Shown: in pieces, positions 1 to 64,000 of the stretch
Layout: the number at the start of each line of letters is the position of its first letter
Position numbering within the stretch: the first letter of the stretch is position 1
Program-made: the position numbers and the translations under genes
Assembly (NCBI RefSeq): GCF_006912135.1
Contig: NZ_VIRS01000006.1
Location: 248,001 to 312,000 of the forward strand
Direction of reading: 5' to 3'
DNA: 64,000 nt
Source: Cryptosporangium phraense
GTDB lineage: Bacteria > Actinomycetota > Actinomycetes > Mycobacteriales > Cryptosporangiaceae
Notes under the pieces: generated by a model
What the model was told of the DNA's origin: nothing
Seen by the model: only the letters and a program-made list of their open reading frames with translations
The model's database searches: none

Positions 1-1
1 A

Positions 2-37
2 CCGCCTGACACGCGCCAGGCGGCCCCTCCGGGGGCC
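2..37 (-). terminator. Tandem hairpins after binding-protein gene
   Basis: Two adjacent inverted repeats lie just past the stop of the leftward gene that ends at 38. One pairs CCGCCTG (2-8) with CAGGCGG (17-23). The other pairs GGCCCC (22-27) with GGGGCC (32-37). There is no long T run, as is usual for GC-rich actinobacterial terminators. They overlap by two bases, so they may be alternative folds. Confidence 0.5.
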
Positions 38-1315
38 TTACTTGTGGGAGTCGATGAACTTCTGCAGAGCCGGACCCGCGTCAGCCGGCTTGATCGAGCC
101 GCCGGTGACCGCGTTCTGGATGCGCCAGTACTCGGTCGTCACGTCGGTGGAGAAGTTCTGGTCGTTGTTGAGGAAGAAGCCCTTGGCGCTCTTGGTCAGC
201 TCACCGATCTCGGTGTTGAGCGGCTGCTGCTCCGTCGCGCCCTTGGTGTCCTTGTTGACGGGGATGGCCGCGAACACGCCCAGGTTCTTGCCCTCGACCT
301 CGGCGGAGGTGAGGTAGTCCAGGAACTTCGCCGCCTGCTCCGGGTGCTTGCTGGCCTTGGTGATGTACTGGCCCTCGGAGAAGCCGTAGAGCCGGTCGGT
401 GCCGGTGGGGAGCTCGAACACCCCGACGTCGGACGGCTTGACGCCGCCGTCGATCACCTGCTGGGTGAACCAGTCGCCCTCGATCTGCATCGCGGCCTTG
501 CCGGAGAAGAACAGCGGCGACGCCTGGGTCTGGGCGAGGCCGGCGAAGCCCTTGTTGAAGTAGTTGGCCGACCAGGTCTTGAGCTGCTCGAACGACTTGG
601 TGACGCAGGGCTCGGTCGCCCAGCTCGCCTTACCGGTGTTGAGCTGATCGCCCTTGGCGGCACCGCAGTTGGTCTCGATGAAGGTGTCCAGCAGGCGCAT
701 CACGTGCCAGTTGTCCTTGCCGCCGAACGCGAACGGGGTGACACCCGCGGCCTTCAGCTTCTGCGCGTCCTGCTCCCACTCCGCGAACGTGGTGGGCGGT
801 GCGCTGATGCCCGCCTTGGTGAACAGATCCTTGCGGTAGTAGACGACCTCGGTGCGCTGCGTCCACGGCACGCCGTGAAAGCCGCCGTACTGGCTGAACG
901 CCTTCAGCGTCGACTCGTTGAACCGGCTGGTCCAGTTGAACTGCTGGTAGTACTTCGACAGATCGAGGCTGACTCCCGACTCGACGAGAGTGCCGCCGAG
1001 CCCCGGACCCGCCCAGTAGTAGTAGATGTCGGGCCCCTGGTCGCTGCCGGCCGTGGTGCGCAGAGCGTCCTTGTGGGCGTCGACCGCGCGGAACTGAAGG
1101 TCGACCTTGATGTCCGGGTTCGTCTTCTCGAAGTCCTTGACGACGTCCTTGAGCGCTGCTGTGGCGGAGTCCGCGTTCTGCGTGACCATCCACCACTTCA
1201 CGGTGACCGGGCCGCTGCCGCTGTCCCCGTCGTCACCGGTGATCGACTGACCGGTGCACCCGGTCAGCGCCAGTAAGGCGGTGAGGGCTGCTGTCGCCCA
1301 CACTCTTGCTCTCAT
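38..1315 (-). CDS. ABC sugar-type extracellular solute-binding lipoprotein
   Basis: A 425-aa protein of the family 1 extracellular solute-binding class (sugar uptake, MalE/UgpB-like). The N-terminus is a lipoprotein signal: a charged start, a hydrophobic stretch and the lipobox LTGC with the acylated Cys at about residue 20. The mature protein would sit on the outer face of the membrane and hand its ligand to an ABC permease. The body carries family landmarks such as the segment VKWWMVTQ near the mature start. I chose the ATG at 1315 over the one at 1327 because GGAG lies seven bases before it. Partner permease and ATPase genes are not present; they would lie to the left, outside the window, since the gene points that way. 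The substrate cannot be told from sequence; sugars or oligosaccharides are usual. Confidence 0.88.
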   Translation of the reverse strand: MRARVWATAALTALLALTGCTGQSITGDDGDSGSGPVTVKWWMVTQNADSATAALKDVVKDFEKTNPDIKVDLQFRAVDAHKDALRTTAGSDQGPDIYYYWAGPGLGGTLVESGVSLDLSKYYQQFNWTSRFNESTLKAFSQYGGFHGVPWTQRTEVVYYRKDLFTKAGISAPPTTFAEWEQDAQKLKAAGVTPFAFGGKDNWHVMRLLDTFIETNCGAAKGDQLNTGKASWATEPCVTKSFEQLKTWSANYFNKGFAGLAQTQASPLFFSGKAAMQIEGDWFTQQVIDGGVKPSDVGVFELPTGTDRLYGFSEGQYITKASKHPEQAAKFLDYLTSAEVEGKNLGVFAAIPVNKDTKGATEQQPLNTEIGELTKSAKGFFLNNDQNFSTDVTTEYWRIQNAVTGGSIKPADAGPALQKFIDSHK

Positions 1316-1327
1316 GACTAGCTCCAT

Positions 1328-1814
1328 CTTGAATAGCGATTCGACACTGATTCGAAATTCGGGTGGTGAGCACGCGAACCAGGCGGCAGAGGCTGCCGCT
1401 GGCTTACTGCGGGAAGTGGTGGTGCGACTTGCGACGGCGCTTCATCGGCGCGATGCCGGGCTTGTCGGTCACAAGATGACCGGATAGCGGCTACGTCGTG
1501 GGCGTCTTCGACGCTAGGAGGCGCACATCCCGATGAGTGGATCCGCCGGTGGGGTGTTCGGCGTCAAGGCCTCGAGATCGATGCATCCGTCAGCGCATCC
1601 TCCCGTCGTTGGGATCCGACAGCCACACGGAGCCGGGCTATTTGTTAAAGCCCCTTTTAATATGTGGTGCCGACACGCTAAGCCATCCCCGGAGCGGCGT
1701 CAATGAGCAGGTGTGATCTCAGGAGGCGACGGCTGGGTGGGCCGAACGTCACTGCCACGCGCGGTGGCAGTGGCGTGCTCGAAGGCGGCCATCAGAGCGG
1801 CCGACTGGACGTGT
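1328..1814. other. Intergenic region, no gene seen
   Basis: 487 bases lie between the binding-protein start and the end of the DUF6069-like gene. No convincing coding sequence is visible; short open frames here lack ribosome sites and family character. A relatively AT-rich patch around 1640-1665 is the only compositional break. The promoter of the leftward binding-protein gene should lie at the left end. Confidence 0.5.
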
Positions 1815-2264
1815 TCAGGCTGCGGGCGACGAAGTCACCGGTAGTACGCGCAGGAAGATCGGTACGGCGATCGCCGCCACGGCGAGATGCATGAGCATCA
1901 GTGCGAGTACGGCCAGCGTGCTGGTGCCGGCCAGACTTCCGTCAACCAGCAGGAGTATGTCGGGGATCAGCGAGAAGACGACCACGCCCGGCACCAGCCA
2001 GCGCAGGACGGTGCTCGGCCGGCGGGAGAGGCGCCGAATCAACGTCCAGGCGAACGCTGCGGCGAGCACTCCCACGACGGTGAAGAAGGTGAACGATCCG
2101 GCGTTGAGCGGCATGAACTCGTCATCCGCACCGGCGGCGTGGGCGGCGGCGGCGATGATCGCGTTGACGACGACGGAAGCGACGACGGCAAGGATGACTC
2201 CTCCGACCGCGCGAACGGCCGACGTGCGCGGGATGACGGGCCTGTTGGTGCTCTCGGTAGCCAT
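1815..2264 (-). CDS. DUF6069-like four-helix membrane protein
   Basis: A 149-aa integral membrane protein with four predicted transmembrane stretches (about residues 20-43, 55-76, 90-108 and 115-140). The pattern matches the small actinobacterial DUF6069 family, whose function is unknown. The gene is divergent from a MarR regulator at 2359, and the 94 bases between them contain two copies of a palindromic operator. Control by one or both neighbouring MarR proteins is therefore likely, and a role in stress or permeability is plausible but unproven. Confidence 0.7.
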   Translation of the reverse strand: MATESTNRPVIPRTSAVRAVGGVILAVVASVVVNAIIAAAAHAAGADDEFMPLNAGSFTFFTVVGVLAAAFAWTLIRRLSRRPSTVLRWLVPGVVVFSLIPDILLLVDGSLAGTSTLAVLALMLMHLAVAAIAVPIFLRVLPVTSSPAA

Positions 2265-2281
2265 GGGTTCTCCGTTCGTTT

Positions 2282-2329
2282 ACTTCAACGGTTGAGTAAG
2301 TGGGCAGAGATATACTCAACCATGCAAGT
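2282..2329. promoter_or_regulatory. Two 16-bp MarR-type operators in divergent promoter
   Basis: ACTTCAACGGTTGAGT (2282-2297) and ACTCAACCATGCAAGT (2314-2329) are two copies of a pseudo-palindrome of the form ACTT...AAGT. Parts of them also form an outer inverted repeat, GGTTGAGTA (2290-2298) with TACTCAACC (2313-2321). They sit between a divergent membrane-protein gene and a MarR gene. The same 16-mer appears three times at 3333-3415 next to the second MarR gene, which supports a shared regulator. Confidence 0.6.
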
Positions 2330-2358
2330 AAATTTGGTCAATGTCTTAAGCTTTTGGG

Positions 2359-2832
2359 GTGGATGGCGACCATCGGCCGGTGTGGCTGGACGAGCAGGAG
2401 CAGGAAATTTGGCGCACCCTTGCCACGGTGTTGGTGCACCTGCCGGCCGCACTCGATGCGCAGCTGCAGCGCGACGCGGGGATGAGCCAGTTTGAATACG
2501 CGATCCTGGCCGCGCTGTCGGACGCCCCCGGACGGGAGCTGCGCATGAGCGCGCTTGCCCGATTCGCCGATGGGTCGCTGGCACGTCTGTCGCAGGCGGT
2601 CGGGCGCCTGGAAAGGCGCGGCTGGGTGCGTCGAACGTCAGACCCGGACGACGGCCGTTCCACTCGAGCGGTCCTCACCGACGAAGGCTGGCAGGTGTTG
2701 GTCGCGGCGGCACCAGGCCACGTGAGCGCGGTTCGCGGCCTGGTATTCGACCCACTGACGCGAGCGCAGGTCCGGCAGCTTGGTGAGATCGGCCGTCGAA
2801 TTCAGCGCGTGATCATTCCGGATGGGCCCTAG
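2359..2832 (+). CDS. MarR-family transcriptional regulator (copy 1)
   Basis: A 157-aa winged-helix regulator. The core runs from about residue 30 to 125: a recognition-helix region around ALARFADGSLARLSQAV, then the wing with the MarR hallmark DPDDGRSTRAVLT. MarR proteins bind DNA as dimers and usually release it on binding phenolic or other small ligands. The start is GTG at 2359 with only a weak ribosome site. It is a clear paralog of the next gene (shared LPAALDAQLQRDAG and APGHVS..R.LVFD), which lies in convergent orientation. The two stop codons share the palindrome CTAG at 2829-2832. Operators upstream suggest autoregulation and cross-regulation. Confidence 0.9.
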   Translation: MDGDHRPVWLDEQEQEIWRTLATVLVHLPAALDAQLQRDAGMSQFEYAILAALSDAPGRELRMSALARFADGSLARLSQAVGRLERRGWVRRTSDPDDGRSTRAVLTDEGWQVLVAAAPGHVSAVRGLVFDPLTRAQVRQLGEIGRRIQRVIIPDGP

Positions 2833-3320
2833 TTCGGGCCGCTGAAGCACGGGTCATCGGGGTTGGTCGCACCGACTACCCGGTTGGCGACCTCGCGCAT
2901 CTGGCGCTGCTGGGACTTGGTGAGTACGTCGAATACCAGCCGTCGAACCTCGGAGACGTGCCCAGGGGCGGTCGCGACAACCTTCTCCCAGCCGGAATCC
3001 GTCAGTACCGCGAGGGTGGCACGCCCGTCGGTGGGATCAGGCGCGCGCCGGATCCACCCTCGCTTCTCCATACGGGCGACCACCTGCGACAGGCGCGGCA
3101 GCGCACCCTGGACGAACGCAGCCAGGATGCTCATCCGCATGGTCCGGTCCGGCTCCATCGAAAGTGCGGACAGGACCGAGTATTCGAAGTGACTGATCCC
3201 CGCGTCGCGCTGGAGCTGCGCATCGAGCGCTGCGGGTAGCTGCGTCAACATCGCGGTCATGGACCGCCAGGTCAGCTGCTGCTCGTCGGAGAGCCACTGC
3301 GGCTCGGCGGTGTCACCCAC
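2829..3320 (-). CDS. MarR-family transcriptional regulator (copy 2)
   Basis: A 163-aa MarR winged-helix protein, paralogous to the gene at 2359 and convergent with it. It has the same helix-turn-helix region (about residues 65-85) and a wing with DPTDGRATLAVLT. The start is GTG at 3320. No ribosome site precedes it, but TATAAT (minus strand, 3327-3332) lies six bases upstream, so the message is probably leaderless. One operator copy abuts that -10 element, which fits autorepression. The gene is divergent from the SnoaL/dioxygenase operon at 3527, the likeliest target. Confidence 0.9.
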   Translation of the reverse strand: MGDTAEPQWLSDEQQLTWRSMTAMLTQLPAALDAQLQRDAGISHFEYSVLSALSMEPDRTMRMSILAAFVQGALPRLSQVVARMEKRGWIRRAPDPTDGRATLAVLTDSGWEKVVATAPGHVSEVRRLVFDVLTKSQQRQMREVANRVVGATNPDDPCFSGPN

Positions 3321-3326
3321 GACATG

Positions 3327-3332
3327 ATTATA
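3327..3332 (-). promoter_or_regulatory. -10 element of leaderless MarR gene
   Basis: On the minus strand the sequence reads TATAAT followed by six bases and then the GTG start at 3320. This is a perfect -10 hexamer at the distance expected if transcription starts at the start codon. No good -35 hexamer was found. An operator copy occupies 3333-3348, directly upstream. Confidence 0.5.
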
Positions 3333-3415
3333 ACTTCACACTGCAAGCATCGAGTAGGAGTCATGTGCTTGCACTGTGAAGTAAATTGGCGGTAGATTAA
3401 CTTCACGGTGCAAGT
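3333..3415. promoter_or_regulatory. Three 16-bp MarR-type operators
   Basis: Copies are ACTTCACACTGCAAGC (3333-3348), GCTTGCACTGTGAAGT (3367-3382) and ACTTCACGGTGCAAGT (3400-3415). The first two are near-perfect inverted copies of each other, with one mismatch over 17 bases. Spacing between starts is 34 and 33 bases, about three helical turns, so dimers would sit on the same DNA face. The array lies between the leaderless MarR gene and the rightward operon starting at 3527. Confidence 0.62.
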
Positions 3416-3526
3416 ATTTGAGCCCTAGTTGGTAGCGGCCTGCTCCGTGCCGATGGGAGACGGTATGCCCGATGCAGGGATCGACCGCCGAACCGGCGGG
3501 GCCGCCGTGCGGAGAAGGAGCGAATT

Positions 3527-3949
3527 GTGACTGTGGCGTTGACTCACCGAGAGCTGGTCCGGCGTTTCCTGGACGCGTTCCACACCAACGACTCGGCCAC
3601 GTTGGATGCGCTCGTGGCCGACGACTACATCAACCACGCTGGCATCGGCGACGGTCGTGGGCCGCTTAAGCGCCTGATCCAGGCGAACACCGACGCGTTC
3701 GCCGACCTGCGCTATGAGATCGACCCGCTCATCGAGCAGGGTGATCTCATCGCCGTCCGGCTCACCGTCACCGGCACCCATCGGGGGCCGTACCGCGGGG
3801 TCGCTCCGACGGACCGCACCGTCCGCTTCGAGGTCATCGACATCTGGCGGGTCGCGAACGGCCGCCTCGTAGAGCACTGGGGCCTCTCCGATCAGCTCGG
3901 CCTGGCTCAGCAACTCGGCCTAGCGCTGGCGCCGACGGAGGGGCGATGA
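3527..3949 (+). CDS. SnoaL-like polyketide-cyclase-fold protein
   Basis: A 140-aa protein of the NTF2/SnoaL-like superfamily, closest in pattern to the 'ester cyclase' group: an N-terminal helical stretch (RRFLDAFHTND), the VADDYINHAG segment, and a C-terminal VIDIWRVANGRLVEHWGL strand pair. The fold forms a small hydrophobic pocket used for isomerisation, hydrolysis or binding. The start is GTG at 3527 with AAGGAG six bases before it. It is the first gene of a four-gene rightward operon and overlaps the next gene by ATGA. The substrate is unknown; an aromatic or quinone product is plausible from the neighbours. Confidence 0.8.
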   Translation: MTVALTHRELVRRFLDAFHTNDSATLDALVADDYINHAGIGDGRGPLKRLIQANTDAFADLRYEIDPLIEQGDLIAVRLTVTGTHRGPYRGVAPTDRTVRFEVIDIWRVANGRLVEHWGLSDQLGLAQQLGLALAPTEGR

Positions 3950-4824
3950 CGAATCGACCCAGCGACGGGCCGCTGCGCTCGGACACCCCTGCGGCGGCCT
4001 ATGACGCGCTCTTGGCCGACGTGCTCCCGCAGGCACGGTCCCAGCGTTCCTGGGAGCCGTCGGACGGGCAGCTACCGGCCCTATTCGTCAGCCACGGCGC
4101 GCCACCCACCCTCGACGACCGGCCTTGGCTCGACGCGTTGTTCGCCTGGGGTCAGTCCATGCCCAAGCCCCGGGCGATCGCGGTGATCTCCGCACACTGG
4201 GAGAATGCCCCGATCGCGATATCCGGATCAGAGGCCGGCACGCCGCTGTACTACGACTTCGGTGGCTTCCACCCCCGTTATTACACCCTGACCTACCCGA
4301 CCCCGGACGCCACCGACCTGGCTCACCGCGTCGCCGGGACACTGGCCGGATCGGGCCCGGTCCACCAGTTCACCGACCGTGGACTCGACCACGGCGCCTT
4401 CATCCCGTTGCTGGCGATGTACCCGGCTGCCGACGTGCCGGTCATCCAAGTGTCCATGCCGAGCCTCGACCCGGAAGCGTTGCTCGCTCTCGGTCAGCGC
4501 CTGCGAGGCCTTCGCGAGGAAGGAATACTCGTGATCGGATCGGGCTACCTGACGCACAGCTTCGCGGTACTCCGGAACCCCGGCCTGGCCGGATACACCG
4601 AAGCGTTCGACGAATGGGCCACCGACGCCATCGCCCGCGGCGACATCGACGCGTTGGCCGACTACCGAGCGAAGGCGCCCGGGGCCTCCATTGCGCATCC
4701 CACCGCGGACCACTACGTCCCGCTACTGCTCACACTCGGCGCCGCGGACTATCCCGCCACCGCGACCTCGGCCATCGAACGCTTCTACCACGGCAACTCC
4801 ATTCGCTCGTTCTCCATCAACTGA
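3946..4824 (+). CDS. Class III extradiol dioxygenase (LigB/DODA type)
   Basis: A 292-aa protein of the LigB superfamily, resembling the YgiD/4,5-DOPA dioxygenase branch. Visible marks are SHGAPP near residue 47, SAHWE near 83, the segment YYDFGGF, LDHGAF near 147 and a C-terminal GSGYLTHSF. The His residues in the first, second and fourth motifs would bind the catalytic metal. The enzyme class opens catechol-type rings using O2 beside the hydroxyls; it acts in the cytosol. An N-terminal extension of about 40 residues precedes the first motif. It overlaps the upstream SnoaL-like gene by four bases, so the two are co-translated. Confidence 0.82.
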   Translation: MTNRPSDGPLRSDTPAAAYDALLADVLPQARSQRSWEPSDGQLPALFVSHGAPPTLDDRPWLDALFAWGQSMPKPRAIAVISAHWENAPIAISGSEAGTPLYYDFGGFHPRYYTLTYPTPDATDLAHRVAGTLAGSGPVHQFTDRGLDHGAFIPLLAMYPAADVPVIQVSMPSLDPEALLALGQRLRGLREEGILVIGSGYLTHSFAVLRNPGLAGYTEAFDEWATDAIARGDIDALADYRAKAPGASIAHPTADHYVPLLLTLGAADYPATATSAIERFYHGNSIRSFSIN

Positions 4825-4906
4825 CCCGTCGCGTTCTCCCGACGCCGGACCCCTACCGACCGGTGGCGGCGGTGACGCCTGCGCGCTCTCTGGAAGGGAC
4901 CGTTCG

Positions 4907-5833
4907 TTGAAAGCCTTCACCCTCACTACGGCCGGCGCCACGCCCGCCCTGCTCGACCGGCCCGCACCTAGTCCAGCGGCGGGCCAGATCCTCGTCCGTG
5001 TCCACGCGTCGTCGGTCAACGCCCTCGACGTGGGTATCGCCCTCGGACGATTCGAACAGATGGGGATCCCTCACCAGTACCCGCTCACTCTCGGGCGCGA
5101 CATGGCCGGCGTGGTGGAGAGCATCGGACAGGATGCCGGGGCGTTCGCGGTCGGCGACCGAGTCTTCGGCGAGATCCCGTTCCGTCCGCCGATCTCGGCC
5201 GGCACATGGGCGGAGTACGCGCTGGTCGATCACCGCAATCTCGCCCGCGTCCCGGACGCGATCGACCTCGTGACCGCCGGTGCGGCACCCCTCGCCGCAG
5301 TTACCGCGATCCAACTGGTCGATGCCCTCGACCTCGCCGCAGGCCAAACGGTGCTGATCGTCGGCGCTACCGGCGGCGTCGGCAGCATCGCCGCCCAACT
5401 GGCCACGGCGGTCGGCGCCACTGTCGTCGCCCCCGGGCTGCCCGGCGACGAGCAGTTCCTCCGCCAGCTAGGCGTCGCCGACATCTGGCACCGCGACGAC
5501 GATCTGGTCGCCGCAGTCCGTGACCGACACCCCCGCGGCGTCGACGCGATTATCGACGCCGTCACCCCCTACCAGCTCACCGCCTACGAGGCCGCTCTCG
5601 GAGACGGAGGGCGCATCACCTCGCCCACCAACGCCGCAGGCGAGGGACCCGGCCGGACCAACGTGATGCACACCCCGACCACCACACTGCTCGACCGCGT
5701 CGCCGGATATCTGGCCGACGGCACCATCGCCGTGGCCATCCAGCGCATCTACACGCTCGACCAGGCCAATGGCGCCCTGCAGGCGTTCCGCAGCGGCCAC
5801 ACCCTCGGCAAGATCGCCATTCAAATCAGCTGA
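4907..5833 (+). CDS. Zinc-independent NADPH:quinone reductase-like MDR enzyme
   Basis: A 308-aa medium-chain dehydrogenase/reductase. The N-terminal GroES-like half carries ASSVNALDVG and GRDMAGVV. The Rossmann half begins with the nucleotide motif VGATGGVGS near residue 145. The zinc-binding cysteines of alcohol dehydrogenases are absent, which places it with quinone oxidoreductases or enoyl reductases. I chose TTG at 4907 because it is preceded by GGAAGGGA at a good distance and matches the family N-terminus (KAFTL); the open frame extends further left without support. It likely reduces a quinone or enone formed in the same operon. Confidence 0.83.
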   Translation: MKAFTLTTAGATPALLDRPAPSPAAGQILVRVHASSVNALDVGIALGRFEQMGIPHQYPLTLGRDMAGVVESIGQDAGAFAVGDRVFGEIPFRPPISAGTWAEYALVDHRNLARVPDAIDLVTAGAAPLAAVTAIQLVDALDLAAGQTVLIVGATGGVGSIAAQLATAVGATVVAPGLPGDEQFLRQLGVADIWHRDDDLVAAVRDRHPRGVDAIIDAVTPYQLTAYEAALGDGGRITSPTNAAGEGPGRTNVMHTPTTTLLDRVAGYLADGTIAVAIQRIYTLDQANGALQAFRSGHTLGKIAIQIS

Positions 5834-5881
5834 GCCACGGCCCCTGCAGCCAGTATCCATTCACGCCCAAGGAAAGCACTC

Positions 5882-6883
5882 ATGAAAAACACCAGAACGT
5901 GGTTCACCGGGATCGCCACCGTCGCGATCGTCGCCGCCGCTGCGGCCGGCTACGGAGTAGGTGCCCAGGCGGCCGATGCCCCGGCTCCGGCGAAGCAGGT
6001 CTCGCGCCCCGACACCGCCGCGGTCTACCCGGACGTCGTCGAGACCTCCCACGCCTCGAAGGGCGCGGCAGACTTCCTGCGGTCGTTCTTCACCGCCAAA
6101 AGCCAGCACAAGGTCGACGCCACCGCATCCCACTTCAACAAGCAGCAGGCGGCGTACTACGACGCGACGCTCGGCTGGCCCGCGGAGTCCTACGACGCGG
6201 TCCGGAAGATCTTCGCCGACGCCATGCCCAACTGGCCGAAGGAAGCGAAGTCCTACCCCACCCGGATCATCGGCGACACACGCAGCGCCGTCGTGTTGTT
6301 CACCGATACTCCGGAACTCTTCGGTGGCGAGGTTCGGGCGATCGGTGTCCTCGACTTCGAGAACGGGAAGATTACCCGGTGGGTCGACTACTGGGACTCG
6401 CGCAACTTCGGGTCGGAGGCGGCTGCGAAGCTGCGCACCCCGGCAGCGGCCTTCCCCCAGTCGCTCGGCGAAAACAAGGTGAGCGGTCACGCGTCGGCGG
6501 CCGTGGACCGAGCCGCGCGCAAGCTCAACGACGCGCTCAGCAGGAAAGACGCGAAGGCCGCAGCGGCGCTCTTCTCTGACGACGCCACATTTGAGGACAT
6601 GGCGCTGCGGACCAACATCCAGGGTCGATCGGCGATCGGCCGCTACCTCCAGCGGGCACTTCCCGACCTTCCCTACGGCCCTGGAGCTACCGTCCGCCAC
6701 GTCGTCGGCAGCAACCAGGGCGGCGGCTACGAATGGAAGGCTGACGGCAAGGCCGTGCCTCGCGGCGCCACGGCCCTTGAGCTGGACGCCCAGGGCAAGA
6801 TCACGCGGCTGACCGCTGTCTGGGACGGCTCGCTGCTCAGCGACCAGGTGATGTCGTCGCTGGCCGCACGCTCCATCGACTGA
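5882..6883 (+). CDS. Secreted protein with two tandem SnoaL/NTF2-like domains
   Basis: A 333-aa protein with a cleavable-type signal peptide (positive start, hydrophobic run at about residues 8-28, AxA-type site near AQAADA). Two NTF2-like domains follow, at about 58-180 and 205-325. Each has the expected opening helix, a ring of strands and phrases such as IGVLDFENGKITRWVDYWD and LELDAQGKITRLTAVWDG. Most SnoaL-like proteins are single-domain and cytosolic, so a secreted tandem form is unusual. It is last in the operon and is followed by a strong terminator. Its function is unknown. Confidence 0.8.
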   Translation: MKNTRTWFTGIATVAIVAAAAAGYGVGAQAADAPAPAKQVSRPDTAAVYPDVVETSHASKGAADFLRSFFTAKSQHKVDATASHFNKQQAAYYDATLGWPAESYDAVRKIFADAMPNWPKEAKSYPTRIIGDTRSAVVLFTDTPELFGGEVRAIGVLDFENGKITRWVDYWDSRNFGSEAAAKLRTPAAAFPQSLGENKVSGHASAAVDRAARKLNDALSRKDAKAAAALFSDDATFEDMALRTNIQGRSAIGRYLQRALPDLPYGPGATVRHVVGSNQGGGYEWKADGKAVPRGATALELDAQGKITRLTAVWDGSLLSDQVMSSLAARSID

Positions 6884-6902
6884 CCGCAGCACACCGACAA
6901 GT

Positions 6903-6947
6903 ACGAGGTCCTTCGCAGCCCGGCGCACAGGCTGCGAAGGACCTCGT
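6903..6947 (+). terminator. 18-bp stem terminator
   Basis: A perfect inverted repeat, 6903-6920 pairing with 6930-6947 around a nine-base loop, lies 19 bases after the stop of the secreted SnoaL gene. It ends the four-gene operon and separates it from the diguanylate cyclase gene. Confidence 0.85.
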
Positions 6948-7054
6948 CGTCGTCAAGGCCGGGAGAGCGACGCACCTGATCCGCACCGCTCTCGCACCCC
7001 TGGCGCATCGGGCGGCTCCGACAAGAAGTTGACATCCAACCGCGGAGGATCTCG

Positions 7055-8524
7055 ATGACGCGCTATCGCACTGCAAGCGTGGTGACGTCTTGCGTTGCCC
7101 TGGCCGCTGCGGTGTCCGCCTGGAGGCCCCACGGCTGTACACAGGGACTGGTGCGCGTAACGATCAGCATTTTGGTCGTCGTTTTCGTCGTCATCTCGGT
7201 GCGGCGGCTGCCGTGGCGCGATCAGATGCCATGGCAGCTCTTCGCTGTCGGCCATCTCGCGACCGCGGCAGGTGCGCTGGTCAGCTCCCTCTCCGGCGGG
7301 GGACTCAACACGCAACAGGCCCAGCTGTGGACCGCCGGCGCCGCCTTGCTATTCCTCGCTGCCAACAGCGCAGGCATGGCAGTCCTCATCCGGCGTTGGA
7401 ACATTCACCGCGACAGCGCCGCGTCGATTGAGTCTGCAGCCGTCGTGGTTAGCCTCAGTCTCATCTCATGGGTTTGGGCGATCGCTCCGGCCGACGAGCT
7501 GACTGTGGCGGCCTCCGGCGACGTGGGAGTCCGGCTGGCCTTCGTGGGGGCAGGCCTGCTCGAGGTTGCTCTCGCGGTCCTCGTCATGCGCGGCGGCTCG
7601 CGAACCGTCGTAGCGGCTCGGCTACTCACCGCGGCCACCTTTCTCAGCTGGTTCGGTTCGATCCTGCACATCGCCGGTAACCGGCCAATGACCGACGACT
7701 CACTCATCGCCTGGCTGAGCAACACGCTATGGACTCTCGCGATGCTCCTGCTCGCCGCTGCCGCAGCGCACCCGAGCGCGGCACGGCTCGGCCGACCCGC
7801 GTCCACGCGGCCCGCGCACTCAGTGATCACTCTCGCAATGCTGGGGGGAGCCGCGATCCTCCCGCCGGTCACACTGCTCGTCGATACCGTGCGCAGTTCA
7901 GCAACCGTCATTGCGGTCGCCGTAGCGTCGATGCTGTTGGTGTTGCTGTTGCTGCTGCGCGTCGGTCAGCTTCTCCGACATGTGCAACGACAATCGAACC
8001 TCTTGTACCTCCAAGCTAACCGGGACGAGCTGACAACTCTGCCGAACCGTCGCTCCTGGAGCGAGGCCGCCGCGACGCTGGCGAGTGATTCACCCGGCGA
8101 AGAGCCCGCCGCCGCCGTCGCGATCCTCGATCTGGATCGCTTCAAGCTGTACAACGACACGTTCGGGCATGCCGCCGGCGACGATCTCCTTCGGTCGGCC
8201 GCCGAGGCATGGCGACGGTGCCTGCGGGCGACGGACGTCCTGGCCCGCCACGGCGGGGAAGAATTCGTCGTCCTGCTCCCGTCGCCCGATACGGAGATTG
8301 CTCGCCGTGTCCTGGAACGGATGCAGGAGGCCACCCCATACTCGCAGTCCTTCTCCGCGGGGATCGCCCGCTGGGAATTCAGAGAACCAGTCGACGCGGC
8401 GCTCGCCCGCGCGGACGAGGCGCTTTACCGCGCGAAGGCTGAAGGCCGCCGCCGGGTGTACATCGCGCCATCACCCACAACAACCGCACCCGCCCGGCAC
8501 ACGGCGCCCTCGCCGGTGCCCTAG
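7055..8524 (+). CDS. Membrane-bound diguanylate cyclase (GGDEF domain)
   Basis: A 489-aa protein with a multi-helix membrane region (about residues 5-310, roughly eight segments) and a C-terminal GGDEF domain. The active-site loop is GGEEF at residues 400-404, a functional variant. The product-inhibition site RATD (391-394) sits five residues before it, so feedback by cyclic di-GMP is likely. The metal-binding segment LDLDRFKLYND is intact. It should make c-di-GMP from GTP in response to an unidentified membrane signal. GGAGGA precedes the ATG at 7055. The gene is convergent with the molybdoenzyme gene, and their stops share CTAG at 8521-8524. Confidence 0.92.
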   Translation: MTRYRTASVVTSCVALAAAVSAWRPHGCTQGLVRVTISILVVVFVVISVRRLPWRDQMPWQLFAVGHLATAAGALVSSLSGGGLNTQQAQLWTAGAALLFLAANSAGMAVLIRRWNIHRDSAASIESAAVVVSLSLISWVWAIAPADELTVAASGDVGVRLAFVGAGLLEVALAVLVMRGGSRTVVAARLLTAATFLSWFGSILHIAGNRPMTDDSLIAWLSNTLWTLAMLLLAAAAAHPSAARLGRPASTRPAHSVITLAMLGGAAILPPVTLLVDTVRSSATVIAVAVASMLLVLLLLLRVGQLLRHVQRQSNLLYLQANRDELTTLPNRRSWSEAAATLASDSPGEEPAAAVAILDLDRFKLYNDTFGHAAGDDLLRSAAEAWRRCLRATDVLARHGGEEFVVLLPSPDTEIARRVLERMQEATPYSQSFSAGIARWEFREPVDAALARADEALYRAKAEGRRRVYIAPSPTTTAPARHTAPSPVP

Positions 8525-10797
8525 TGAGCCGGTGAACGCTGCAGGCGGATGACGACCGACTTGGAAACTGGGGTGTTGCTGATCTGCGCGGTGTTGTCGA
8601 GCGGAACCAGCACGTTCGTCTCCGGGAAGTACGCCGCGCAGCACCCCCGAGCGGTGTCGTACGCGACCACACGAAAGCCCGGGGCGACGCGTTCACCGTC
8701 GGCGTACTCGCTGATCAGGTCGACCTGGTCGCCGTCGGCAATGTCCAGCGCGGCGAGATCGCTGGGGTGGACGAAAACTACTCGGCGGCCAGCGCGGATG
8801 CCGCGGTAGCGGTCGTCGAGCCCGTAGATGGTGGTGTTGTACTGGTCGTGCGATCGCAGCGTCTGCAGGAGCAGGCGCCCCGGGCCGACGCGTAGGACTT
8901 CCAGCGGGTTGACCGTGAAGTTCGCCTTACCGGTCACGGTGGGGAACATCCGGGCGTCGCGAGGGCCGTGCGGCAGGACGAAACCGTCGGCGGTCCGGAC
9001 GCGTTCGTTGAAGCCCTCGAAGCCGGGCACGACCCGCGAGATCCGGTCGCGGATCGTGTCGTAGTCGGCAGAGAACGAGGTCCACGGAAGGTCTAATCCC
9101 GGCACAGTCCGCTCGGCGATTCCGCAGACGATGGCCACCTCGGACCGCAGCTGCGGCGACGCGGGACGGAGGTGACCGCGTGAGGCATGCACCGCGCTCA
9201 TCGAGTCCTCGACCGTGACGAACTGTGGTCCGCTCGCCTGCAGGTCGGCTTCCGTGCGACCGAGCGTCGGCAGGATCAGCGCGCGACCGCCGGTGACCGC
9301 GTGCGAGCGGTTGAGCTTGGTGGAGATCTGCACGGTGAGGCGGGTGCCGCGCAGAGCCGCCTCGGTCACCGCAGTGTCCGGCGTCGCGGAGACGAAATTG
9401 CCGCCGAGCCCCATGAACACCTTCACGGTGCCGTCGCGCATCGCCCGGATCGTCTCGACGACGTCGTGACCGTGCGCCCGGGGCGGATCGAAGCCGAACT
9501 CGTTGGCGAGCGCATCGAGGAAATCCGCAGCGGGTTTCTCGTAGATACCCATGGTGCGGTCACCTTGGACGTTGCTGTGGCCCCGGACCGGACAGACACC
9601 CGCCCCGGGGCGCCCGACGTTGCCGCGCAACAGCAGGAAGTTCACGACTTCCCGGATCGTCGGCACCGAATTCTTGTGTTGGGTGAGGCCCATCGCCCAG
9701 CAGACGACGATCCGCTCGGAGGCGAGGACCCGCTGGTGGATCCGCTCGATCAGCGCGCGGCCGAGCCCGGTGGCCTCGAAGACGTCGTCCCAGTCCAGCG
9801 ACCGGTTGGCCGCGGCGAATGCCAGAAACCCGTGGGTGTGCTCGGCGATGAAGTCGTCGTCGAGTGCGTCCTCGGTTTCCAGGAGCAGCCGGTTGAGGGC
9901 TTGGAAGAGCGCCAGGTCGCCGTTAATGCGGATCTGCGCGAACTCATCGGCGAGCACGGTTCCGTTGCCGATGATCCCGGACGCCTTCTGGGGATTCTTG
10001 AAGCGCAGCAGCCCCGCCTCCGGCAGCGGGTTCACCGCCACGATCGCCGCGCCGGCAGCTTTGGCCTTCTGCAGCGCGGAGAGCATGCGGGGATGGTTCG
10101 TGCCCGGGTTCTGGCCGACGACGAAAATCAGATCCGCACGGTAGAGATCCTCCAGCGATACGCTGCCCTTGCCGACGCCGAGCGTTTCGACCAGCGCCGA
10201 CCCGGACGATTCGTGGCACATGTTCGAGCAATCGGGCAGATTGTTGGTGCCGAACGCGCGCACAAAAAGCTGGTACAGGAACGCGGCTTCGTTGCTGGTG
10301 CGCCCCGAGGTGTAGAACGACGCCTCGTTCGGATCGTCTAGCGCGGCGAGCTCTGACGCGATCAGGTCGAACGCGGCGTCCCAGGAGATCGGCTCGTAGT
10401 GCTGGCGGCCGGCCGCGAGGAGCATCGGCTCGGTGAGCCGGCCTCGCTGGCCCAGCCAGTAGTCGCTGCGTGTGGCGAGGTCGGTCACCGAATGCCGGGC
10501 GAAGAATGCCGCGTCGACCCGCCGCTGGGTGGCTTCCTCGGCCACGGCTTTCGCGCCGTTCTCGCAGAACTCGGCGGAGTTGCGGTGCTGCGGATCGGGC
10601 CACGCGCAGCCGGGGCAGTCGAACCCGTCTTTCTGGTTGACGCGGGCGAGCGTCAGCAGGGTTCTTCCGGCGCTCATCTGCCGGCTTGCGTGCCGCAGCG
10701 ATTGCAGCACGGCGGGGATGCCGGCCGCGTACTGCTTGGCCGGTCCGACGACCAGTCCCCGGTCGTCAACGTCGTCAGCCGGAGGTGTTGTCACCAT
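8521..10797 (-). CDS. FdhF/YdeP-family molybdopterin oxidoreductase
   Basis: A 758-aa molybdopterin enzyme of the FdhF/YdeP type, related to formate dehydrogenase alpha subunits. Near the N-terminus the cysteines C61, C64 and C78 probably hold an iron-sulfur cluster. The cofactor domain contains CHESSG at about 194-199, typical of YdeP-like members. Cys or SeCys of true formate dehydrogenases sits in CHxPS or UHxPS, so formate may not be the substrate. A C-terminal molybdopterin dinucleotide-binding domain follows (about 640-750). It has no twin-arginine signal, so it is cytosolic. It stands alone, separated from the upstream catabolic operon by a terminator. Confidence 0.88.
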   Translation of the reverse strand: MVTTPPADDVDDRGLVVGPAKQYAAGIPAVLQSLRHASRQMSAGRTLLTLARVNQKDGFDCPGCAWPDPQHRNSAEFCENGAKAVAEEATQRRVDAAFFARHSVTDLATRSDYWLGQRGRLTEPMLLAAGRQHYEPISWDAAFDLIASELAALDDPNEASFYTSGRTSNEAAFLYQLFVRAFGTNNLPDCSNMCHESSGSALVETLGVGKGSVSLEDLYRADLIFVVGQNPGTNHPRMLSALQKAKAAGAAIVAVNPLPEAGLLRFKNPQKASGIIGNGTVLADEFAQIRINGDLALFQALNRLLLETEDALDDDFIAEHTHGFLAFAAANRSLDWDDVFEATGLGRALIERIHQRVLASERIVVCWAMGLTQHKNSVPTIREVVNFLLLRGNVGRPGAGVCPVRGHSNVQGDRTMGIYEKPAADFLDALANEFGFDPPRAHGHDVVETIRAMRDGTVKVFMGLGGNFVSATPDTAVTEAALRGTRLTVQISTKLNRSHAVTGGRALILPTLGRTEADLQASGPQFVTVEDSMSAVHASRGHLRPASPQLRSEVAIVCGIAERTVPGLDLPWTSFSADYDTIRDRISRVVPGFEGFNERVRTADGFVLPHGPRDARMFPTVTGKANFTVNPLEVLRVGPGRLLLQTLRSHDQYNTTIYGLDDRYRGIRAGRRVVFVHPSDLAALDIADGDQVDLISEYADGERVAPGFRVVAYDTARGCCAAYFPETNVLVPLDNTAQISNTPVSKSVVIRLQRSPAH

Positions 10798-10825
10798 CGA
10801 TTGGTCACCGCATCCATGGTCGAGT

Positions 10826-10855
10826 GCTGCACCGGCCCGGCGGGGCCGGTGCAGC
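10826..10855 (-). terminator. 13-bp stem terminator after FAH operon
   Basis: GCTGCACCGGCCC (10826-10838) pairs perfectly with 10843-10855 around a four-base loop. It lies six bases past the end of the leftward FAH-family gene and would end the operon that starts near 16043. Confidence 0.8.
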
Positions 10856-10861
10856 GTTGGG

Positions 10862-11869
10862 TCATCGGCCGATCAGCGCACCGTCTCGCTTGCTGGGCCA
10901 CCAGGTCTCGTCCGCTCGCTGGCCCATCCGGTTCCGCAGAATTCCCACGCTCTCGACCTCGAGTTCGACGAGGTCACCCGGGTTGAGCTTCCGGTCGAGC
11001 TCCAGAGCGGATCCGTTGCCGACCGTGCCCGATCCGATGACGTCGCCGGGGAGGATGTATTCGCCCAGCGACACGTAAGCGAGCAGCTCGTCGACCGACC
11101 ACAGACTGTTGGCGGTGCTGCTCGTGGACCAGGTCTCCCCGTTCACCCGGACTTCGACGCGGAGGGAGCCGAGGTTGGCGATCTCGTCGATGGTGGTGAT
11201 CCAGGGGCCGATGCCGTTGGCGAAATCCTTGCTCTTGGCACCGCCCATGCCGATCTGCATCTCGTTGGTCTGCAGGTCACGGCCGCTGAAGTCGTTGAAG
11301 ATGGTGACGCCGAATAGGTAGTCCCGTGCGACGTCTGGAGTCAGGTTCCGGCCCCGCCGTCCGACGACGTATCCGAGCTCAAGTTCGTAGTCCATCTGGT
11401 TGATGTAATGGGGGAAGTAGACCTCATCCTCGTGGCCGATGATTCCCTCGGTGGCGAGTTTGGCGTAGCCCGGGATGCTCAGCATCGCCTCCGGCGGGGT
11501 CGTTCCCCATTTGCCGAACATGTTGTTGATGTGACCCAGGAACGTCAGCCCGTCGCGCAGCGTCCGTGGGTCGGCTGCCGACAGCCAGGTGACGTTGGCG
11601 AGGGGGATCGACGCGTCGTCCCCGCCGTGCTGGGTTGCGGCTTCGGCGGTCTCGAGCAGGCTATCGCCGGTGGCGATAGCGGCGGTCATGCTGCCGGGAA
11701 AGGCAGCGGCAGCCAGCCGACGCGCGGCATCGGGCTCGGCGTGCCGGCCCTGCAGGCGCAGCGCCTCGGCCCGGGCCAGGTCGACGACCCGGCCCTCTTC
11801 GGGCAGGACGCGCACCAGCCGTGCGACGGGGCCGTCGGGGCCGGGGACGGAGATTCGACCGAGCTTCAT
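10862..11869 (-). CDS. FAH-family hydrolase/isomerase
   Basis: A 335-aa fumarylacetoacetate-hydrolase-family protein. The catalytic C-terminal domain (about 105-315) has the metal ligands in YELELGYVVG (E-x-E) and FNDFSGRD, then GAKSKDFANGIGPW and the closing GSGTVGNGSALEL. Members cleave or isomerise beta-diketo acids and related ring-fission products. AGAGGAG lies seven bases before the ATG. It is the last gene of the OB-fold/thiolase/cupin/acetoacetate-CoA ligase operon. It differs from true fumarylacetoacetase at 28511, so it probably acts on a separate ring-fission product. Confidence 0.85.
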   Translation of the reverse strand: MKLGRISVPGPDGPVARLVRVLPEEGRVVDLARAEALRLQGRHAEPDAARRLAAAAFPGSMTAAIATGDSLLETAEAATQHGGDDASIPLANVTWLSAADPRTLRDGLTFLGHINNMFGKWGTTPPEAMLSIPGYAKLATEGIIGHEDEVYFPHYINQMDYELELGYVVGRRGRNLTPDVARDYLFGVTIFNDFSGRDLQTNEMQIGMGGAKSKDFANGIGPWITTIDEIANLGSLRVEVRVNGETWSTSSTANSLWSVDELLAYVSLGEYILPGDVIGSGTVGNGSALELDRKLNPGDLVELEVESVGILRNRMGQRADETWWPSKRDGALIGR

Positions 11870-11934
11870 GTGCGGCTCCTCTGTGGAATCAATGGGGGGT
11901 GTGCCAGGTCAGGTGACTGCACGTCGGGTGTGGG

Positions 11935-13848
11935 TCAGGTCGCCAGGTCGTGCAGGAGTTGCGGGTCGTCGACGGTGCCCAGGTCGACGACGTCGGCGAG
12001 CGCCTCCCCCTGCAGGAGGCGTTTCACCGGAACTTCGAGCTTTTTGCCGGTCCGGGTGTGCGGGATCGCGCGCACCTGGATGACCTCGTCCGGCACGTGC
12101 CGGGGAGAGAGCTCGGCTCGAATGGCCGCCCGAATCTGACTCTTGACGTGCCCGAAATCGGCGTCGTCGGCCACCGCGACAAACAGGGGCATGTAGTAGT
12201 CCTCGCCGCGTTCGACGCCGACGACGAGCGCTTCCTGAACCTCCGGGATCGCTTCGACTACCTGGTAGATGTCGCCCGGGCCCATCCGAACGCCCTGCCG
12301 GTTGAGCGTCGAGTCAGACCGGCCATGGATAAAAGAGGTGCCGTCTTCGTCGAACTCGATGTAGTCGCCGTGCCGCCAGATACCCGGGAACATGTCAAAG
12401 TAGCTTTCGCGGTAGCGCCGACCGTCCGGGTCGTTCCAGAAATACAGCGGCATCGAGGGCATCGGCCTGGTGACGACCAGTTCGCCGCGCTGGCCTACGA
12501 GGTGGTGGCCGTGCGGGTCCCAGGCTTCCACTGCGGCTCCTAGCGCCGGTGGCTGCAGCCTGCCGGCCCGGACGGGTAAATCCGGTGCACCGCCGACGAA
12601 GATCGAGCAGATGTCGGTGCCGCCACTCATCGACGCCAGCCAGAGGTCGCCCAGTCGGTCGTAGACCCACCGATAGCCGGCGGCAGACAACGGCGACCCG
12701 GTGACCAGCAGGGTCCGCAGCGCGCTCCTGGGCGGGCGGACGTCGGCTTTGAGACAGGCATGGAGATACCCGGCACCCAGGCCCATCACGGCGACGTCGT
12801 GCTCGGCCACCACCTGCCACAGCCGATCGACCTCAGGCCAGACAGGGCTGCCCTCGAACAGCACTGGCGTGGCACCAACACCGAGGCTGGAGACGAGCGT
12901 GTTCCATACCGCCCAGCTCGTGCTGCCCACGTTGAGGAACCGCTCGCCACGGTGCAGGTCGACCTGGAGATGGAGCATCTTCAGGGTTTCGAGCAGGATG
13001 CCGCCGTGCCCGTGCACGATCCCCTTGGGAACCCCGGTCGTCCCGGAAGAGAACAGCACCCAGAGCGGATGCTCGAAAGGAACCTCGGCGAACTCAGGTG
13101 GAGCATCGCCGGCGGTTGCGTCGCTCCAAGAACGCACCGGACGGGCGGCGGCGATCAGCTCACCCGGACTGTCGGAGTCGACCCAGATGATCTGCTCCAC
13201 GGTGGGCAGCTGGGCCGCGATCGACGCGATGTCGTCTCGGGAACTGCGGATTTTGCCGCCGTACCGGTAGCCGTCGATGCCGAGCAGGACCTTCGGTTCC
13301 AGCTGCGCGAACCGCGACACGATCGCGGTCGCGCCGAACTCCGGTGAACAGATCGCCCAGATCGCCCCGATCGCCGCGGCCGCCAGCAGCCCGACGACGG
13401 CTTCAGCGCGGTTGGAGAGTACAGCGACGACCCGGTCACCGGGGCCCACGCCGACCGAGCGCAACGTGGCGGACAGGGCGCCGACCTGGCGGATCAGCTC
13501 GTCCCGCGAGACGACGTGGCCCTGATTGTCGTCGTTGACGACGAGCAGCGCAGCGTCCGGTGCTTCGCGGAGGAGATGCTCGGCGTAGTTCACGGTCCGG
13601 CCGGGAAACCAGCGGCCACCCGGCATGTTCGTCGGTGCGACGGGTCCGGTGGCGGCACCGCCCAGTCGCACCTGCTCGAACTCGACGAGTGAGCTCCAGA
13701 ACCTACCGGGATCGTGAGTGGACCACCGCCACAGATCTAGGTAGTCGCTAGCGGCCTGCTCGCCGCCCAACCAGCGGCGGTAGCGCGTCAGCTCGCTGTC
13801 CTCGATGCGGGCGGCGCTGGGCCGCCAAAGCACATCCGAGTCACTCAT
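11935..13848 (-). CDS. Acetoacetate-CoA ligase (acetoacetyl-CoA synthetase)
   Basis: A 637-aa ANL-superfamily enzyme of normal length for acetoacetate-CoA ligase. It has the family N-terminus (LWRPS..RIEDSELTRYRRWL), the P-loop FSSGTTGVPKG near residue 275, an A8 region HGRSDSTLNRQGVRMG near 515, and the C-terminal catalytic lysine region RTGKKLEVPVKRLL. It activates acetoacetate to acetoacetyl-CoA with ATP. In context it would capture acetoacetate from fumarylacetoacetate cleavage, and the thiolase in the same operon could split the product to acetyl-CoA. It overlaps the cupin gene by ATGA at 13845-13848. Confidence 0.93.
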   Translation of the reverse strand: MSDSDVLWRPSAARIEDSELTRYRRWLGGEQAASDYLDLWRWSTHDPGRFWSSLVEFEQVRLGGAATGPVAPTNMPGGRWFPGRTVNYAEHLLREAPDAALLVVNDDNQGHVVSRDELIRQVGALSATLRSVGVGPGDRVVAVLSNRAEAVVGLLAAAAIGAIWAICSPEFGATAIVSRFAQLEPKVLLGIDGYRYGGKIRSSRDDIASIAAQLPTVEQIIWVDSDSPGELIAAARPVRSWSDATAGDAPPEFAEVPFEHPLWVLFSSGTTGVPKGIVHGHGGILLETLKMLHLQVDLHRGERFLNVGSTSWAVWNTLVSSLGVGATPVLFEGSPVWPEVDRLWQVVAEHDVAVMGLGAGYLHACLKADVRPPRSALRTLLVTGSPLSAAGYRWVYDRLGDLWLASMSGGTDICSIFVGGAPDLPVRAGRLQPPALGAAVEAWDPHGHHLVGQRGELVVTRPMPSMPLYFWNDPDGRRYRESYFDMFPGIWRHGDYIEFDEDGTSFIHGRSDSTLNRQGVRMGPGDIYQVVEAIPEVQEALVVGVERGEDYYMPLFVAVADDADFGHVKSQIRAAIRAELSPRHVPDEVIQVRAIPHTRTGKKLEVPVKRLLQGEALADVVDLGTVDDPQLLHDLAT

Positions 13849-14414
13849 TGCACGACGCCGGACAGTGGGTCGGCGCCGATGAGGACGAACGCCATCCGGC
13901 AGATCGAGCCACTGCGATTGGACCAGGCGTGGCTGGTTCCACGCTGGATGACGACGTCACCCGGGCCAAGCCGTCGCTCATCTTCGTCGGTCAGTAGCCA
14001 GATCTCGCCATCGAGCACGACGGCGTAGTCGAGTGAATCGGTGCGGTGGAACCAGAAGTGCCGGGCTTGGGCGTCGGCCGCGGCCTGGGCGGTTTCGGAG
14101 CCGATCGTGGCGAACAGTTTCGCGATGGCCTCGTCGGAGTACACCGAGTCCGGGGGGAACGTGGCGACTCGCAAGACGGTGCCGCCGGCCTCGGGAAAGC
14201 CGATCTCGCGGTCCGCCGGCGCCGGATCGTCGCTCGGCTCATTCGAGACCGGTCCAGCGGCCGTTTGCCAGGGCACTACCGCCGTGAGCCCGGGCACATC
14301 CGGAGATGCCCACGCGTTGGGAGCCGGACCGTCGCTGAGCACGACGGATCGACCGTTCGCGTTGTGCCCGGTCACCACTCGACGGGTTGCTGCGACTTCT
14401 CGGTCACCACTCAA
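13845..14414 (-). CDS. Cupin-domain protein
   Basis: A 189-aa protein with one cupin barrel in its C-terminal half. Metal-binding motif 1 is around HRTDSLDYAVVLDGE and motif 2 is GPGDVVIQRGTSHAW (about residues 115-170). Related proteins accompany aromatic acid pathways, but their reactions are mostly unknown. The start is a TTG at 14414 with AAAGGA upstream. It overlaps acetoacetate-CoA ligase, so the two are translated together. Confidence 0.8.
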   Translation of the reverse strand: MSGDREVAATRRVVTGHNANGRSVVLSDGPAPNAWASPDVPGLTAVVPWQTAAGPVSNEPSDDPAPADREIGFPEAGGTVLRVATFPPDSVYSDEAIAKLFATIGSETAQAAADAQARHFWFHRTDSLDYAVVLDGEIWLLTDEDERRLGPGDVVIQRGTSHAWSNRSGSICRMAFVLIGADPLSGVVQ

Positions 14415-14496
14415 TGCTGTCGTCCTTTCTTTTCGGCTCCGGGCAGGCTCGGCCTGCAGGCTGGAACCAGTTACGCCGGGGAGGGACGGGGCGTGG

Positions 14497-15639
14497 TCAG
14501 GACAGCCGACGTGCCAGCACGGCCGATCCCGCGTACTGGAAGGCGCCGCCGACGCCTTGGGCGAAACTCACCTCGACGCCCGGAACCTGTGCCGCGGCTT
14601 CGCCGCGGACCTGGCGCACCGACTCCTGCAGGGCGAACATGCCGTACTGGCCGGTGTGGGTGTAGGACAAGCCGCCGCCGTTGGTGTTCATCGGCAGCGA
14701 ACCCCCGGGGGAGGTGTGGCCGTCCGCGACGAACGCGCCGGCTTCTCCCCGGCCGACGAACCCGAGATCTTCCAGGCCGTAGAGCGGCACATGCGCGAAG
14801 GCGTCGTAGATCATTAGATGATCGATGTCCGACGGCCTGAGCTGAGCTTCGGCAAACGCCATCCCACCGGACCGCCGGAACGCGGCCGACGAGGTGAAGT
14901 CGGCCATCTGCGACACGATCGTGTGTTCCATGGCCTCGCCGGTGCCCAGGACATACACCGGCGGCTGCCGGAGGTCGGCCGCACGTTCCGCCGAGGTCAC
15001 GACGAGAGCGCCGCCCCCGTCGGTGACCAGGCAGCACTCGAGCCGGTGGAAGGGGTAGGCGATCAGGGGTGAGCGGAGGACGTCGTCCACCGTGAGCGGA
15101 TCACGCGCGAATGCCCGGGGGTTCGCGGCGGCCCACCTGCGCTGGGCAACCGGAACGGCCGCGAGCTGTTCGTGGTTGACATCGCGCTCCTTCATGAACC
15201 GGAGCCCGGTGATCGTGAACGTGCTCGCGAAGCCGGCGACCCCGTACGGGATCTCGAATTGCCCCATCGGGCTGCTCGGCGGGAACACGAGCGGATCGGA
15301 ACCCACCTGTGACCGCCCGGATTCTCCGTGGGAGATCAGCACAGTCGTTGCCAGTCCGCTAGCGATCGCGGCAGCGGCGTGGCGCAGGTGCAAGAAGTAG
15401 GAGCATCCACCGACGCTGGTGTTGTCGATCCACCGTGGCGTCAGGCCGAGGGAGTACGCAAGCTCGGTGGCGAACGGACCCGTGCTGGCCACACCATCGA
15501 TGTCCGAGCGGTCCAAGCCGGCGTCCTTGATGGCGCGCGCCGAGGCATCCGCGTTCAATTCCAGCGCGGACATGTCCGGGACGATCCCGATGCGCTCGCT
15601 CTCGGCCGCGCCGACGATGGCGACGGGGCCGCGCGTCAT
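14497..15639 (-). CDS. Thiolase-family acyltransferase (SCP2-like)
   Basis: A 380-aa thiolase-fold protein of the lipid-transfer/SCP2 branch. The segment VGGCSYFLHLRHAA (about residues 83-96) carries the nucleophilic Cys position, and the C-terminal part contains NTNGGGLSYTHTGQYGMFAL, including the His. These proteins usually work with a small OB-fold partner, exactly the gene immediately upstream, with which it shares an ATGA overlap. It could cleave acetoacetyl-CoA or a longer beta-ketoacyl-CoA, or perform a retro-aldol step as in steroid catabolism. I chose the ATG at 15639 (AAGGA upstream); frame to the left belongs to the neighbour's coding DNA. Confidence 0.85.
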   Translation of the reverse strand: MTRGPVAIVGAAESERIGIVPDMSALELNADASARAIKDAGLDRSDIDGVASTGPFATELAYSLGLTPRWIDNTSVGGCSYFLHLRHAAAAIASGLATTVLISHGESGRSQVGSDPLVFPPSSPMGQFEIPYGVAGFASTFTITGLRFMKERDVNHEQLAAVPVAQRRWAAANPRAFARDPLTVDDVLRSPLIAYPFHRLECCLVTDGGGALVVTSAERAADLRQPPVYVLGTGEAMEHTIVSQMADFTSSAAFRRSGGMAFAEAQLRPSDIDHLMIYDAFAHVPLYGLEDLGFVGRGEAGAFVADGHTSPGGSLPMNTNGGGLSYTHTGQYGMFALQESVRQVRGEAAAQVPGVEVSFAQGVGGAFQYAGSAVLARRLS

Positions 15640-16043
15640 CGCCGATCCTTCTCGGCGGGGCGGAAGACCGGTAACGCCAGCTCGCCACGCGCCTCGAAGG
15701 CCACCTCGAGTGGCATATCGAGCTGGAGGTTCTCCGGTGTGTTCGCAACCCCGACGATGTTGGTCATCATCCGGGGTCCTTCCTCCAGCTCCACGACGGC
15801 GAGCGCGTAAGGGCCTCGGTCCGCGAACGCGGGCGCCGGGCGGTGGACGATGTTGTACGAGTAGAGGTGCGCCCGGCCGGACGCCCTGATCCACTCGACG
15901 GCACCGCCGATGACGAACGGAGATGAGTGGCGCGGATAGAAGAAGAAACGGCCGGTGGATAAGCAGCGCTGAATCCACAGTTCGCCTGCCGCAGCCCCGT
16001 CCCAGTAGCGCTGGGTATCGGGGGTGGGCTCGGGCAGCGGCAT
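15636..16043 (-). CDS. OB-fold (DUF35/ChsH2-like) thiolase partner with lost zinc ribbon
   Basis: A 135-aa protein of the Zn-ribbon plus OB-fold family that pairs with thiolases. The C-terminal OB fold (about 60-125) is clear. The N-terminal rubredoxin-like ribbon should read CxxC...CxxC, but here it is RCLSTGRFFFYPRHSSP. Only the first Cys remains, so zinc is probably not bound. The start at 16043 matches the family N-terminus PLPEPTPDTQRYWDG; GGAGAGG lies upstream. It is the first gene of the leftward operon, whose promoter region carries a CGTATCGTAT-type operator at 16201. Confidence 0.82.
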   Translation of the reverse strand: MPLPEPTPDTQRYWDGAAAGELWIQRCLSTGRFFFYPRHSSPFVIGGAVEWIRASGRAHLYSYNIVHRPAPAFADRGPYALAVVELEEGPRMMTNIVGVANTPENLQLDMPLEVAFEARGELALPVFRPAEKDRR

Positions 16044-16200
16044 CACATCGGGGCCCTCTCCGTTGACGGCTCTCTGGCTGGCGGCCGGGTCCTCGACCTT
16101 GGCCGCGCAGACGCGCTTCGACCGCGGCAAGCCGACCGATCAGCGGACGTTGCCGTGCAGACGAGCGGAGACGTGAAGATCATCGGCCTCTCGCGCATTC

Positions 16201-16211
16201 GATACGATACG
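16201..16211. promoter_or_regulatory. TetR-type operator, site A
   Basis: GATACGATACG is the reverse complement of CGTATCGTATC. It lies 158 bases upstream of the OB-fold/thiolase operon. The same CGTATCGTAT core occurs at 17100 and 32389, each time at the promoter of a catabolic operon or a TetR gene. Confidence 0.55.
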
Positions 16212-16351
16212 CCTCGGACCGAACTTGTCAACGGATGCAGAAGGCGCCGAGCGAATCTCGGAGCGCACGTCTGCTAGGTGCTCGACGGCGGCCGCGGTAA
16301 CGGCTGGTCGCTCGCCGGACGGCGTCGGCGAGCGGCGTGCGGGAACGTGGG

Positions 16352-16996
16352 CTAGGCGCTCTCGCGGGTGGAGCGGACACGTCGGTCTGCGCTGCGCGCG
16401 TCGGCGACCCGATGCGTTCGCGTCGCCGCCAGGCCGGCCAGTGCCACCTCGAAGAGGCGGTCGGTCGCGTCGGCGTTCAGCGGGGCGTTGCGGAACAGCA
16501 GCCGGAAGTAGATCGGGGCGTAGAGGATCTCCGCCACTTCGTCCGGCGTGACGTCCGAGCGAAGGTCGCCCTCATCGATGGCGCGCTGGATGAGCTGTGC
16601 GACGGCGGCCGCACGCCCCTCGCGGAAGCGGGTCTTGAACTCGTGCAGGGTGGCGGGATCGTACTGGCACTCGGCGATCAGCTGGGTCATCAAACGGCCT
16701 TCTGGCCCGTCGTAGACCTTGGCGAGTGACGCGAGGTGCACCCGGAGGGCATCGAGCGCTCGACCCTCGTCCGGCACTGCGGTCTGCGCGATGTGATTGT
16801 CCAGGAACGTCTCGATGACGAGAGCCGCTTTGTTAGGCCACCACCGGTAGATCGTCATCTTGCTGACGCCGGCTTCGCGCGCGATGCGCTCGATGGACAG
16901 TTTCTGCAGCGTGACGGGCCCTGGTGGCTGGTCGCCGAGCAGGCTCAGGGTGGCGTCGAGGATCGCCCGGCGGCTCGATTCGCTGCGTACGGCCAT
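16352..16996 (-). CDS. TetR-family regulator (copy 1)
   Basis: A 214-aa TetR repressor. The N-terminal helix-turn-helix (about residues 10-55) includes IAREAGVSKMTIYRWWPNKAALV, and a TetR C-terminal ligand domain follows. It is strikingly similar to the TetR at 32571 (MAVRSE.SRRA, LQKLSIE.IAR.AGV.KMTIYRWWP.KAALVI, EGRL.TQLIAECQYD). The shared recognition helix implies the same operator, presumably CGTATCGTAT. It is divergent from the 17363 operon. Its likely ligand is a pathway intermediate or CoA ester, by analogy only. Confidence 0.92.
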   Translation of the reverse strand: MAVRSESSRRAILDATLSLLGDQPPGPVTLQKLSIERIAREAGVSKMTIYRWWPNKAALVIETFLDNHIAQTAVPDEGRALDALRVHLASLAKVYDGPEGRLMTQLIAECQYDPATLHEFKTRFREGRAAAVAQLIQRAIDEGDLRSDVTPDEVAEILYAPIYFRLLFRNAPLNADATDRLFEVALAGLAATRTHRVADARSADRRVRSTRESA

Positions 16997-17362
16997 GAAG
17001 TGACCGTAACTGACGTCGAATGACGCCTCTGCCTAGCAGCTCAGGGCGGGGAGGCGTGGCGCTGCGAGAACGGCGAGCAGACCTCTTTACTGTACGGGCC
17101 GTATCGTATAGCTTGAGGCATCCGTAAGTCGGACGTGCCCGGCGTCACACCGGGCAGGCAACTACACCAGCGCAATCGGCCCGGTTCCCCCATCTCGGGC
17201 TTCCCGCAATCTTCATGGCCGGGCCTCCGCTGCCGCGCTGACGCAGCGGCGGCCGAGAGTTCGACGCCTTGGGCGATCGGCGCGCCCCGGCGGCTCCGCG
17301 TGAGTCGCCAACCGTTTCGGGACTACCAGGCGATGCTTCGGCGCGCGACGAGGAGTGTTGAG
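16997..17362. other. Divergent regulatory region
   Basis: 366 bases lie between the TetR start and the ATG at 17363. The region holds operator site B at 17100-17109. An upstream continuation of the rightward open frame (from 17135) has the composition of non-coding GC-rich DNA and no ribosome site, so I treat it as leader. Confidence 0.5.
17100..17109. promoter_or_regulatory. TetR-type operator, site B
   Basis: CGTATCGTAT, overlapped by the small inverted repeat TACGG-G-CCGTA (17092-17102). It lies about 104 bases upstream of the divergent TetR gene start and 254 bases upstream of the rightward operon start. It matches sites at 16201 (inverted) and 32389. Confidence 0.58.
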
Positions 17363-18235
17363 ATGCGTCAATCGGTCTTCCTGGTTCCCACCGCGGCCGA
17401 GGTGGCTCGCCGCCGCAGTCTGTTCGCACAGTACGGCGTCGAGGCGACAACGGTGCCGGTGGTCTCCTCCGCTGCTCAGCGGCAGGACCTGGACGCCAAC
17501 CGTGCGGACGTCGGAATTACGTCGACCGACAACCTCTTCGCGTGGAACGCCGCTGGATCCGACCTCGCCGTGATCGCTCAAATCGAGACGACGACCGACC
17601 TCGTGCTGATGCTCCGGCCCGGACTCTCGTCCGTCGCTGGCGCCACACGCGTCCGTCTGGCAGTCGATGCCCCGGCCAACGGGTTCGCGATCGTTGCGTA
17701 CTCGATGTTGGCGCGGCTCGGACTGCCGGCGGCCAGGTATGAGGTGGTCGAGGTCGGTGGCGTGCGCGAGCGCTTCTCGGCGCTCTCCGAAGGCAGTGTT
17801 GACGCGTCGCTGCTCTCGCCTCCCCTCGACGAGCTCGGCCTGGAGCACGGGATGACCGTGGCCCTGCGTATTCAAGACCTGACCAGGTCGTATCCAGGGT
17901 TCGGGGTGGTGGCCGACCGCTCCGTCGTCTCCTCCCGGCTGGACGAGGTCGCCGCCTATTTACGGGCGCTGGATGCGGCCAACCGATGGCTATCCGAGGG
18001 TCCTCGAGCTGAGGTCGAGACAGAACTGCGCGACATCGGCCTCGGGCCTGCCGCGGTCGCTGCCGTGTTCGCCTCGATTCCGGCCACGTTGGAACCCTCC
18101 TCGCAGGGCTTGATGCTCCTGGAGAGGATGCGCCGCGACGTCGGACTGGCCCTTCCCGACGCTCCTCGCGCCACTGAATTGGTCGATCTGCGGCCGCTGC
18201 GGGCCGCAGGCCTACTCGCCGACCGGGTGCCCTGA
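17363..18235 (+). CDS. Substrate-binding-protein-like protein without signal peptide
   Basis: A 290-aa protein with a periplasmic-binding-protein type II fold of the NMT1/SsuA-like kind: ANRADVGITSTDNLFAW near residue 45, and GSVDASLLSPPLDELG. Unlike exported relatives it starts directly with the first beta strand (MRQSVFLVPTAAE) and has no signal peptide or lipobox. AGGAG lies seven bases before the ATG at 17363, so the start is well supported. No ABC permease or ATPase lies nearby. It heads the operon with an FAH-family enzyme, extradiol dioxygenase and monooxygenase. It might be a cytosolic ligand carrier or an enzyme built on this fold (some pathway decarboxylases and isomerases use it). 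Confidence 0.72.
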   Translation: MRQSVFLVPTAAEVARRRSLFAQYGVEATTVPVVSSAAQRQDLDANRADVGITSTDNLFAWNAAGSDLAVIAQIETTTDLVLMLRPGLSSVAGATRVRLAVDAPANGFAIVAYSMLARLGLPAARYEVVEVGGVRERFSALSEGSVDASLLSPPLDELGLEHGMTVALRIQDLTRSYPGFGVVADRSVVSSRLDEVAAYLRALDAANRWLSEGPRAEVETELRDIGLGPAAVAAVFASIPATLEPSSQGLMLLERMRRDVGLALPDAPRATELVDLRPLRAAGLLADRVP

Positions 18236-18322
18236 CCGCAGCGCGGTCGGCACACACGACGAGGTGACCGCTGCTGGATCAGCGGCACCTAACGACTCCG
18301 TGAGTTACGGGAGGATCAAGAA

Positions 18323-19354
18323 TTGACCGAAATCAACGCCACCACCGGCCTCCGGGAAGGCACCTTCGCGATCGGGCGGGTCACGGACGGGCAGCGCAGC
18401 TTCAATGCGCTGATTCGGCCCGCCGGTGAGCTCGTCGACCTCAGCGACCGCTTCCCCGACACGCCGAGCATCTACCAGGACTGGGACCGATCGTTCGAGG
18501 CGCTGGACGACCTGAGCCGGACAGCGAAGCAGGTCGCCGACTCGCTCGACGGCTACCGCTTCCTCCCACCGACCGACCGGCCGCAGATCTTTTGCGCCGG
18601 ATCGAACTACCGGCAGCACGCTGCGGAGATGTACACATTCAACGAAGGCGCTTACCAGAAGGAGCGGCTGCCTGGGGAGTCCGACGACGACTTCTACCAG
18701 CGCAACCTCGCCTTCGTCACCGACAAGCGCGCCCAGGGCATGCCGTTCATCTGGCTCGCCACGTTCGGCTCGCTGGTCGGCTCCGACGACGACATCGTGC
18801 TGCCCTCCGTCGGCAAGGCACACGACTGGGAAGCGGAGCTGACCGCTGTGCTGGCCGGTGGCTCGCCGCGATATCTGACGCCAGACGAGGCGTCCACATT
18901 CATTGCCGGTTACGCGATCGGCAATGACATGCACACCGGTGATCTGTTCAGCCGCAGCGACATCAAGTGGAACGCCGACTGGATCGCTAAGCAGCCGCCC
19001 ACGTTCAAGCAGATCGGCCCGTACGTGGTACCCCGGCAGTTCGTCGGTGACCTCAACGACCTGCAGATCACCCTGCACGTGAACGGTGAGATCAAACAGG
19101 ACTGGCCAGCTGGAGACATGATCTTTAGCCCTGCCGAGTACCTGGCATACGCATCCGAGCGGTTACCGGTGCTGGCCGGCGACGTGCTGATGATGGGCTC
19201 GCCGCCCGGCAACGGAGGCGTCCACGGTCAGTTCCTGGTGCCCGGCGACGAGGTCGATATCGCGATCACCGGACTCGGAAGCCAGCATCACCGCGTGATC
19301 GCCGAGGAGACCGACGGTCGTAAGCCGTACTACGGCCTGCCGGTTTTCGAATGA
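18323..19354 (+). CDS. FAH-family hydrolase/hydratase
   Basis: A 343-aa fumarylacetoacetate-hydrolase-family protein. The start is TTG at 18323 with GGAGGA upstream. Landmarks are FCAGSNYRQHAAEM (the active-site entry) and DWEAELTAVLAGG (E-x-E metal ligands), then IGNDMHTGDLF and a closing MMGSPPGNG. Relatives hydrolyse or hydrate products of extradiol cleavage. The downstream gene encodes such a dioxygenase, so this enzyme probably acts on its ring-opened product. It is distinct from the FAH-family genes at 10862 and 28511. Confidence 0.84.
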   Translation: MTEINATTGLREGTFAIGRVTDGQRSFNALIRPAGELVDLSDRFPDTPSIYQDWDRSFEALDDLSRTAKQVADSLDGYRFLPPTDRPQIFCAGSNYRQHAAEMYTFNEGAYQKERLPGESDDDFYQRNLAFVTDKRAQGMPFIWLATFGSLVGSDDDIVLPSVGKAHDWEAELTAVLAGGSPRYLTPDEASTFIAGYAIGNDMHTGDLFSRSDIKWNADWIAKQPPTFKQIGPYVVPRQFVGDLNDLQITLHVNGEIKQDWPAGDMIFSPAEYLAYASERLPVLAGDVLMMGSPPGNGGVHGQFLVPGDEVDIAITGLGSQHHRVIAEETDGRKPYYGLPVFE

Positions 19355-19408
19355 GTAGTGCATCTGCTCTCGGCGTTGCCCCGAAATCTTCCGCAGGAGG
19401 CAAGCGTA

Positions 19409-20305
19409 ATGACTGAAGAAACCGCCGCGCAGTTACTCACCGGCCTGGACCACTCGGTTATCCGGGTTCCCGACCTCGAGGTAGGCCTGGAATGGTACCG
19501 GCGCGTTCTCGGCTTGGTCGAGGTGGAACGGCGAGCCGACCGCGTCTATCTGGCCAGCCCGGTCACTGGCCGGACAGTCCTCGGTCTTGCCGCGGGTGGC
19601 ACCGGCCTGGAGTACGTCAGCTACCGGGCGGTGAACCGGACCGCTTTCGAGTACATCACCGCCCGGCTGGACGAGGTCGGCGTTAAGTACTCGCCGTCCA
19701 TCGGTGACACCCGCACGGGAGCGACCGACGCGCTGCGGGTCACCATTCCGACCGGTCACTCGTTGGAAATCATCCTCGCCGAGGACCAGGGCGCGGATCA
19801 GCCGATCGCCGGCGAATACCGCGCTGGGGCGCTCGACGTGCGCCCCAGCCACGTGCAGCTCCGAACCACGGACGTGCGGGGACTCTCCGAGTTCCTGGAG
19901 ATCCTGGGTTTCAAGGTCAGTACCTACGTGCCACTGCCGGACTCCGACGGCTTCTTCATCCAGTTCCTCCGTGTCAACGACCGGCACCACCAGCTCGCGA
20001 TTCTCACCGGCGAACCGGGCATCCACCACGTCGCGCTCGAGCTCAACGAAGTCGAGTTCTGGCGGTTCCTCGATCACCTCGCCATCGAGAAGGCACCCGC
20101 GGAGTACGGACCGGGCAAGCACCACGAGGGCAAAATGCTCTTCCTCTACGTCCGGGATCCATTCAAGAACCGGTTGGAAATCACCGGCCCGATGGAGTCC
20201 GTCGGCTTGGACGACCCGCCGCAGCTGGCCACGCAAGAACCCTGGTTCCACATGAACATGTGGGGTCCGCAGGCTCCGGAGAGCTGGCAGACCGAGTGGA
20301 TGTGA
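19409..20305 (+). CDS. VOC-family extradiol (catechol 2,3-) dioxygenase
   Basis: A 298-aa two-domain vicinal-oxygen-chelate protein. N-terminal module: LDHSVIRVPDLEVGLEWYRRVLGL. C-terminal catalytic module: the metal ligands are His in PSHVQLRT (about residue 149), His in IHHVALEL (about 210) and Glu in NRLEITG (about 256). These enzymes cleave catecholic rings next to the hydroxyls using Fe(II) and O2. The ATG at 19409 has a perfect AGGAGG nine bases upstream. It lies between a ring-product hydrolase and a flavin monooxygenase that could form its catechol substrate. Confidence 0.88.
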   Translation: MTEETAAQLLTGLDHSVIRVPDLEVGLEWYRRVLGLVEVERRADRVYLASPVTGRTVLGLAAGGTGLEYVSYRAVNRTAFEYITARLDEVGVKYSPSIGDTRTGATDALRVTIPTGHSLEIILAEDQGADQPIAGEYRAGALDVRPSHVQLRTTDVRGLSEFLEILGFKVSTYVPLPDSDGFFIQFLRVNDRHHQLAILTGEPGIHHVALELNEVEFWRFLDHLAIEKAPAEYGPGKHHEGKMLFLYVRDPFKNRLEITGPMESVGLDDPPQLATQEPWFHMNMWGPQAPESWQTEWM

Positions 20306-20432
20306 TCGGTCAGACCGATCCCGCAATACCTCACTGACTTGATTGAAGCTTTTGCCAGCGAACTACCTCGTTCAAAGAACGCGGCGGTGGCGCTGCTTAC
20401 ATTGGCGTAGGCACGGAAAGAGCGGTCAGAAC

Positions 20433-21557
20433 ATGCGCAAAGTCTTGATTATCGGTGCCGGCATCGCTGGCCTGGGAGCGGCGGTCTCGATCGCCCGCGC
20501 CGGCGACAACGTCCGCGTCGTCGAACGCTCCACCTCCTTGGCGGTCGGCGCGGCGATCTCCATGCTCTATCGGGGGCCCGACGCGCTCGCAGAACTCGGC
20601 GTCCTGGACGCCTGCATCGCCGAGGGAACGGTCGGCTATCTGGATTCGGTCTTCAGCCGAATGTATGACTCGTCCGGCGACGCCCGGCGCCTGCCGCAGC
20701 TGCCGGTCCGAAGCGACGGAATGCCCTCCTACATCATCATCTATCGACCCGTCATCGCGCGGATCCTCTCCGGCCAAGCGGAGGCCCACGGCGCCGTGAT
20801 CGACCGAGGGCTGGCGGTGAGCAGCCTCAATGATGAAGGCGAGACGGTCGCGGTCACCTTCAGCGACGGCACCTCCGACCACTACGACCTCGTGGTCGGT
20901 GCCGACGGCACCGCCTCGGAAACGCGCCAGCACCTTTTCGGCGATACCGCCCAGATCGACTACTCCGGCAACATGAGCCTCCGCTGGGTGAAGCCGGACG
21001 CGCCAACCGGGCCGGTCGGGTTCTACGTCAGCGAGGAGAGTGTCCCGGTCGTCATCCACCCGTTACACGGTGGGTTGGTCTACATCGCCACGGGCGTCGA
21101 CATGGAGAACCGCCACGTCGGCACGGACGAAGCACGGCAGCTTTTCCGCGAGATCCTGGGCCAGTTCGACGCGCCCTACGTGCGCGAGCTGTTGTCCGTC
21201 GTCTCCGATGACGATCCGGTGATCGCCCGCCCCTACCTGATGCACCACCACCCCCGACCCTGGCACAAGGGCCGGATCGTCCTGATCGGCGACGCCGTGC
21301 ACACGTTGGCGGCGAACCTCGGCGCCGGCGGTGTCCTCGGGCTGGAGGACGGCTTGGTCCTCGGCCAGGAGCTGGCGCGGACCGAGTCGCTGGACGCGGC
21401 CCTCGCGGCGTTCGAGGAACGACGGTTCGAGCGCACCAGCAACGCGGTGGCCGCCAGCAGGGAAATGCTCGACGCGCAGGTCAACCGTCAGGCGTCTCCG
21501 GCGGAGCTGCACGTGATCCGCGAGCGCGCGGTGGCGGATCTGTCGAAGCCGTTCTAA
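20433..21557 (+). CDS. FAD-dependent aromatic monooxygenase
   Basis: A 374-aa group A flavoprotein monooxygenase. It shows the FAD-binding GAGIAGLGAAVSIARAG at residues 8-24, the DG motif in LVVGADGTAS near 158, and the GD motif RIVLIGDAVHTLAANLGAGG near 283. It would add a hydroxyl to a phenolic ring using NAD(P)H and O2. The ATG at 20433 fits the conserved N-terminus; the ribosome site is weak. It is the last gene of the operon, ended by the terminator at 21567. Confidence 0.88.
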   Translation: MRKVLIIGAGIAGLGAAVSIARAGDNVRVVERSTSLAVGAAISMLYRGPDALAELGVLDACIAEGTVGYLDSVFSRMYDSSGDARRLPQLPVRSDGMPSYIIIYRPVIARILSGQAEAHGAVIDRGLAVSSLNDEGETVAVTFSDGTSDHYDLVVGADGTASETRQHLFGDTAQIDYSGNMSLRWVKPDAPTGPVGFYVSEESVPVVIHPLHGGLVYIATGVDMENRHVGTDEARQLFREILGQFDAPYVRELLSVVSDDDPVIARPYLMHHHPRPWHKGRIVLIGDAVHTLAANLGAGGVLGLEDGLVLGQELARTESLDAALAAFEERRFERTSNAVAASREMLDAQVNRQASPAELHVIRERAVADLSKPF

Positions 21558-21566
21558 GCAGCTATG

Positions 21567-21611
21567 ACGACAGGGCGCGCCCATCACTCGGTGATGGGCG
21601 CGCCCTGTCGT
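21567..21611. terminator. Bidirectional 21-bp stem terminator
   Basis: 21567-21587 pairs perfectly with 21591-21611 around a three-base loop. It sits between two convergent operons (ends at 21557 and 21626) and probably serves both. Confidence 0.88.
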
Positions 21612-21625
21612 GCAAGGAAAGCCGG

Positions 21626-22252
21626 TCAGTGACCGCGATCAATCCAGGCACCCAGTCGCGGAGCCTCTGCCCCGATAGAGGTGTCCGAGCCGTGCCCGGT
21701 GTGCACCACGGTCTCCGGTGGCAGGGGCAAGAGCGTGTCGGCGATCGAGTGGATGATCGAGTCGAATGACGAGAACGATCGGCCGGTCGCGCCGGGGCCG
21801 CCCTGGAACAGGGTGTCGCCGGTGAAGACTCGGCCCAGCTCAGGAGCGTGGAGGCAGATCGACCCCCGTGAGTGGCCGGGGGTGAAGAGCACTTCCACGT
21901 CGATGCTTCCAGCACGGAGCCATTGCCCGGAGTACAGCTCGCTGTCGGGCTTGTGGTTCGGGTGGGTTAGCGCCCAGAGATCGAGGTCGTGTGGGTGCAA
22001 CAGGATCGGCGCATCCACGAGCTCGGCGAGCCGAGGCGCTTGGTTGATGTGGTCGTCGTGGGCATGGGTGCACGCGATGCCGGCGACCCGTCGTCCGGCG
22101 ATGCGTTCGACGATCGCATCCGCGTCGTGCGCGGGATCGATGACGATGACCTCGGAGTCGTCGCCGATGATCCACACGTTGTTCTCGACGTCCCAGGTGC
22201 CGCCGTCGAGCGAGAACGTTCCCCTGGTGACGAGGCGGTCGATGCCGGTCAT
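21626..22252 (-). CDS. MBL-fold hydrolase, candidate S-formylmycothiol hydrolase
   Basis: A 208-aa metallo-beta-lactamase-fold protein of the glyoxalase II-like group. The metal motif is HAHDDH (about residues 58-63), with FTPGHSRGSICLH near 122 and a later GDTLFQGGPG. It overlaps the stop of the mycothiol-dependent formaldehyde dehydrogenase by one base. The same pairing occurs in mycobacteria (Rv2260 next to Rv2259). The probable job is hydrolysing S-formylmycothiol to formate and free mycothiol; this rests on linkage, not on a diagnostic motif. Confidence 0.86.
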   Translation of the reverse strand: MTGIDRLVTRGTFSLDGGTWDVENNVWIIGDDSEVIVIDPAHDADAIVERIAGRRVAGIACTHAHDDHINQAPRLAELVDAPILLHPHDLDLWALTHPNHKPDSELYSGQWLRAGSIDVEVLFTPGHSRGSICLHAPELGRVFTGDTLFQGGPGATGRSFSSFDSIIHSIADTLLPLPPETVVHTGHGSDTSIGAEAPRLGAWIDRGH

Positions 22253-23340
22253 CAGAAGACCACCACCGAGCGCAGCACGTCACCCTGGTGCATCTTGGCG
22301 AATGCCGTTTCGACGGCGTCGAGGCGGATCTCCTCGGTGACGAATTTGTCGAGCGGGAGGCGGCCCTGCAGGTGCAGGTCGACCAGCGTGGGGAAGTCGC
22401 GCGAGGGCAGGCAGTCGCCGTACCAGGAGGACTTGAGCGCGCCACCGCGGCCGAAGTACTCCAGCAAAGGGAGGGCGGGGGCGGTCATCTCCGGGGTGGG
22501 GACGCCGACGAGCACGACGGTGCCGGCCAGGTCGCGGGCGAAGAAGGCTTGTTCCCAGGTTTCGGGACGCCCGACGGCGTCGATGACGACGTCGGCGCCG
22601 AAGCCGCCGGTGAGGTCTTTGATCGTCTCGACGACGTCGGAGGTCTTGGCGTTCACGGTGTGAGTGGCACCGAAATCGCGGGCCCAAGCCAGTTTCCGGT
22701 CGTCGGTGTCGACGGCGATGATCGTTCCCGCGCCGGCCAATTGGGCGCCGGCGATGGCGGCGTCGCCGACACCGCCGCAGCCGATGACCGCGACCGAGTC
22801 GCCGCGGGTCACTCCACCGGTATTGATTGCCGCGCCGATGCCGGCCATGACGCCGCAGCCGAGCAGGCCGGCGACCTGCGGCGATACCGCAGGGTTGACT
22901 TTCGTGCACTGACCGGCGGCCACGAGCGTCTTCTCGGCGAACGCCCCGATGCCCAGCGCCGGGGCGAGTTCCTGGCCGGAGAGCAGCGTCATCTTCTTGG
23001 TGGCGTTGTGGGTGTTGAAGCAGTACCAGGGCCTGCCCTTGCGGCAGGCCCGGCAGTCGCCACAGACTGCGCGCCAGTTCAGTACGACGAAGTCGCCCGG
23101 CGTGATGCCGGTGACGCCTTCGCCGATCGCTTCCACGACTCCGGCCGCTTCGTGGCCGAGCAGGAACGGGAAGTCGTCGTTGATGCCGCCTTCGCGGTAG
23201 TGCAGGTCGGTGTGGCAGACACCGCAGGCGTGGACCTTCACGACGGCTTCACCGGGTCCGGGGTCGGGGACCAGGATCGTTTCGACCGTGACCGGCTGCC
23301 CCTTGCCCAGTGCGACGACCGCGTTGACCTTCTGCGCCAT
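22252..23340 (-). CDS. mscR: S-(hydroxymethyl)mycothiol dehydrogenase
   Basis: A 362-aa zinc-containing MDR of the mycothiol-dependent formaldehyde dehydrogenase/nitrosomycothiol reductase type (mscR in Mycobacterium tuberculosis). Catalytic zinc region: [14 protein letters not shown] and GHEAAGVVE. Structural zinc: [18 protein letters not shown] site: [11 protein letters not shown]. It oxidises the spontaneous adduct of formaldehyde and mycothiol to S-formylmycothiol. GGAG precedes the ATG. Its place at the end of a P450-containing operon suggests that formaldehyde is released upstream, as in O- or N-demethylation. Confidence 0.93.
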
Positions 23341-23391
23341 GCGTCAAAGCTCCAGTTCTCGTGATATGGAAGGTGAAATCGGGGGCCTCGG

Positions 23392-24618
23392 TCAGCGGGT
23401 GGCGAGGTCGAGGGCGGCGGCCTTCAGCGTGAAGCCGGCGGCGGTGACGTCGTCCTGGGACAACCACGTTGCGCTAGCGAGGAGCTTGCGCGCGGCCTGG
23501 TAGTCGGCTGGCCGGTTGATCGACTCCACGGCGATGAGCCGGCCAGCGCGGAAGGCGACCACCGAGAATTTTCCGGATGCCGGCTCACCGAGCACGGCTG
23601 TGGAATCGTGCCCGGTCGCCAGCCCTGCTATCTGAAGGCGGAGACCCTTCTGGTCGCTCCAGAACCATGGCAGATCCTGGTAGATGCCCGGGGTGCCGGT
23701 GATTTCCCGGGCTACGTGGTCCGCGTGGCCGGTGGCGTTCTGCACGGACTCCAGGCGCTGGAGCCGCCCAGTGCCGGCGTCGGGGAAACGTGCGCAGTCG
23801 CCGATGGCGAAGACCTGCGGATGGCTGGTGCGAAGGCTCGCGTCGACGACGATCCCGTTGTCGGTCGCGAGTCCGGCCTTCTCGGCCAGTGTGGTGTCCG
23901 GGACGACTCCGGCGCCGACCACGACGAGATCCGCGGCATACACGCGGCCGTCGGATGCGCGCACGCCGGTCACCCGTCCACCTGCACCGAGAATTTCGGT
24001 GGCGGTCACGCCGAAACGCAGCTGCGCGCCTCGTGCGGTGTGCTGTTCGGCGAAGTAGTCCGAGGTGGGGACGGTGACCGCCCGGCCCATCAGCCGTGAG
24101 GCGCCTTCCAGGACGGTGACCGCGATGGTGGCGCCGAGCGCCGAGGCGATCTCCAGCCCGATGAATCCACCGCCGATGACCACGACCTCGCGCGCGGACC
24201 GGATCTGCTCCGCGAGGTGCTGGGCGTGGTGGAGCGAGCGCAACGGGAAGACCCCGGCGAGGGTCTCTCCGGGGATGCCAAGCTGCCGCGGCCGCGCACC
24301 GGTGGCCAGCACCAGGTGATCCCAGTGCAGATGCGTACCGTCGTCGAGTTCGGCCCGCGTGGTGGTCAGGTCAACACCACTGACCTGGACCCCGGTGAGC
24401 AGGTCGATGGATTGGGCTTCGTAGAAGGTTTGCGGCCGGAGGTTGAGCGAGTCCTGGGTCGTGGTGCCGAGCAGGTAGGACTTCGACAGCGGCGGCCGCT
24501 GGTAGGGCAGGACCGGTTCGTCGCCGATGAGCAGGATGCGTTCGGCGTATCCGGTCTGCCGCAGTGATGCGGCGACCTGGACTCCGGCCTGGCCCGCGCC
24601 GGCGATGACGGTGGTCAC
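23392..24618 (-). CDS. Ferredoxin reductase (FAD/NAD)
   Basis: A 408-aa class I ferredoxin reductase of the P450 electron chain type. It shows GAGQAGVQVAASLRQ for FAD, PYQRPPLSK, the NAD motif VIGGGFIGLEIASAL and VFAIGDCARF. It passes electrons from NAD(P)H to a 2Fe-2S ferredoxin. The start is GTG at 24618, overlapping the ferredoxin stop (GTGA), so the pair is translated together. It is the only reductase visible for two P450s and two ferredoxins in this operon. Confidence 0.92.
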   Translation of the reverse strand: MTTVIAGAGQAGVQVAASLRQTGYAERILLIGDEPVLPYQRPPLSKSYLLGTTTQDSLNLRPQTFYEAQSIDLLTGVQVSGVDLTTTRAELDDGTHLHWDHLVLATGARPRQLGIPGETLAGVFPLRSLHHAQHLAEQIRSAREVVVIGGGFIGLEIASALGATIAVTVLEGASRLMGRAVTVPTSDYFAEQHTARGAQLRFGVTATEILGAGGRVTGVRASDGRVYAADLVVVGAGVVPDTTLAEKAGLATDNGIVVDASLRTSHPQVFAIGDCARFPDAGTGRLQRLESVQNATGHADHVAREITGTPGIYQDLPWFWSDQKGLRLQIAGLATGHDSTAVLGEPASGKFSVVAFRAGRLIAVESINRPADYQAARKLLASATWLSQDDVTAAGFTLKAAALDLATR

Positions 24619-24938
24619 ATCTGCTCCTCGGGGAGCCGGACGACCAGGCCGTCGAGTTCTTCGGTGACGGGCAGTTGGCAGCTGAGGCGGCTGCCTTCTT
24701 TGCGGGGACTGGCGGTGCAGTCCAGCATCTCGTCTTCGTCGTCGCTGACCGGCGGTAGTCCGGGGCGTGTCGGGTCGACGACGACGACGTGGCAGGTGGC
24801 GCACATTGCGTTGCCACCGCATTCGGCGAGGATGCCCTCGACGGAGGCGGCCAGCGCGGCCATCATTACCGTGGTGCCGGCGTCGACGTCCAGTGCGCTT
24901 TCGGTGCCGTCGGGTTGGACGAAGGTGATCTTGGGCAT
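24615..24938 (-). CDS. 2Fe-2S ferredoxin (P450 partner, copy 1)
   Basis: A 107-aa adrenodoxin/putidaredoxin-type ferredoxin. Cluster ligands are C40, C46 and C49 in ECGGNAMCATC, and C87 in LSCQL. The acidic patch SDDEDEMLD, used for docking, is present. It lies eight bases after the P450 gene and overlaps the reductase gene, giving a complete class I P450 system. It is clearly related to the ferredoxin at 31724. Confidence 0.93.
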   Translation of the reverse strand: MPKITFVQPDGTESALDVDAGTTVMMAALAASVEGILAECGGNAMCATCHVVVVDPTRPGLPPVSDDEDEMLDCTASPRKEGSRLSCQLPVTEELDGLVVRLPEEQM

Positions 24939-24946
24939 AGCCGTCC

Positions 24947-26131
24947 TCACGCGTCCCAGCGAACGGGCAGGTTCAGCAGACCGCGGAAGACCCAGCCGCC
25001 CCATCGGACCGGCACGGTCTCGTCGAGGCGGAGATTCGGCAGCCGACGCAGCAACGTCGGCATCGACACCGCGCCCACCTGAGCGCGCCCGATCCAGGTG
25101 CCAAGGCAATAGTGCGGTCCACCGCCGAAGGCCAGGTGCACACGGTTGGTGCGGTTGATGTCGAACGCGTCCGGGTCGGTGAAGACAGACTCGTCGCGGT
25201 TCGCCGACGCGAGGACGATGCCCAGCCGCGCACCGGCGGGAAGAATCACGCCACCTAACTCGGTCTCGACCGTGGTCTGACGCGGGTACATGCCGATCGG
25301 CGCCACCCAGCGCACGGTCTCCTCGAAGACGTCTTTGAAGCGGCCCGGGTCCGCATCCACGGCAGCACGTTGTTCGGGGTGGGTTAGCAGTGCATAGGTA
25401 CCGACGAGGGTGGCGTCGCGCGGTTCGTTCAAGCCACCGCCGATGAACATCTTCAGGTTGTCGCGGATCGACTGGTGACTGAGCGGATCCTCGGCGTGCA
25501 GCATCGCCGAGATGACCGAGTCGTCCGGGTGAGCGGTCAGGCGCTCGATCGCCGCGTCCACGGCGTTCTCGACGCCTCGGGCCGCCGCGTCGGCGCGCTG
25601 CCACACCGCGGGGTCGTCGCCGTAGTTGCCGTTGCCGTCCATCATGGCCTGCGACCATTCTTCGAGATCGGCCCCGGCTACCTCGGCGAGGCCGAGCACC
25701 GCGGCCAGCGACCTCGCGGCCAGCGGGGCGGCGTAATCGGTGAACAGGTCAGCTTCGCCGCGCTCGAGGAATCCGTCGATGAGTTCGTCGGCGATGCGCT
25801 GGAACACCGGGGTCCAGCGCTGCTTGACGATGCGGGGGCGGACGGCAGGTTCGGCGGCCTTCCGCTCGCGCAGGTGCTCCGCGCCGTCCTTGCGCAGCAT
25901 CGTGTGGCCCATGACCCGGGTCATCAGAGACGGGGACTCCGCTGCGCTGAAGATGTCCGGGTGCTTCTCGAGGTAGGCGATATCCGCGTGCCGTGTCACC
26001 AGGTAGCGGTTGGCCGCCGGGACCCAGGCGACCGGCTGCGTGGCACGCAGCCGGCGGTAGATCGGATACGGGTCCGACCAGAGCTGGTCGAGCTGGATCG
26101 TCTGGGCGAAGTCGTCGATGACCTGGGCCAT
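24947..26131 (-). CDS. Cytochrome P450 (class I, copy 1)
   Basis: A 394-aa soluble bacterial P450. The heme loop is FGGGPHYCLG (Cys ligand about residue 344). The K-helix ExxR is in FEETVRW. The I-helix region reads GGGLNEPRDAT in place of the common AGxDTT, with Asn/Glu near the oxygen site. This kind of I-helix is seen in P450s for aromatic O-demethylation such as the GcoA/CYP255 group, but that assignment needs a tree. GGAAG lies before the ATG. Ferredoxin and reductase follow directly. Confidence 0.9.
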   Translation of the reverse strand: MAQVIDDFAQTIQLDQLWSDPYPIYRRLRATQPVAWVPAANRYLVTRHADIAYLEKHPDIFSAAESPSLMTRVMGHTMLRKDGAEHLRERKAAEPAVRPRIVKQRWTPVFQRIADELIDGFLERGEADLFTDYAAPLAARSLAAVLGLAEVAGADLEEWSQAMMDGNGNYGDDPAVWQRADAAARGVENAVDAAIERLTAHPDDSVISAMLHAEDPLSHQSIRDNLKMFIGGGLNEPRDATLVGTYALLTHPEQRAAVDADPGRFKDVFEETVRWVAPIGMYPRQTTVETELGGVILPAGARLGIVLASANRDESVFTDPDAFDINRTNRVHLAFGGGPHYCLGTWIGRAQVGAVSMPTLLRRLPNLRLDETVPVRWGGWVFRGLLNLPVRWDA

Positions 26132-26225
26132 GGGAGCTTCCGATCGGTCGAGGGGATCAACTCACTGTGACTCGCCCAACCACGTGGGAAAAGCGCAGGT
26201 AACCGGGGTGATACCGCAGAAAAAC

Positions 26226-27158
26226 TCAGATAGGGACGTCGTCGGAGAGCGTCTCCTGGCAGAACGCGATCAGACTCGCGGCCCGCCGACTCAACCGCGT
26301 GTGGCGGGGCCAGGCGAGCAACACCGCGACCTCGTATCCGCGGAGTTCGGCGATGGCTCTGTGCACCACGGGCAGACCCTCGTAGGTGCGGTCGTTGGCC
26401 GGACGCTGGATCTGGACCGCATACCCCAGCCCGCGACCGACCAGAGACCGGGCGGTCTCGAAGCTGCTGGTGCGGTGTCGCACCAGGGGTTTGATGCCGG
26501 CGTCAGCGCACATCCGCAGTGTGTGGTGGGAGCTGGGTGAGGAGTCCAGCAGGATCATCGGTTCGTCGGCGAGGTCGCGTAGCGCGACCTCGTTCAGCGC
26601 GGCGAGCGGGTGCGCGGCGGGCAGCACGACGTGGGGGGCCCGCCGATACAGCTCCACCTGGACGATCTCCGGCTGGATCTCCATGTCGTAGAGCACCGCG
26701 AGGTCGAGTTCGCCGGTGAGTAGTGACTGTTGCAGAGCGTCCTGGGCGCCTTCGGTGAAGTCGACGGTCACCCGCGGGTGCCGCGTGCTGAAGCCGTGGA
26801 GCAGATGGGGCAGGACGGTCGGCGCGAGTGTCGGGTAGCAGCCCATGGCTAGGCGGCCGGAAAGCTCGTCCGGAGAGCCGGCGCTCTCGGCTTGCAATTC
26901 CGTCGCGTGGCGTAGCAGCGCGCGGGCGTGGTGCAGGACCTGGGTCCCACTGGGGGTGAGGGTGATGCCGTGGGCTTTCCGGCGCACGCACAGCTGGACT
27001 TTGAGGGCACGTTCCAGTTCGGTGATGGCCAGCGAGATGGCGGACTGGGAGACGTGCAGGCGCGCGGCGGCGCTGCTGATGGTGCCTTCTTCGGCAGCCA
27101 CGAGGAAGTAGGTCAGCTGCCGGAGAGAGAAGGCCGGGACAGCGTCGAGTTTGTCCAT
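26226..27158 (-). CDS. LysR-family regulator
   Basis: A 310-aa LysR-type regulator. The N-terminal helix-turn-helix includes TISSAAARLHVSQSAISLAITELE (about residues 27-50), followed by a two-lobe ligand domain (about 95-295). It is embedded in the catabolic operon, same strand, between homogentisate dioxygenase and a P450, rather than divergent from a target. The 94-base gap to the next gene may hold an internal promoter. The ligand is probably an aromatic acid. Confidence 0.9.
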   Translation of the reverse strand: MDKLDAVPAFSLRQLTYFLVAAEEGTISSAAARLHVSQSAISLAITELERALKVQLCVRRKAHGITLTPSGTQVLHHARALLRHATELQAESAGSPDELSGRLAMGCYPTLAPTVLPHLLHGFSTRHPRVTVDFTEGAQDALQQSLLTGELDLAVLYDMEIQPEIVQVELYRRAPHVVLPAAHPLAALNEVALRDLADEPMILLDSSPSSHHTLRMCADAGIKPLVRHRTSSFETARSLVGRGLGYAVQIQRPANDRTYEGLPVVHRAIAELRGYEVAVLLAWPRHTRLSRRAASLIAFCQETLSDDVPI

Positions 27159-27190
27159 GTGCCCCTGGCCTCCCTCCGGTAGTGCCGTGC

Positions 27191-28498
27191 TCAGCTGCTG
27201 AAGTTCTTCGTGATGCCGTGCCAGACGGCGTCGTAGTTCGGCTGCAGATGCGCCGCGCTTGCAGCGGCGGAGGTGAGGCGCAGCGGAAGGCGGGTTTCGA
27301 ACATGAACGCGAGCGTGTCGTCGATCTTCTGAGGAACCAGAGCGCGGGTACTGGCCTGCCGGTAGGTGGCCTCATCGGGGCCGTGCGAGGTGAACGAGTT
27401 GTGCAGGCTCGCCCCACCGGGCAGGAACCCCTCGGCCTTCGCGTCATAGACGCCGTGGACGAGGCCCATGTACTCGGTCATGATGTTGCGGTGGTACCAG
27501 GGCGGCCGGAACGTGTTCTCGCCGACCAGCCACCGCGGCGCGAAGATGACGAAGTCCGCATTCGCCGTCCCGGGGACCTCGCTGGGCGAGGTCAGGACCG
27601 TGTAGATGGATGGGTCAGGGTGGTCGAAGCTGACGGTTCCGACGACCATGAAGTTCGCGAGGTCGTACTTGTAGGGCGTGTAATTGCCGTGCCAGGCCAC
27701 GACGTCCAGCGGCGAGTGGTCGTATTCAGCTGACCAGAGCGTGCCGCCGTACTTCTGCACCACTTCGACGGCACCGGTGACATCCTCGAACGCGGCCTCG
27801 GGCGCGAGAAAGTCGCGGTGGTTGGCCAGTCCGTTGGCGCCGATCGGTCCGAGCTCCGGCAGCGTCAGCATCGCCCCGTAGTTCTCCAGGACATAGCCGC
27901 GTGCCCGGCCGTCGGGCAGCTCGACGCGCCAGCGGATTCCGCGGGGCACGACGGCGATTTCACCCGGCTTCACATGCAGGATGCCCAGTTCGGTGCGGAG
28001 CAGGAGGGCGCCTGCCTCGGGAACGAGGAGCATTTCGCCGTCCGCGTCGACGAAGTACCGGTCGACCATCGATTTCGAGGCCGCGTACTGGTGGATCGCT
28101 ACTCCGGTCTGCGCCTCCACGTCGCCGTTGGCGCCGATGGTGAACAACCCGTCGACGAAGTCGGCCTCGCCCGGCGGGAAAGGCATCGGATCCCAGCGCA
28201 GCCGGTTGGGGTCTAGCGGTACTTCCCGGAGTGGCGCGGCACGCACGCTGCCCGAGGCGATCGGAATGAATTTGCCGTGCGCCGCGGACGGGACGAGCCG
28301 ATAGACCCACGTGCGCCGGTTGGTGTTGCGAGGCGCGGTGAAGGCCGTTCCGCTGAGCTGCTCGGCGTACAAGCCCAGTGGTGCCCGCTGCGGCGAGTTA
28401 CGCCCCGGGGGAAGCGCGCCGGGGATCGCTTCGGTCACATGATGATTGCCGAAGCCCGCGAGATACCGCAGGTCGGTCGCAGTGTGTGTTCGAGTCAT
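27191..28498 (-). CDS. hmgA: Homogentisate 1,2-dioxygenase
   Basis: A 435-aa non-heme iron dioxygenase with the full family pattern: [15 protein letters not shown] at the start, [15 protein letters not shown], then the iron-binding region [12 protein letters not shown] (His and Glu) and the second His in [12 protein letters not shown]. It opens homogentisate to maleylacetoacetate. I prefer ATG at 28498 (AGGTG five bases away) over GTG at 28504. It lies 12 bases after fumarylacetoacetase. A maleylacetoacetate isomerase gene, the step between them, was not found in the window. Confidence 0.95.
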
Positions 28499-28510
28499 AC
28501 GCACCTGCTT

Positions 28511-29656
28511 TCAGGACGTGGCGGGCAGGATGCGCCCGCAGACCGAGCCGAAGTCGACGAGCCCGCCGTCCGCGGCCGGCGCCGTGGCCGAAACGGTGAT
28601 CTCGTCGTGGTCGAGGAGAAAACCCCGCGCCGTCCCGTCCGGCAGCGTGAGGGGTCGCTCGCCGTTCCACGTCAGCTCCAGGAAACTGCCGAATCCCGAC
28701 TCGTCCCACGACGAGACGGTGCCGGTCCCGTAGAGATCACCTGTGCGCAGCGACGCGCCGTTGGACGTCATGTGCGCGAGCTGTTGGGCCGGCGTCCAGT
28801 ACATCGACGCGAACTCCGGCGTGGAGACGACGTGACCATTCAGGCGCAGTTCCAGCGCGATGTCATAGGAGAACGGTGCAGTGCCCTGCAGGTGCGGCAG
28901 CGGCATCGGCTCTTGCGGGGTGGGTGCGATCTTGGCCGCCGACAGCGCGTCGAGCGGTATCACCCAGGGGCTGATGGTGGTGGCGAACGACTTGCCGAGG
29001 AATGGTCCGAGGGGCACGTACTCCCACGCTTGGATGTCGCGTGCGCTCCAGTCCAGCAGCAGCACTGCACCGAATACGTGCTGTTCGAACTCGTCGACGG
29101 AAACTGTGGAGCCGAGCAGCGAACCCTCGCCGACGACGAATCCGAGTTCTACTTCGACGTCCAGCTTCACGGTGGGTGCGTACTGCGGCTCGCCGCCGGC
29201 TCCGATCTTGTACTGGCCTCGCGGCCGGTGGATCGGAGTGCCGTCCACGACCACGGTTCCCGCGCGGCCGTGGTAGCCGACTGGCAGATGCCGCCAGTTG
29301 GGTTTGAGCGGTTCCTCGCCTGGCCGGAGGATGCGCCCGGCGTTGCTCGCGTGTTCCAGCGAGGAGAAGAAGTCCACGAAGTCTGCGACGTCGATCGGGA
29401 GGTGTGTCTGTACGTCGCTGAGCGGGATGAGGTACCGATCGAGCAGCCCGGCCGGCACGAGATCGAGCAACCGTGCGCGTGTGCTGGACCAGAACTCGTG
29501 CCCGCGGGCGAGGAACGGGTTCAGCGTAGGGGCGTCGAACACCGCGTCGCCCAGAGCGGGCGCGAGGTCGAGCACCTGGCTACCTACCTTGGTACCGACA
29601 CGGGGCTCAGCATCGCCGACGGAGAAAATGCCCAGCGGTAACGTTGCCGATGTCAT
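28511..29656 (-). CDS. fahA: Fumarylacetoacetase
   Basis: A 381-aa fumarylacetoacetase, close to normal length, with the N-terminal SH3-like domain (about 1-100) and a catalytic domain. Landmarks: PVGYHGRAGT, the metal ligands in DVEVELGFVVGEG, and LLDWSARDIQAWEYVPLGPF with KSFATTISPW. It splits fumarylacetoacetate into fumarate and acetoacetate. It overlaps the SDR gene upstream by ATGA and precedes hmgA. The acetoacetate made here is the natural substrate of the ligase at 11935. Confidence 0.94.
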   Translation of the reverse strand: MTSATLPLGIFSVGDAEPRVGTKVGSQVLDLAPALGDAVFDAPTLNPFLARGHEFWSSTRARLLDLVPAGLLDRYLIPLSDVQTHLPIDVADFVDFFSSLEHASNAGRILRPGEEPLKPNWRHLPVGYHGRAGTVVVDGTPIHRPRGQYKIGAGGEPQYAPTVKLDVEVELGFVVGEGSLLGSTVSVDEFEQHVFGAVLLLDWSARDIQAWEYVPLGPFLGKSFATTISPWVIPLDALSAAKIAPTPQEPMPLPHLQGTAPFSYDIALELRLNGHVVSTPEFASMYWTPAQQLAHMTSNGASLRTGDLYGTGTVSSWDESGFGSFLELTWNGERPLTLPDGTARGFLLDHDEITVSATAPAADGGLVDFGSVCGRILPATS

Positions 29657-30426
29657 AGGTGCTTGCCGCCGTCGATGACCAGCGTCGTGCCGGTCGAGAC
29701 ACGGAAGTGCGTCACGGCGCCGATGATGCTGACCGCGACGTCGTCGGGATGTACGACGACCTGCAGCGGCGTGGTGCGCGCTTGAGCCAGCACCGCGTCG
29801 CTGCCCCGGCCGGGCACGAACCCGGTGTCTACGGCGGCCGGCGCCACACCGAGCACCCGTACCGCAGGCCCGAGGGCTCGGCCCAGCGACAGGGTGAGGT
29901 TGTCCAACGCCGCTTTCGCCGCGCAGTAGGCGATGTTGCTACCCGAACCGGTTGTCCCCGAGATCGAGGACACGTTGACCACGATGCCGTCTCCGGTCGC
30001 TGCCAGCAGCGGCGCGAACGCCCGGACAGTGGCGAAGGGGCCACGGACGTTGATCCGCAGCAGGGAGTCGAAGAGCTCATCGTCCAACGCATCGAGGTCA
30101 CTGTGGGCGATCTTCTGCGTCACGCCGGCAGAGTTGACCAGCACGTCGCATCGGCCATATTCGCGTTCGACGAGCTGGGCTACCTCAGTTAGCCGGGCGG
30201 AGTCCTCGATCGGTATCGGCTCGTGCCGGTGGCCGTTCCCGGGGAGGGCCGCGACCACACCGGCGGCCCGGTCGGCTCCGTGGTGGTAGCCCACCACAAC
30301 CGACGCGCCCTGCTCGGCCAGGCGATGGGCGGTGGCCGCGCCGATGCCGCTGCTCGCGCCGGTCACCACCGCGACTTTGCCTACGAGGGGCAGGACGCCG
30401 AGGCCGCCGCTCCGTACATCGTTCAT
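29653..30426 (-). CDS. Short-chain dehydrogenase/reductase
   Basis: A 257-aa classical SDR. The cofactor motif TGASSGIGAATAHRLAEQG is at about residues 20-38, NSAG is near 98, the catalytic Ser is in VNVSSISG, and YxxxK is AYCAAKAALD near 167-171. The order of charged residues does not settle NAD versus NADP. GGGAG precedes the ATG. It sits between a P450 and fumarylacetoacetase, so it may oxidise an alcohol made by the P450 on the way to homogentisate or a related acid. Confidence 0.9.
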   Translation of the reverse strand: MNDVRSGGLGVLPLVGKVAVVTGASSGIGAATAHRLAEQGASVVVGYHHGADRAAGVVAALPGNGHRHEPIPIEDSARLTEVAQLVEREYGRCDVLVNSAGVTQKIAHSDLDALDDELFDSLLRINVRGPFATVRAFAPLLAATGDGIVVNVSSISGTTGSGSNIAYCAAKAALDNLTLSLGRALGPAVRVLGVAPAAVDTGFVPGRGSDAVLAQARTTPLQVVVHPDDVAVSIIGAVTHFRVSTGTTLVIDGGKHL

Positions 30427-30464
30427 GCATTAACTCCCGGAGAATCGGTGAGGTGGCGGCACGG

Positions 30465-31670
30465 TCAGCGCGGCGTGAAGCGGACCGGCAGCCGTTCCAC
30501 GCCATGGTGGTGGCCTCCGCCGGTCAGTCCAGTGACCGTCGGCTCGCCGTCGAGTTCGTATTCGCCGATGCGGTCCAGCAGAATCCGCAGCGCGGTCTGC
30601 AGTTCGGTCTTGGCCAGGTACTGCCCGATGCAGGCATGGGTTCCGGCGCCGAACGTGACGTGTTCACGAGCGTTCGCGCGGGTGAAGTCAGCCCGGTGCG
30701 GATTGGGGAACTTCTCCGGATCCCGGTTGGCTGCGCCCCAGCCGAGAAGAACGGGCTCTCCGGCCTTGATCGCGGTTTCGGCGATGGTGGTGTCGGCGGT
30801 CGCGTCGCGCCGGAAATTGTGCAGCGGCGCATAGAGGCGGAGCAATTCGTCGACGGCCGACGGAATCAGCTCTGGGTCGCCGATAAGTTCCCGCCGCTGG
30901 TCCGGGTTGCGGGCGAGATGCAACATCATGCTTCCCAGGACCAGAATCGTCGTGTCATGGCCACCGAAGGAAAGGGTGAACATGATGCGGGCGATCATCG
31001 CGGTGGAGCCGTCCCATTCACCGAAGTCGGCTTGGACGAGCGTGGTAATCAGGTCGTCGGCCGGTTGCTGGCGGCGCCGTTCGACGAGCTCTTCCCAGCG
31101 ACCGAGCATCCGGTCCAGCGCGAGTGCCGCGTCCGGGGATCCACTCGCGCAGGCGAGGAACTCGAAGGCATCGTTCCGCACCCGGGTGCGGTCTTCGGGG
31201 CTGAGCCCGAACACCTCGCCGATCACGGTCAGCGGGAGCGGCTCGGCGAACTGGCTGATGAGGTCGGCGCGGCCGTCGTCGATGAAGTCGTCGACCAGCC
31301 CGTTGACGATCTCGCTGATGCGAGGCGCCCACTTTCTGGCCGTAACCGCGTTGAACGTGCGGGCGAGGATCTTGCGGTACGTCTGGTGTTCCGGGTCGTC
31401 CATCTCCAGCAGCGGCAGACGCCGCTCGGAGATCGCGGGGAGGAAAACCCCTTTGGCCGACGAGAAGGTGGCCGAGTTGAGCGCGACGGATCGCACGTCG
31501 GCGTACCGGGTCAGCAACCAGTAGCCGCCGTGATTCGATCCGTGGCTCACCGGGCACCGGGAGCGCACAGAGTCATACCTGGTGTGTAAGTTCTCCGCGG
31601 TGATGCTCGGGTCATGGGGATCGAATTCTTCAGCGGGTCCCGAGCGCGTCGGCTCGGCTGAGGTCGTCAT
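30465..31670 (-). CDS. Cytochrome P450 (class I, copy 2)
   Basis: A 401-aa soluble P450 with the I-helix LSFGGHDTTI, K-helix region VDELLRLYAPLHNFRR (ExxR) and heme loop FGAGTHACIGQYLA. AGGAGG lies upstream of the ATG at 31670; the open frame continues further left without support. It belongs to a different P450 subgroup from the gene at 24947 because the I-helix is canonical here. A dedicated ferredoxin gene lies 53 bases upstream, but no second reductase exists, so both P450s probably share the one at 23392. Confidence 0.9.
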   Translation of the reverse strand: MTTSAEPTRSGPAEEFDPHDPSITAENLHTRYDSVRSRCPVSHGSNHGGYWLLTRYADVRSVALNSATFSSAKGVFLPAISERRLPLLEMDDPEHQTYRKILARTFNAVTARKWAPRISEIVNGLVDDFIDDGRADLISQFAEPLPLTVIGEVFGLSPEDRTRVRNDAFEFLACASGSPDAALALDRMLGRWEELVERRRQQPADDLITTLVQADFGEWDGSTAMIARIMFTLSFGGHDTTILVLGSMMLHLARNPDQRRELIGDPELIPSAVDELLRLYAPLHNFRRDATADTTIAETAIKAGEPVLLGWGAANRDPEKFPNPHRADFTRANAREHVTFGAGTHACIGQYLAKTELQTALRILLDRIGEYELDGEPTVTGLTGGGHHHGVERLPVRFTPR

Positions 31671-31723
31671 TGCTCGTCCTCCTGGCGTGGTCGGCTCCTG
31701 GCAGGTCGGATGACCGGGGTCGT

Positions 31724-32047
31724 TCATAATTGCGTGGGAGGTAGATCGACGACGATTTCGTCGAGTTCGTCGTCGATCACGATTTGACATCCGAGCCTGC
31801 TGCGCTCGGTCCGCTGCGCCGCAGCGCCGTCAAGCATTTCGTCCTCGTCGTCGCTCATTGTCGGCAGACGGTCGAGGTAGTCGCTGCGCACGTAAACGTG
31901 ACATGTGGCGCACATAGCGTTTCCGCCGCACTCGCCAACAATTCCCGGAACATTATTGACTAGGGCGGCGAGCATGACGGAGACCGGATCGTTGGCGTTG
32001 ACCGCATACGTTGATCCATCCGGATGGTTGTACGTGATTTTCGCCAT
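31724..32047 (-). CDS. 2Fe-2S ferredoxin (P450 partner, copy 2)
   Basis: A 107-aa ferredoxin with cluster Cys at 40, 46, 49 and 87, the same positions as in the ferredoxin at 24615. It also shares ECGGNAMCATCHV and SDDEDEMLD with that protein. AGGAGAAGG precedes the ATG. It is the first gene of the leftward ~10.4-kb operon that ends at 21626. Confidence 0.93.
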   Translation of the reverse strand: MAKITYNHPDGSTYAVNANDPVSVMLAALVNNVPGIVGECGGNAMCATCHVYVRSDYLDRLPTMSDDEDEMLDGAAAQRTERSRLGCQIVIDDELDEIVVDLPPTQL

Positions 32048-32570
32048 TAATCCTTCTCCTGGTCCGTTCGGGGAATGGTGGGTCCGTCATCTCGAGCGAT
32101 CGGCGCGTACATATTGCGACGGATGAAGCCGACCTGGATGTATCGGCGAGTGGGTCGGTCGGAGCCCGCCGCGGGCGTGGGAGGTGGCCACGAGTCGTCG
32201 CGGGTGCGGGCGTCAGCCGCCGCTCGTCGCTCGCCCGCGCGTTCGGTGCTTTCCGCTCCACGGCTGGATGGCAGTCACCACGCGTCTCCTTTGACGTCGG
32301 ACCGGTGTGGCAGGCGTGTCCTCGCAGCCCGGGCGTCTGCTGGGGAGCTCCTGCGGCCTCGATGAGGCGCTTCGGATGCTAAACGATCCGTATCGTATCC
32401 GTCGAGGGTTGCGCGTTCCGGCGGGGCGCTTTCGGGTGCGAAGTTGCTCGATATCAACCGTAATTTTCCTAAACTAGTCATTCGTGTGAAAGCGGCGGAC
32501 CGGTGTCGCGCGGCGTCTGGTTTAGGTCGCTGTGCGTGCGGCAGGCCGGGTCTCGGTATTGTTCGGTGCC
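32048..32570. other. Divergent regulatory region with operator C
   Basis: 523 bases lie between the ferredoxin and the second TetR gene. Operator C is at 32389-32398. The stretch 32440-32485 is locally AT-rich and could hold the TetR promoter. No convincing gene was seen. Confidence 0.55.
32389..32398. promoter_or_regulatory. TetR-type operator, site C
   Basis: CGTATCGTAT, embedded in the inverted repeat ACGAT-CCGT-ATCGT (32383-32396). It lies between the divergent TetR gene and the ferredoxin-P450-homogentisate operon. Together with sites A and B it marks all three catabolic promoters. Confidence 0.58.
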
Positions 32571-33179
32571 ATGGCGGTGCGGAGCGAAACCAGCCGCCGG
32601 GCTCTGCTGCAAGCGACGATGGAGCTTCTGGATGCCGACGGGCCTCAATCCGTCTCGTTACAGAAACTCTCCATCGAAGCGATAGCCAGGCGCGCCGGCG
32701 TGGGCAAGATGACCATCTACCGGTGGTGGCCCAGCAAGGCGGCGCTGGTCATCGACTCCTTCATCGACAACCACCTGGTGCAGACAACCGTCGACGAGAC
32801 GCTCCCGCCGCTCGACGCGCTTCGTGAACACCTGCGCTCGGTGACCCGTATCTACGCCGGCCCCGAGGGTCGGCTGGTCACGCAGCTCATCGCCGAGTGC
32901 CAGTACGACGAAGCAACGTTGCGCGAGTTCCGCGAGCGATTCTGGGACGACCGACACGAGACGGTGCTAGGTCTGGTCCGTCGCTGCATGGCTGAGGGCG
33001 CCATGCGATCGGATGTCAGCCCCGAGGTAGCGGCCGAACTCATCTATTCTCCGCTCTACCAGCGCATGCTCCTCAAGTTGGGACCGCTGGACGTGGCGGC
33101 GGCCGACGAAATTCTCGACGTCGTTCTGCGAGGGCTGGCCCCCGCCGCGACGTCATCGAAGGTGCACTCCGACCACTAG
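32571..33179 (+). CDS. TetR-family regulator (copy 2)
   Basis: A 202-aa TetR repressor, a close paralog of the one at 16352. The DNA-binding domain (residues 10-55) includes IARRAGVGKMTIYRWWPSKAALVI. I chose the ATG at 32571, which matches the paralog's start (MAVRSE). It is divergent from the long catabolic operon and has operator C in front of it. Two regulators with the same recognition helix could give graded or ligand-specific control of one regulon. Confidence 0.92.
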   Translation: MAVRSETSRRALLQATMELLDADGPQSVSLQKLSIEAIARRAGVGKMTIYRWWPSKAALVIDSFIDNHLVQTTVDETLPPLDALREHLRSVTRIYAGPEGRLVTQLIAECQYDEATLREFRERFWDDRHETVLGLVRRCMAEGAMRSDVSPEVAAELIYSPLYQRMLLKLGPLDVAAADEILDVVLRGLAPAATSSKVHSDH

Positions 33180-33198
33180 GGCCTGTCTGGCCCGTCCC

Positions 33199-33231
33199 CG
33201 ATATCTATTCAAACTCGGTGAATAGATATCG
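33199..33231. promoter_or_regulatory. Perfect 13-bp AT-rich inverted repeat
   Basis: CGATATCTATTCA (33199-33211) and its exact reverse complement (33219-33231) flank a seven-base spacer. It is AT-rich in a GC-rich context, follows the TetR stop by 19 bases, and ends four bases before a possible -35 box. It could be an operator for the next gene or a terminator of the TetR gene; the lack of a T run and the position favour an operator. Confidence 0.5.
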
Positions 33232-33234
33232 ATC

Positions 33235-33264
33235 TTGACGCCGAAACGACGCTGGCCGTAACTT
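33235..33264 (+). promoter_or_regulatory. Possible promoter of Sde182-like gene
   Basis: TTGACG (33235-33240) and TAACTT (33259-33264) are separated by 18 bases, about 70 bases before the ATG at 33336. The hexamers are close to housekeeping sigma consensus. This is a pattern match only. Confidence 0.35.
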
Positions 33265-33335
33265 GTGAACCCCTGAATGCCGAACAGGATTTGCACTTCT
33301 ATGCCGTATTCGGCGATCCCAATGGCGGGAGAAGT

Positions 33336-34817
33336 ATGCGTATTCGGAATCGCATGATCGCTGCATTGATCGGATCCGCGATAGTGATCACTGCTGCCGT
33401 TGCACCGGTAGACCCGGCAGTCGCTACCACGGCCGGCAATTCCGGCGCGGGCTCGAAGAAGCCACGAATCATCGTCATGCAGGACGGTGAAGTTGACGAC
33501 ATGGATTCGTTCATCCGGCTGCTCTATTACTCGAACGAGTTCAACATTGCCGGAGTCGTCTACACCAGCTCCAAGTACCACTGGGCAGGGGATGGTGCCC
33601 AGGTGGCGCCGTACCGCTGGACCGGCACCAAGTGGGTGAGCTCGTACCTCGACAAGTACGCCACGGTCTATCCTAACCTGCGGAAACACGCGGATGGCTA
33701 CCCGAGTCCCGAGCGTCTCCGGTCGGTGTACAAGGTCGGCAACGTCGAGAATGTCGGCGAGATGGCGAAGGTGACCGCCGGATCCGAACTGATCCGTAAA
33801 GCGATCCTCGACGATGATTCCAGTCCTCTTTACCTCCTCGCCTGGGGTGGCAACAACACCGCGGCGCGGGCGCTGAAATCGATCCAGGAGCAGTATCAGG
33901 GCACCGCTCGCTGGTCGGCGATCCAGCAGAAAGTCAACAAGAAAGTCGTCATTTACAACATCCTGAATCAGGATGACACGCTGAGTGGCTATATCAAGCC
34001 GAACTGGCCGAACATCAAGATCATCGACAATCAGAGCCAGTTCTGGAGCTTCGCCTACCTCTGGACGCGGCAGGTACCGGCCGCCAACCAGCCGTACCTG
34101 CGCGCGCCGTTCATGGAACAGAGTCTGCTGACCGGCAAGGGTTCGCTGCTCGCGGAATACCGGACCTACCGAGACGGCAAGCCGACTCCCGGCGACGACG
34201 AGAACACTCGCTGGCAGCCGGACGCGAACACTGACTACGCCGTCCACGACTTCATCTCCGAAGGTGACTCACCCTCCTTCCTGTACCTCCTCGACTTCAA
34301 CGGCTTGCGGTCGTCTGAAAACCCGACGTTCGGCGGCTGGGGCGGACGGTTCGCCCCGAGCGCCTCCGGCTGGATCGACACCTCTGACGTCAACCCCACG
34401 ACCGGAAACGCCGACCGGGCGTATCCGCAGACGCGCTGGGTCGCTGATCTCCAGAACGACTTCGCCGCCCGCGCGAGCTGGGGAGTCTCCGCCCGATACT
34501 CCGGGGCCAACCACAACCCGCGCGCCGCGGTCGCCGAAGGGACCGACCTTCGCCGCAAGCCAGGCGCGAAGGTGGTGCTTCACGGCCGGGGAACTGACCC
34601 GGACGGCGGCGCGCTGTCCTACCGTTGGTGGCAATACACCGACGCCGACAGCTACGCGGGTGCGATCACTCTCACCGGCGCGAACAGCCGGGATGCGTCG
34701 TTCACGGTGCCGGCCGACGCAAAGCCGGGCGATGCGATCCATCTGATTCTCGAGGTCAGTGATGGCGGAGCGCCACCACTGAAGCACTACCAGCGAGTCG
34801 TCGTCACGGTCGGATAG
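33336..34817 (+). CDS. Secreted Sde182-type nucleoside-hydrolase-like protein
   Basis: A 493-aa exported protein (signal peptide about residues 1-30) of the DUF1593 / 'cellulose-binding Sde182' family. The N-terminal nucleoside-hydrolase-like domain has an acidic DGEVDDMDS motif, like the calcium-binding DxDxxxDD of nucleoside hydrolases, followed by the family segment GVVYTSSKYHW. The C-terminal beta domain (about 405-493) matches the Sde182 C-terminal module (PGAKVVLHGRGTDPDGGALSYRWWQY). The family is linked to plant polysaccharides, but the reaction is not established. I chose the ATG at 33336 (GGGAGAAG upstream). Confidence 0.82.
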   Translation: MRIRNRMIAALIGSAIVITAAVAPVDPAVATTAGNSGAGSKKPRIIVMQDGEVDDMDSFIRLLYYSNEFNIAGVVYTSSKYHWAGDGAQVAPYRWTGTKWVSSYLDKYATVYPNLRKHADGYPSPERLRSVYKVGNVENVGEMAKVTAGSELIRKAILDDDSSPLYLLAWGGNNTAARALKSIQEQYQGTARWSAIQQKVNKKVVIYNILNQDDTLSGYIKPNWPNIKIIDNQSQFWSFAYLWTRQVPAANQPYLRAPFMEQSLLTGKGSLLAEYRTYRDGKPTPGDDENTRWQPDANTDYAVHDFISEGDSPSFLYLLDFNGLRSSENPTFGGWGGRFAPSASGWIDTSDVNPTTGNADRAYPQTRWVADLQNDFAARASWGVSARYSGANHNPRAAVAEGTDLRRKPGAKVVLHGRGTDPDGGALSYRWWQYTDADSYAGAITLTGANSRDASFTVPADAKPGDAIHLILEVSDGGAPPLKHYQRVVVTVG

Positions 34818-34826
34818 CCATTTTCT

Positions 34827-34866
34827 AGCCAGAGAGGTGGCGGGCTCGCCCGCCACCTCTCTGGCT
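34827..34866 (+). terminator. 18-bp stem terminator
   Basis: 34827-34844 pairs perfectly with 34849-34866 around the four-base loop CTCG, ten bases past the stop of the Sde182-like gene. Confidence 0.88.
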
Positions 34867-34926
34867 TTCTGCGCGGCAGTCGCTTGCGCGGTGTGCATGT
34901 TCTGCTCAGTGTGCAATGATCGGCAC

Positions 34927-35526
34927 ATGGTCGAGGATTTGCGGACCCGGCGCCGGCAGATGACACACCGCGAGATTCACACCGCGGTTTTGCGGCTGGC
35001 GGCCGAGCACGGGCTGGACCAGATCACCGTCGACCAGATCAGCGCTGAAGCGGGCGTGTCTCGGAGGACATTCTTCAACTACTTCCAGAGCAAGGAGCAC
35101 GCCGTCGTCTCAGGGCCTGGTGAGCTCCCCGCCGAGGCCGTAGCGGAGTTCCTTGCCGGAACGTCCGTCGAGCCCGCGCAGGTGCTCCGGGATCTGAGCC
35201 GCCTGCTCCTGGCCGAGGTCGAGGCCCACATGCCCGATCGTGACGATCTTCGGCAGGTCTTCGCACTGGCCTACGAGCACCCCGCGGTGCTCGCGTTGCT
35301 CCTCGCGGACTTCAACGGGTTCGAGCGGGAGGTGGCCTCGGTGGTCGCCCGCCGCCTGGGATGCCGCCCCGAGGACGAGACACCTACCCTCCTCGCGGCG
35401 ATCGCTCTGACTGCTGTGCGAACCGGCCTTCAGCGCTGGTCGCTCAGCGAACAGCCCGCTGCTGATTCACCGGTTCCCCACGTCGAGCGCGCGGTCGCGC
35501 TGCTCCACGCCGTTCTCGCGACCTGA
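34927..35526 (+). CDS. TetR-family regulator of MFS pump
   Basis: A 199-aa TetR protein. The helix-turn-helix is ITVDQISAEAGVSRRTFFNYFQSKEHAV (about residues 38-65). I chose the ATG at 34927; the open frame to the left runs through the terminator hairpin. It is followed by an MFS exporter gene after only 36 bases, same strand, a common arrangement for drug-responsive pump repressors. The ligand is unknown. Confidence 0.9.
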   Translation: MVEDLRTRRRQMTHREIHTAVLRLAAEHGLDQITVDQISAEAGVSRRTFFNYFQSKEHAVVSGPGELPAEAVAEFLAGTSVEPAQVLRDLSRLLLAEVEAHMPDRDDLRQVFALAYEHPAVLALLLADFNGFEREVASVVARRLGCRPEDETPTLLAAIALTAVRTGLQRWSLSEQPAADSPVPHVERAVALLHAVLAT

Positions 35527-37134
<1,608 letters not shown>

Positions 37135-37295
37135 TCATCCGCGGCACCCCCGACGCGTGTTCGCTCGCCGGCGGGATGTGACCTGCGTGACGCGGGCGGA
37201 TGCCTCCGATCTGCTCAAGCACACGGTAGTTCGTGCCGATATTTCTCGGGGAGTCCGCTCTAAAGGGGCCGGGCGCGATGCCGAGGTGGTGGATG

Positions 37296-38921
37296 ATGGC
37301 CCAGCCAACGTCGTCGCGGGGGGTCGCGTCACGGCTCACCGATCTTCGAGTCGGAACGAAGATCGTGTTGACCGTAGCGGTGGTCGCGCTGGTGGCCCTG
37401 GTCATCGGTGGAGGGGCATGGTCACGGCTAGGGAGCCTCGATGACCGCATCCAGGGGTTGAAGAGCACTAATATCGCCCGGCTGAATAATCTCGTCGTGC
37501 TACGTGGCGGTATGTCGGACATGTATCGGTCGCTGTACCTTTATCAGGTCACAACCGGGACACAGCAGGCCGGATTCAAATCCCAAGTCCTGGCCGCGCA
37601 GAAAGCAGTCGACGACGCTGGCGACGCCTACGTCGCGACCCCAGATTCCTCGGTGACCTGGAGAACGCAGGTCAAAGCCTTCAGCGGCGCGTGGACACAA
37701 TACAAAGCACTGGTCAACTTGCTTACATTCCAGCAGCCAGCGCCAGCTGGTGTCAGCATCCCGGCGAGTGTCACCGCGCAGATCGCTGCGTGGAACAAAG
37801 CAGAAGACACGATGAATAGTGCCGTGGACACGCTAATGACACTGGAGCGCACACAAGCAGAACAGGCCAGCGCCGTGGCGCACAACCAAGCCGTCGCCGC
37901 CAAGACGCTGACTGCGGTACTCCTGACCGTCGGACTTCTCGTGGCCCTGACCCTGGCGATACTGGTCGGCCGGAGCGTCTCCCGGCGCCTGTCCGGGGTG
38001 CGGGAAGTGCTCGATGCGGTCGCCGACGGCGACCTGACCCGGCAGGCCGACGCGGTCGGCCGGGACGAGGTGGGGTTGATGGCCGTCGCGGTGAATCGCG
38101 CGACAGAGTCGATCCGACAGACCGTGGCCGCGCTGTCGAATTCAGCGCGAGCCCTCGCCGACTCCTCCCAGCAGCTCTCGGCCTCAGCAGACGCGATCTC
38201 CGGCAACGCGCAGGAGACGTCCTCGCAGACCAGCGTGCTGGCCTCGGCAGCCGAGGACGTGTCGCGCAGTGTGCAGACGGTGTCGGCCGGCACCGAAGAG
38301 ATGGGCTCAGCGATCAGGGAGATCTCCCAGTCGGCCAACGACGCGGCCGGAGTGGCCTCTCAAGCGGTCACTGCGGCGGCCGCGACGAATGCGACGGTCG
38401 CCAAGCTCGGAGAGTCGTCGATCGAGATCGGCAACGTCGTCAAGGTCATCACATCGATCGCGGAGCAGACGAACCTGCTAGCGCTCAACGCCACGATTGA
38501 GGCCGCGCGTGCCGGCGAGGCGGGTAAAGGGTTCGCGGTCGTCGCGAACGAGGTCAAGGACCTCGCGCAGGAGACGGCGAAAGCGACCGAGGACATCTCG
38601 AGGCGGGTCGAGGCTATTCAGGCCGACACTGACTCCGCGGTCACCGCGATCGAGCAGATCTCGGGCATCATTGCCCAGATCAACGACTATCAGATGACGA
38701 TCGCCAGCGCCGTGGAGGAGCAGACCGCCACGACACAGGAAATGAGCCGGTCGATCATGGAGGCGTCCACCGGGTCGAGCAGCATCGCGCAGAACATTTC
38801 CGGCGTTGCGGCGGCCGCGCAGACTACGAGCGCTACCGTCATAGAGACTCAGCGCTCTGCCGACGAACTGGCCAGAATGTCCGCGGACCTGCAGGCACTG
38901 GTCAATCGCTTCCGGGTATAG
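37296..38921 (+). CDS. Methyl-accepting chemotaxis protein
   Basis: A chemoreceptor of about 541 aa. TM1 is at about residues 20-42, then a roughly 150-residue four-helix-type ligand domain, TM2 near 205-228, HAMP (about 229-282) and a long signalling coiled coil. The conserved hairpin tip reads [37 protein letters not shown]. There is no C-terminal CheR/CheB tether pentapeptide. Start choice is uncertain: ATG at 37296 has GAGGTGG six bases away, but ATGs at 37233, 37278 and 37293 are in frame. No che genes are nearby. Confidence 0.9.
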
Positions 38922-38955
38922 CCTCGCCACTCCACCTCTAAGCTGCTGCCGCCGG

Positions 38956-39324
38956 CTACGCCGGGGCGTTGTCGGCAGCGCTCTGATGCGCGCTCACCGC
39001 ATCCAGATTCTCCACGGCCCACTCTTCAAGCGCCCGGAGCGGCCCCTGGAGTGATCGGCCCAGCAGTGTCAGCTCATACTCCACGCGCGGTGGAACTACT
39101 GGATACACCGTACGTGTGACCAACCCGTCCTGCTCGAGCGCGCGAAGAGTCTGCGTCAGCATCTTCTGCGAGATGCCGCCGACCCGCATAGCCAGAGCGG
39201 AGAAGCGCTGCGGCCCGGAATCCAACGCCTCCACGATCAACACCGTCCAGCGGTCGCCGATGCGATCAAGCAAGCGGCGCGTCGGACAGTCAAGCTGATC
39301 GGGACCACATCGGCCGACAGTCAC
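38956..39324 (-). CDS. HxlR-family regulator
   Basis: A 122-aa winged-helix regulator of the HxlR group: [22 protein letters not shown], then [20 protein letters not shown] and the wing [10 protein letters not shown]. It starts at GTG 39324 with GAGAGGAA upstream. Its N-terminal Cys residues (C6 and C13) could sense electrophiles or oxidants, as in several HxlR proteins. It is divergent from an NAD(P)-binding oxidoreductase, the usual target for this family. Confidence 0.92.
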
Positions 39325-39421
39325 CTCGGCGTTCCTCTCTTACCGCAAAGTGCGTACTTCCTCGGGCAGCCAATGCGACCTACGGTAATCCAGTCACCGC
39401 AGGAGAATGAAGGGACGGAAA

Positions 39422-40072
39422 GTGGCGCGAATTACAGTTCTTGGCGGCAGCGGATATGCCGGCGCCGGCATCGTTGCCGAAGCCGCGAAGCGCGGACACG
39501 AAGTTACGTCTCTGAGCCGTGGCAGCGTCGGTAGTCCGGTCACGAACGTCCAGTACGTCGCGGGCTCAGCACTCGACGCGGCAGTCCTCGACGAGGTGCT
39601 CGCGGACCGGGATGTAATCATCGTCGCTCTCTCACCACGAGGGGACATGGCCGGCAAGCTTGAGGGAATCGTCGAGGATCTCATCCACCGCCTTGCCGGA
39701 ACGCCGACTCGCCTCGGTCACGTCGGTGGTATGTCATCGCTGCTGATCGAGGAGGGTGGCCAACGATTTTGGGACGTCTTCAGTCACGTCTTCACCGACG
39801 AGCAGAAGCCCGAGGTCGAGAGCGGACTCCACGTCCTCGAAATGCTCAAGGCGAGCCCGGAGACCCTCGACTGGTTTTACATCAGCCCGCCGCGCGACTT
39901 CGGGTCGTGGCTCGACACTCCGTCGAAGGGCGCCTACGTGCTCGGCGGCGACATCCTGCTCAAGGACGCTGCCGGGAACTCAACGATCTCGGCCAACGAC
40001 CTCGCCATCGCGGTCGTCGACGAGATCGAGAAGCCAGCCCACCACCGCCTCCGGTTCACCGCCATCCACTGA
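39422..40072 (+). CDS. NAD(P)-binding atypical SDR oxidoreductase
   Basis: A 216-aa protein of the NAD(P)H-binding atypical SDR group, with the Rossmann motif LGGSGYAGAGIVAEAAKRGH at its start. It lacks the classical YxxxK pair. Related proteins are flavin/biliverdin reductase-like or NmrA-like. GTG at 39422 (AAGGGA six bases away) is favoured over ATG at 39407, whose AGGAG is only one base away. It is divergent from and probably controlled by the HxlR gene. Confidence 0.84.
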   Translation: MARITVLGGSGYAGAGIVAEAAKRGHEVTSLSRGSVGSPVTNVQYVAGSALDAAVLDEVLADRDVIIVALSPRGDMAGKLEGIVEDLIHRLAGTPTRLGHVGGMSSLLIEEGGQRFWDVFSHVFTDEQKPEVESGLHVLEMLKASPETLDWFYISPPRDFGSWLDTPSKGAYVLGGDILLKDAAGNSTISANDLAIAVVDEIEKPAHHRLRFTAIH

Positions 40073-40138
40073 CATGCCCGATTCGGCCCACTCCGCCTTC
40101 GCGCCGGTCCGACTAATAGCTGAAAGTGAAAGCTGCGG

Positions 40139-41299
40139 CTAGAGACCGATGCGGTGACGTTCTGTTACTGCGAAGTCGGTGAGCGCCAGGACAAAGGTCT
40201 TTCTCCGCGTGTCCCGGACCATGGCCAGTTTCTCGTCGGGTTCGTCCTCAGCGATATCCGGGTCGCGGAAGTCGGCGTTGTCTTCGTAGACCAGCCAGCA
40301 GCCGTGGATACCGGCCAGGAGATCCTCGAGGAGATCGGGCGCGGGCCGCCGAGGGTCGAGCGGGGTAAGCCGGCGAAAGCCATCGATTAGGTCCTCGGGG
40401 TCCTCGGGTTCGTCGCCGAGGCGGTCGATGAGTTCGTCGGCGATGCGGGTGTGGCCTTCGGCGATGTCCATGGCGTCGCTGATCAGTTCGGTCACCACCA
40501 TCGCGGCAGGGCTCTCGCCGTCTTCCATGTCGATGAGGACCTGGGTCGGGGACTCGTAGGGCAGCGCTTCGATCTGGTTGGCGTCGACGAGGATGTCGGT
40601 GGAGTCGCTCTCGGTGGTGTCGGCGGTGACGCGGGCGGCGGCCCAGAGCCAGTGCGCGGCGGCGACCGCGGCCGAGGCGGGGTCCAGGTGGTGCAGCCCG
40701 GCGGGGCGGAGCGGGTCGGCGGTGAGGATGTCGTGAGCGGCGGCGACCTGCACGGGCGAGAAGCCGGCGCGGCTCAGTTTCACCGCTTGCGCGGCGCGGC
40801 CGGTCAGATCTCCGCGCTCGGCACGTTCGACGGCGTCGAGCTCGGCCCGCACGTCGGCGGCGACGGCGTCGGTGACCGTCTGGTCGCCGAGGTAGTAGAG
40901 CGCGCGCCCGGCCCGGTGGGCGGCCTCTTCGACCGGGTCGAGCGATGTTGTGATCACCGGGCTGCCGGAGTACGGGTCGTCGGGCAGGTGCGGGCTGGTG
41001 AGCGTGGGCACGACGGTGGCGAACGCCTTCCGGGATTGCTCGCGCCGCCACCCTTCGGTGTTGACCTCGGTGGTGGGCGCGGCGCTGGCCGGCTGGGTGT
41101 AGAGGCGCCAGAGCCGGGTGGAGAGGAGCGTGAGCGCGCTGGCGAGGTCGGTGACGTGTAGGCCGATGAGGGTGGGGTCGGTGTCTTGGATGCGGGTGAG
41201 TGCCTGTGACGTGGTGACAGGTGTGAAGACGGGTCCGTGGCCGGTGTCCCAGGTCGCGATGAGTTCACCGCGGTCGGTGTTGAGCGCATAGCGCGTCAT
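40139..41299 (-). CDS. Hypothetical protein next to integrase
   Basis: A 386-aa protein that I do not recognise. It is acidic and largely helical, with a short beta-rich start (YALNTDRGELIATWDTG) and no signal peptide or membrane segment. It lies 66 bases after the stop of the integrase gene on the same strand, so it may be expressed with it. It is likely element cargo or an element maintenance gene. Confidence 0.6.
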   Translation of the reverse strand: MTRYALNTDRGELIATWDTGHGPVFTPVTTSQALTRIQDTDPTLIGLHVTDLASALTLLSTRLWRLYTQPASAAPTTEVNTEGWRREQSRKAFATVVPTLTSPHLPDDPYSGSPVITTSLDPVEEAAHRAGRALYYLGDQTVTDAVAADVRAELDAVERAERGDLTGRAAQAVKLSRAGFSPVQVAAAHDILTADPLRPAGLHHLDPASAAVAAAHWLWAAARVTADTTESDSTDILVDANQIEALPYESPTQVLIDMEDGESPAAMVVTELISDAMDIAEGHTRIADELIDRLGDEPEDPEDLIDGFRRLTPLDPRRPAPDLLEDLLAGIHGCWLVYEDNADFRDPDIAEDEPDEKLAMVRDTRRKTFVLALTDFAVTERHRIGL

Positions 41300-41365
41300 G
41301 ACGTGTTCCTTGGGGTAGGTGTCGTCACCTGCGAATATACGTGGCGACTGTCTATTTCGGATGTT

Positions 41366-42904
41366 TCAAGCCGCGTCCCGCCGGTCGTGTCGCGACCGCG
41401 GACCCGGATCGGTGTCCGGCCCGGTGGTGGGATCGCGGTCGATCGGCGACGCGTCGCCGGGGGCCGAGTCAGGGTCGAAGGCGTCGCTGATGGCGTTTTC
41501 GGCGGTGGTGTACGCGATGAGCAGGAAGCCGGCGTAGACGCGCATGAGGACGTCGATGCCTTGTCCGGCGCGGCGGGCGGCTTCGGTGATGGGCAGGCCG
41601 TTGGTGATCCAGACGGTGATGCCGCCGTGCCGGAAGTCGTAGGCCCGGCGCGCGACGGGGGATGCGGCTTCGTCGGGGGTGAAGGCGATGGCGCGGGCGA
41701 GGTGTAAGGCTCGGCCGTAGCCGGAGTCCTGCAGGGGGTTGCCGCGCATATTGGTGAACACGCGCCCGTCCAGACCGGCCCCGTAGCGTTTGAGGTGGTC
41801 GCGCAGCATGGTGACGAGGATCGGCGGGATCGGGACCCGCCGGGTCTCGGTGGCGGGCCGGTGTTTCAGGCCGCGAGCCTGGCGGGGCCGGCCGGTGTCG
41901 GTCCAGGCGGATCCGGCTTTGGCTTCGCTGCCGAGCAGGTCGAGCCACCCCCATCCGGAATCGGGCAGGTGGCAGGTGTTCTCTCGCAGCGCGACGGCCT
42001 CCGAGGGGCGCAGCGCGGCGTAGTAGAGGGTGGCGAAGAACGTCTGCAGCCGTTCGGCCCACGGCCCGATCTGCTCGAGCGCGGCGAGCAGGTCGCGGAC
42101 TTGCTGTGGGGTGGGGACGATGCGGCGGTCGATGGCGTCGGCGACTGCGGGCGGGCGCCAGCGGACGGATTTCAGGGGTGGGGTGGTGAGCAGGCCGCGT
42201 TCGAGGGCGTAGCCGCAGGCGCCGGAGAGGGCGGCGCGTTTGCGGGTGATGACGCTGGCCGCGGACGGGGTCCCGTCGAGCTTGCGAGCACAGGCGTCCA
42301 GGACGCTGCGCACGGTCGCGGGGTTGCTCAGGACATGCACGGGCAGGGACGCGGTTTCGAGCCAGGCGAGCGCGACCACCGCGTCCGGCGGTGGTTGTTC
42401 GGTCCATGCGGTTTCGGGCCGGAACGCGAAGCGCATTAGCGCGCGGCGGCACTCGGCGTCCGGTGGGGCGCCGCGGCGGCGCCGGTCGAGCAGCGCCATG
42501 GTGACCGTGGTCAGGCCCTCGGCCTGCGAACGCCGCCCGTTGGGCGAGAGCCGGGGCCACTGCAGCAGCGTGTAGTCCCGGGCGTGCGCGAGCCAGGTTG
42601 TGGTGGATTTCGCGCGGGCCATGCTGGCGGGCAGCCCGGTGTGGGTGTCGAACGGCTCGCCTTTGCGGTAGGCGGTTTCGAGGTCGGTCAGGTAGTACCC
42701 GGCGGGGGTTTTGTCGCGGAACGATTCGTGGAATTCGCGTCCGTCGACGGTCCACCGCACCCGCCACCGGCCTTTCGCCGGCGGCTTCGTGGTGTTGGGG
42801 TTCTTGCGGGGTTTCGGGGAGAGGAACTGCAGTTTCTGGAATCGGACCTGGAACGACGTGGTCGCCGTCGGGTCGGGCGGTGGGCCGGGTGTGCGGCGGG
42901 TCAT
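41366..42904 (-). CDS. int: Tyrosine recombinase (integrase)
   Basis: A 512-aa phage-type integrase. The N-terminal half holds the arm- and core-binding domains. The catalytic domain contains YYAALRPSEAVAL (first Arg), DFRHGGITVWI (Arg-His box; the preceding box II His is Tyr, as in many actinobacterial integrases), and RRAGQGIDVLMRVYAGFL with the nucleophilic Tyr. The ATG at 42904 overlaps the stop of the excisionase-like gene. It should catalyse insertion into, and with Xis removal from, a tRNA gene; a tRNA-Lys 3' half lies 0.9 kb away. Its 3' end points away from that site. Confidence 0.92.
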   Translation of the reverse strand: MTRRTPGPPPDPTATTSFQVRFQKLQFLSPKPRKNPNTTKPPAKGRWRVRWTVDGREFHESFRDKTPAGYYLTDLETAYRKGEPFDTHTGLPASMARAKSTTTWLAHARDYTLLQWPRLSPNGRRSQAEGLTTVTMALLDRRRRGAPPDAECRRALMRFAFRPETAWTEQPPPDAVVALAWLETASLPVHVLSNPATVRSVLDACARKLDGTPSAASVITRKRAALSGACGYALERGLLTTPPLKSVRWRPPAVADAIDRRIVPTPQQVRDLLAALEQIGPWAERLQTFFATLYYAALRPSEAVALRENTCHLPDSGWGWLDLLGSEAKAGSAWTDTGRPRQARGLKHRPATETRRVPIPPILVTMLRDHLKRYGAGLDGRVFTNMRGNPLQDSGYGRALHLARAIAFTPDEAASPVARRAYDFRHGGITVWITNGLPITEAARRAGQGIDVLMRVYAGFLLIAYTTAENAISDAFDPDSAPGDASPIDRDPTTGPDTDPGPRSRHDRRDAA

Positions 42905-43236
42905 GTGTGGGTCTCCGGAACGAGGTCGGTGTGAGCGTTGATCCAGGCGTCGAGGTCGGCGCGCCGGAACCGCAGCTGTCCGTTGGGCAGGCGGATCGCG
43001 GGTGGTGCGTCGCCGAGTTGCCGCCATCGGTAGAAGGTCGAGCGGGGCACGGCGAGTTCGGTGAGGACTTGCGGCAGGGTCAGCAGCGGTTCGGCGGCCG
43101 GGTCGGCGTCGGGGTTGGGGGGGACGGGAGCAGTGCCATGGACGCTCGGTGTCCGCCGACCGGTCAAGTCGGTGTCGCCGGGATCCGCAGGACCAGCCGG
43201 CGCGGTGCGTCGGGCGTGGGGTGGGTGATGCGGCAC
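42901..43236 (-). CDS. Excisionase-like helix-turn-helix protein
   Basis: A protein of up to 111 aa whose C-terminal 60 residues form a MerR/AlpA-type winged helix: LTLPQVLTELAVPRSTFYRWRQLGDAPPAIRLPNGQLRFRRADLDAWI. This is the usual form of actinobacterial Xis. The first 45 residues are low-complexity, and the start (GTG 43236) is uncertain. It overlaps the integrase gene by four bases. A repeat array that could be its binding sites begins 123 bases upstream. Confidence 0.8.
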   Translation of the reverse strand: MPHHPPHARRTAPAGPADPGDTDLTGRRTPSVHGTAPVPPNPDADPAAEPLLTLPQVLTELAVPRSTFYRWRQLGDAPPAIRLPNGQLRFRRADLDAWINAHTDLVPETHT

Positions 43237-43359
43237 GAGGTCGCCGCCTTCGAGGCGAGAGAGAACGCGGAGAGCGCAGCGCTCGGGCCCGGCCGCTCGG
43301 ACCGAACTAGCGCCACATCCCCTACACGCCGTTTGTGATCGCTGGCGAACGACCCCCCT

Positions 43360-43504
43360 CGCTCACACGCGCTCACACGGCCGGTCCGCCGTGCGTCCGC
43401 CATGCCGCGTGTGAGCGATCTACCAGTGGATATGCCTGGTGAGAGTCCCGCGATTGCTCGGGCGTCGGGTGAGCAGTCGTCTCATCCAATGAAACGTGTG
43501 AGCG
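43360..43504. repeat. CGCTCACACG repeat array upstream of xis-int
   Basis: Four perfect copies of a 10-mer occur in 145 bases: CGCTCACACG at 43360-43369 and directly adjoining at 43370-43379, and its reverse complement at 43408-43417 and 43495-43504. Partial copies (CGCTCAC) follow at 43524 and 43704. Position between xis and the tRNA-derived site fits arm-type integrase or excisionase binding sites, or an operator for xis. Confidence 0.65.
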
Positions 43505-43789
43505 CCAGGGTCGCCGCGGCCGGCGCTCACAATGACACCGCTGACCATCGACGTGAACGCCGGACGCAGCGCCGACTTCGAGCCGTCAGAGAGCACCGCA
43601 CCGATCAGCGACCGGACCCGGCCGAGTGCCCGGTTGAACAGGCACAGGAAGCGGCGGCGCGACCAGACGACTCTGCGCAGCGTGTCGGCCCTACACGGAG
43701 CGGCGCTCACGCGCGGTGGCGAGCTTGCGAGGTCGCTCGTCGGAGGGTCATCCGAACGGGCAAATCCGCAGGAGATTGAAACCGTCGGT

Positions 43790-43833
43790 CTTTTAATCCG
43801 CGGGTTCTGGGTTCGATCCCCAGGCGGCCCACC
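43790..43833 (+). other. Attachment site: 3' half of tRNA-Lys(TTT)
   Basis: The sequence runs from the anticodon loop CTTTTAA (anticodon TTT at 43792-43794) through the variable loop, a perfect T arm (CTGGG/TTCGATC/CCCAG, 43807-43823), the acceptor strand GCGGCCC and discriminator A. No matching 5' half exists upstream: the acceptor partner and D arm are missing, and the anticodon stem is mismatched at both ends. It is therefore a duplicated core left by site-specific integration, not a tRNA gene. The intact tRNA-Lys copy was not found in the window. Confidence 0.72.
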
Positions 43834-44208
43834 CGCTGACCTGCTGGTTTGCCTAATGCAACTAGTGTCGGAACTCGCCTAACGGCGTTTGGTGGCTCCT
43901 TGGCGGCTCCGATGTCGGGGACGTGTCGTTTCCGCAGATCAGCTGGCACCTCAAGCCCTCATCCTTGGTCGACTCGCTTACGACAGCTGCTTCGGCGCGA
44001 CGGTCGACCGTGCTGCAGCGAGCTGCCCTTCTCGAAGCTCCGGTGACCCAGGAATGACTTAGGCCGGCTCTCGGCGAGCGCAGGGCGAGCGGAAGGGTGG
44101 CGGGCTACCTCGGCGACCGCCAGCTGGTCAGCCAGGTACGTCGCCCGAATGCACAGTGGACTGGGGAGCTCCTGCAAGGAACCATGACGGCGGGGATGGG
44201 GGTGCGCG
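43834..44208. other. Region between att site and defence-like operon
   Basis: 375 bases without a convincing gene. The G-rich GATGGGGGTG just before the TTG at 44209 may act as a ribosome site. The promoter of the three-gene operon should lie here; I saw no clear hexamers. Confidence 0.4.
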
Positions 44209-44913
44209 TTGGAGACAGACACGACCACGGCGACTCGAAGTCAACACGCGATCAGGCTGTTGACCCTGCTGCGGGTCTGTGGCCAGGCTGTGGGAGGCGG
44301 CGATCCCGAGGCCGCGGTGCAGGTTATTCGGTCGGAGAAGCGCCTCCAGGCCTTGGACTTCTGGCTTCGCAACCCCGACTATCTGGCAGACGAGCTCATC
44401 ACAGGAGTCGTCAACGACGTCATTGACGAGTCATACCTTGAGGTGGCCGAGAGGTTGCTGACCGACCCAGAGCCGGCCTGGCATCACTACCCGATGCCCA
44501 AATGGTTCTACGGCGCCTACGAATCGGTAGACGACGCATTCGCCCTACTTGACACATATGAGTTGGCGTTCGTGCGGCGGCGAGGGGCGCCTCCGAAGCG
44601 ACTGCAGAACTCCTTCTTCCTCACGCAACACGGCGCCGCCATGGCTGATGAGCTGGCGACTACTGCGGTGTTGGACTGGTACCCGCGCCAGGCGGTCTTG
44701 GTCCACCTGGTGGCGGGTGACGATTCGGGCAGCCGCCTGAAGGAACGGCAGTACGCGCAGGAGGCGTACGCGCTAGCGACCTGGGGTGAACCCATCGGCT
44801 CGATTGGTGATCAAGTGGTCCGGCGCCTGAGGGAATCGAGGGGCCCGGCCGTCGCGACGGTCGGTGGCCCTACGGCGACGACGCCGGACGGGAATCAGGT
44901 GGGGGACGCATGA
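44209..44913 (+). CDS. Middle-component-like protein of three-gene conflict operon
   Basis: A 234-aa, mostly helical protein. It contains the run EKRLQALDFWLRNPDYLADELI (about residues 43-64), which resembles the middle components encoded next to SMC-like ATPases in ABC-three-component (ABC-3C) systems. This is a recognition from pattern, not a computed match. No catalytic motif, signal or membrane helix is visible. The start is TTG at 44209; an in-frame stop at 44185 rules out a long extension. It overlaps the ATPase gene by ATGA, so the two proteins are made together and probably form a complex. Confidence 0.65.
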   Translation: METDTTTATRSQHAIRLLTLLRVCGQAVGGGDPEAAVQVIRSEKRLQALDFWLRNPDYLADELITGVVNDVIDESYLEVAERLLTDPEPAWHHYPMPKWFYGAYESVDDAFALLDTYELAFVRRRGAPPKRLQNSFFLTQHGAAMADELATTAVLDWYPRQAVLVHLVAGDDSGSRLKERQYAQEAYALATWGEPIGSIGDQVVRRLRESRGPAVATVGGPTATTPDGNQVGDA

Positions 44914-46973
44914 CGCGGCTCGGTCAGGAGGTCGCTGGTGCAACTGGACGACCCGTGGACGACGTGGAAGCGGTGCTCGCAAAGCATCGGGTGACGGCGT
45001 CGGCAGCGATCCCCTCGCCGGCCTACCTCTGCTTCACCCGCCTGCGATTTTCCGGAACGAAGGTTCTGACGGGTGTAACGGCCGATGGCATCAAGGTCGA
45101 GCGCGACGCGGTCACCCGAGTTCCCTTCAACTTCGACTGGACCCTTTCCACGGGTCTTCACGGCATCGGAAGCGACGAAAACCTCCGGGGTAAGTCCAGC
45201 ACCATCAAGGTCTTCATGTGGGCTCTGCGAGGCCGATGCGATCTGAAGAACGAGGTGAGGCAGTGGATCGACCACGTCGAAGCCGAACTGGTCATCGACA
45301 CCGTCGCCTACCAGGTGATGTTTGACGTCGACCATGCTCGTAACCACGCTCCTACCGGAACTCTCACCCGCGTGAAGCCGGGGGACGCCGCACTGACTGT
45401 CGGCGTCTTCGAGGACGACGACCAGTTCGAAGAGGTGATGGGCTCGGCGATGATGGCCGCGCTGCGGCTACCGCCGATTGCCGGCCAGCAGGAGGGGCGT
45501 CGGACCCAGCACACGTGGCCGACATATGCGGGAGCGCTGCTGGTACGCGGGGACAACCTTCAGTTCCTTCTGGGAGACGTGCAGTGGGCCGGATTGCCGT
45601 CCCGGTTGCTTTCGCTGTTCGTCGGGTCGGAGTGGGCTGCTGCACGGGCTGAGGCCAAGACAGCGCTCACCGTTGCAGAGGCCGAACTTGCCCGATTGGA
45701 GTCAGCGGCGAGCCAGCACGCCTCGGCCATGAGCGTGGCGCACGCGGAAGCATTGCGGGCGCTGGAGGCCGCTCGTACTCGGGTGGAGCTGCTCAGTGCA
45801 ACGACGGTCGATATCTCGGCGGTGACGCGCGCCGTCAGCAGGCTTTCAGAGTTGAACACGCAGATGGCGAATACCTCCCGTTTGCTGCGGGCTGCTCAAG
45901 CCACGCTCACCCTCGCGTCCAGCCAGTACACGGAGGAGATGAAACGCCGCCTGCGCGATCAGGAGGACGCCCAGGCCATCCGGTTCTTCCAGAAGCTGCG
46001 TCCGACCGTCTGCCCGCGATGCGCTACGCCCGTGACCGCCGAACGCTTCGCGGAGGAGAGCGCCGGTCACTCGTGCTCGGTATGCACGACCGACCTCGCC
46101 AGCGACGCCCACACCAGCCACCTCGTTGAAGGCGACTCGGCTCTGCATCCTGAGCAGACCGAACCCGGCCCGGTGGCCGGGCGTGGCGAGCTGGACGACG
46201 CTGCCGAACTCGACGAACCAGTTAACAGCGTCGAGGCTCTTATTACCGCCCGGAACAACGCGCAGGCAGAGACGCGAAGGCTTCAAGGTCAGCTCACCGC
46301 TGTCGAGACAGAAATCGCGAGTCTCTCCGCTGAACTTGACGCCAACCAGGCAGCTCAAGCAGCGGTCGCGGAGCGCAGAGACGCGGAGTTGGCCCTTGCC
46401 CGCGCGCAGGGCGCCGCTGACGCCCTGAAGCCGCAAGCGGGCCCAGTCGGACCCGACACCGCCATGATGGATGCCATCCGCCAAGACATCGAGGTTCTCA
46501 AAGCCGCAGAGAAACTGACCGCTGACTGGGTGACGAGGGCGCAGAGCACGTGGCTTGCGGAGCTCAGCGAGGACGTCACGACGCTCGCCCGGGAGTTCGG
46601 CTTCTCTAATCTCACCCGGGTCGAGGTCAACGGCGGCGCCCGGATGAGGGTTACCCAAGGCGGCGGGACCAACAACTATGGCGCTTGTGAACGCGGGGAG
46701 CAGTTGAGGCTGAAGCTCGCGACGGCCGTGGCTCTCATCCGACAGGGCCGCAGCCGCGGGGTGGGCAGGCACCCAGGGCTGCTGTTCGTTGACTCACCCG
46801 GTGCCGAGGAAGTGGCGGAAGACGACTTCGACAGCATGATCGAAGCGCTGCATCGAGCCGCCGAGGCGGCCGATATCCAGGTGTTCGTCGGAACCCGTCA
46901 TACCGCTGAACTGGCGAATTTGCTCGGCGAGGACCGATGCCGTCTCGGTCACGGCACTCACTTTGTTTGGTAA
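44910..46973 (+). CDS. SMC/Rad50-like ATPase with coiled coil and paired CxxC hook
   Basis: A 687-aa ATPase built like Rad50/SMC. The N-terminal head carries a P-loop variant DENLRGKSS (GKSS at 94-97; the usual first Gly is Asp). Coiled coils span about 241-362 and 438-508. Between them lie C368/C371 (CPRC) and C389/C392 (CSVC), a likely zinc-binding tip. The C-terminal head has a signature-like ACERGEQLRLKLA near 592-604, Walker B LLFVDSPG (624-631, D628, without the usual DEP Glu) and an H-loop His at 664. Such proteins bind and remodel DNA. It starts by ATGA overlap with the middle-component gene. Confidence 0.8.
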   Translation: MTRLGQEVAGATGRPVDDVEAVLAKHRVTASAAIPSPAYLCFTRLRFSGTKVLTGVTADGIKVERDAVTRVPFNFDWTLSTGLHGIGSDENLRGKSSTIKVFMWALRGRCDLKNEVRQWIDHVEAELVIDTVAYQVMFDVDHARNHAPTGTLTRVKPGDAALTVGVFEDDDQFEEVMGSAMMAALRLPPIAGQQEGRRTQHTWPTYAGALLVRGDNLQFLLGDVQWAGLPSRLLSLFVGSEWAAARAEAKTALTVAEAELARLESAASQHASAMSVAHAEALRALEAARTRVELLSATTVDISAVTRAVSRLSELNTQMANTSRLLRAAQATLTLASSQYTEEMKRRLRDQEDAQAIRFFQKLRPTVCPRCATPVTAERFAEESAGHSCSVCTTDLASDAHTSHLVEGDSALHPEQTEPGPVAGRGELDDAAELDEPVNSVEALITARNNAQAETRRLQGQLTAVETEIASLSAELDANQAAQAAVAERRDAELALARAQGAADALKPQAGPVGPDTAMMDAIRQDIEVLKAAEKLTADWVTRAQSTWLAELSEDVTTLAREFGFSNLTRVEVNGGARMRVTQGGGTNNYGACERGEQLRLKLATAVALIRQGRSRGVGRHPGLLFVDSPGAEEVAEDDFDSMIEALHRAAEAADIQVFVGTRHTAELANLLGEDRCRLGHGTHFVW

Positions 46974-47112
46974 CGAGCAGGCACCGGTATTCACCAAACA
47001 TCGCCTGCCGCGCCATGATGTGACCCACGGGCCCGGTAGCAGAGGCAAGTGAAAGGAGTTCTGCGGCAGATCGGATGACGATCCACGCCTTCGCGCGTGA
47101 AGGGAGGTCCTG

Positions 47113-49200
47113 ATGACCCACGGTGACAGCGACGCGCCGGCTGCTTCCCGGACCGCCGCCTCGGCCGACCAAATCCTTTTGCGCTGCCAGGGCCGCACCC
47201 CCACCCTCACCGACTTCGGCGGCTGGACAGATTTGATCGCGCTGCTGCCCGAGCTCGTCGATCATCCTTTGCTCATCGCTGTCGCTCACCTGATGGCGGA
47301 CCCCGCCATGACCGAGCACTCGATGCAGCAGGCGACGGACGCCGCCGGCCACCTGGCGAGGGCGATCGTTGCGACTAAGAGTCCAACGATCTTCCGAGAC
47401 ACTGTCGACCAGGTACTTGCATCCGATCAGCTGCTTGTGGCCACGGCAGGCGTCCTGTCTGCTCCGCTGCTGGCTCAAAGCGCACAGCCCTCTCGCGGTG
47501 CATCACGACGCGAGGCACTTCGTGCAGCCGATGCGCTTGAGGTATCAGTCCAGCTACGGCTAGGCAACTGGGCGCCGCGGTGGGACCTGTTCGCCGTGCT
47601 CGCTGCCTATGACGGGCGCGGACCAGCCGTCTATGGCAGAGCTGTCCTGAGGGCCGTCGTCGCTGCTATCGAACAGTGGACCGAGGCGGTGGATCTCCTT
47701 CCTGCGGCTCGCCGAGTGGCGGGCCTGGAGGCACCGCTGGGCACCGCCGACCCGAGCCAATCAGCCAGCGACCCGGCACTGAGCGATTCGGATACGGGTC
47801 TAGCGCTCTCACGCATATCCGTCCTGCTAGCGCTCCGGTCCACAGACAAAGCGGCGCTGCTCACACACCTCGACGACGCCGTTCGCTATCTCCAGCCTGC
47901 GCTCGAAGACGACGATCGGCCCGATGCGCACGTCACAGCCGACATCGCTCTGCTGCTGCGCGACCTGCTGGTGACTGGCTCGATCGCTGACGCGGACCTA
48001 CCGGGAAGAATCAAGGCCAACGTCCGGGAACTCCTTCACCTGGACCCCGGGCGCAGCCACTGGTTGGGGCAGCGTATAGCCGCCGCGCACGCCGCCTGGG
48101 CCAAACTCGCGGTCCAATTGTCCGAAGCATACGAGCACCTCAGCGAACCTTCCTGGTACCAGGCGGCCGCAGTCATCGACGATGTCGTCGCCCTCTATCG
48201 CACCACCGGCTCCACGCACATCTTCCGACGCACCGAAGACGGCGCAGCAATCCACGACATCGTCGCTCCAACCCTGGAAGCAGGCTTCGCCGACCAAGCA
48301 GGCCTGATGCGTCACCTGCAAGACCATGTTCGTCACCTCGAGCTGCTCTGCAATGAGGGCACAGCCACCCCCGACCAAATCGCCGACCTACCTGTCGCTG
48401 TCGCGCTTCGCGACGCGGCCGCCGAACAATTCCGAGACCCCGCCGGCGGGTACCGCCCAAAATCGGAGGCCGGCATGCCTCCCGAAGGTGGAGGCCTGTC
48501 GGCTAGTCAGACCGCAACGGCATTCCCTCGGTACTCTCTCGAAGAGAGTGGTCCGGACACGCCATCACAAGCTCGTGTCCGCCAGGCAGTTGCTGTACGT
48601 ATTAGTGGAGCCAGGGCATTCTCGCGGTCGCTCGTCGTCGACGAACTGCTCGACCGGGCAATGACGGGGCTCCGAGCCTCCGTCGACTACGTAGACGACA
48701 TCGCCGAGTGCGTAAACCTGGTGACCGAGCTCCTCGTCATGTTCCTCTGGGACCGAAATCAGATCGGCGCCAGCGAGGCCCCATACCTGTACAACCCTGA
48801 CGCGGACGAAGACGATCTCGCGAAGGACCTACGCCAGTTCCTGCGAGCCAGCGGCCAGCTCAACGGAGTGGACTCCGAGGTCCGGCACAAAGCCGGAGGG
48901 CGGGTCGACGTCGAGTTCGGCTTTCCAGGCTTTAGCCTCTTCGTCGAACTTAAGAAGGACGCGACGCGTAAGCCGGTTCCTGACAAGAAGTCCTACCTCG
49001 ACCAAGCAGCGTCGTATCAAGTAGCTGACCCTCGCATCGGGTTCCTGCTCGTTCTCAAGCTCGTTCCTGCCGAGAAAGCGCCGAAACCTCACCTACTGGA
49101 CTGCCTCGAAGTCGTCGAAGTCGCCGATGCGAACGGTGCGCCGCGCCACGTCGTTGCTCTCACGCTCTCTGGCGCGTTGACGAAGCCATCGGACATGTGA
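47113..49200 (+). CDS. Large helical protein with C-terminal PD-(D/E)xK nuclease-like domain
   Basis: A 695-aa protein that I do not recognise as a whole. The first ~560 residues are predicted helical and may be a repeat scaffold. The last ~130 contain a PD-(D/E)xK pattern: GRVDVEF with D599, then VELKK with E612 and K614, and a downstream QAASYQ (631-636) like the QxxxY motif of RecB-type nucleases. This suggests a metal-dependent DNA (or RNA) endonuclease. GGGAGG lies seven bases before the ATG. A 139-base gap separates it from the ATPase gene, same strand. It is followed by a terminator, so it probably closes the operon as effector. Confidence 0.72.
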   Translation: MTHGDSDAPAASRTAASADQILLRCQGRTPTLTDFGGWTDLIALLPELVDHPLLIAVAHLMADPAMTEHSMQQATDAAGHLARAIVATKSPTIFRDTVDQVLASDQLLVATAGVLSAPLLAQSAQPSRGASRREALRAADALEVSVQLRLGNWAPRWDLFAVLAAYDGRGPAVYGRAVLRAVVAAIEQWTEAVDLLPAARRVAGLEAPLGTADPSQSASDPALSDSDTGLALSRISVLLALRSTDKAALLTHLDDAVRYLQPALEDDDRPDAHVTADIALLLRDLLVTGSIADADLPGRIKANVRELLHLDPGRSHWLGQRIAAAHAAWAKLAVQLSEAYEHLSEPSWYQAAAVIDDVVALYRTTGSTHIFRRTEDGAAIHDIVAPTLEAGFADQAGLMRHLQDHVRHLELLCNEGTATPDQIADLPVAVALRDAAAEQFRDPAGGYRPKSEAGMPPEGGGLSASQTATAFPRYSLEESGPDTPSQARVRQAVAVRISGARAFSRSLVVDELLDRAMTGLRASVDYVDDIAECVNLVTELLVMFLWDRNQIGASEAPYLYNPDADEDDLAKDLRQFLRASGQLNGVDSEVRHKAGGRVDVEFGFPGFSLFVELKKDATRKPVPDKKSYLDQAASYQVADPRIGFLLVLKLVPAEKAPKPHLLDCLEVVEVADANGAPRHVVALTLSGALTKPSDM

Positions 49201-49227
49201 CGGCTGAACAGTTACGCGGCTAAGGGG

Positions 49228-49260
49228 CCCCAGTCGGACGGCCTTCAGTCCGGCTTGGGG
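49228..49260 (+). terminator. Terminator after defence-like operon
   Basis: CCCCA plus GTCGGAC pairs with GTCCGGC plus TTGGGG across an eight-base loop (49240-49247), with one G-T pair and one bulged T. It lies 27 bases past the stop at 49200. Confidence 0.6.
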
Positions 49261-49455
49261 GGTTAGCACCGGCTGTGGGGGTGCTGTGAACGGCGCCCAC
49301 TGGACGCCCTGCGTCCATGGTCAGTCGAAATGCCCCGGACCCTGGGCTGGGTGGAGCGCCGCTGCGCGATGGCGAGCGCCGTGTTGTGTGCCGAGGAGTT
49401 AGGTGATCTCGATGGCTGGCCGTTGCCGTCCTCGCGTACATGAGTCGAAGGGCCA

Positions 49456-50724
49456 CTACGACCACAGGAGGTCTTCGTCGTCCTGGAGACGTGACGGGAT
49501 CGGGTAGGCGGTCAGGGTGTCGGTGACGACGGTGACTGGGTCACGGTCGAAGGTCGACGGGGCGACGGGGCCGAACTGGTAGGGCTCTTTCGGCGGAGGC
49601 TGCCCGTTACGCACGCCACCGTCGGCTTCCGCATCGGAGTCTTCGCGGCTGGGGTTTGCTTCCGATCCTTGAGCGGGGAGTTTTCCTCGCCTCCGCTGGG
49701 GCATGGGATCGTAGAATTCGAGAAGCCCGAACTCGACGAGCTGCTGGGCGTGGAGATACACCTCTCCGCTGATGCCGTAGCGGCCCCAGCGCACCGTACG
49801 TGGGAGCGCGACCGTGGCCCGTGATGGTCCGCTTTGGGCTGAGTCGTAGTTGAGCCGCCATTGCTGGTCGAGGACGGCCAGCAACATCACCAATTCGGCC
49901 GGTTCCAAGACCAGATGCCAGCCATTCCAGAAAAACGCGGCGGGAAGCCTCAGCCCGGTGGGGCTCCTCTCGGGCGGCACGCGGTATCGCAGGCCGCTTC
50001 CGTCTTCCTGCAGCAACTGCCACTGCTCGTATCGGTAGCGGGTCCCCGGCGGATGAAGAGCCACCAGACCTGCGGCTTCCAGCACATCCAGCGCGCGGTG
50101 GACTTGGGCGCGCCGAGCGCGGGGCCCTCTCGGAGCGGTCAGCGCGGCCAGAGACGCCCAGGCCGGGCCGGTCTCCGGCCGGCCACGAAGATTGGCGAGG
50201 TCGTTGACGAATACCGGCCGCATCCCCGGGCGTGCCGGATCGGCGCGCAGGTGCGCGACGTAGACCGCGGTCAGGTAGAACGCCAGCGCGTTGGAACGCC
50301 GGTGGACCAGACGGGTCGCCGGGGGTCGGCTGGCGACCTCCGCCGCCTGCCGGTCGCGGTAGTCAGGACCGGCATCGACCGCGAGGCTTTCGTCGGGCCA
50401 CGCGTCGGCCGAGTCGCGCAGTCGCATCGTGCTCAATCGTATGAAACCGGGCAGGATCCGAATCTCCGGGACATCGCCGGTATCGATCGTCCGGTAGTCG
50501 GCTCGGGCGCGCTCCAGAGCAACACGTTTTCTCGCTAGCCGGGTCAGCCGTTGCTCGCGTGAAGCCCGCATCCGCTCGACGCTGCGTTCTCGCCAGGCTG
50601 CCTGCCGCTGCCGGTCGAGGACCGGATCCGGAGGAATCTCGCCGCGCGGGGGCGACTTGCCAGGTGACACGGCGAACCTCCCGGCTGGTCCGACACGGCG
50701 AAGAAGGTCACGGCGGAGCGGCAC
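49456..50724 (-). CDS. Hypothetical protein with winged-helix-like segment
   Basis: A 422-aa protein that I do not recognise. An Arg-rich N-terminal part (residues 1-75, including a charged helix rich in R/E) could bind nucleic acid. A segment RRAQVHRALDVLEAAGLVALHPPG (about 205-228) looks like a winged helix. A second such segment may lie near 320-345, giving a layout reminiscent of plasmid replication initiators. The start is GTG at 50724 with AGAGG nine bases before. The upstream ~40 bases are AT-rich. Role in an integrated element is plausible but unproven. Confidence 0.6.
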   Translation of the reverse strand: MPLRRDLLRRVGPAGRFAVSPGKSPPRGEIPPDPVLDRQRQAAWRERSVERMRASREQRLTRLARKRVALERARADYRTIDTGDVPEIRILPGFIRLSTMRLRDSADAWPDESLAVDAGPDYRDRQAAEVASRPPATRLVHRRSNALAFYLTAVYVAHLRADPARPGMRPVFVNDLANLRGRPETGPAWASLAALTAPRGPRARRAQVHRALDVLEAAGLVALHPPGTRYRYEQWQLLQEDGSGLRYRVPPERSPTGLRLPAAFFWNGWHLVLEPAELVMLLAVLDQQWRLNYDSAQSGPSRATVALPRTVRWGRYGISGEVYLHAQQLVEFGLLEFYDPMPQRRRGKLPAQGSEANPSREDSDAEADGGVRNGQPPPKEPYQFGPVAPSTFDRDPVTVVTDTLTAYPIPSRLQDDEDLLWS

Positions 50725-50888
50725 ATAGCACTACCTCTTCTCGTAGGAAGAATAGTCAATCGATAAGTAGAGACCCGTGCCGCTCTGCCATGACCTCGAC
50801 CGCATGGCGGTCGCGTTGCGACCTAGGGAAACTCGCCGAACAACAACCGCGAGCGCCCCAGCCACCGGGGGCGAGAGGAGTTCCACCC

Positions 50889-51095
50889 GTGAATACGCGT
50901 ACGACGACCGACCCGACGCCCCCATCCCTGCTGCCGATGCGTTCCGCGCTGATCATCGTGATCGCGTTGCTCGTCGGCGCGGTCATGGGCGGGCTGACAC
51001 TGTGGGGCGGCACGTCACTGCCGGTGGCGCTGGTGGCCGGACTCTCCACCGCTGGTATTTCCCTGCTACCGCTCGACCGCATCGTCGGCAGGTGA
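50889..51095 (+). CDS. Small two-helix membrane protein
   Basis: A 68-aa protein with two hydrophobic helices (about residues 17-38 and 42-60), starting at GTG 50889 with AGGAG eight bases upstream. No family recognised. It lies divergently from the gene at 49456. Small proteins of this shape include holin-like and toxin-like products, but nothing here proves either. Confidence 0.5.
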   Translation: MNTRTTTDPTPPSLLPMRSALIIVIALLVGAVMGGLTLWGGTSLPVALVAGLSTAGISLLPLDRIVGR

Positions 51096-51451
51096 ACAAC
51101 CGGCAGACGGTGGGCGTCCAGCGTCGGTGACCCGCTCGTCGGCTGCCGATCGCGAGGGGCTGCCCGGCTGGCGACGATTTCTCTGCGCCGAGGTGGCTGG
51201 AGCGACAACGGGTGGGAACCGAGGCGTTCGGACAGCGTCCACGGTGCAGCTGGGTAAGGCGGCGAAGGCCGCAGGCCGAAAGCTCTCGAAGAGTCGGCTG
51301 CCCGCTTGCCCGGGGCCGCGCGGGTGGCATGGGACCGGTTCGAGTCGTCTGAGCTTCGGTTCGTGTCAGGTACCTCTGACGGCCTGGTGCGGAGCCGACC
51401 GTGATCCGCAGGTACGCCTGGTGGGCCGGCCGGTCGCGGGCTCGACGGTTG
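51096..51451. other. Intergenic region, nothing supported
   Basis: 356 bases between two small membrane-protein genes. A long rightward open frame crosses it, but its composition and lack of a start site do not support a gene. Confidence 0.4.
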
Positions 51452-51637
51452 TCATCGCCCTGAGTTGCGCAGGAGCGCGTAGAGCGCTGCGGCCGTGGAG
51501 AGGCCGGAGGCCCAGGCCGGGCTGCTGGCCCCGACCACGGCGGCGGTCAGCGCGGTCGCCGCGGCCAGCGCTCCGCGGATCCGGCGCCCTGTCCGGCGGG
51601 GCGTGGGCTCGGGTGCGGAAGCTTCGGGGTGAGTCAT
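51452..51637 (-). CDS. Small single-pass membrane protein
   Basis: A 61-aa protein with a proline- and arginine-rich N-terminus and one hydrophobic helix (about residues 22-46, rich in Ala). AGGAG lies eight bases before the ATG at 51637. The last residues (AAALYALLRNSGR) may form a short amphipathic tail. Not recognised. It could also be a short exported peptide, since ASSPAWAS resembles a signal cleavage region. Confidence 0.45.
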   Translation of the reverse strand: MTHPEASAPEPTPRRTGRRIRGALAAATALTAAVVGASSPAWASGLSTAAALYALLRNSGR

Positions 51638-51760
51638 CGGGATGCGCTCCTGAACTGGGGCTGGCCGGTTACGGAGCCAGTTCACCGGGTGCGGCCGGGT
51701 GGGTCCCCCGCGAGGTCACGGGGCTGAAACGCCTTGGCAGGGTGGCTACGCTCCGGCGGC

Positions 51761-52927
51761 ATGGTCCGTAAGCCGCCCAGCCCTGCCGACGTGGCGCTTA
51801 TCGCTGCCGCCGCGGCCCGCGGATGCACGGTGACGCCGGCGATGTTGGCAACGTGGCGGCGCGCGGGACTGCTGCCGTCGAACGTGCGGGGGCCGGCAGC
51901 GGCCGGTGGGCGGGGAACGACCTCGGCGACGCCACCCGAGGCGCTCACCCTTGTGCTGTGGCTGAGCGACCACGCCCGGCCCGGTCGCCGCCCCACCGAT
52001 GTGGCGCTGGAGGCGTTCGCCGCGGGGCTACCGATCCCGGAGGCCACAATCCGGGATGCGTGGCTGAGCACCGCGACGAGCCTCGCCCTGCCGGAGACCC
52101 CGCCAGAGGTTTCGGCGGAGGCCCGGGAGGGCTGGGTGGCCGAGGTCGCCGACGCGGCGGTGGCCCGCGAGAGTCATCACCCGGTGCTTCTTCCGCGGCG
52201 GATCCGTGACCTGGATGCGCGCGTCGCCGCGGTCGGCTTCTCCTGGGCGGCGCCGGAGATCGCCGCATTCGACAAGGGGCCGGGCACCGACGAACCGTTC
52301 ACCCGCCGCGACTATGTGCACCTGACCGTCTCCGCGGTGCTGGGAGGCACCGCCCAATTCGACGACATCGACCTCGCCGGTTACGCCCGCGCGCTGGCCC
52401 CGGCCGGAGCAGCCGTACCGGTCGCGTCGATGCTCGAACACCCCGACGACAACCCGGCCCTCGCCGAGATCCACGACGGGAACAGCCTGACTCTCCTGCC
52501 CGCCGGTGACATCCGGAAAGCCCTCGCCGGCCTGATCAACGAAGCCTCTCTGAGCCAACTACGTGCGGCGTGGAAGGCCGTCGAAGACCTCCACGAGTGG
52601 GCCGAGTCACTCTGCGCGAACGCCGAACACGAACTCGACCTCCTCGCCGCCGGGGTAATCCGCGACGCCTGGCCCGGGATCCAGGCCTGGTGCATCGGCT
52701 CGCTCCTGGGCGCGAACCGCAGCTTGCTGATCGCCGGTCTGCGTGATCCGGCGCCGACCAGCAGCGCCCGCGCGCACCTCGCGGTGACCCTCCTGTTCAT
52801 CACCACGGCGCTCAACCGGCTACGGATACTCGTTCCCGGTGGCCAATTCGAGTTGCTGCCCGACCTGCTTCCCCCATTCCTTACCCGCCTCACCGAGCTC
52901 ATCGCCGACCCGCGAGCACCTACCTGA
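51761..52927 (+). CDS. Hypothetical protein with MerR-like HTH
   Basis: A 388-aa protein. The N-terminus (residues 5-40) looks like a MerR-type helix-turn-helix (VTPAMLATWRRAGLLPSN). The rest is helical and resembles no family I can name. I chose the ATG at 51761 because the frame to its left overlaps the ribosome region and adds nothing conserved. It is the last gene before the chromosome-like section and may be the right end of the accessory island. Confidence 0.6.
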   Translation: MVRKPPSPADVALIAAAAARGCTVTPAMLATWRRAGLLPSNVRGPAAAGGRGTTSATPPEALTLVLWLSDHARPGRRPTDVALEAFAAGLPIPEATIRDAWLSTATSLALPETPPEVSAEAREGWVAEVADAAVARESHHPVLLPRRIRDLDARVAAVGFSWAAPEIAAFDKGPGTDEPFTRRDYVHLTVSAVLGGTAQFDDIDLAGYARALAPAGAAVPVASMLEHPDDNPALAEIHDGNSLTLLPAGDIRKALAGLINEASLSQLRAAWKAVEDLHEWAESLCANAEHELDLLAAGVIRDAWPGIQAWCIGSLLGANRSLLIAGLRDPAPTSSARAHLAVTLLFITTALNRLRILVPGGQFELLPDLLPPFLTRLTELIADPRAPT

Positions 52928-53222
52928 CGCGAGCAGCCAGCGGTTCGTCGCAGAATCCAGCACGGCGAACTCCGGCCGCGCCGGTATTCAACGGCACACA
53001 TGACCGAAGGCCCGGCTCTGCCGGCAACTGCACGATGCGACCAGGGCGGCCGGCCCGTGGGTGTTAGGTCGGCCGCTCTGCGCGTTTCCGGGCTCCCGTT
53101 TGTGGCCGCCAGTTGCGCCAGCCGCCGGACGAATCCCGATGTCCCGCTCCTTGCTTCAACGTGTAAGCGTTAAATCTCAGGTGCTTCGCTGCCGTTGACG
53201 GGCCGCCAGCGGCGCGTCGCGT

Positions 53223-54134
53223 CTAGAACCGTGGAATGCTGTTGCAGTACGCGGTCGCGCCTCGACCCGGGTACCACTGGATGTAGCAGTTGTTCTGGAA
53301 GTTGGTGCGACGACCACCATCGGTGGTCGCGAATTCATCTGATGTCGGGAAGCCGAGCTGGCTGTTCTCCCAGCCGAGTGCCGCCCAGCGGTCGCGAATC
53401 TGGCCGTGGACTTCGTGCGCGCCTGTTGCGGGAGACCAGTAGATCGACCATCCGGCCTGGAAATGGTTGAACGCGCCGGTCTTGCGTGGTGTGCGGATCT
53501 CATCGGTTACTGGGAAGCCCATGTCGCCGCGTTCCCAGCCCATCGACGCCCATTTATCGCGGATGAGTCCGTGGACTTCGTGTGCTCCGGTAGCTGGGGA
53601 CCAGTAGATCGACGCGTTCTTGCTGAAGTGGTTGAACGCTCCGGTCTTGGTGGGAGTGGATGTTTCGTTGCTCGTTGGATATCCCACGATGCCTTGCTCG
53701 TAGCCGAGCGAAGCCCACTTGTCGTTGATCGATCCGACCACCTCCCGCCACCCGACTTGTGAGGTTCTGACCAGCGTCGTGCCGTCGAACATGTAGCGCT
53801 CGTTTAGGCCGAAGCCCACCACCGATTTGGCTTTCTGCTGTGTGTGTCCCTCGCAGCGGTGGACACGTGTCCCGATTACTCTCGCGCCGCTGTCGGCGCT
53901 GATCCACTCTCGCTCGTACACCCGGTATAGACGCGGCCCGGTGCGCACGACCTCCCGCGGTGTTTCCTTGGCCCACGGGTTGGCCGTTCGCCCGGTCTCC
54001 CACGTTCCGGTATGACACAGCGGGCTGGACGGCTCCGCGGCTTCTGCCGCCGCCGTCGCGAAGGGGCTGATCGCTAGCAGGCCCACGGCTACAGCGATCG
54101 TGCCCGCACGTCTCCAGCCCAAAGTCCGTCCCAT
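53223..54134 (-). CDS. Secreted LGFP-repeat protein
   Basis: A 303-aa exported protein with a signal peptide (about residues 1-32, cleaving near AEAAEP). After a unique domain with two Cys (about 38-130) come LGFP repeats of about 53 residues. Each has W-A-S/A-L-G-W/Y and GYPTS or GFPTS/GFPVT: units near 137-190, 190-243 and 243-295. LGFP repeats are thought to anchor or stabilise proteins at the actinobacterial cell surface. AAGGGGGA precedes the ATG at 54134. Repeat units 1 and 2 are also very similar in DNA, showing recent duplication. Confidence 0.88.
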   Translation of the reverse strand: MGRTLGWRRAGTIAVAVGLLAISPFATAAAEAAEPSSPLCHTGTWETGRTANPWAKETPREVVRTGPRLYRVYEREWISADSGARVIGTRVHRCEGHTQQKAKSVVGFGLNERYMFDGTTLVRTSQVGWREVVGSINDKWASLGYEQGIVGYPTSNETSTPTKTGAFNHFSKNASIYWSPATGAHEVHGLIRDKWASMGWERGDMGFPVTDEIRTPRKTGAFNHFQAGWSIYWSPATGAHEVHGQIRDRWAALGWENSQLGFPTSDEFATTDGGRRTNFQNNCYIQWYPGRGATAYCNSIPRF

Positions 54135-55013
54135 GTTTCCCCCTTGAAATGATTCGCATCCCACCCAGCCCGAAAGGCGCCTCCGGGCGCAACGGGCGGG
54201 AGTAACAGACCACGATTCCCTCGATCCGGTAAGCACCGCCCCGGGAAATGACCCGATCGTTCGTGCGGCCGCACCCGTTACGGACTGTCGCTATCGGCGT
54301 TTCGGCTCAGCGGCACGGCCAATCGGGCGATCAAGGTGAGCGGGCCACTCGTGCCGGCCGCGGATGCTCCGATGTGGCAGAGGCGTATGCATGGGTTGGG
54401 TGCATGGGTTGGGTGCATGGGTTGGGTGCATGGGTTGGGTGCATGGGTTGGGTGCATGGGTTGGGCCGTTGGATCGTCTCCGGTCGGTGGGAGCGAATGC
54501 GCCGGTTGTCGTTCGGGCCCGCGGCGGGACCGGCGTCGGCGGGCTCGGACTCGGTTCCGGCGGCACCGCCCAGGCGCGCAGTGAGCCCCTCGTGCGCTGA
54601 TCCGATGGGATGGTGACCGTGCGCCTCGGCCCCGAATCGAAACTCCGGTTCAGCAACCGCGGTGTGTGCGGAGCCTCCACACTGGCGAGTATCTCCTACT
54701 CTGTCCCGATCCCCTTCCGAGACCGGGCAGGGGCTGACTATCCCGGGAAGAGACAATTCGGCAGGCCCGGCGGGTCAGATGTTCGCGGATGGCGTGCCCG
54801 GCCACCGGGTGGGACACTTTGGCGCCTGGCTCCGAGCGCTATGGCACGACGTACGGTTGCTGGCGCCGCGGTGGGATTTCTGGATGGCGTATTTGGAGCG
54901 CTGGACACGCTGCCTCGTCAGTGTCCGGCGTTGATCGCTGGCCCCGTGGCGCGGAGCCGGCCGGACGGCGCCTTGAGGAGCGGTCGGCGTGGTCGGGGGC
55001 CTAGGATTTTGTC
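54135..55013. other. Long non-coding region with G-rich minisatellite
   Basis: 879 bases without a convincing gene. It holds the promoter of the leftward LGFP gene and a 78-base tandem repeat (54388-54465). A 51-codon frame at 54779-54934 is Trp-rich and has fair codon bias, but it has no good ribosome site; I leave it uncalled. Confidence 0.5.
54388..54465 (+). repeat. Six perfect 13-bp tandem repeats (G-quadruplex-prone)
   Basis: Six identical copies of TGCATGGGTTGGG fill 54388-54465 exactly. Every unit supplies two GGG runs, so twelve are spaced alternately by 2 (TT) and 5 (TGCAT) bases, the pattern expected for stable G-quadruplexes on the + strand. The array lies about 250 bases upstream of the divergent LGFP gene. 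A 13-bp unit reads in all three frames as the same 13-residue repeat; those frames are not genes. Confidence 0.95.
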
Positions 55014-55310
55014 GTGGCCTCCTCCCGGTGGACCTGGATGTGCGTGTTGTTCGAGCATCAGGAGTATCCGCAGTTCATGAGCCGGTTCTGCACCCGGCGG
55101 GAGTTGATCGTCTGCCAGCGGTGCGGTGAGCAGCGCACGGTTCGCGAAGAGCCTGACCATGACTGGGGCGCGTGGATACTGGGTCCCGAGCGTGGGCCGT
55201 GCGCGGTGTTACACACCTGCACCCAATGCCATGTGACCGAGTGGGAGTACGAGCGCGACGCGCGGGAACGACCGCTTACCGGACTTGACCCCGCGCAGCG
55301 CACAGCCTAG
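55014..55310 (+). CDS. Small zinc-ribbon-like protein
   Basis: A protein of up to 98 aa with two CxxC pairs, CQRC and CTQC (about residues 34-37 and 69-72), spaced like a small zinc ribbon. Its centre reads VREEPDHDWGAWILG. The start is unclear: GTG at 55014 or ATG at 55038, both with weak ribosome sites. No named family recognised. It stands alone, 457 bases before the kinase cluster. Confidence 0.55.
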   Translation: MASSRWTWMCVLFEHQEYPQFMSRFCTRRELIVCQRCGEQRTVREEPDHDWGAWILGPERGPCAVLHTCTQCHVTEWEYERDARERPLTGLDPAQRTA

Positions 55311-55767
55311 GATCGCCGTCTCCGCCGAGGCGGAGACGCGACGCTGGCCGCAGGGTGCTGCGCTCGATCCCGCGAATTCGGCGTGCACGCGGGCCGAGGT
55401 GGTCGGTGTGCGGTTCGCGCACGATATGACTGAGGGCCGCCGGCGCGACGACAGTTATTGCCGGACCGCCGGCTGTACCTGGTCGGAGTCGGGCGACATA
55501 GACGACACCGCCTGACTGACTGATCGACCGATCGGTAACCGGTCGCCGTGCCGAGCGGCTGCCGGACTGCGCCGCCGTTCCGGGGGCCAGACCTGGATAC
55601 GGCACAGGAGTGCGCTGGCGGTCTTCGTGGGCGCGTCTCCTCGCCAGGTTCCAGGCCTTGCCGCAGGCGGTCGGTGCGGCAATCAGCCGGGCAACACGAA
55701 ACATGCGTTTAGTCGTGTTAGCGTCATTGGCCGGGTTGGGCCAGCTGGTCGGCGGTGGGAGCCGGTA
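55311..55767. other. Region upstream of kinase cluster
   Basis: 457 bases. A 76-codon frame at 55285-55515 overlaps the previous gene and contains one CxxxxC pair; I do not consider it supported. The bases just before 55768 include GGTGGGAG, the ribosome site of the first kinase. Confidence 0.4.
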
Positions 55768-58014
55768 ATGGGGCGGGCGGCAGGCGAAATGAGGCGAGAC
55801 TCAGTCGCGCTGGACTGGTCTGACGACACCGTCGGGCCCTGGCGCGGTGTGCCGCCCGGGTTGATGGCGGAGCTGGCCGCGCGGGTGGCCGACGCGCCGG
55901 CCGCAGTATGGGTAAGGATCGATGGCCGCTGTGAGCGGGTGGTCGGCCGGTCGGGGGCGGCGGTCGCCGGGTGGCCGGAGTCGTGGCGTGTGGCCGACGG
56001 GCCGGCGGAGTGTCTGCTGCGCATGAACGGTGCGCTGGTTGTGGAGGACACGTCTGCGGATCTGCGCTGGGGTTGCTGTCCGCTGCGGGTGTCCGCGGAC
56101 ATTCGGGCGTTGCTGGCGGTGCCGCTGCGCGGGGCGGATTCGGGTATCACCGGCGCGGTGTATGTCGTCGATACCGTGTCCCGGCGGTGGCCGGACTCAG
56201 TGCTCGAGGCCGTCGAGCGGCTGGCCGCGTGGGCCAGCGGGGCGACGGCCGGTCAGGCTGCGCCTTGGGGTGCGGCGGATGCAGGCGGCGCGGCGGACGT
56301 GCCCGAGGTGGCCGACACGGACGACGCCCACGGGAAGATTGCGGTCGCCTCCTCCGGTCCGGCGTCTGATCCGTTTCTGACCGCGTTGGTGGAGACCCTC
56401 GATGTCGGTGTCGCCGCTTGCGACAGTCGTGGACGGCTGATCCTGTACAACCGGGCGTTGCGTGAGCTGCGGGGTCTGCCGGACACGTGGACGCCCTCCG
56501 AGGATTTGGCGACGTCGCTGGCGGCCAGACCGGTGCTCGGCCCGGACGGTGATCCGCTGGCGGTGGAGCGCACACCGCTGGGCCGGGCGTTGCGCGGTGA
56601 GGTGGTGGAGAACACCGATGTCGTCCTGACCGCCCCTGGGCAGCGCCTGCGGATCGCCGCGGCCCGGGCGAAACCGATCCACGACGGTGACGGCCGCTGC
56701 GTGGGGGCGGTGGTGGCGTTGCAGGAGGTCACCGATCGCCGCCGCGCGGAACGGTTCGCCGAGTGTGAGCTGCAGGTGGCCCGGGCGCTCGCGGAATCGG
56801 TGTCGGTCGCGGCTGCCGCCCCGGCGGTGCTGGAGGCAGTGGCGCGCAGCTTGCAGTGGCCGCACGCGGAGCTGTGGCTGATCGACGGGGCGGGCGAGCA
56901 GCTCGACCCGGTCGCGCAGTGGAGCGCTCCGGGACTGGATCTGCAGGTCGAGCTGCCTGCGGTCACCAGTTTCGAGGGGATCGTCGGGTCGGTCTGGGCG
57001 ACCGGGCGGCCGCTGTGGGTTCCGGATCTGGCCGGCAGCCGCTATTTGACGACCGGCGAGGCCGCGGCCCGCAGCCGTGAGTGCGCGCGGCAGGGGTTGC
57101 GGACCGTACTGGCGGTTCCGCTGCTCGACGCGGGCCGCGTCCAGGGCGTACTGGCCTGCTTCGCCGACACCCTCGAGGACGGGCAGGAACTGCTCACCAC
57201 GCTGCTGGGCACCATCGCTCGGCAGATCGGGCAGTTCTTGGCCCGGCGGCGCGCCGACGAACTCGCCCTGGATCTGGCCCGCACCAAAGACCAGTTCCTC
57301 GCGCTGGTCAGCCACGAGATGCGCACCCCGCTGACGGCCATCTCGACCTACACCGAACTGATCCTCACCGACGACGACCAGGCCTGTTGCCCGGATCATC
57401 GAATGCTGCTGGAACGCATCGACCGCAACACCCGCAGTCTGCGGGCGATCGTGAACGACCTGCTCGACCTGGCCGCGCTGGAGTCCGGCCGCTTCACCAT
57501 CTGCCGGGAGCCCATCGATCTGGTCGCCGTGGTGCTCGATGCCGTCAGCGCCGCGGCCACAGCCGCCGCCACCGCCGGCGTGGAGCTGCTCACCGCACTC
57601 CCCGACCGCGCCGAGCTGCACGGTGACGCTGCGCGCCTGCGGCAGGTCCTGGACAACCTGATCTCCAACGGCATCAAATACAGCCCGCACGGCGGGCAGG
57701 TCCACCTCCGCCTCGACGCCGACGCCGACGCCGACGCCGGGAAGGCAGGGGAGGCCGGGGATATGGTCCTGACGGTCAGCGACACCGGCATCGGCATTCC
57801 CGAGGCCGAACGACCACGCCTGTTCGGCCGCTTCTACCGGGCTTCGACCGCCCGCACCCACGGCATCCCCGGCACCGGCCTCGGCCTCACCATCGTCCGG
57901 GCGATCGTGGAAGCCCACGACGGCACCATCGGCCTGGTGGACACGGCCGGACCAGGAGCCACCTTCCGGGTCCGGCTCTCGTCCGGACCTCCCGCCACCG
58001 GAACGCCCGACTGA
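55768..58014 (+). CDS. Soluble histidine kinase, GAF-PAS-GAF-HisKA-HATPase
   Basis: A 748-aa cytosolic sensor kinase. Order: GAF-like domain (about 20-160), PAS (about 205-325, starting LVETLDVGVAACDSRGRLILYN), second GAF (about 335-490), HisKA with VSHEMRTPL (phospho-His 516) and HATPase with an intact N box (DNLISNGIKYSP), G1 (SDTGIGIPEAER), F and G2 (GTGLGLTIVRAI) boxes. It should autophosphorylate in response to a small ligand or redox state. No membrane helix. It is followed 250 bases later by a related but degenerate kinase. The ATG at 55768 has GGGAG upstream. Confidence 0.9.
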   Translation: MGRAAGEMRRDSVALDWSDDTVGPWRGVPPGLMAELAARVADAPAAVWVRIDGRCERVVGRSGAAVAGWPESWRVADGPAECLLRMNGALVVEDTSADLRWGCCPLRVSADIRALLAVPLRGADSGITGAVYVVDTVSRRWPDSVLEAVERLAAWASGATAGQAAPWGAADAGGAADVPEVADTDDAHGKIAVASSGPASDPFLTALVETLDVGVAACDSRGRLILYNRALRELRGLPDTWTPSEDLATSLAARPVLGPDGDPLAVERTPLGRALRGEVVENTDVVLTAPGQRLRIAAARAKPIHDGDGRCVGAVVALQEVTDRRRAERFAECELQVARALAESVSVAAAAPAVLEAVARSLQWPHAELWLIDGAGEQLDPVAQWSAPGLDLQVELPAVTSFEGIVGSVWATGRPLWVPDLAGSRYLTTGEAAARSRECARQGLRTVLAVPLLDAGRVQGVLACFADTLEDGQELLTTLLGTIARQIGQFLARRRADELALDLARTKDQFLALVSHEMRTPLTAISTYTELILTDDDQACCPDHRMLLERIDRNTRSLRAIVNDLLDLAALESGRFTICREPIDLVAVVLDAVSAAATAAATAGVELLTALPDRAELHGDAARLRQVLDNLISNGIKYSPHGGQVHLRLDADADADAGKAGEAGDMVLTVSDTGIGIPEAERPRLFGRFYRASTARTHGIPGTGLGLTIVRAIVEAHDGTIGLVDTAGPGATFRVRLSSGPPATGTPD

Positions 58015-58265
58015 TCACCACTGGAAATTTGGCTGTTCACCGCCAGAACGCCGGACCGTTCGCTGCGGGTCGCCGAGGGCCGACTGGTCGCGAACGTCGG
58101 CCTCCGGGCCCGGACGGTGCCCGCAGCCACGCGCGACACGGCCAAAAGGCATCCGATTCTGGGAATTCGCACATAATTGACGCCAGGTGGCGTCGAGGTT
58201 CCCGTGGTGACGCCGCTGAAGCGCGCGAAAAGGCGGTGCCGGTCGTCGTGGTGGTGAAGGAAGCG

Positions 58266-60431
58266 GTGGAGCCGTCAGACCCGGCGAATTCGCCGGGTCC
58301 GGCCGAGGCCTCGGCGTCCAGCGGCGTCCGCGCGCCCGCGGACACGGGGACAGCGTCCCTGGCCGACCTGGACACGGTGGAGTTGCTGGACTCGGTCGCT
58401 GAAGCGTTTTTCACTCTGGACCCGTCCGGGGTGATCGCGGGCTGGAACGCCGCCGCGCGGACGATGTTCGGATTCACTGCCGCGGAGGCCGCCGGGCGGC
58501 GCGCGGACGAGCTGCTCGGCGCCCAGTACACGCAGCGGCCGATCCCGGCGGTTCTGGCCGACCTGCTCTCCGGCGCGTCCACCTCCGTGAACGGCGTGAC
58601 GCCGCTGCGGCACCGCGACGGTCGCCGGATCTACGCGCGGGTCCGGATGTCGACCCTGCACGCCCGCCACGGTGCGGCGGTGGTGTGCGTGTTCCTCAGC
58701 GACGTCACCGACCAGGTGGACGCGATCACCGCGGCCGACGCGGCCGACGCCGCGGTGAAGAAGGCGGACGTCGCGGCCAGGAAGGCAGACATCGCTGCCG
58801 ACGCGCAGCGCGGATTCACCGAGGCGCTGCTGGACAGCCTCGGCGAAGGCGTCGTCGCGGTGGATCAGACCGGTCGCGGGGTGGTGTTCAACCGCGCGAT
58901 GCGCGAGCTGCACGGCCTGCCGGCCGATCTGCCGCCGGAGGCAGCCCGGGCCGCGGCACTCACCCAGCTGCGCCACCCGGACGGGCGACCGGCGCGCGCC
59001 GAGGATCACCTCATGGACAAGGCCCTGGCCGGCCAAACGATCCGCGACGCCGAATGGATCGTGACCCTCGACGGTCACGCCGACCGCTACGTCGCGGCCA
59101 GCGCACAGGCGATCCTGGCCGGCGACAATGAGCGGATCGGAGCGGTCACCACCGTCCAGGACATCACCGACCGTCGCCGCGCGGAACGGTTCCGGGACTG
59201 CCAGCTCGCGGTCGCCAAGATCCTCAACCGGCCCGGCACCCTGGCCGAGCTCGCGGACGACATGTTGGCATTGGTCGGGCGCACACTCGCCTGGCCCTAC
59301 CTGAGTCTGCGGGTCGTCGATCCATCCACCGACACGCTGCGCCGGATCGGGCGGTGGAGCGCCGCGGGCTACGACCTCGACGAGCTTCTCCCCGTCCACC
59401 TCACCCGGGACGCACCCGTGATCCCAGCCCGGGTCTGGGCGACCGGCCGCCCGATCTGGGAACCCGACCTCGCGTCCCTACCCGCGCCCGGCGGCGCCTC
59501 CACTCCCGGCGGCGCCTCCACTCCTGGTCGCGTATCCGTCTATGCCGAACACGGGCTGCACGCGGCGCTGGCCGTGCCCGTCCGCGACGGCGACGACGTC
59601 CTCGGGGTTCTGACCTGCTTCGCTGACACCATCGAACACGACGAATTCCTCCTCACCGGTCTTCTCGGCGACGTCGCCGCGCAGATCGCGCAATTCCTGG
59701 CCCGGCGCCGCGCGGAAGACCTCACGAGCGCGCTGTCGAAAGCGCGGGCGGACTTCACCGCGCTGATCGGTCACGACATGCGGACCCCGTTGACCACCAT
59801 CGGCACCTACGTCCAGCTGCTGCTCGAGGACCCCGCGCCGCGGCCCAACACCGAGCGCCAGCTCCTGGACGGCATCGACCGCAACAGCCGCGCGCTGCGG
59901 GAGCTCGTCGAAGGGCTGCTCGACCTAACCGCCCTGGAACGTGACGACACACCCCTGGCGATCCACGAGGTCGACCTGTCCGCGCTGCTCACGGCCGCGA
60001 TCGCCGCGGCCCGACCGGCCGCGCAGGCCGCCGGTATCCAGCTGCACACCACCCTGCTTCCGCGGCTCCACATCGACGGGGACCGCGACCGGCTCCGCCA
60101 GCTGCTGGACAAGCTGCTCACCGCGGCCATCACCGGCAACCCCGGCGGCGGCGACGTCCACCTCGACCTCGACCGTGCCGGAAACACCGCACAGCTGACC
60201 CTCACCGACCCCGGCGGGCTCGACCTCGCCGATCGGACGTTCGAACGGTTCTCCCCGGCCAACACGACCGGCACCGGCAACACGACCTCCGGACTCGGTT
60301 TCGTCTTGTCCCGGGCCATCGCTGAGCGACATGGAGGCAGCCTCGTCGTGCAGCAGGACGGGCGAACGGTCACCACCACGGTCCTACTCCCGATGCGTAG
60401 CCAGTCCGCGCCCTCTCCCGCCGATCGCTGA
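58266..60431 (+). CDS. Histidine kinase-like protein, PAS-PAS-GAF, degenerate ATPase domain
   Basis: A protein of about 721 aa. First PAS (about 38-155, LDSVAEAFFTLDPSGVIAGWN), a short Ala/Lys helix, second PAS (about 185-305), GAF (about 315-475), HisKA with IGHDMRTPL (His 503) and a HATPase-like domain. In the ATPase domain the N box reads DKLLTAAITGN: both conserved Asn are replaced (Lys and Ala). The G1 Asp (TDPGG) and a GLG in G2 remain. Kinase activity is thus doubtful. The start is uncertain; I chose GTG 58266 (AAGGA just upstream). An 18-base unit is duplicated near 59487-59522 within the GAF region. Confidence 0.82.
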   Translation: MEPSDPANSPGPAEASASSGVRAPADTGTASLADLDTVELLDSVAEAFFTLDPSGVIAGWNAAARTMFGFTAAEAAGRRADELLGAQYTQRPIPAVLADLLSGASTSVNGVTPLRHRDGRRIYARVRMSTLHARHGAAVVCVFLSDVTDQVDAITAADAADAAVKKADVAARKADIAADAQRGFTEALLDSLGEGVVAVDQTGRGVVFNRAMRELHGLPADLPPEAARAAALTQLRHPDGRPARAEDHLMDKALAGQTIRDAEWIVTLDGHADRYVAASAQAILAGDNERIGAVTTVQDITDRRRAERFRDCQLAVAKILNRPGTLAELADDMLALVGRTLAWPYLSLRVVDPSTDTLRRIGRWSAAGYDLDELLPVHLTRDAPVIPARVWATGRPIWEPDLASLPAPGGASTPGGASTPGRVSVYAEHGLHAALAVPVRDGDDVLGVLTCFADTIEHDEFLLTGLLGDVAAQIAQFLARRRAEDLTSALSKARADFTALIGHDMRTPLTTIGTYVQLLLEDPAPRPNTERQLLDGIDRNSRALRELVEGLLDLTALERDDTPLAIHEVDLSALLTAAIAAARPAAQAAGIQLHTTLLPRLHIDGDRDRLRQLLDKLLTAAITGNPGGGDVHLDLDRAGNTAQLTLTDPGGLDLADRTFERFSPANTTGTGNTTSGLGFVLSRAIAERHGGSLVVQQDGRTVTTTVLLPMRSQSAPSPADR

Positions 60432-60873
60432 CCGCAGCAGGCTCTGACTCGCCCCGGGGGGGCGGGCGCCGGCGCCGCCGGCCCTGCGCGGACGGGGCCT
60501 GCGCGGGTCGGGGCGGAGCGTGGCGAGGCGGGTCATGCCTGTCCGCGGGTGCTTCCACGGCGGCGGGCGTCTTGCGCCCGGCCGCGCGCACTGGGATCAC
60601 CCTCTCCTGATCGGCATGTGCGCTGCAGGCTTTAATCACCGGCGGCTCGCGGGAAGGGCCTCGGGCAGATCAGTAGCGTCCGGCGGACGGGTATCGGCGC
60701 TGGGCCGCGCACGTGTGGATGGCTGTCTGCACGGCGATGGGTCCGTCGGCCGGCCGGCATCTTCCGGCAGCCGGTTGGTGCCGGTGACGGCGAGGCGCGA
60801 ACGCCCGGCAAACGTGTTGCCATCAGCACATTCACCCGGCGCTCGGCCGAGCCGGTGGACTAGTGTTCCGAAA
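60432..60873. other. Intergenic region before CheY-like gene
   Basis: 442 bases without a gene. A G/C hairpin (CGCCCC 60450-60455 with GGGGCG 60459-60464) shortly after the kinase stop may terminate transcription weakly. Rightward frame from 60520 runs through it, but conserved protein sequence begins only near 60874. Confidence 0.4.
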
Positions 60874-61332
60874 GTGTCTCGTGACTCGAAGTCGGCTGGG
60901 GGCGCCTTCGAGGTGCTGATCGTGGACGACGACCCCGGCGACGTGCTGCTGATCGAGGAAGCGCTCGCCGAGCGGCGCCTCCACCATCGTCTGCACACCG
61001 CCGGCGACGGGGTCCTCGCGCTGGAGTTCCTCCGCGACAGCGCCCAGCCGCGGCCGGATCTGATTCTGCTGGATCTGAACATGCCGCGGATGAACGGCCG
61101 GGAGCTTCTCGGCGAGGTCAAGGCCGATCCGGCGCTGCGCGCGATCCCGGTAGTGGTGCTCTCGACCTCCGCGGTGACCGAAGACGTCACCGATAGCTAC
61201 GGCCTGCGCGCCAACGCCTACGTCACCAAGCCGGTGGACTTCGACGACTTCGTCGCCACCGTCCAGCACATCGACGACTTCTACCTCGGGGTCGTGCGGC
61301 TGCCCCGCTCTCCGGGCAGCCACACCGCCTGA
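60874..61332 (+). CDS. CheY-like single-domain response regulator
   Basis: A 152-aa receiver domain with no output domain, of the Rcp1-like type paired with PAS/GAF kinases. Acid cluster VDDD (17-20), phospho-acceptor D67 in LLDLNMP, Ser/Thr in LSTSA (97-100) and conserved K119 in VTKP are all present. It probably accepts phosphate from kinases at 55768 or 61705 and relays by protein contact. The start is GTG at 60874, with a weak ribosome site. Confidence 0.9.
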   Translation: MSRDSKSAGGAFEVLIVDDDPGDVLLIEEALAERRLHHRLHTAGDGVLALEFLRDSAQPRPDLILLDLNMPRMNGRELLGEVKADPALRAIPVVVLSTSAVTEDVTDSYGLRANAYVTKPVDFDDFVATVQHIDDFYLGVVRLPRSPGSHTA

Positions 61333-61704
61333 CATCCGGCGCGCTGGCGCGGATAGGGGGTACTCGCCAGGCCGACGGCGCAGCGCCCACCTCCCGAGGC
61401 GGTGGCGACGCCGGTACTGGCCCGTCACCGAGCGCTCCGAGCCGTCACCCGACAGTCGATCGGCGACTGCCGCCCGGACTACGGTCGGCCCTGAACAGAT
61501 GCCCGGCCGGGCCGGTGCGATGCGGCAGAAACCCTAGAGCCCCTTGTCGCCGGATGGGGCTGCGGTTGCTCAGCGGGCCACGAGTCCGGGACGGCGACCA
61601 TCCTGCGCCCTTCGCGCAGCTTTCCGGTCAGCCCGCCGATGGCATGGCTGAGAACTGTCTCGCGGCCGGGTCGCGGCCGGGTCGCGGCCGGGGGTGGCGA
61701 AGCG
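61333..61704. other. Intergenic region before hybrid kinase
   Basis: 372 bases. No gene seen. The right end holds three copies of an 11-bp unit (61661-61693), close to the ribosome site of the next gene. Confidence 0.45.
61661..61693. repeat. Three tandem 11-bp units before hybrid kinase
   Basis: CGCGGCCGGGT occurs at 61661-61671 and 61672-61682, and with a final G at 61683-61693. It ends 11 bases before the ATG at 61705. Copy-number change here would alter spacing between promoter and ribosome site. Confidence 0.85.
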
Positions 61705-64000
61705 ATGAGATCGATGCTCCGATCGATGACCGCTGTGCTGAGCCGGGTGTCCGAGCGGACGAAGCTCACGGCGGTGTCGGTAATGCTGACGCTGCCGCTG
61801 CTGGTGGTGAGCAGCGCCTACGTGAGCGTGGAGCACGGCCGGCTGGTGTCGGGCCGGCTGGAGCGGGCCGGCGCGGCGTATCTGGTGCCGTTGAGCCGCC
61901 TGGCCACCGAGGTCACCCTCGCCCGGCACACCCTGGCGCTCGGGGGCCGGCCCGACGCCACCGCGATGCGTACGGCCGTCGACGCGGTGGATCGCGTCGA
62001 CGACCGGTACGGGCACGCGCTGGGGCTGGACGGGCAATGGCCGAAGGTCGACGACACCCTCGAGCGGGCCGTCGCCGTCGACGGTGTCCGGGCGGGGGTC
62101 GCGGCTTACAACAGCGCGGTCGACCAGATTCTGGCGCTGATCACCCGGGTCCGGGAGCCCAGTACCGCGCTGGACGCCGACGTGGACACCTACTACGTGA
62201 TGAATGCGGTGATCCTGCAGCTTCCGGTGCTGCTGGACACCCCGCTGCGGGCCATCGACCTCGCGTTGAGCACCTCCCCGGGCGGCGAGGTCGGGGGCGG
62301 CGCCGGTCTGGCGGCGATGGCCGCGATGGCCGGCCGCACCACCGTGGTGACGAACTCGCTTAATACCGGCCTGGCCAAAGCGTTCGCCGCGACGAGCAGC
62401 CCGGCGCTGCTGGCGTTGAAGCCGCTCACCATGCGGACGGTGGCCATCCACCGCGCCGGATCGGCGCACGTGCTCGCGACGGCCGCGGCCGGCGCCACCC
62501 TCGCGGTCGAACCGGGCCTGCTCGATCCGATGATCACCCAGACCACCGCGCTGAGCCGGGCGCTGCTGCCGGTGGTCGAGGACCTGATCGACGCCCGGAT
62601 CCGGCATCTGGAGCACCGGATCTACGGTGTCGGCGCAGCCACCGGTTTGGCGATCCTGCTCGCCGCCTACGTGCTGCTCTCGTCGCTGCGCGGGATCCGC
62701 CGCGGCCGGGACCAGGCCGTGGCCGCGGCCGAGGCGAAGTCGGCGTTCCTGGCCACCATGAGCCACGAGATCCGCACCCCGCTCAATGCCGTGATCGGCA
62801 TGACCGGCGTCCTCATGGACACCGACCTGGACGAAAACCAGCGCGAGTACGTCACCACTGTGCGCGACAGCGGTGAGGCGCTGCTCAGCACGATCAACGA
62901 CATCCTCGACTTCTCCAAGATCGAATCCGGGCAACTCGACCTCGAAGCCGAGCCGTTCGACGTCCGCGACTGCGTCGAGAGCGCGCTGGCCCTTGTCGCG
63001 CTCCCGGCCGAGCGCAAAGGCTTGGAACTGGTCGGCAGCGTCGACGCCGGTTGCCCGCCGATGCTGCGCGGCGACGTCACCCGGCTGCGGCAGATCGTGG
63101 TGAATCTGCTGTCCAACGCAGTGAAGTTCACCGAGCACGGCGAGGTCGTGGTCAGCACCCACGCCCGGCAACTCACCCCGGATCCGGCCGGGCCGGTGCA
63201 GCTGAGCGTGGCGGTCCGCGACACCGGACCGGGCATCCCGGCCGACCGTGTGGACCGGGTGTTCCGGTCGTTCTCGCAGGTCGACTCGTCCACCACCCGC
63301 GTCCACGGCGGCACCGGGCTGGGGCTGGCGATCAGCCGCAACCTCGCCCGCGCGATGGGCGGCGACATCGCCTTGGGCAGCACCGTCGGTGCCGGCTCGA
63401 CCTTCACCCTGACCGCTCAGCTGTCGGGCTGTCCCGACGTGACGCCGGCCGGGGTGGGGCCGTCGCGCCTGATCGGGGCGACGGCGTTGATCGTCGACGA
63501 CAACGCCACCAACCGCCGCGTGCTGTCGCTGCAGCTGACCGGCTGGGGCATGACCTGCCTAGAAGCCGGGTCCGCCGCGAACGCGCTGGCGCTGCTCGCC
63601 GCCGGTTCCCGCGTCGACGTGGCGATCCTGGACATGCAGATGCCCGGGAAGGATGGTGTCGCGCTGGCCCGGGACCTGCGCGCCCATCCGGAGACCGCCG
63701 GTCTGCCGCTGATTCTGCTCAGCAGCGTGCAATGGCGGCCCGGACCTGACGCCCACGGCCTGTTCGCCGCGGTGCTGGCCAAGCCCGCCCGCGCGGCGCT
63801 CCTGCACGACCGCATCACCCGGGCCCTCGATCCTCAGCCCACCGGCCCGCGTCGTTCCGACGACTCGCTCCCCACGCGGGCCCAGCCGAACGGACAGGCC
63901 GGTACGGCCGATGTTCCGCAGCCGCAGGCTTTGCGGATCTTGCTGGTCGAAGACAACCCGGTGAACCAGCGCGTCGCGCAGCTGCTGCTCGGCCAGCTCG
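61705..64000 (+). CDS. Membrane hybrid histidine kinase (partial, runs off window)
   Basis: At least 765 aa, cut by the right edge. TM1 (about residues 20-42) and TM2 (about 312-335) enclose a ~270-residue helical sensor region of the nitrate/nitrite-sensor-like kind. HisKA follows with MSHEIRTPL (His 354), then HATPase (NLLSNAVKFTEHG, DTGPGIPADR, GTGLGLAISRNLA), all intact. A first receiver follows (VDDN near 595, phospho-Asp 643 in ILDMQMP), and a second receiver begins near 745 (ILLVEDNPVNQRVA). The layout matches BarA/TorS-like phosphorelay kinases. The start at ATG 61705 follows GGGGGTGG; ATGs at 61714 and 61726 are alternatives. Confidence 0.9.
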   Translation, partial: MRSMLRSMTAVLSRVSERTKLTAVSVMLTLPLLVVSSAYVSVEHGRLVSGRLERAGAAYLVPLSRLATEVTLARHTLALGGRPDATAMRTAVDAVDRVDDRYGHALGLDGQWPKVDDTLERAVAVDGVRAGVAAYNSAVDQILALITRVREPSTALDADVDTYYVMNAVILQLPVLLDTPLRAIDLALSTSPGGEVGGGAGLAAMAAMAGRTTVVTNSLNTGLAKAFAATSSPALLALKPLTMRTVAIHRAGSAHVLATAAAGATLAVEPGLLDPMITQTTALSRALLPVVEDLIDARIRHLEHRIYGVGAATGLAILLAAYVLLSSLRGIRRGRDQAVAAAEAKSAFLATMSHEIRTPLNAVIGMTGVLMDTDLDENQREYVTTVRDSGEALLSTINDILDFSKIESGQLDLEAEPFDVRDCVESALALVALPAERKGLELVGSVDAGCPPMLRGDVTRLRQIVVNLLSNAVKFTEHGEVVVSTHARQLTPDPAGPVQLSVAVRDTGPGIPADRVDRVFRSFSQVDSSTTRVHGGTGLGLAISRNLARAMGGDIALGSTVGAGSTFTLTAQLSGCPDVTPAGVGPSRLIGATALIVDDNATNRRVLSLQLTGWGMTCLEAGSAANALALLAAGSRVDVAILDMQMPGKDGVALARDLRAHPETAGLPLILLSSVQWRPGPDAHGLFAAVLAKPARAALLHDRITRALDPQPTGPRRSDDSLPTRAQPNGQAGTADVPQPQALRILLVEDNPVNQRVAQLLLGQL

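What the first reader, a model, noticed from the sequence alone, without database searches (positions are those of the whole stretch)
44209..49200. Candidate three-gene conflict/defence operon: middle component, SMC-like ATPase, nuclease-like effector
Seen: a 234-aa helical protein overlaps by ATGA a 687-aa ATPase with split heads, coiled coils and paired CxxC, followed by a 695-aa protein with a PD-(D/E)xK pattern. A terminator follows, and an integrase, excisionase and tRNA-derived att site lie beside it. Established: ABC-three-component systems combine an SMC-like ATPase, a middle component and an effector, and are thought to act in defence. Inference: this is such a system or a new relative, in which the ATPase senses foreign or damaged DNA and licenses the nuclease. 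The large helical effector fused to the nuclease does not match a form I know.
Basis: partly seen in the sequence, partly recalled or inferred. Interest (0 to 1): 0.86.

Follow-up and report, generated by a model that had tools for sequence, protein, structure and literature searches.

The report
Lamassu-family operon with C-terminal nuclease
These three genes belong to a known family of bacterial immune systems called Lamassu, predicted to stop phages or plasmids; this one carries its predicted DNA-cutting part at the far end of a long helical protein rather than at the front.

Summary
Three same-strand ORFs (234, 687, 695 aa) lie as stated, with an integrase, an excisionase-type gene and a tRNA-Lys fragment upstream. 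PADLOC models name all three over nearly their whole length: LmuC (E 1.1e-67), LmuB (1.8e-181), LmuA (4.5e-106). So this is a Lamassu system, which a review places in one superfamily with ABC-3C (PMC10586767). In 10 of 10 sampled genomes with a strong match to this LmuB (this genome included), lmuC-lmuB-lmuA stand together in that order. The system is rare and patchy. LmuA ends in an invariant PD-(D/E)xK signature (21 of 21 domains) on a predicted nuclease core, behind a predicted helical solenoid. Unlike the review's general picture, the nuclease is C-terminal, LmuB has two CxxC pairs, and Ser stands at the Walker B Glu. I expect abortive infection: LmuB/LmuC sense invader DNA and release the nuclease; this mechanism is inferred. 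A good catch, but a new member of a known kind.

The parts
44209..44913 (+). lmuC (middle component), 234 aa, TTG start; predicted winged-helix-like protein
44910..46973 (+). lmuB, SMC/Rad50-like ATPase, 687 aa, overlaps lmuC by ATGA
   Evidence: PADLOC PDLC03864 E 1.8e-181, residues 4-687; Walker A-like, two CxxC, signature-like and Walker B-like motifs
47113..49200 (+). lmuA, effector, 695 aa: N-terminal helical solenoid, C-terminal PD-(D/E)xK nuclease
   Evidence: PADLOC PDLC03853 E 4.5e-106, residues 26-695; AlphaFold2 model pLDDT 74, pTM 0.55
48808..49170 (+). nuclease domain of LmuA, about residues 566-686; E566, D599, E612-x-K614, Q631
   Evidence: invariant in 21 of 21; alpha-beta-beta-beta-alpha-beta order in the model; weak Pfam PDDEXK_9 match in 5 of 21 members, best E 0.0074
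49228..49260 (+). hairpin after the operon, possible terminator without a T-run
   Evidence: fold z -2.3, 4 of 200 shuffles as stable; no consensus terminator there
43785..43844 (+). 3' part of a tRNA-Lys(TTT) gene, probable attachment-site relic
   Evidence: 98% over 50 bp to an intact tRNA-Lys on C18; 92-94% to two copies on C16; single copy in the window
41366..43027 (-). tyrosine integrase
   Evidence: PHROG 1 integrase E 1.4e-26; weak Pfam Phage_integrase E 0.023
42901..43236 (-). excisionase-type HTH_17 protein, 111 aa
   Evidence: Pfam HTH_17 E 3.6e-10, AlpA 1.1e-4
49456..50724 (-). 422-aa protein of unknown family, at the right-hand border shared with a sibling site on contig C16
   Evidence: 49425-51388 is 86% identical to C16, protein 88-89%

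Best explanation
A Lamassu (ABC-three-component) defence operon, lmuC-lmuB-lmuA, against phages or plasmids, lying next to an integrase and a tRNA-Lys attachment relic. LmuB, a short Rad50/SMC-like ATPase with a zinc-binding hinge, acts as a dimer and together with the small LmuC holds LmuA inactive. On meeting an abnormal DNA structure or DNA end of an invader, ATP-bound LmuB, which lacks the canonical catalytic Glu and so may hydrolyse slowly, changes state and frees LmuA. LmuA multimerises or is positioned through its helical solenoid, and its C-terminal PD-(D/E)xK domain cuts DNA, killing or arresting the infected cell. Shown here: family identity, operon integrity and co-inheritance, invariant nuclease and ATPase motifs, predicted folds, patchy distribution. 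Inferred from other Lamassu systems: complex formation, DNA sensing, release of LmuA, abortive infection.
For: Near full-length PADLOC matches to LmuC, LmuB and LmuA. Strong LmuB hits in 9 of 394 class genomes at E <= 1e-60 plus G196 of the phylum sample make 10 genomes, this one included, and all 10 hold C-B-A in that order (G196 has lmuA in two ORFs). 13 of 15 loci from named genomes have C-B-A. Distance matrices of the three proteins agree over 12 loci: r 0.987, 0.942, 0.949, 0 of 5000 permutations each. Motifs. Models. No LmuA match in the 3 congeneric genomes. LmuA relatives on 22 of 72,556 plasmid records, two of three inspected with C-B-A. A sibling site in the same genome shares both borders but has other, conflict-type cargo. 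Lamassu biology: PMC10586767 and PMC8565338 (passages; section 9 of the first).
Against: No PDB relative of LmuB or LmuC by sequence profile, and for LmuA only short weak matches to designed proteins and V-type ATPase subunits, so no solved Lamassu structure supports details for this branch. The PDB fold searches of LmuA were filled by its solenoid and show no nuclease among the rows listed. Neighbour ORFs show only scattered defence genes, no clear defence island (141 ORFs of 16 loci). One of three inspected plasmid relatives (R. opacus pROB02, L078) has lmuA without lmuB or lmuC in the 5 kb flanks; it lacks the first ~100 profile positions, so it may be decayed. No experiment on this subfamily was found in the searches made.
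Confidence: 0.9

Rival explanations
1. A repair or chromosome-maintenance complex of the Rad50-Mre11/SbcCD kind that has acquired an attached nuclease, with no defence role.
For: LmuB is Rad50-like; its one sub-threshold NCBIfam match of note is to an archaeal SMC-related protein (E 4e-06, 25.7 bits against a cutoff of 300).
Against: Patchy: LmuB in 9 of 394 class genomes, LmuA in 4 of 396 phylum genomes and 4 of 101 relatives; no LmuA in 3 congeners; on plasmids; beside an integrase; PADLOC Lamassu models fit nearly full length.
Confidence: 0.04
2. A refinement of the best explanation: the system serves mainly in competition between mobile elements (plasmid or ICE exclusion) rather than against phages.
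For: Sits beside integrase, excisionase-type gene and tRNA relic; relatives on large plasmids; Lamassu acts on plasmids in Vibrio (PMC10586767, passages).
Against: Lamassu type II and other members stop phages (PMC8565338, PMC10586767, passages); nothing here separates the two targets.
Confidence: 0.25
3. An inactive relic: the genes persist but the system no longer works.
For: Noncanonical Walker A in this copy (Asp where 9 of 12 aligned have Gly); related copies are broken: lmuB split in L044, L047 and L079, lmuA split in G196.
Against: All three ORFs are intact here and the invariant nuclease and cysteine residues are kept; two other relatives also lack that Gly (L042, L048).
Confidence: 0.08

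Closest known systems
Lamassu family (LmuA/LmuB/LmuC), PADLOC models PDLC03853/PDLC03864/PDLC03872
   Same: All three proteins match nearly full length; SMC-like LmuB with CxxC; small LmuC; nuclease effector
   Different: From the general picture in PMC10586767: nuclease at the C-terminus of LmuA, whereas the review calls the effector domain likely N-terminal; two CxxC pairs; Walker B Asp-Ser rather than Asp-Gln; the 'middle' component is the first gene
DdmABC of Vibrio cholerae (Lamassu with Cap4-type nuclease; as described in PMC10586767)
   Same: Same three-part logic and a nuclease effector
   Different: Effector domain N-terminal and Cap4-type there; no direct sequence comparison with DdmABC was made here
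Second Lamassu of the same genome (contig C49: LmuB PDLC03862, LmuA PDLC03851)
   Same: Lamassu family; its LmuB also has Asp-Ser-Pro at Walker B and CxxC pairs (by eye)
   Different: 329-aa LmuA with a nuclease-like pattern in its N-terminal half (by eye); different PADLOC models
Rad50/SbcC
   Same: ABC halves around coiled coils with cysteines at the middle (recalled, and PMC10586767)
   Different: LmuB is much shorter; partners are LmuC and LmuA, not Mre11/SbcD; mobile and patchy

Membership tests
Lamassu / ABC-3C | SMC/Rad50-like ATPase LmuB | tested here: met
   PDLC03864 E 1.8e-181 over residues 4-687; ABC-type motifs
Lamassu / ABC-3C | Small component LmuC in the operon (lacking in some systems) | tested here: met
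   PDLC03872 E 1.1e-67; first gene, ATGA overlap with lmuB
Lamassu / ABC-3C | Effector LmuA with an enzymatic domain | tested here: met
   PDLC03853 E 4.5e-106; PD-(D/E)xK residues invariant in 21 of 21. Activity itself not tested
Lamassu / ABC-3C | Effector domain at the N-terminus of LmuA, docking domain at the C-terminus (called likely in PMC10586767; typical, not defining) | tested here: not met
   Order is reversed: helical solenoid first, nuclease last. PADLOC's LmuA model PDLC03853 has this same layout, so I treat it as typical rather than defining
Lamassu / ABC-3C | Zinc-hook cysteine motif in LmuB (many but not all members) | tested here: met
   CPRC and CSVC-type pairs kept in 12 of 12 aligned (split or missing lmuB of L041, L044, L047 left out). 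Zinc binding not tested
Lamassu / ABC-3C | Walker B Glu replaced by Gln (general, not universal) | tested here: not met
   Ser at that place in 12 of 12; not the canonical Glu either
Lamassu / ABC-3C | Anti-phage or anti-plasmid activity by abortive infection | not testable with these tools
   needs expression and phage or plasmid challenge
PD-(D/E)xK nuclease superfamily (LmuA C-terminus) | Alpha-beta-beta-beta-alpha-beta core with D and E-x-K on adjacent strands | tested here: met
   H566-579, E587-594, E597-604, E607-616, H626-638, E642-649; D599, E612, K614 on the strands; predicted model only, block pLDDT 69-90
PD-(D/E)xK nuclease superfamily (LmuA C-terminus) | Match to a solved or profiled member | tested here: inconclusive
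   Pfam PDDEXK_9 in 5 of 21 members, best E 0.0074; PDDEXK_4 in 3 of 21, best 0.11; the window's own domain matched none; PDB lists filled by the solenoid

The most novel reading that the evidence does not exclude
This is a distinct, reversed-architecture branch of Lamassu in actinobacteria and on alphaproteobacterial plasmids. LmuA's N-terminal HEAT/ARM-like solenoid, analogous to the HEAT subunits of condensins, grips the SMC-like LmuB and DNA and positions a C-terminal nuclease, while LmuB (Ser at the Walker B Glu, an intramolecular zinc site from its two CxxC pairs instead of a classical hook) works as a one-shot ATP-binding switch. It would be a different way of activating the effector from Cap4-type Lamassu.
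Probability: 0.3. Interest if true: 0.5.

Novelty: new member of a known kind. Interest (0 to 1): 0.32.

Why it matters
It adds an intact example of a Lamassu branch in an actinobacterium with the nuclease at the other end of the effector. That makes a simple question testable: whether Lamassu effectors are freed by the same mechanism wherever the enzymatic domain sits. The site also suggests exchange of conflict-type cargo next to a tRNA-Lys relic within one genome.

Tried and rejected

Literature searches. Read: PMC10586767 (passages; section 9), PMC8565338 (passages), PMC12799240 (passages), PMC11811056 (passages), PMC10482375 (passages); the other papers only as listings. The 2020 ABC-ATPase classification and the two 2025 Lamassu structure papers were not held, so I cannot say whether this branch is described there. 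Considered and rejected: housekeeping repair complex (patchy distribution) and chance ORFs (full-length family matches).

Full report
Observation. Searches confirm the three + strand ORFs at 44209-44913, 44910-46973 and 47113-49200, with the ATGA overlap. The ATPase has a Walker A-like motif near residues 87-96, CPRC at 368-371, CSVC at 389-392, a signature-like GEQLR at 596-600 and a Walker B-like VDSP at 627-630. Upstream lie a tyrosine integrase, an excisionase-type HTH_17 protein and a tRNA-Lys(TTT) 3' fragment at 43785-43844, of which the window holds one copy.

Identity. PADLOC gives LmuC (PDLC03872, E 1.1e-67), LmuB (PDLC03864, E 1.8e-181) and LmuA (PDLC03853, E 4.5e-106), each over nearly the whole protein. 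Pfam and NCBIfam gave nothing above their cutoffs. The review PMC10586767 (passages and section 9 read) puts Lamassu, ABC-3C and DdmABC in one superfamily: LmuB as likely sensor, LmuC as small middle component, LmuA as effector. PADLOC's paper (PMC8565338, passages) calls systems with LmuC Lamassu type II and shows phage protection for one from Janthinobacterium.

Is it one unit? The LmuA protein matched 4 of 101 related genomes. In the phylum sample the LmuA model hit 4 of 396 genomes and the LmuB model 6 of 396. The 4 strong LmuB hits are the same 4 genomes; the weak ones (G203, G256, and a second place in this genome) are other LmuB types, without an LmuA or LmuC of this branch in the stretches taken. 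In the class sample 9 of 394 genomes had LmuB at E <= 1e-60. Together these are 10 genomes, this one included, and in all 10 lmuC, lmuB and lmuA stand adjacent in that order; in G196 lmuA is in two ORFs. A scan of named genomes found 15 loci, in Micromonospora, Actinokineospora, Kutzneria, Aeromicrobium, Frankia, an actinomycete MAG, Amycolatopsis, Prauserella, Mycolicibacterium, Saccharothrix, Modestobacter and Mycobacterium. 13 of 15 have C-B-A; L041 begins at a contig end and L049 keeps only a C-terminal lmuA fragment. lmuB is split in L044 and L047. Pairwise distances of the three proteins correlate over 12 shared loci (A-B 0.987, A-C 0.942, B-C 0.949; 0 of 5000 permutations each), as expected of genes inherited together, though common descent of the genomes contributes too.

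Setting. The three congeneric genomes have no LmuA match, and the DNA search lists no lmu match in them (40 candidates per genome scored). The stretch 49425-51388, with a 422-aa gene of unknown family, is 86% identical to contig C16 of the same genome, where the tRNA-Lys fragment region also recurs (78% over 165 bp). Between these borders C16 carries other genes, among them a 1252-aa protein with DUF4365 and a PIN domain and a SocA/Panacea protein. I read this as two related sites with exchanged cargo (inference). Neighbours of relatives hold only scattered defence genes. LmuA relatives occur on 22 of 72,556 plasmid records but in no phage record. Of three inspected, Sphingomonas (L077) and Roseovarius (L079) have C-B-A, with lmuB in two ORFs in the latter, and R. 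opacus pROB02 (L078) has lmuA alone within 5 kb flanks; the Sphingomonas proteins match the same three PADLOC models. Of the 14 Streptomyces plasmid records, 8 have the match within 20 kb of a record end (whether the records are linear was not checked, and most of these matches are partial). A paper reports Lamassu enriched at the ends of Streptomyces chromosomes and linear plasmids (PMC10482375, passages).

Mechanism. Most likely: LmuB/LmuC hold LmuA; an abnormal DNA structure or end triggers an ATP-dependent change; LmuA is freed and its nuclease cuts DNA, ending infection with the cell. Family, motifs, operon and predicted folds are shown; sensing, release and cell death are taken from other Lamassu systems.

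Verdict. A correct and well-described observation of a known kind of system, already recognised by a defence database. Its interest lies in the reversed effector and in the ATPase details.

Noticed in passing
L023 (G000:C49), 7703-9580 - and 10095-11084 -: A second, different Lamassu system in the same genome: LmuB PDLC03862 E 3.1e-194 and a 329-aa LmuA PDLC03851 E 8.3e-95, near a dnaG-type primase gene with a LAGLIDADG-like segment.
   Followed up: partly
window 43772-51388 against L058 (G000:C16): Two sites in one genome share a tRNA-Lys fragment region and a 422-aa gene but carry different cargo between them: lmuCBA here, and a DUF4365-PIN 1252-aa protein plus a SocA/Panacea protein there.
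   Followed up: partly
L059 (G000:C16, 38000-52000) and L060 (G000:C18, 115000-126000): Further tRNA-Lys 3' fragments about 8.3 kb apart on C16, and an intact tRNA-Lys with a 29-bp match to the fragment's end 4.3 kb away on C18, suggesting more elements at tRNA-Lys genes.
   Followed up: no
window 54388-54465: Tandem array of a 13-bp unit (TGCATGGGTTGGG).
   Followed up: no
window 53223-54236 -: 337-aa protein with a match to a phage endolysin family, phrog_2998 E 3.9e-38.
   Followed up: no
window 49456-50724 -: 422-aa protein with no Pfam, NCBIfam or PHROG match; found in 3 of 61 genomes searched (this one, G001 weakly, and G048, which also has lmuCBA about 29 kb away on the same contig).
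   Followed up: partly
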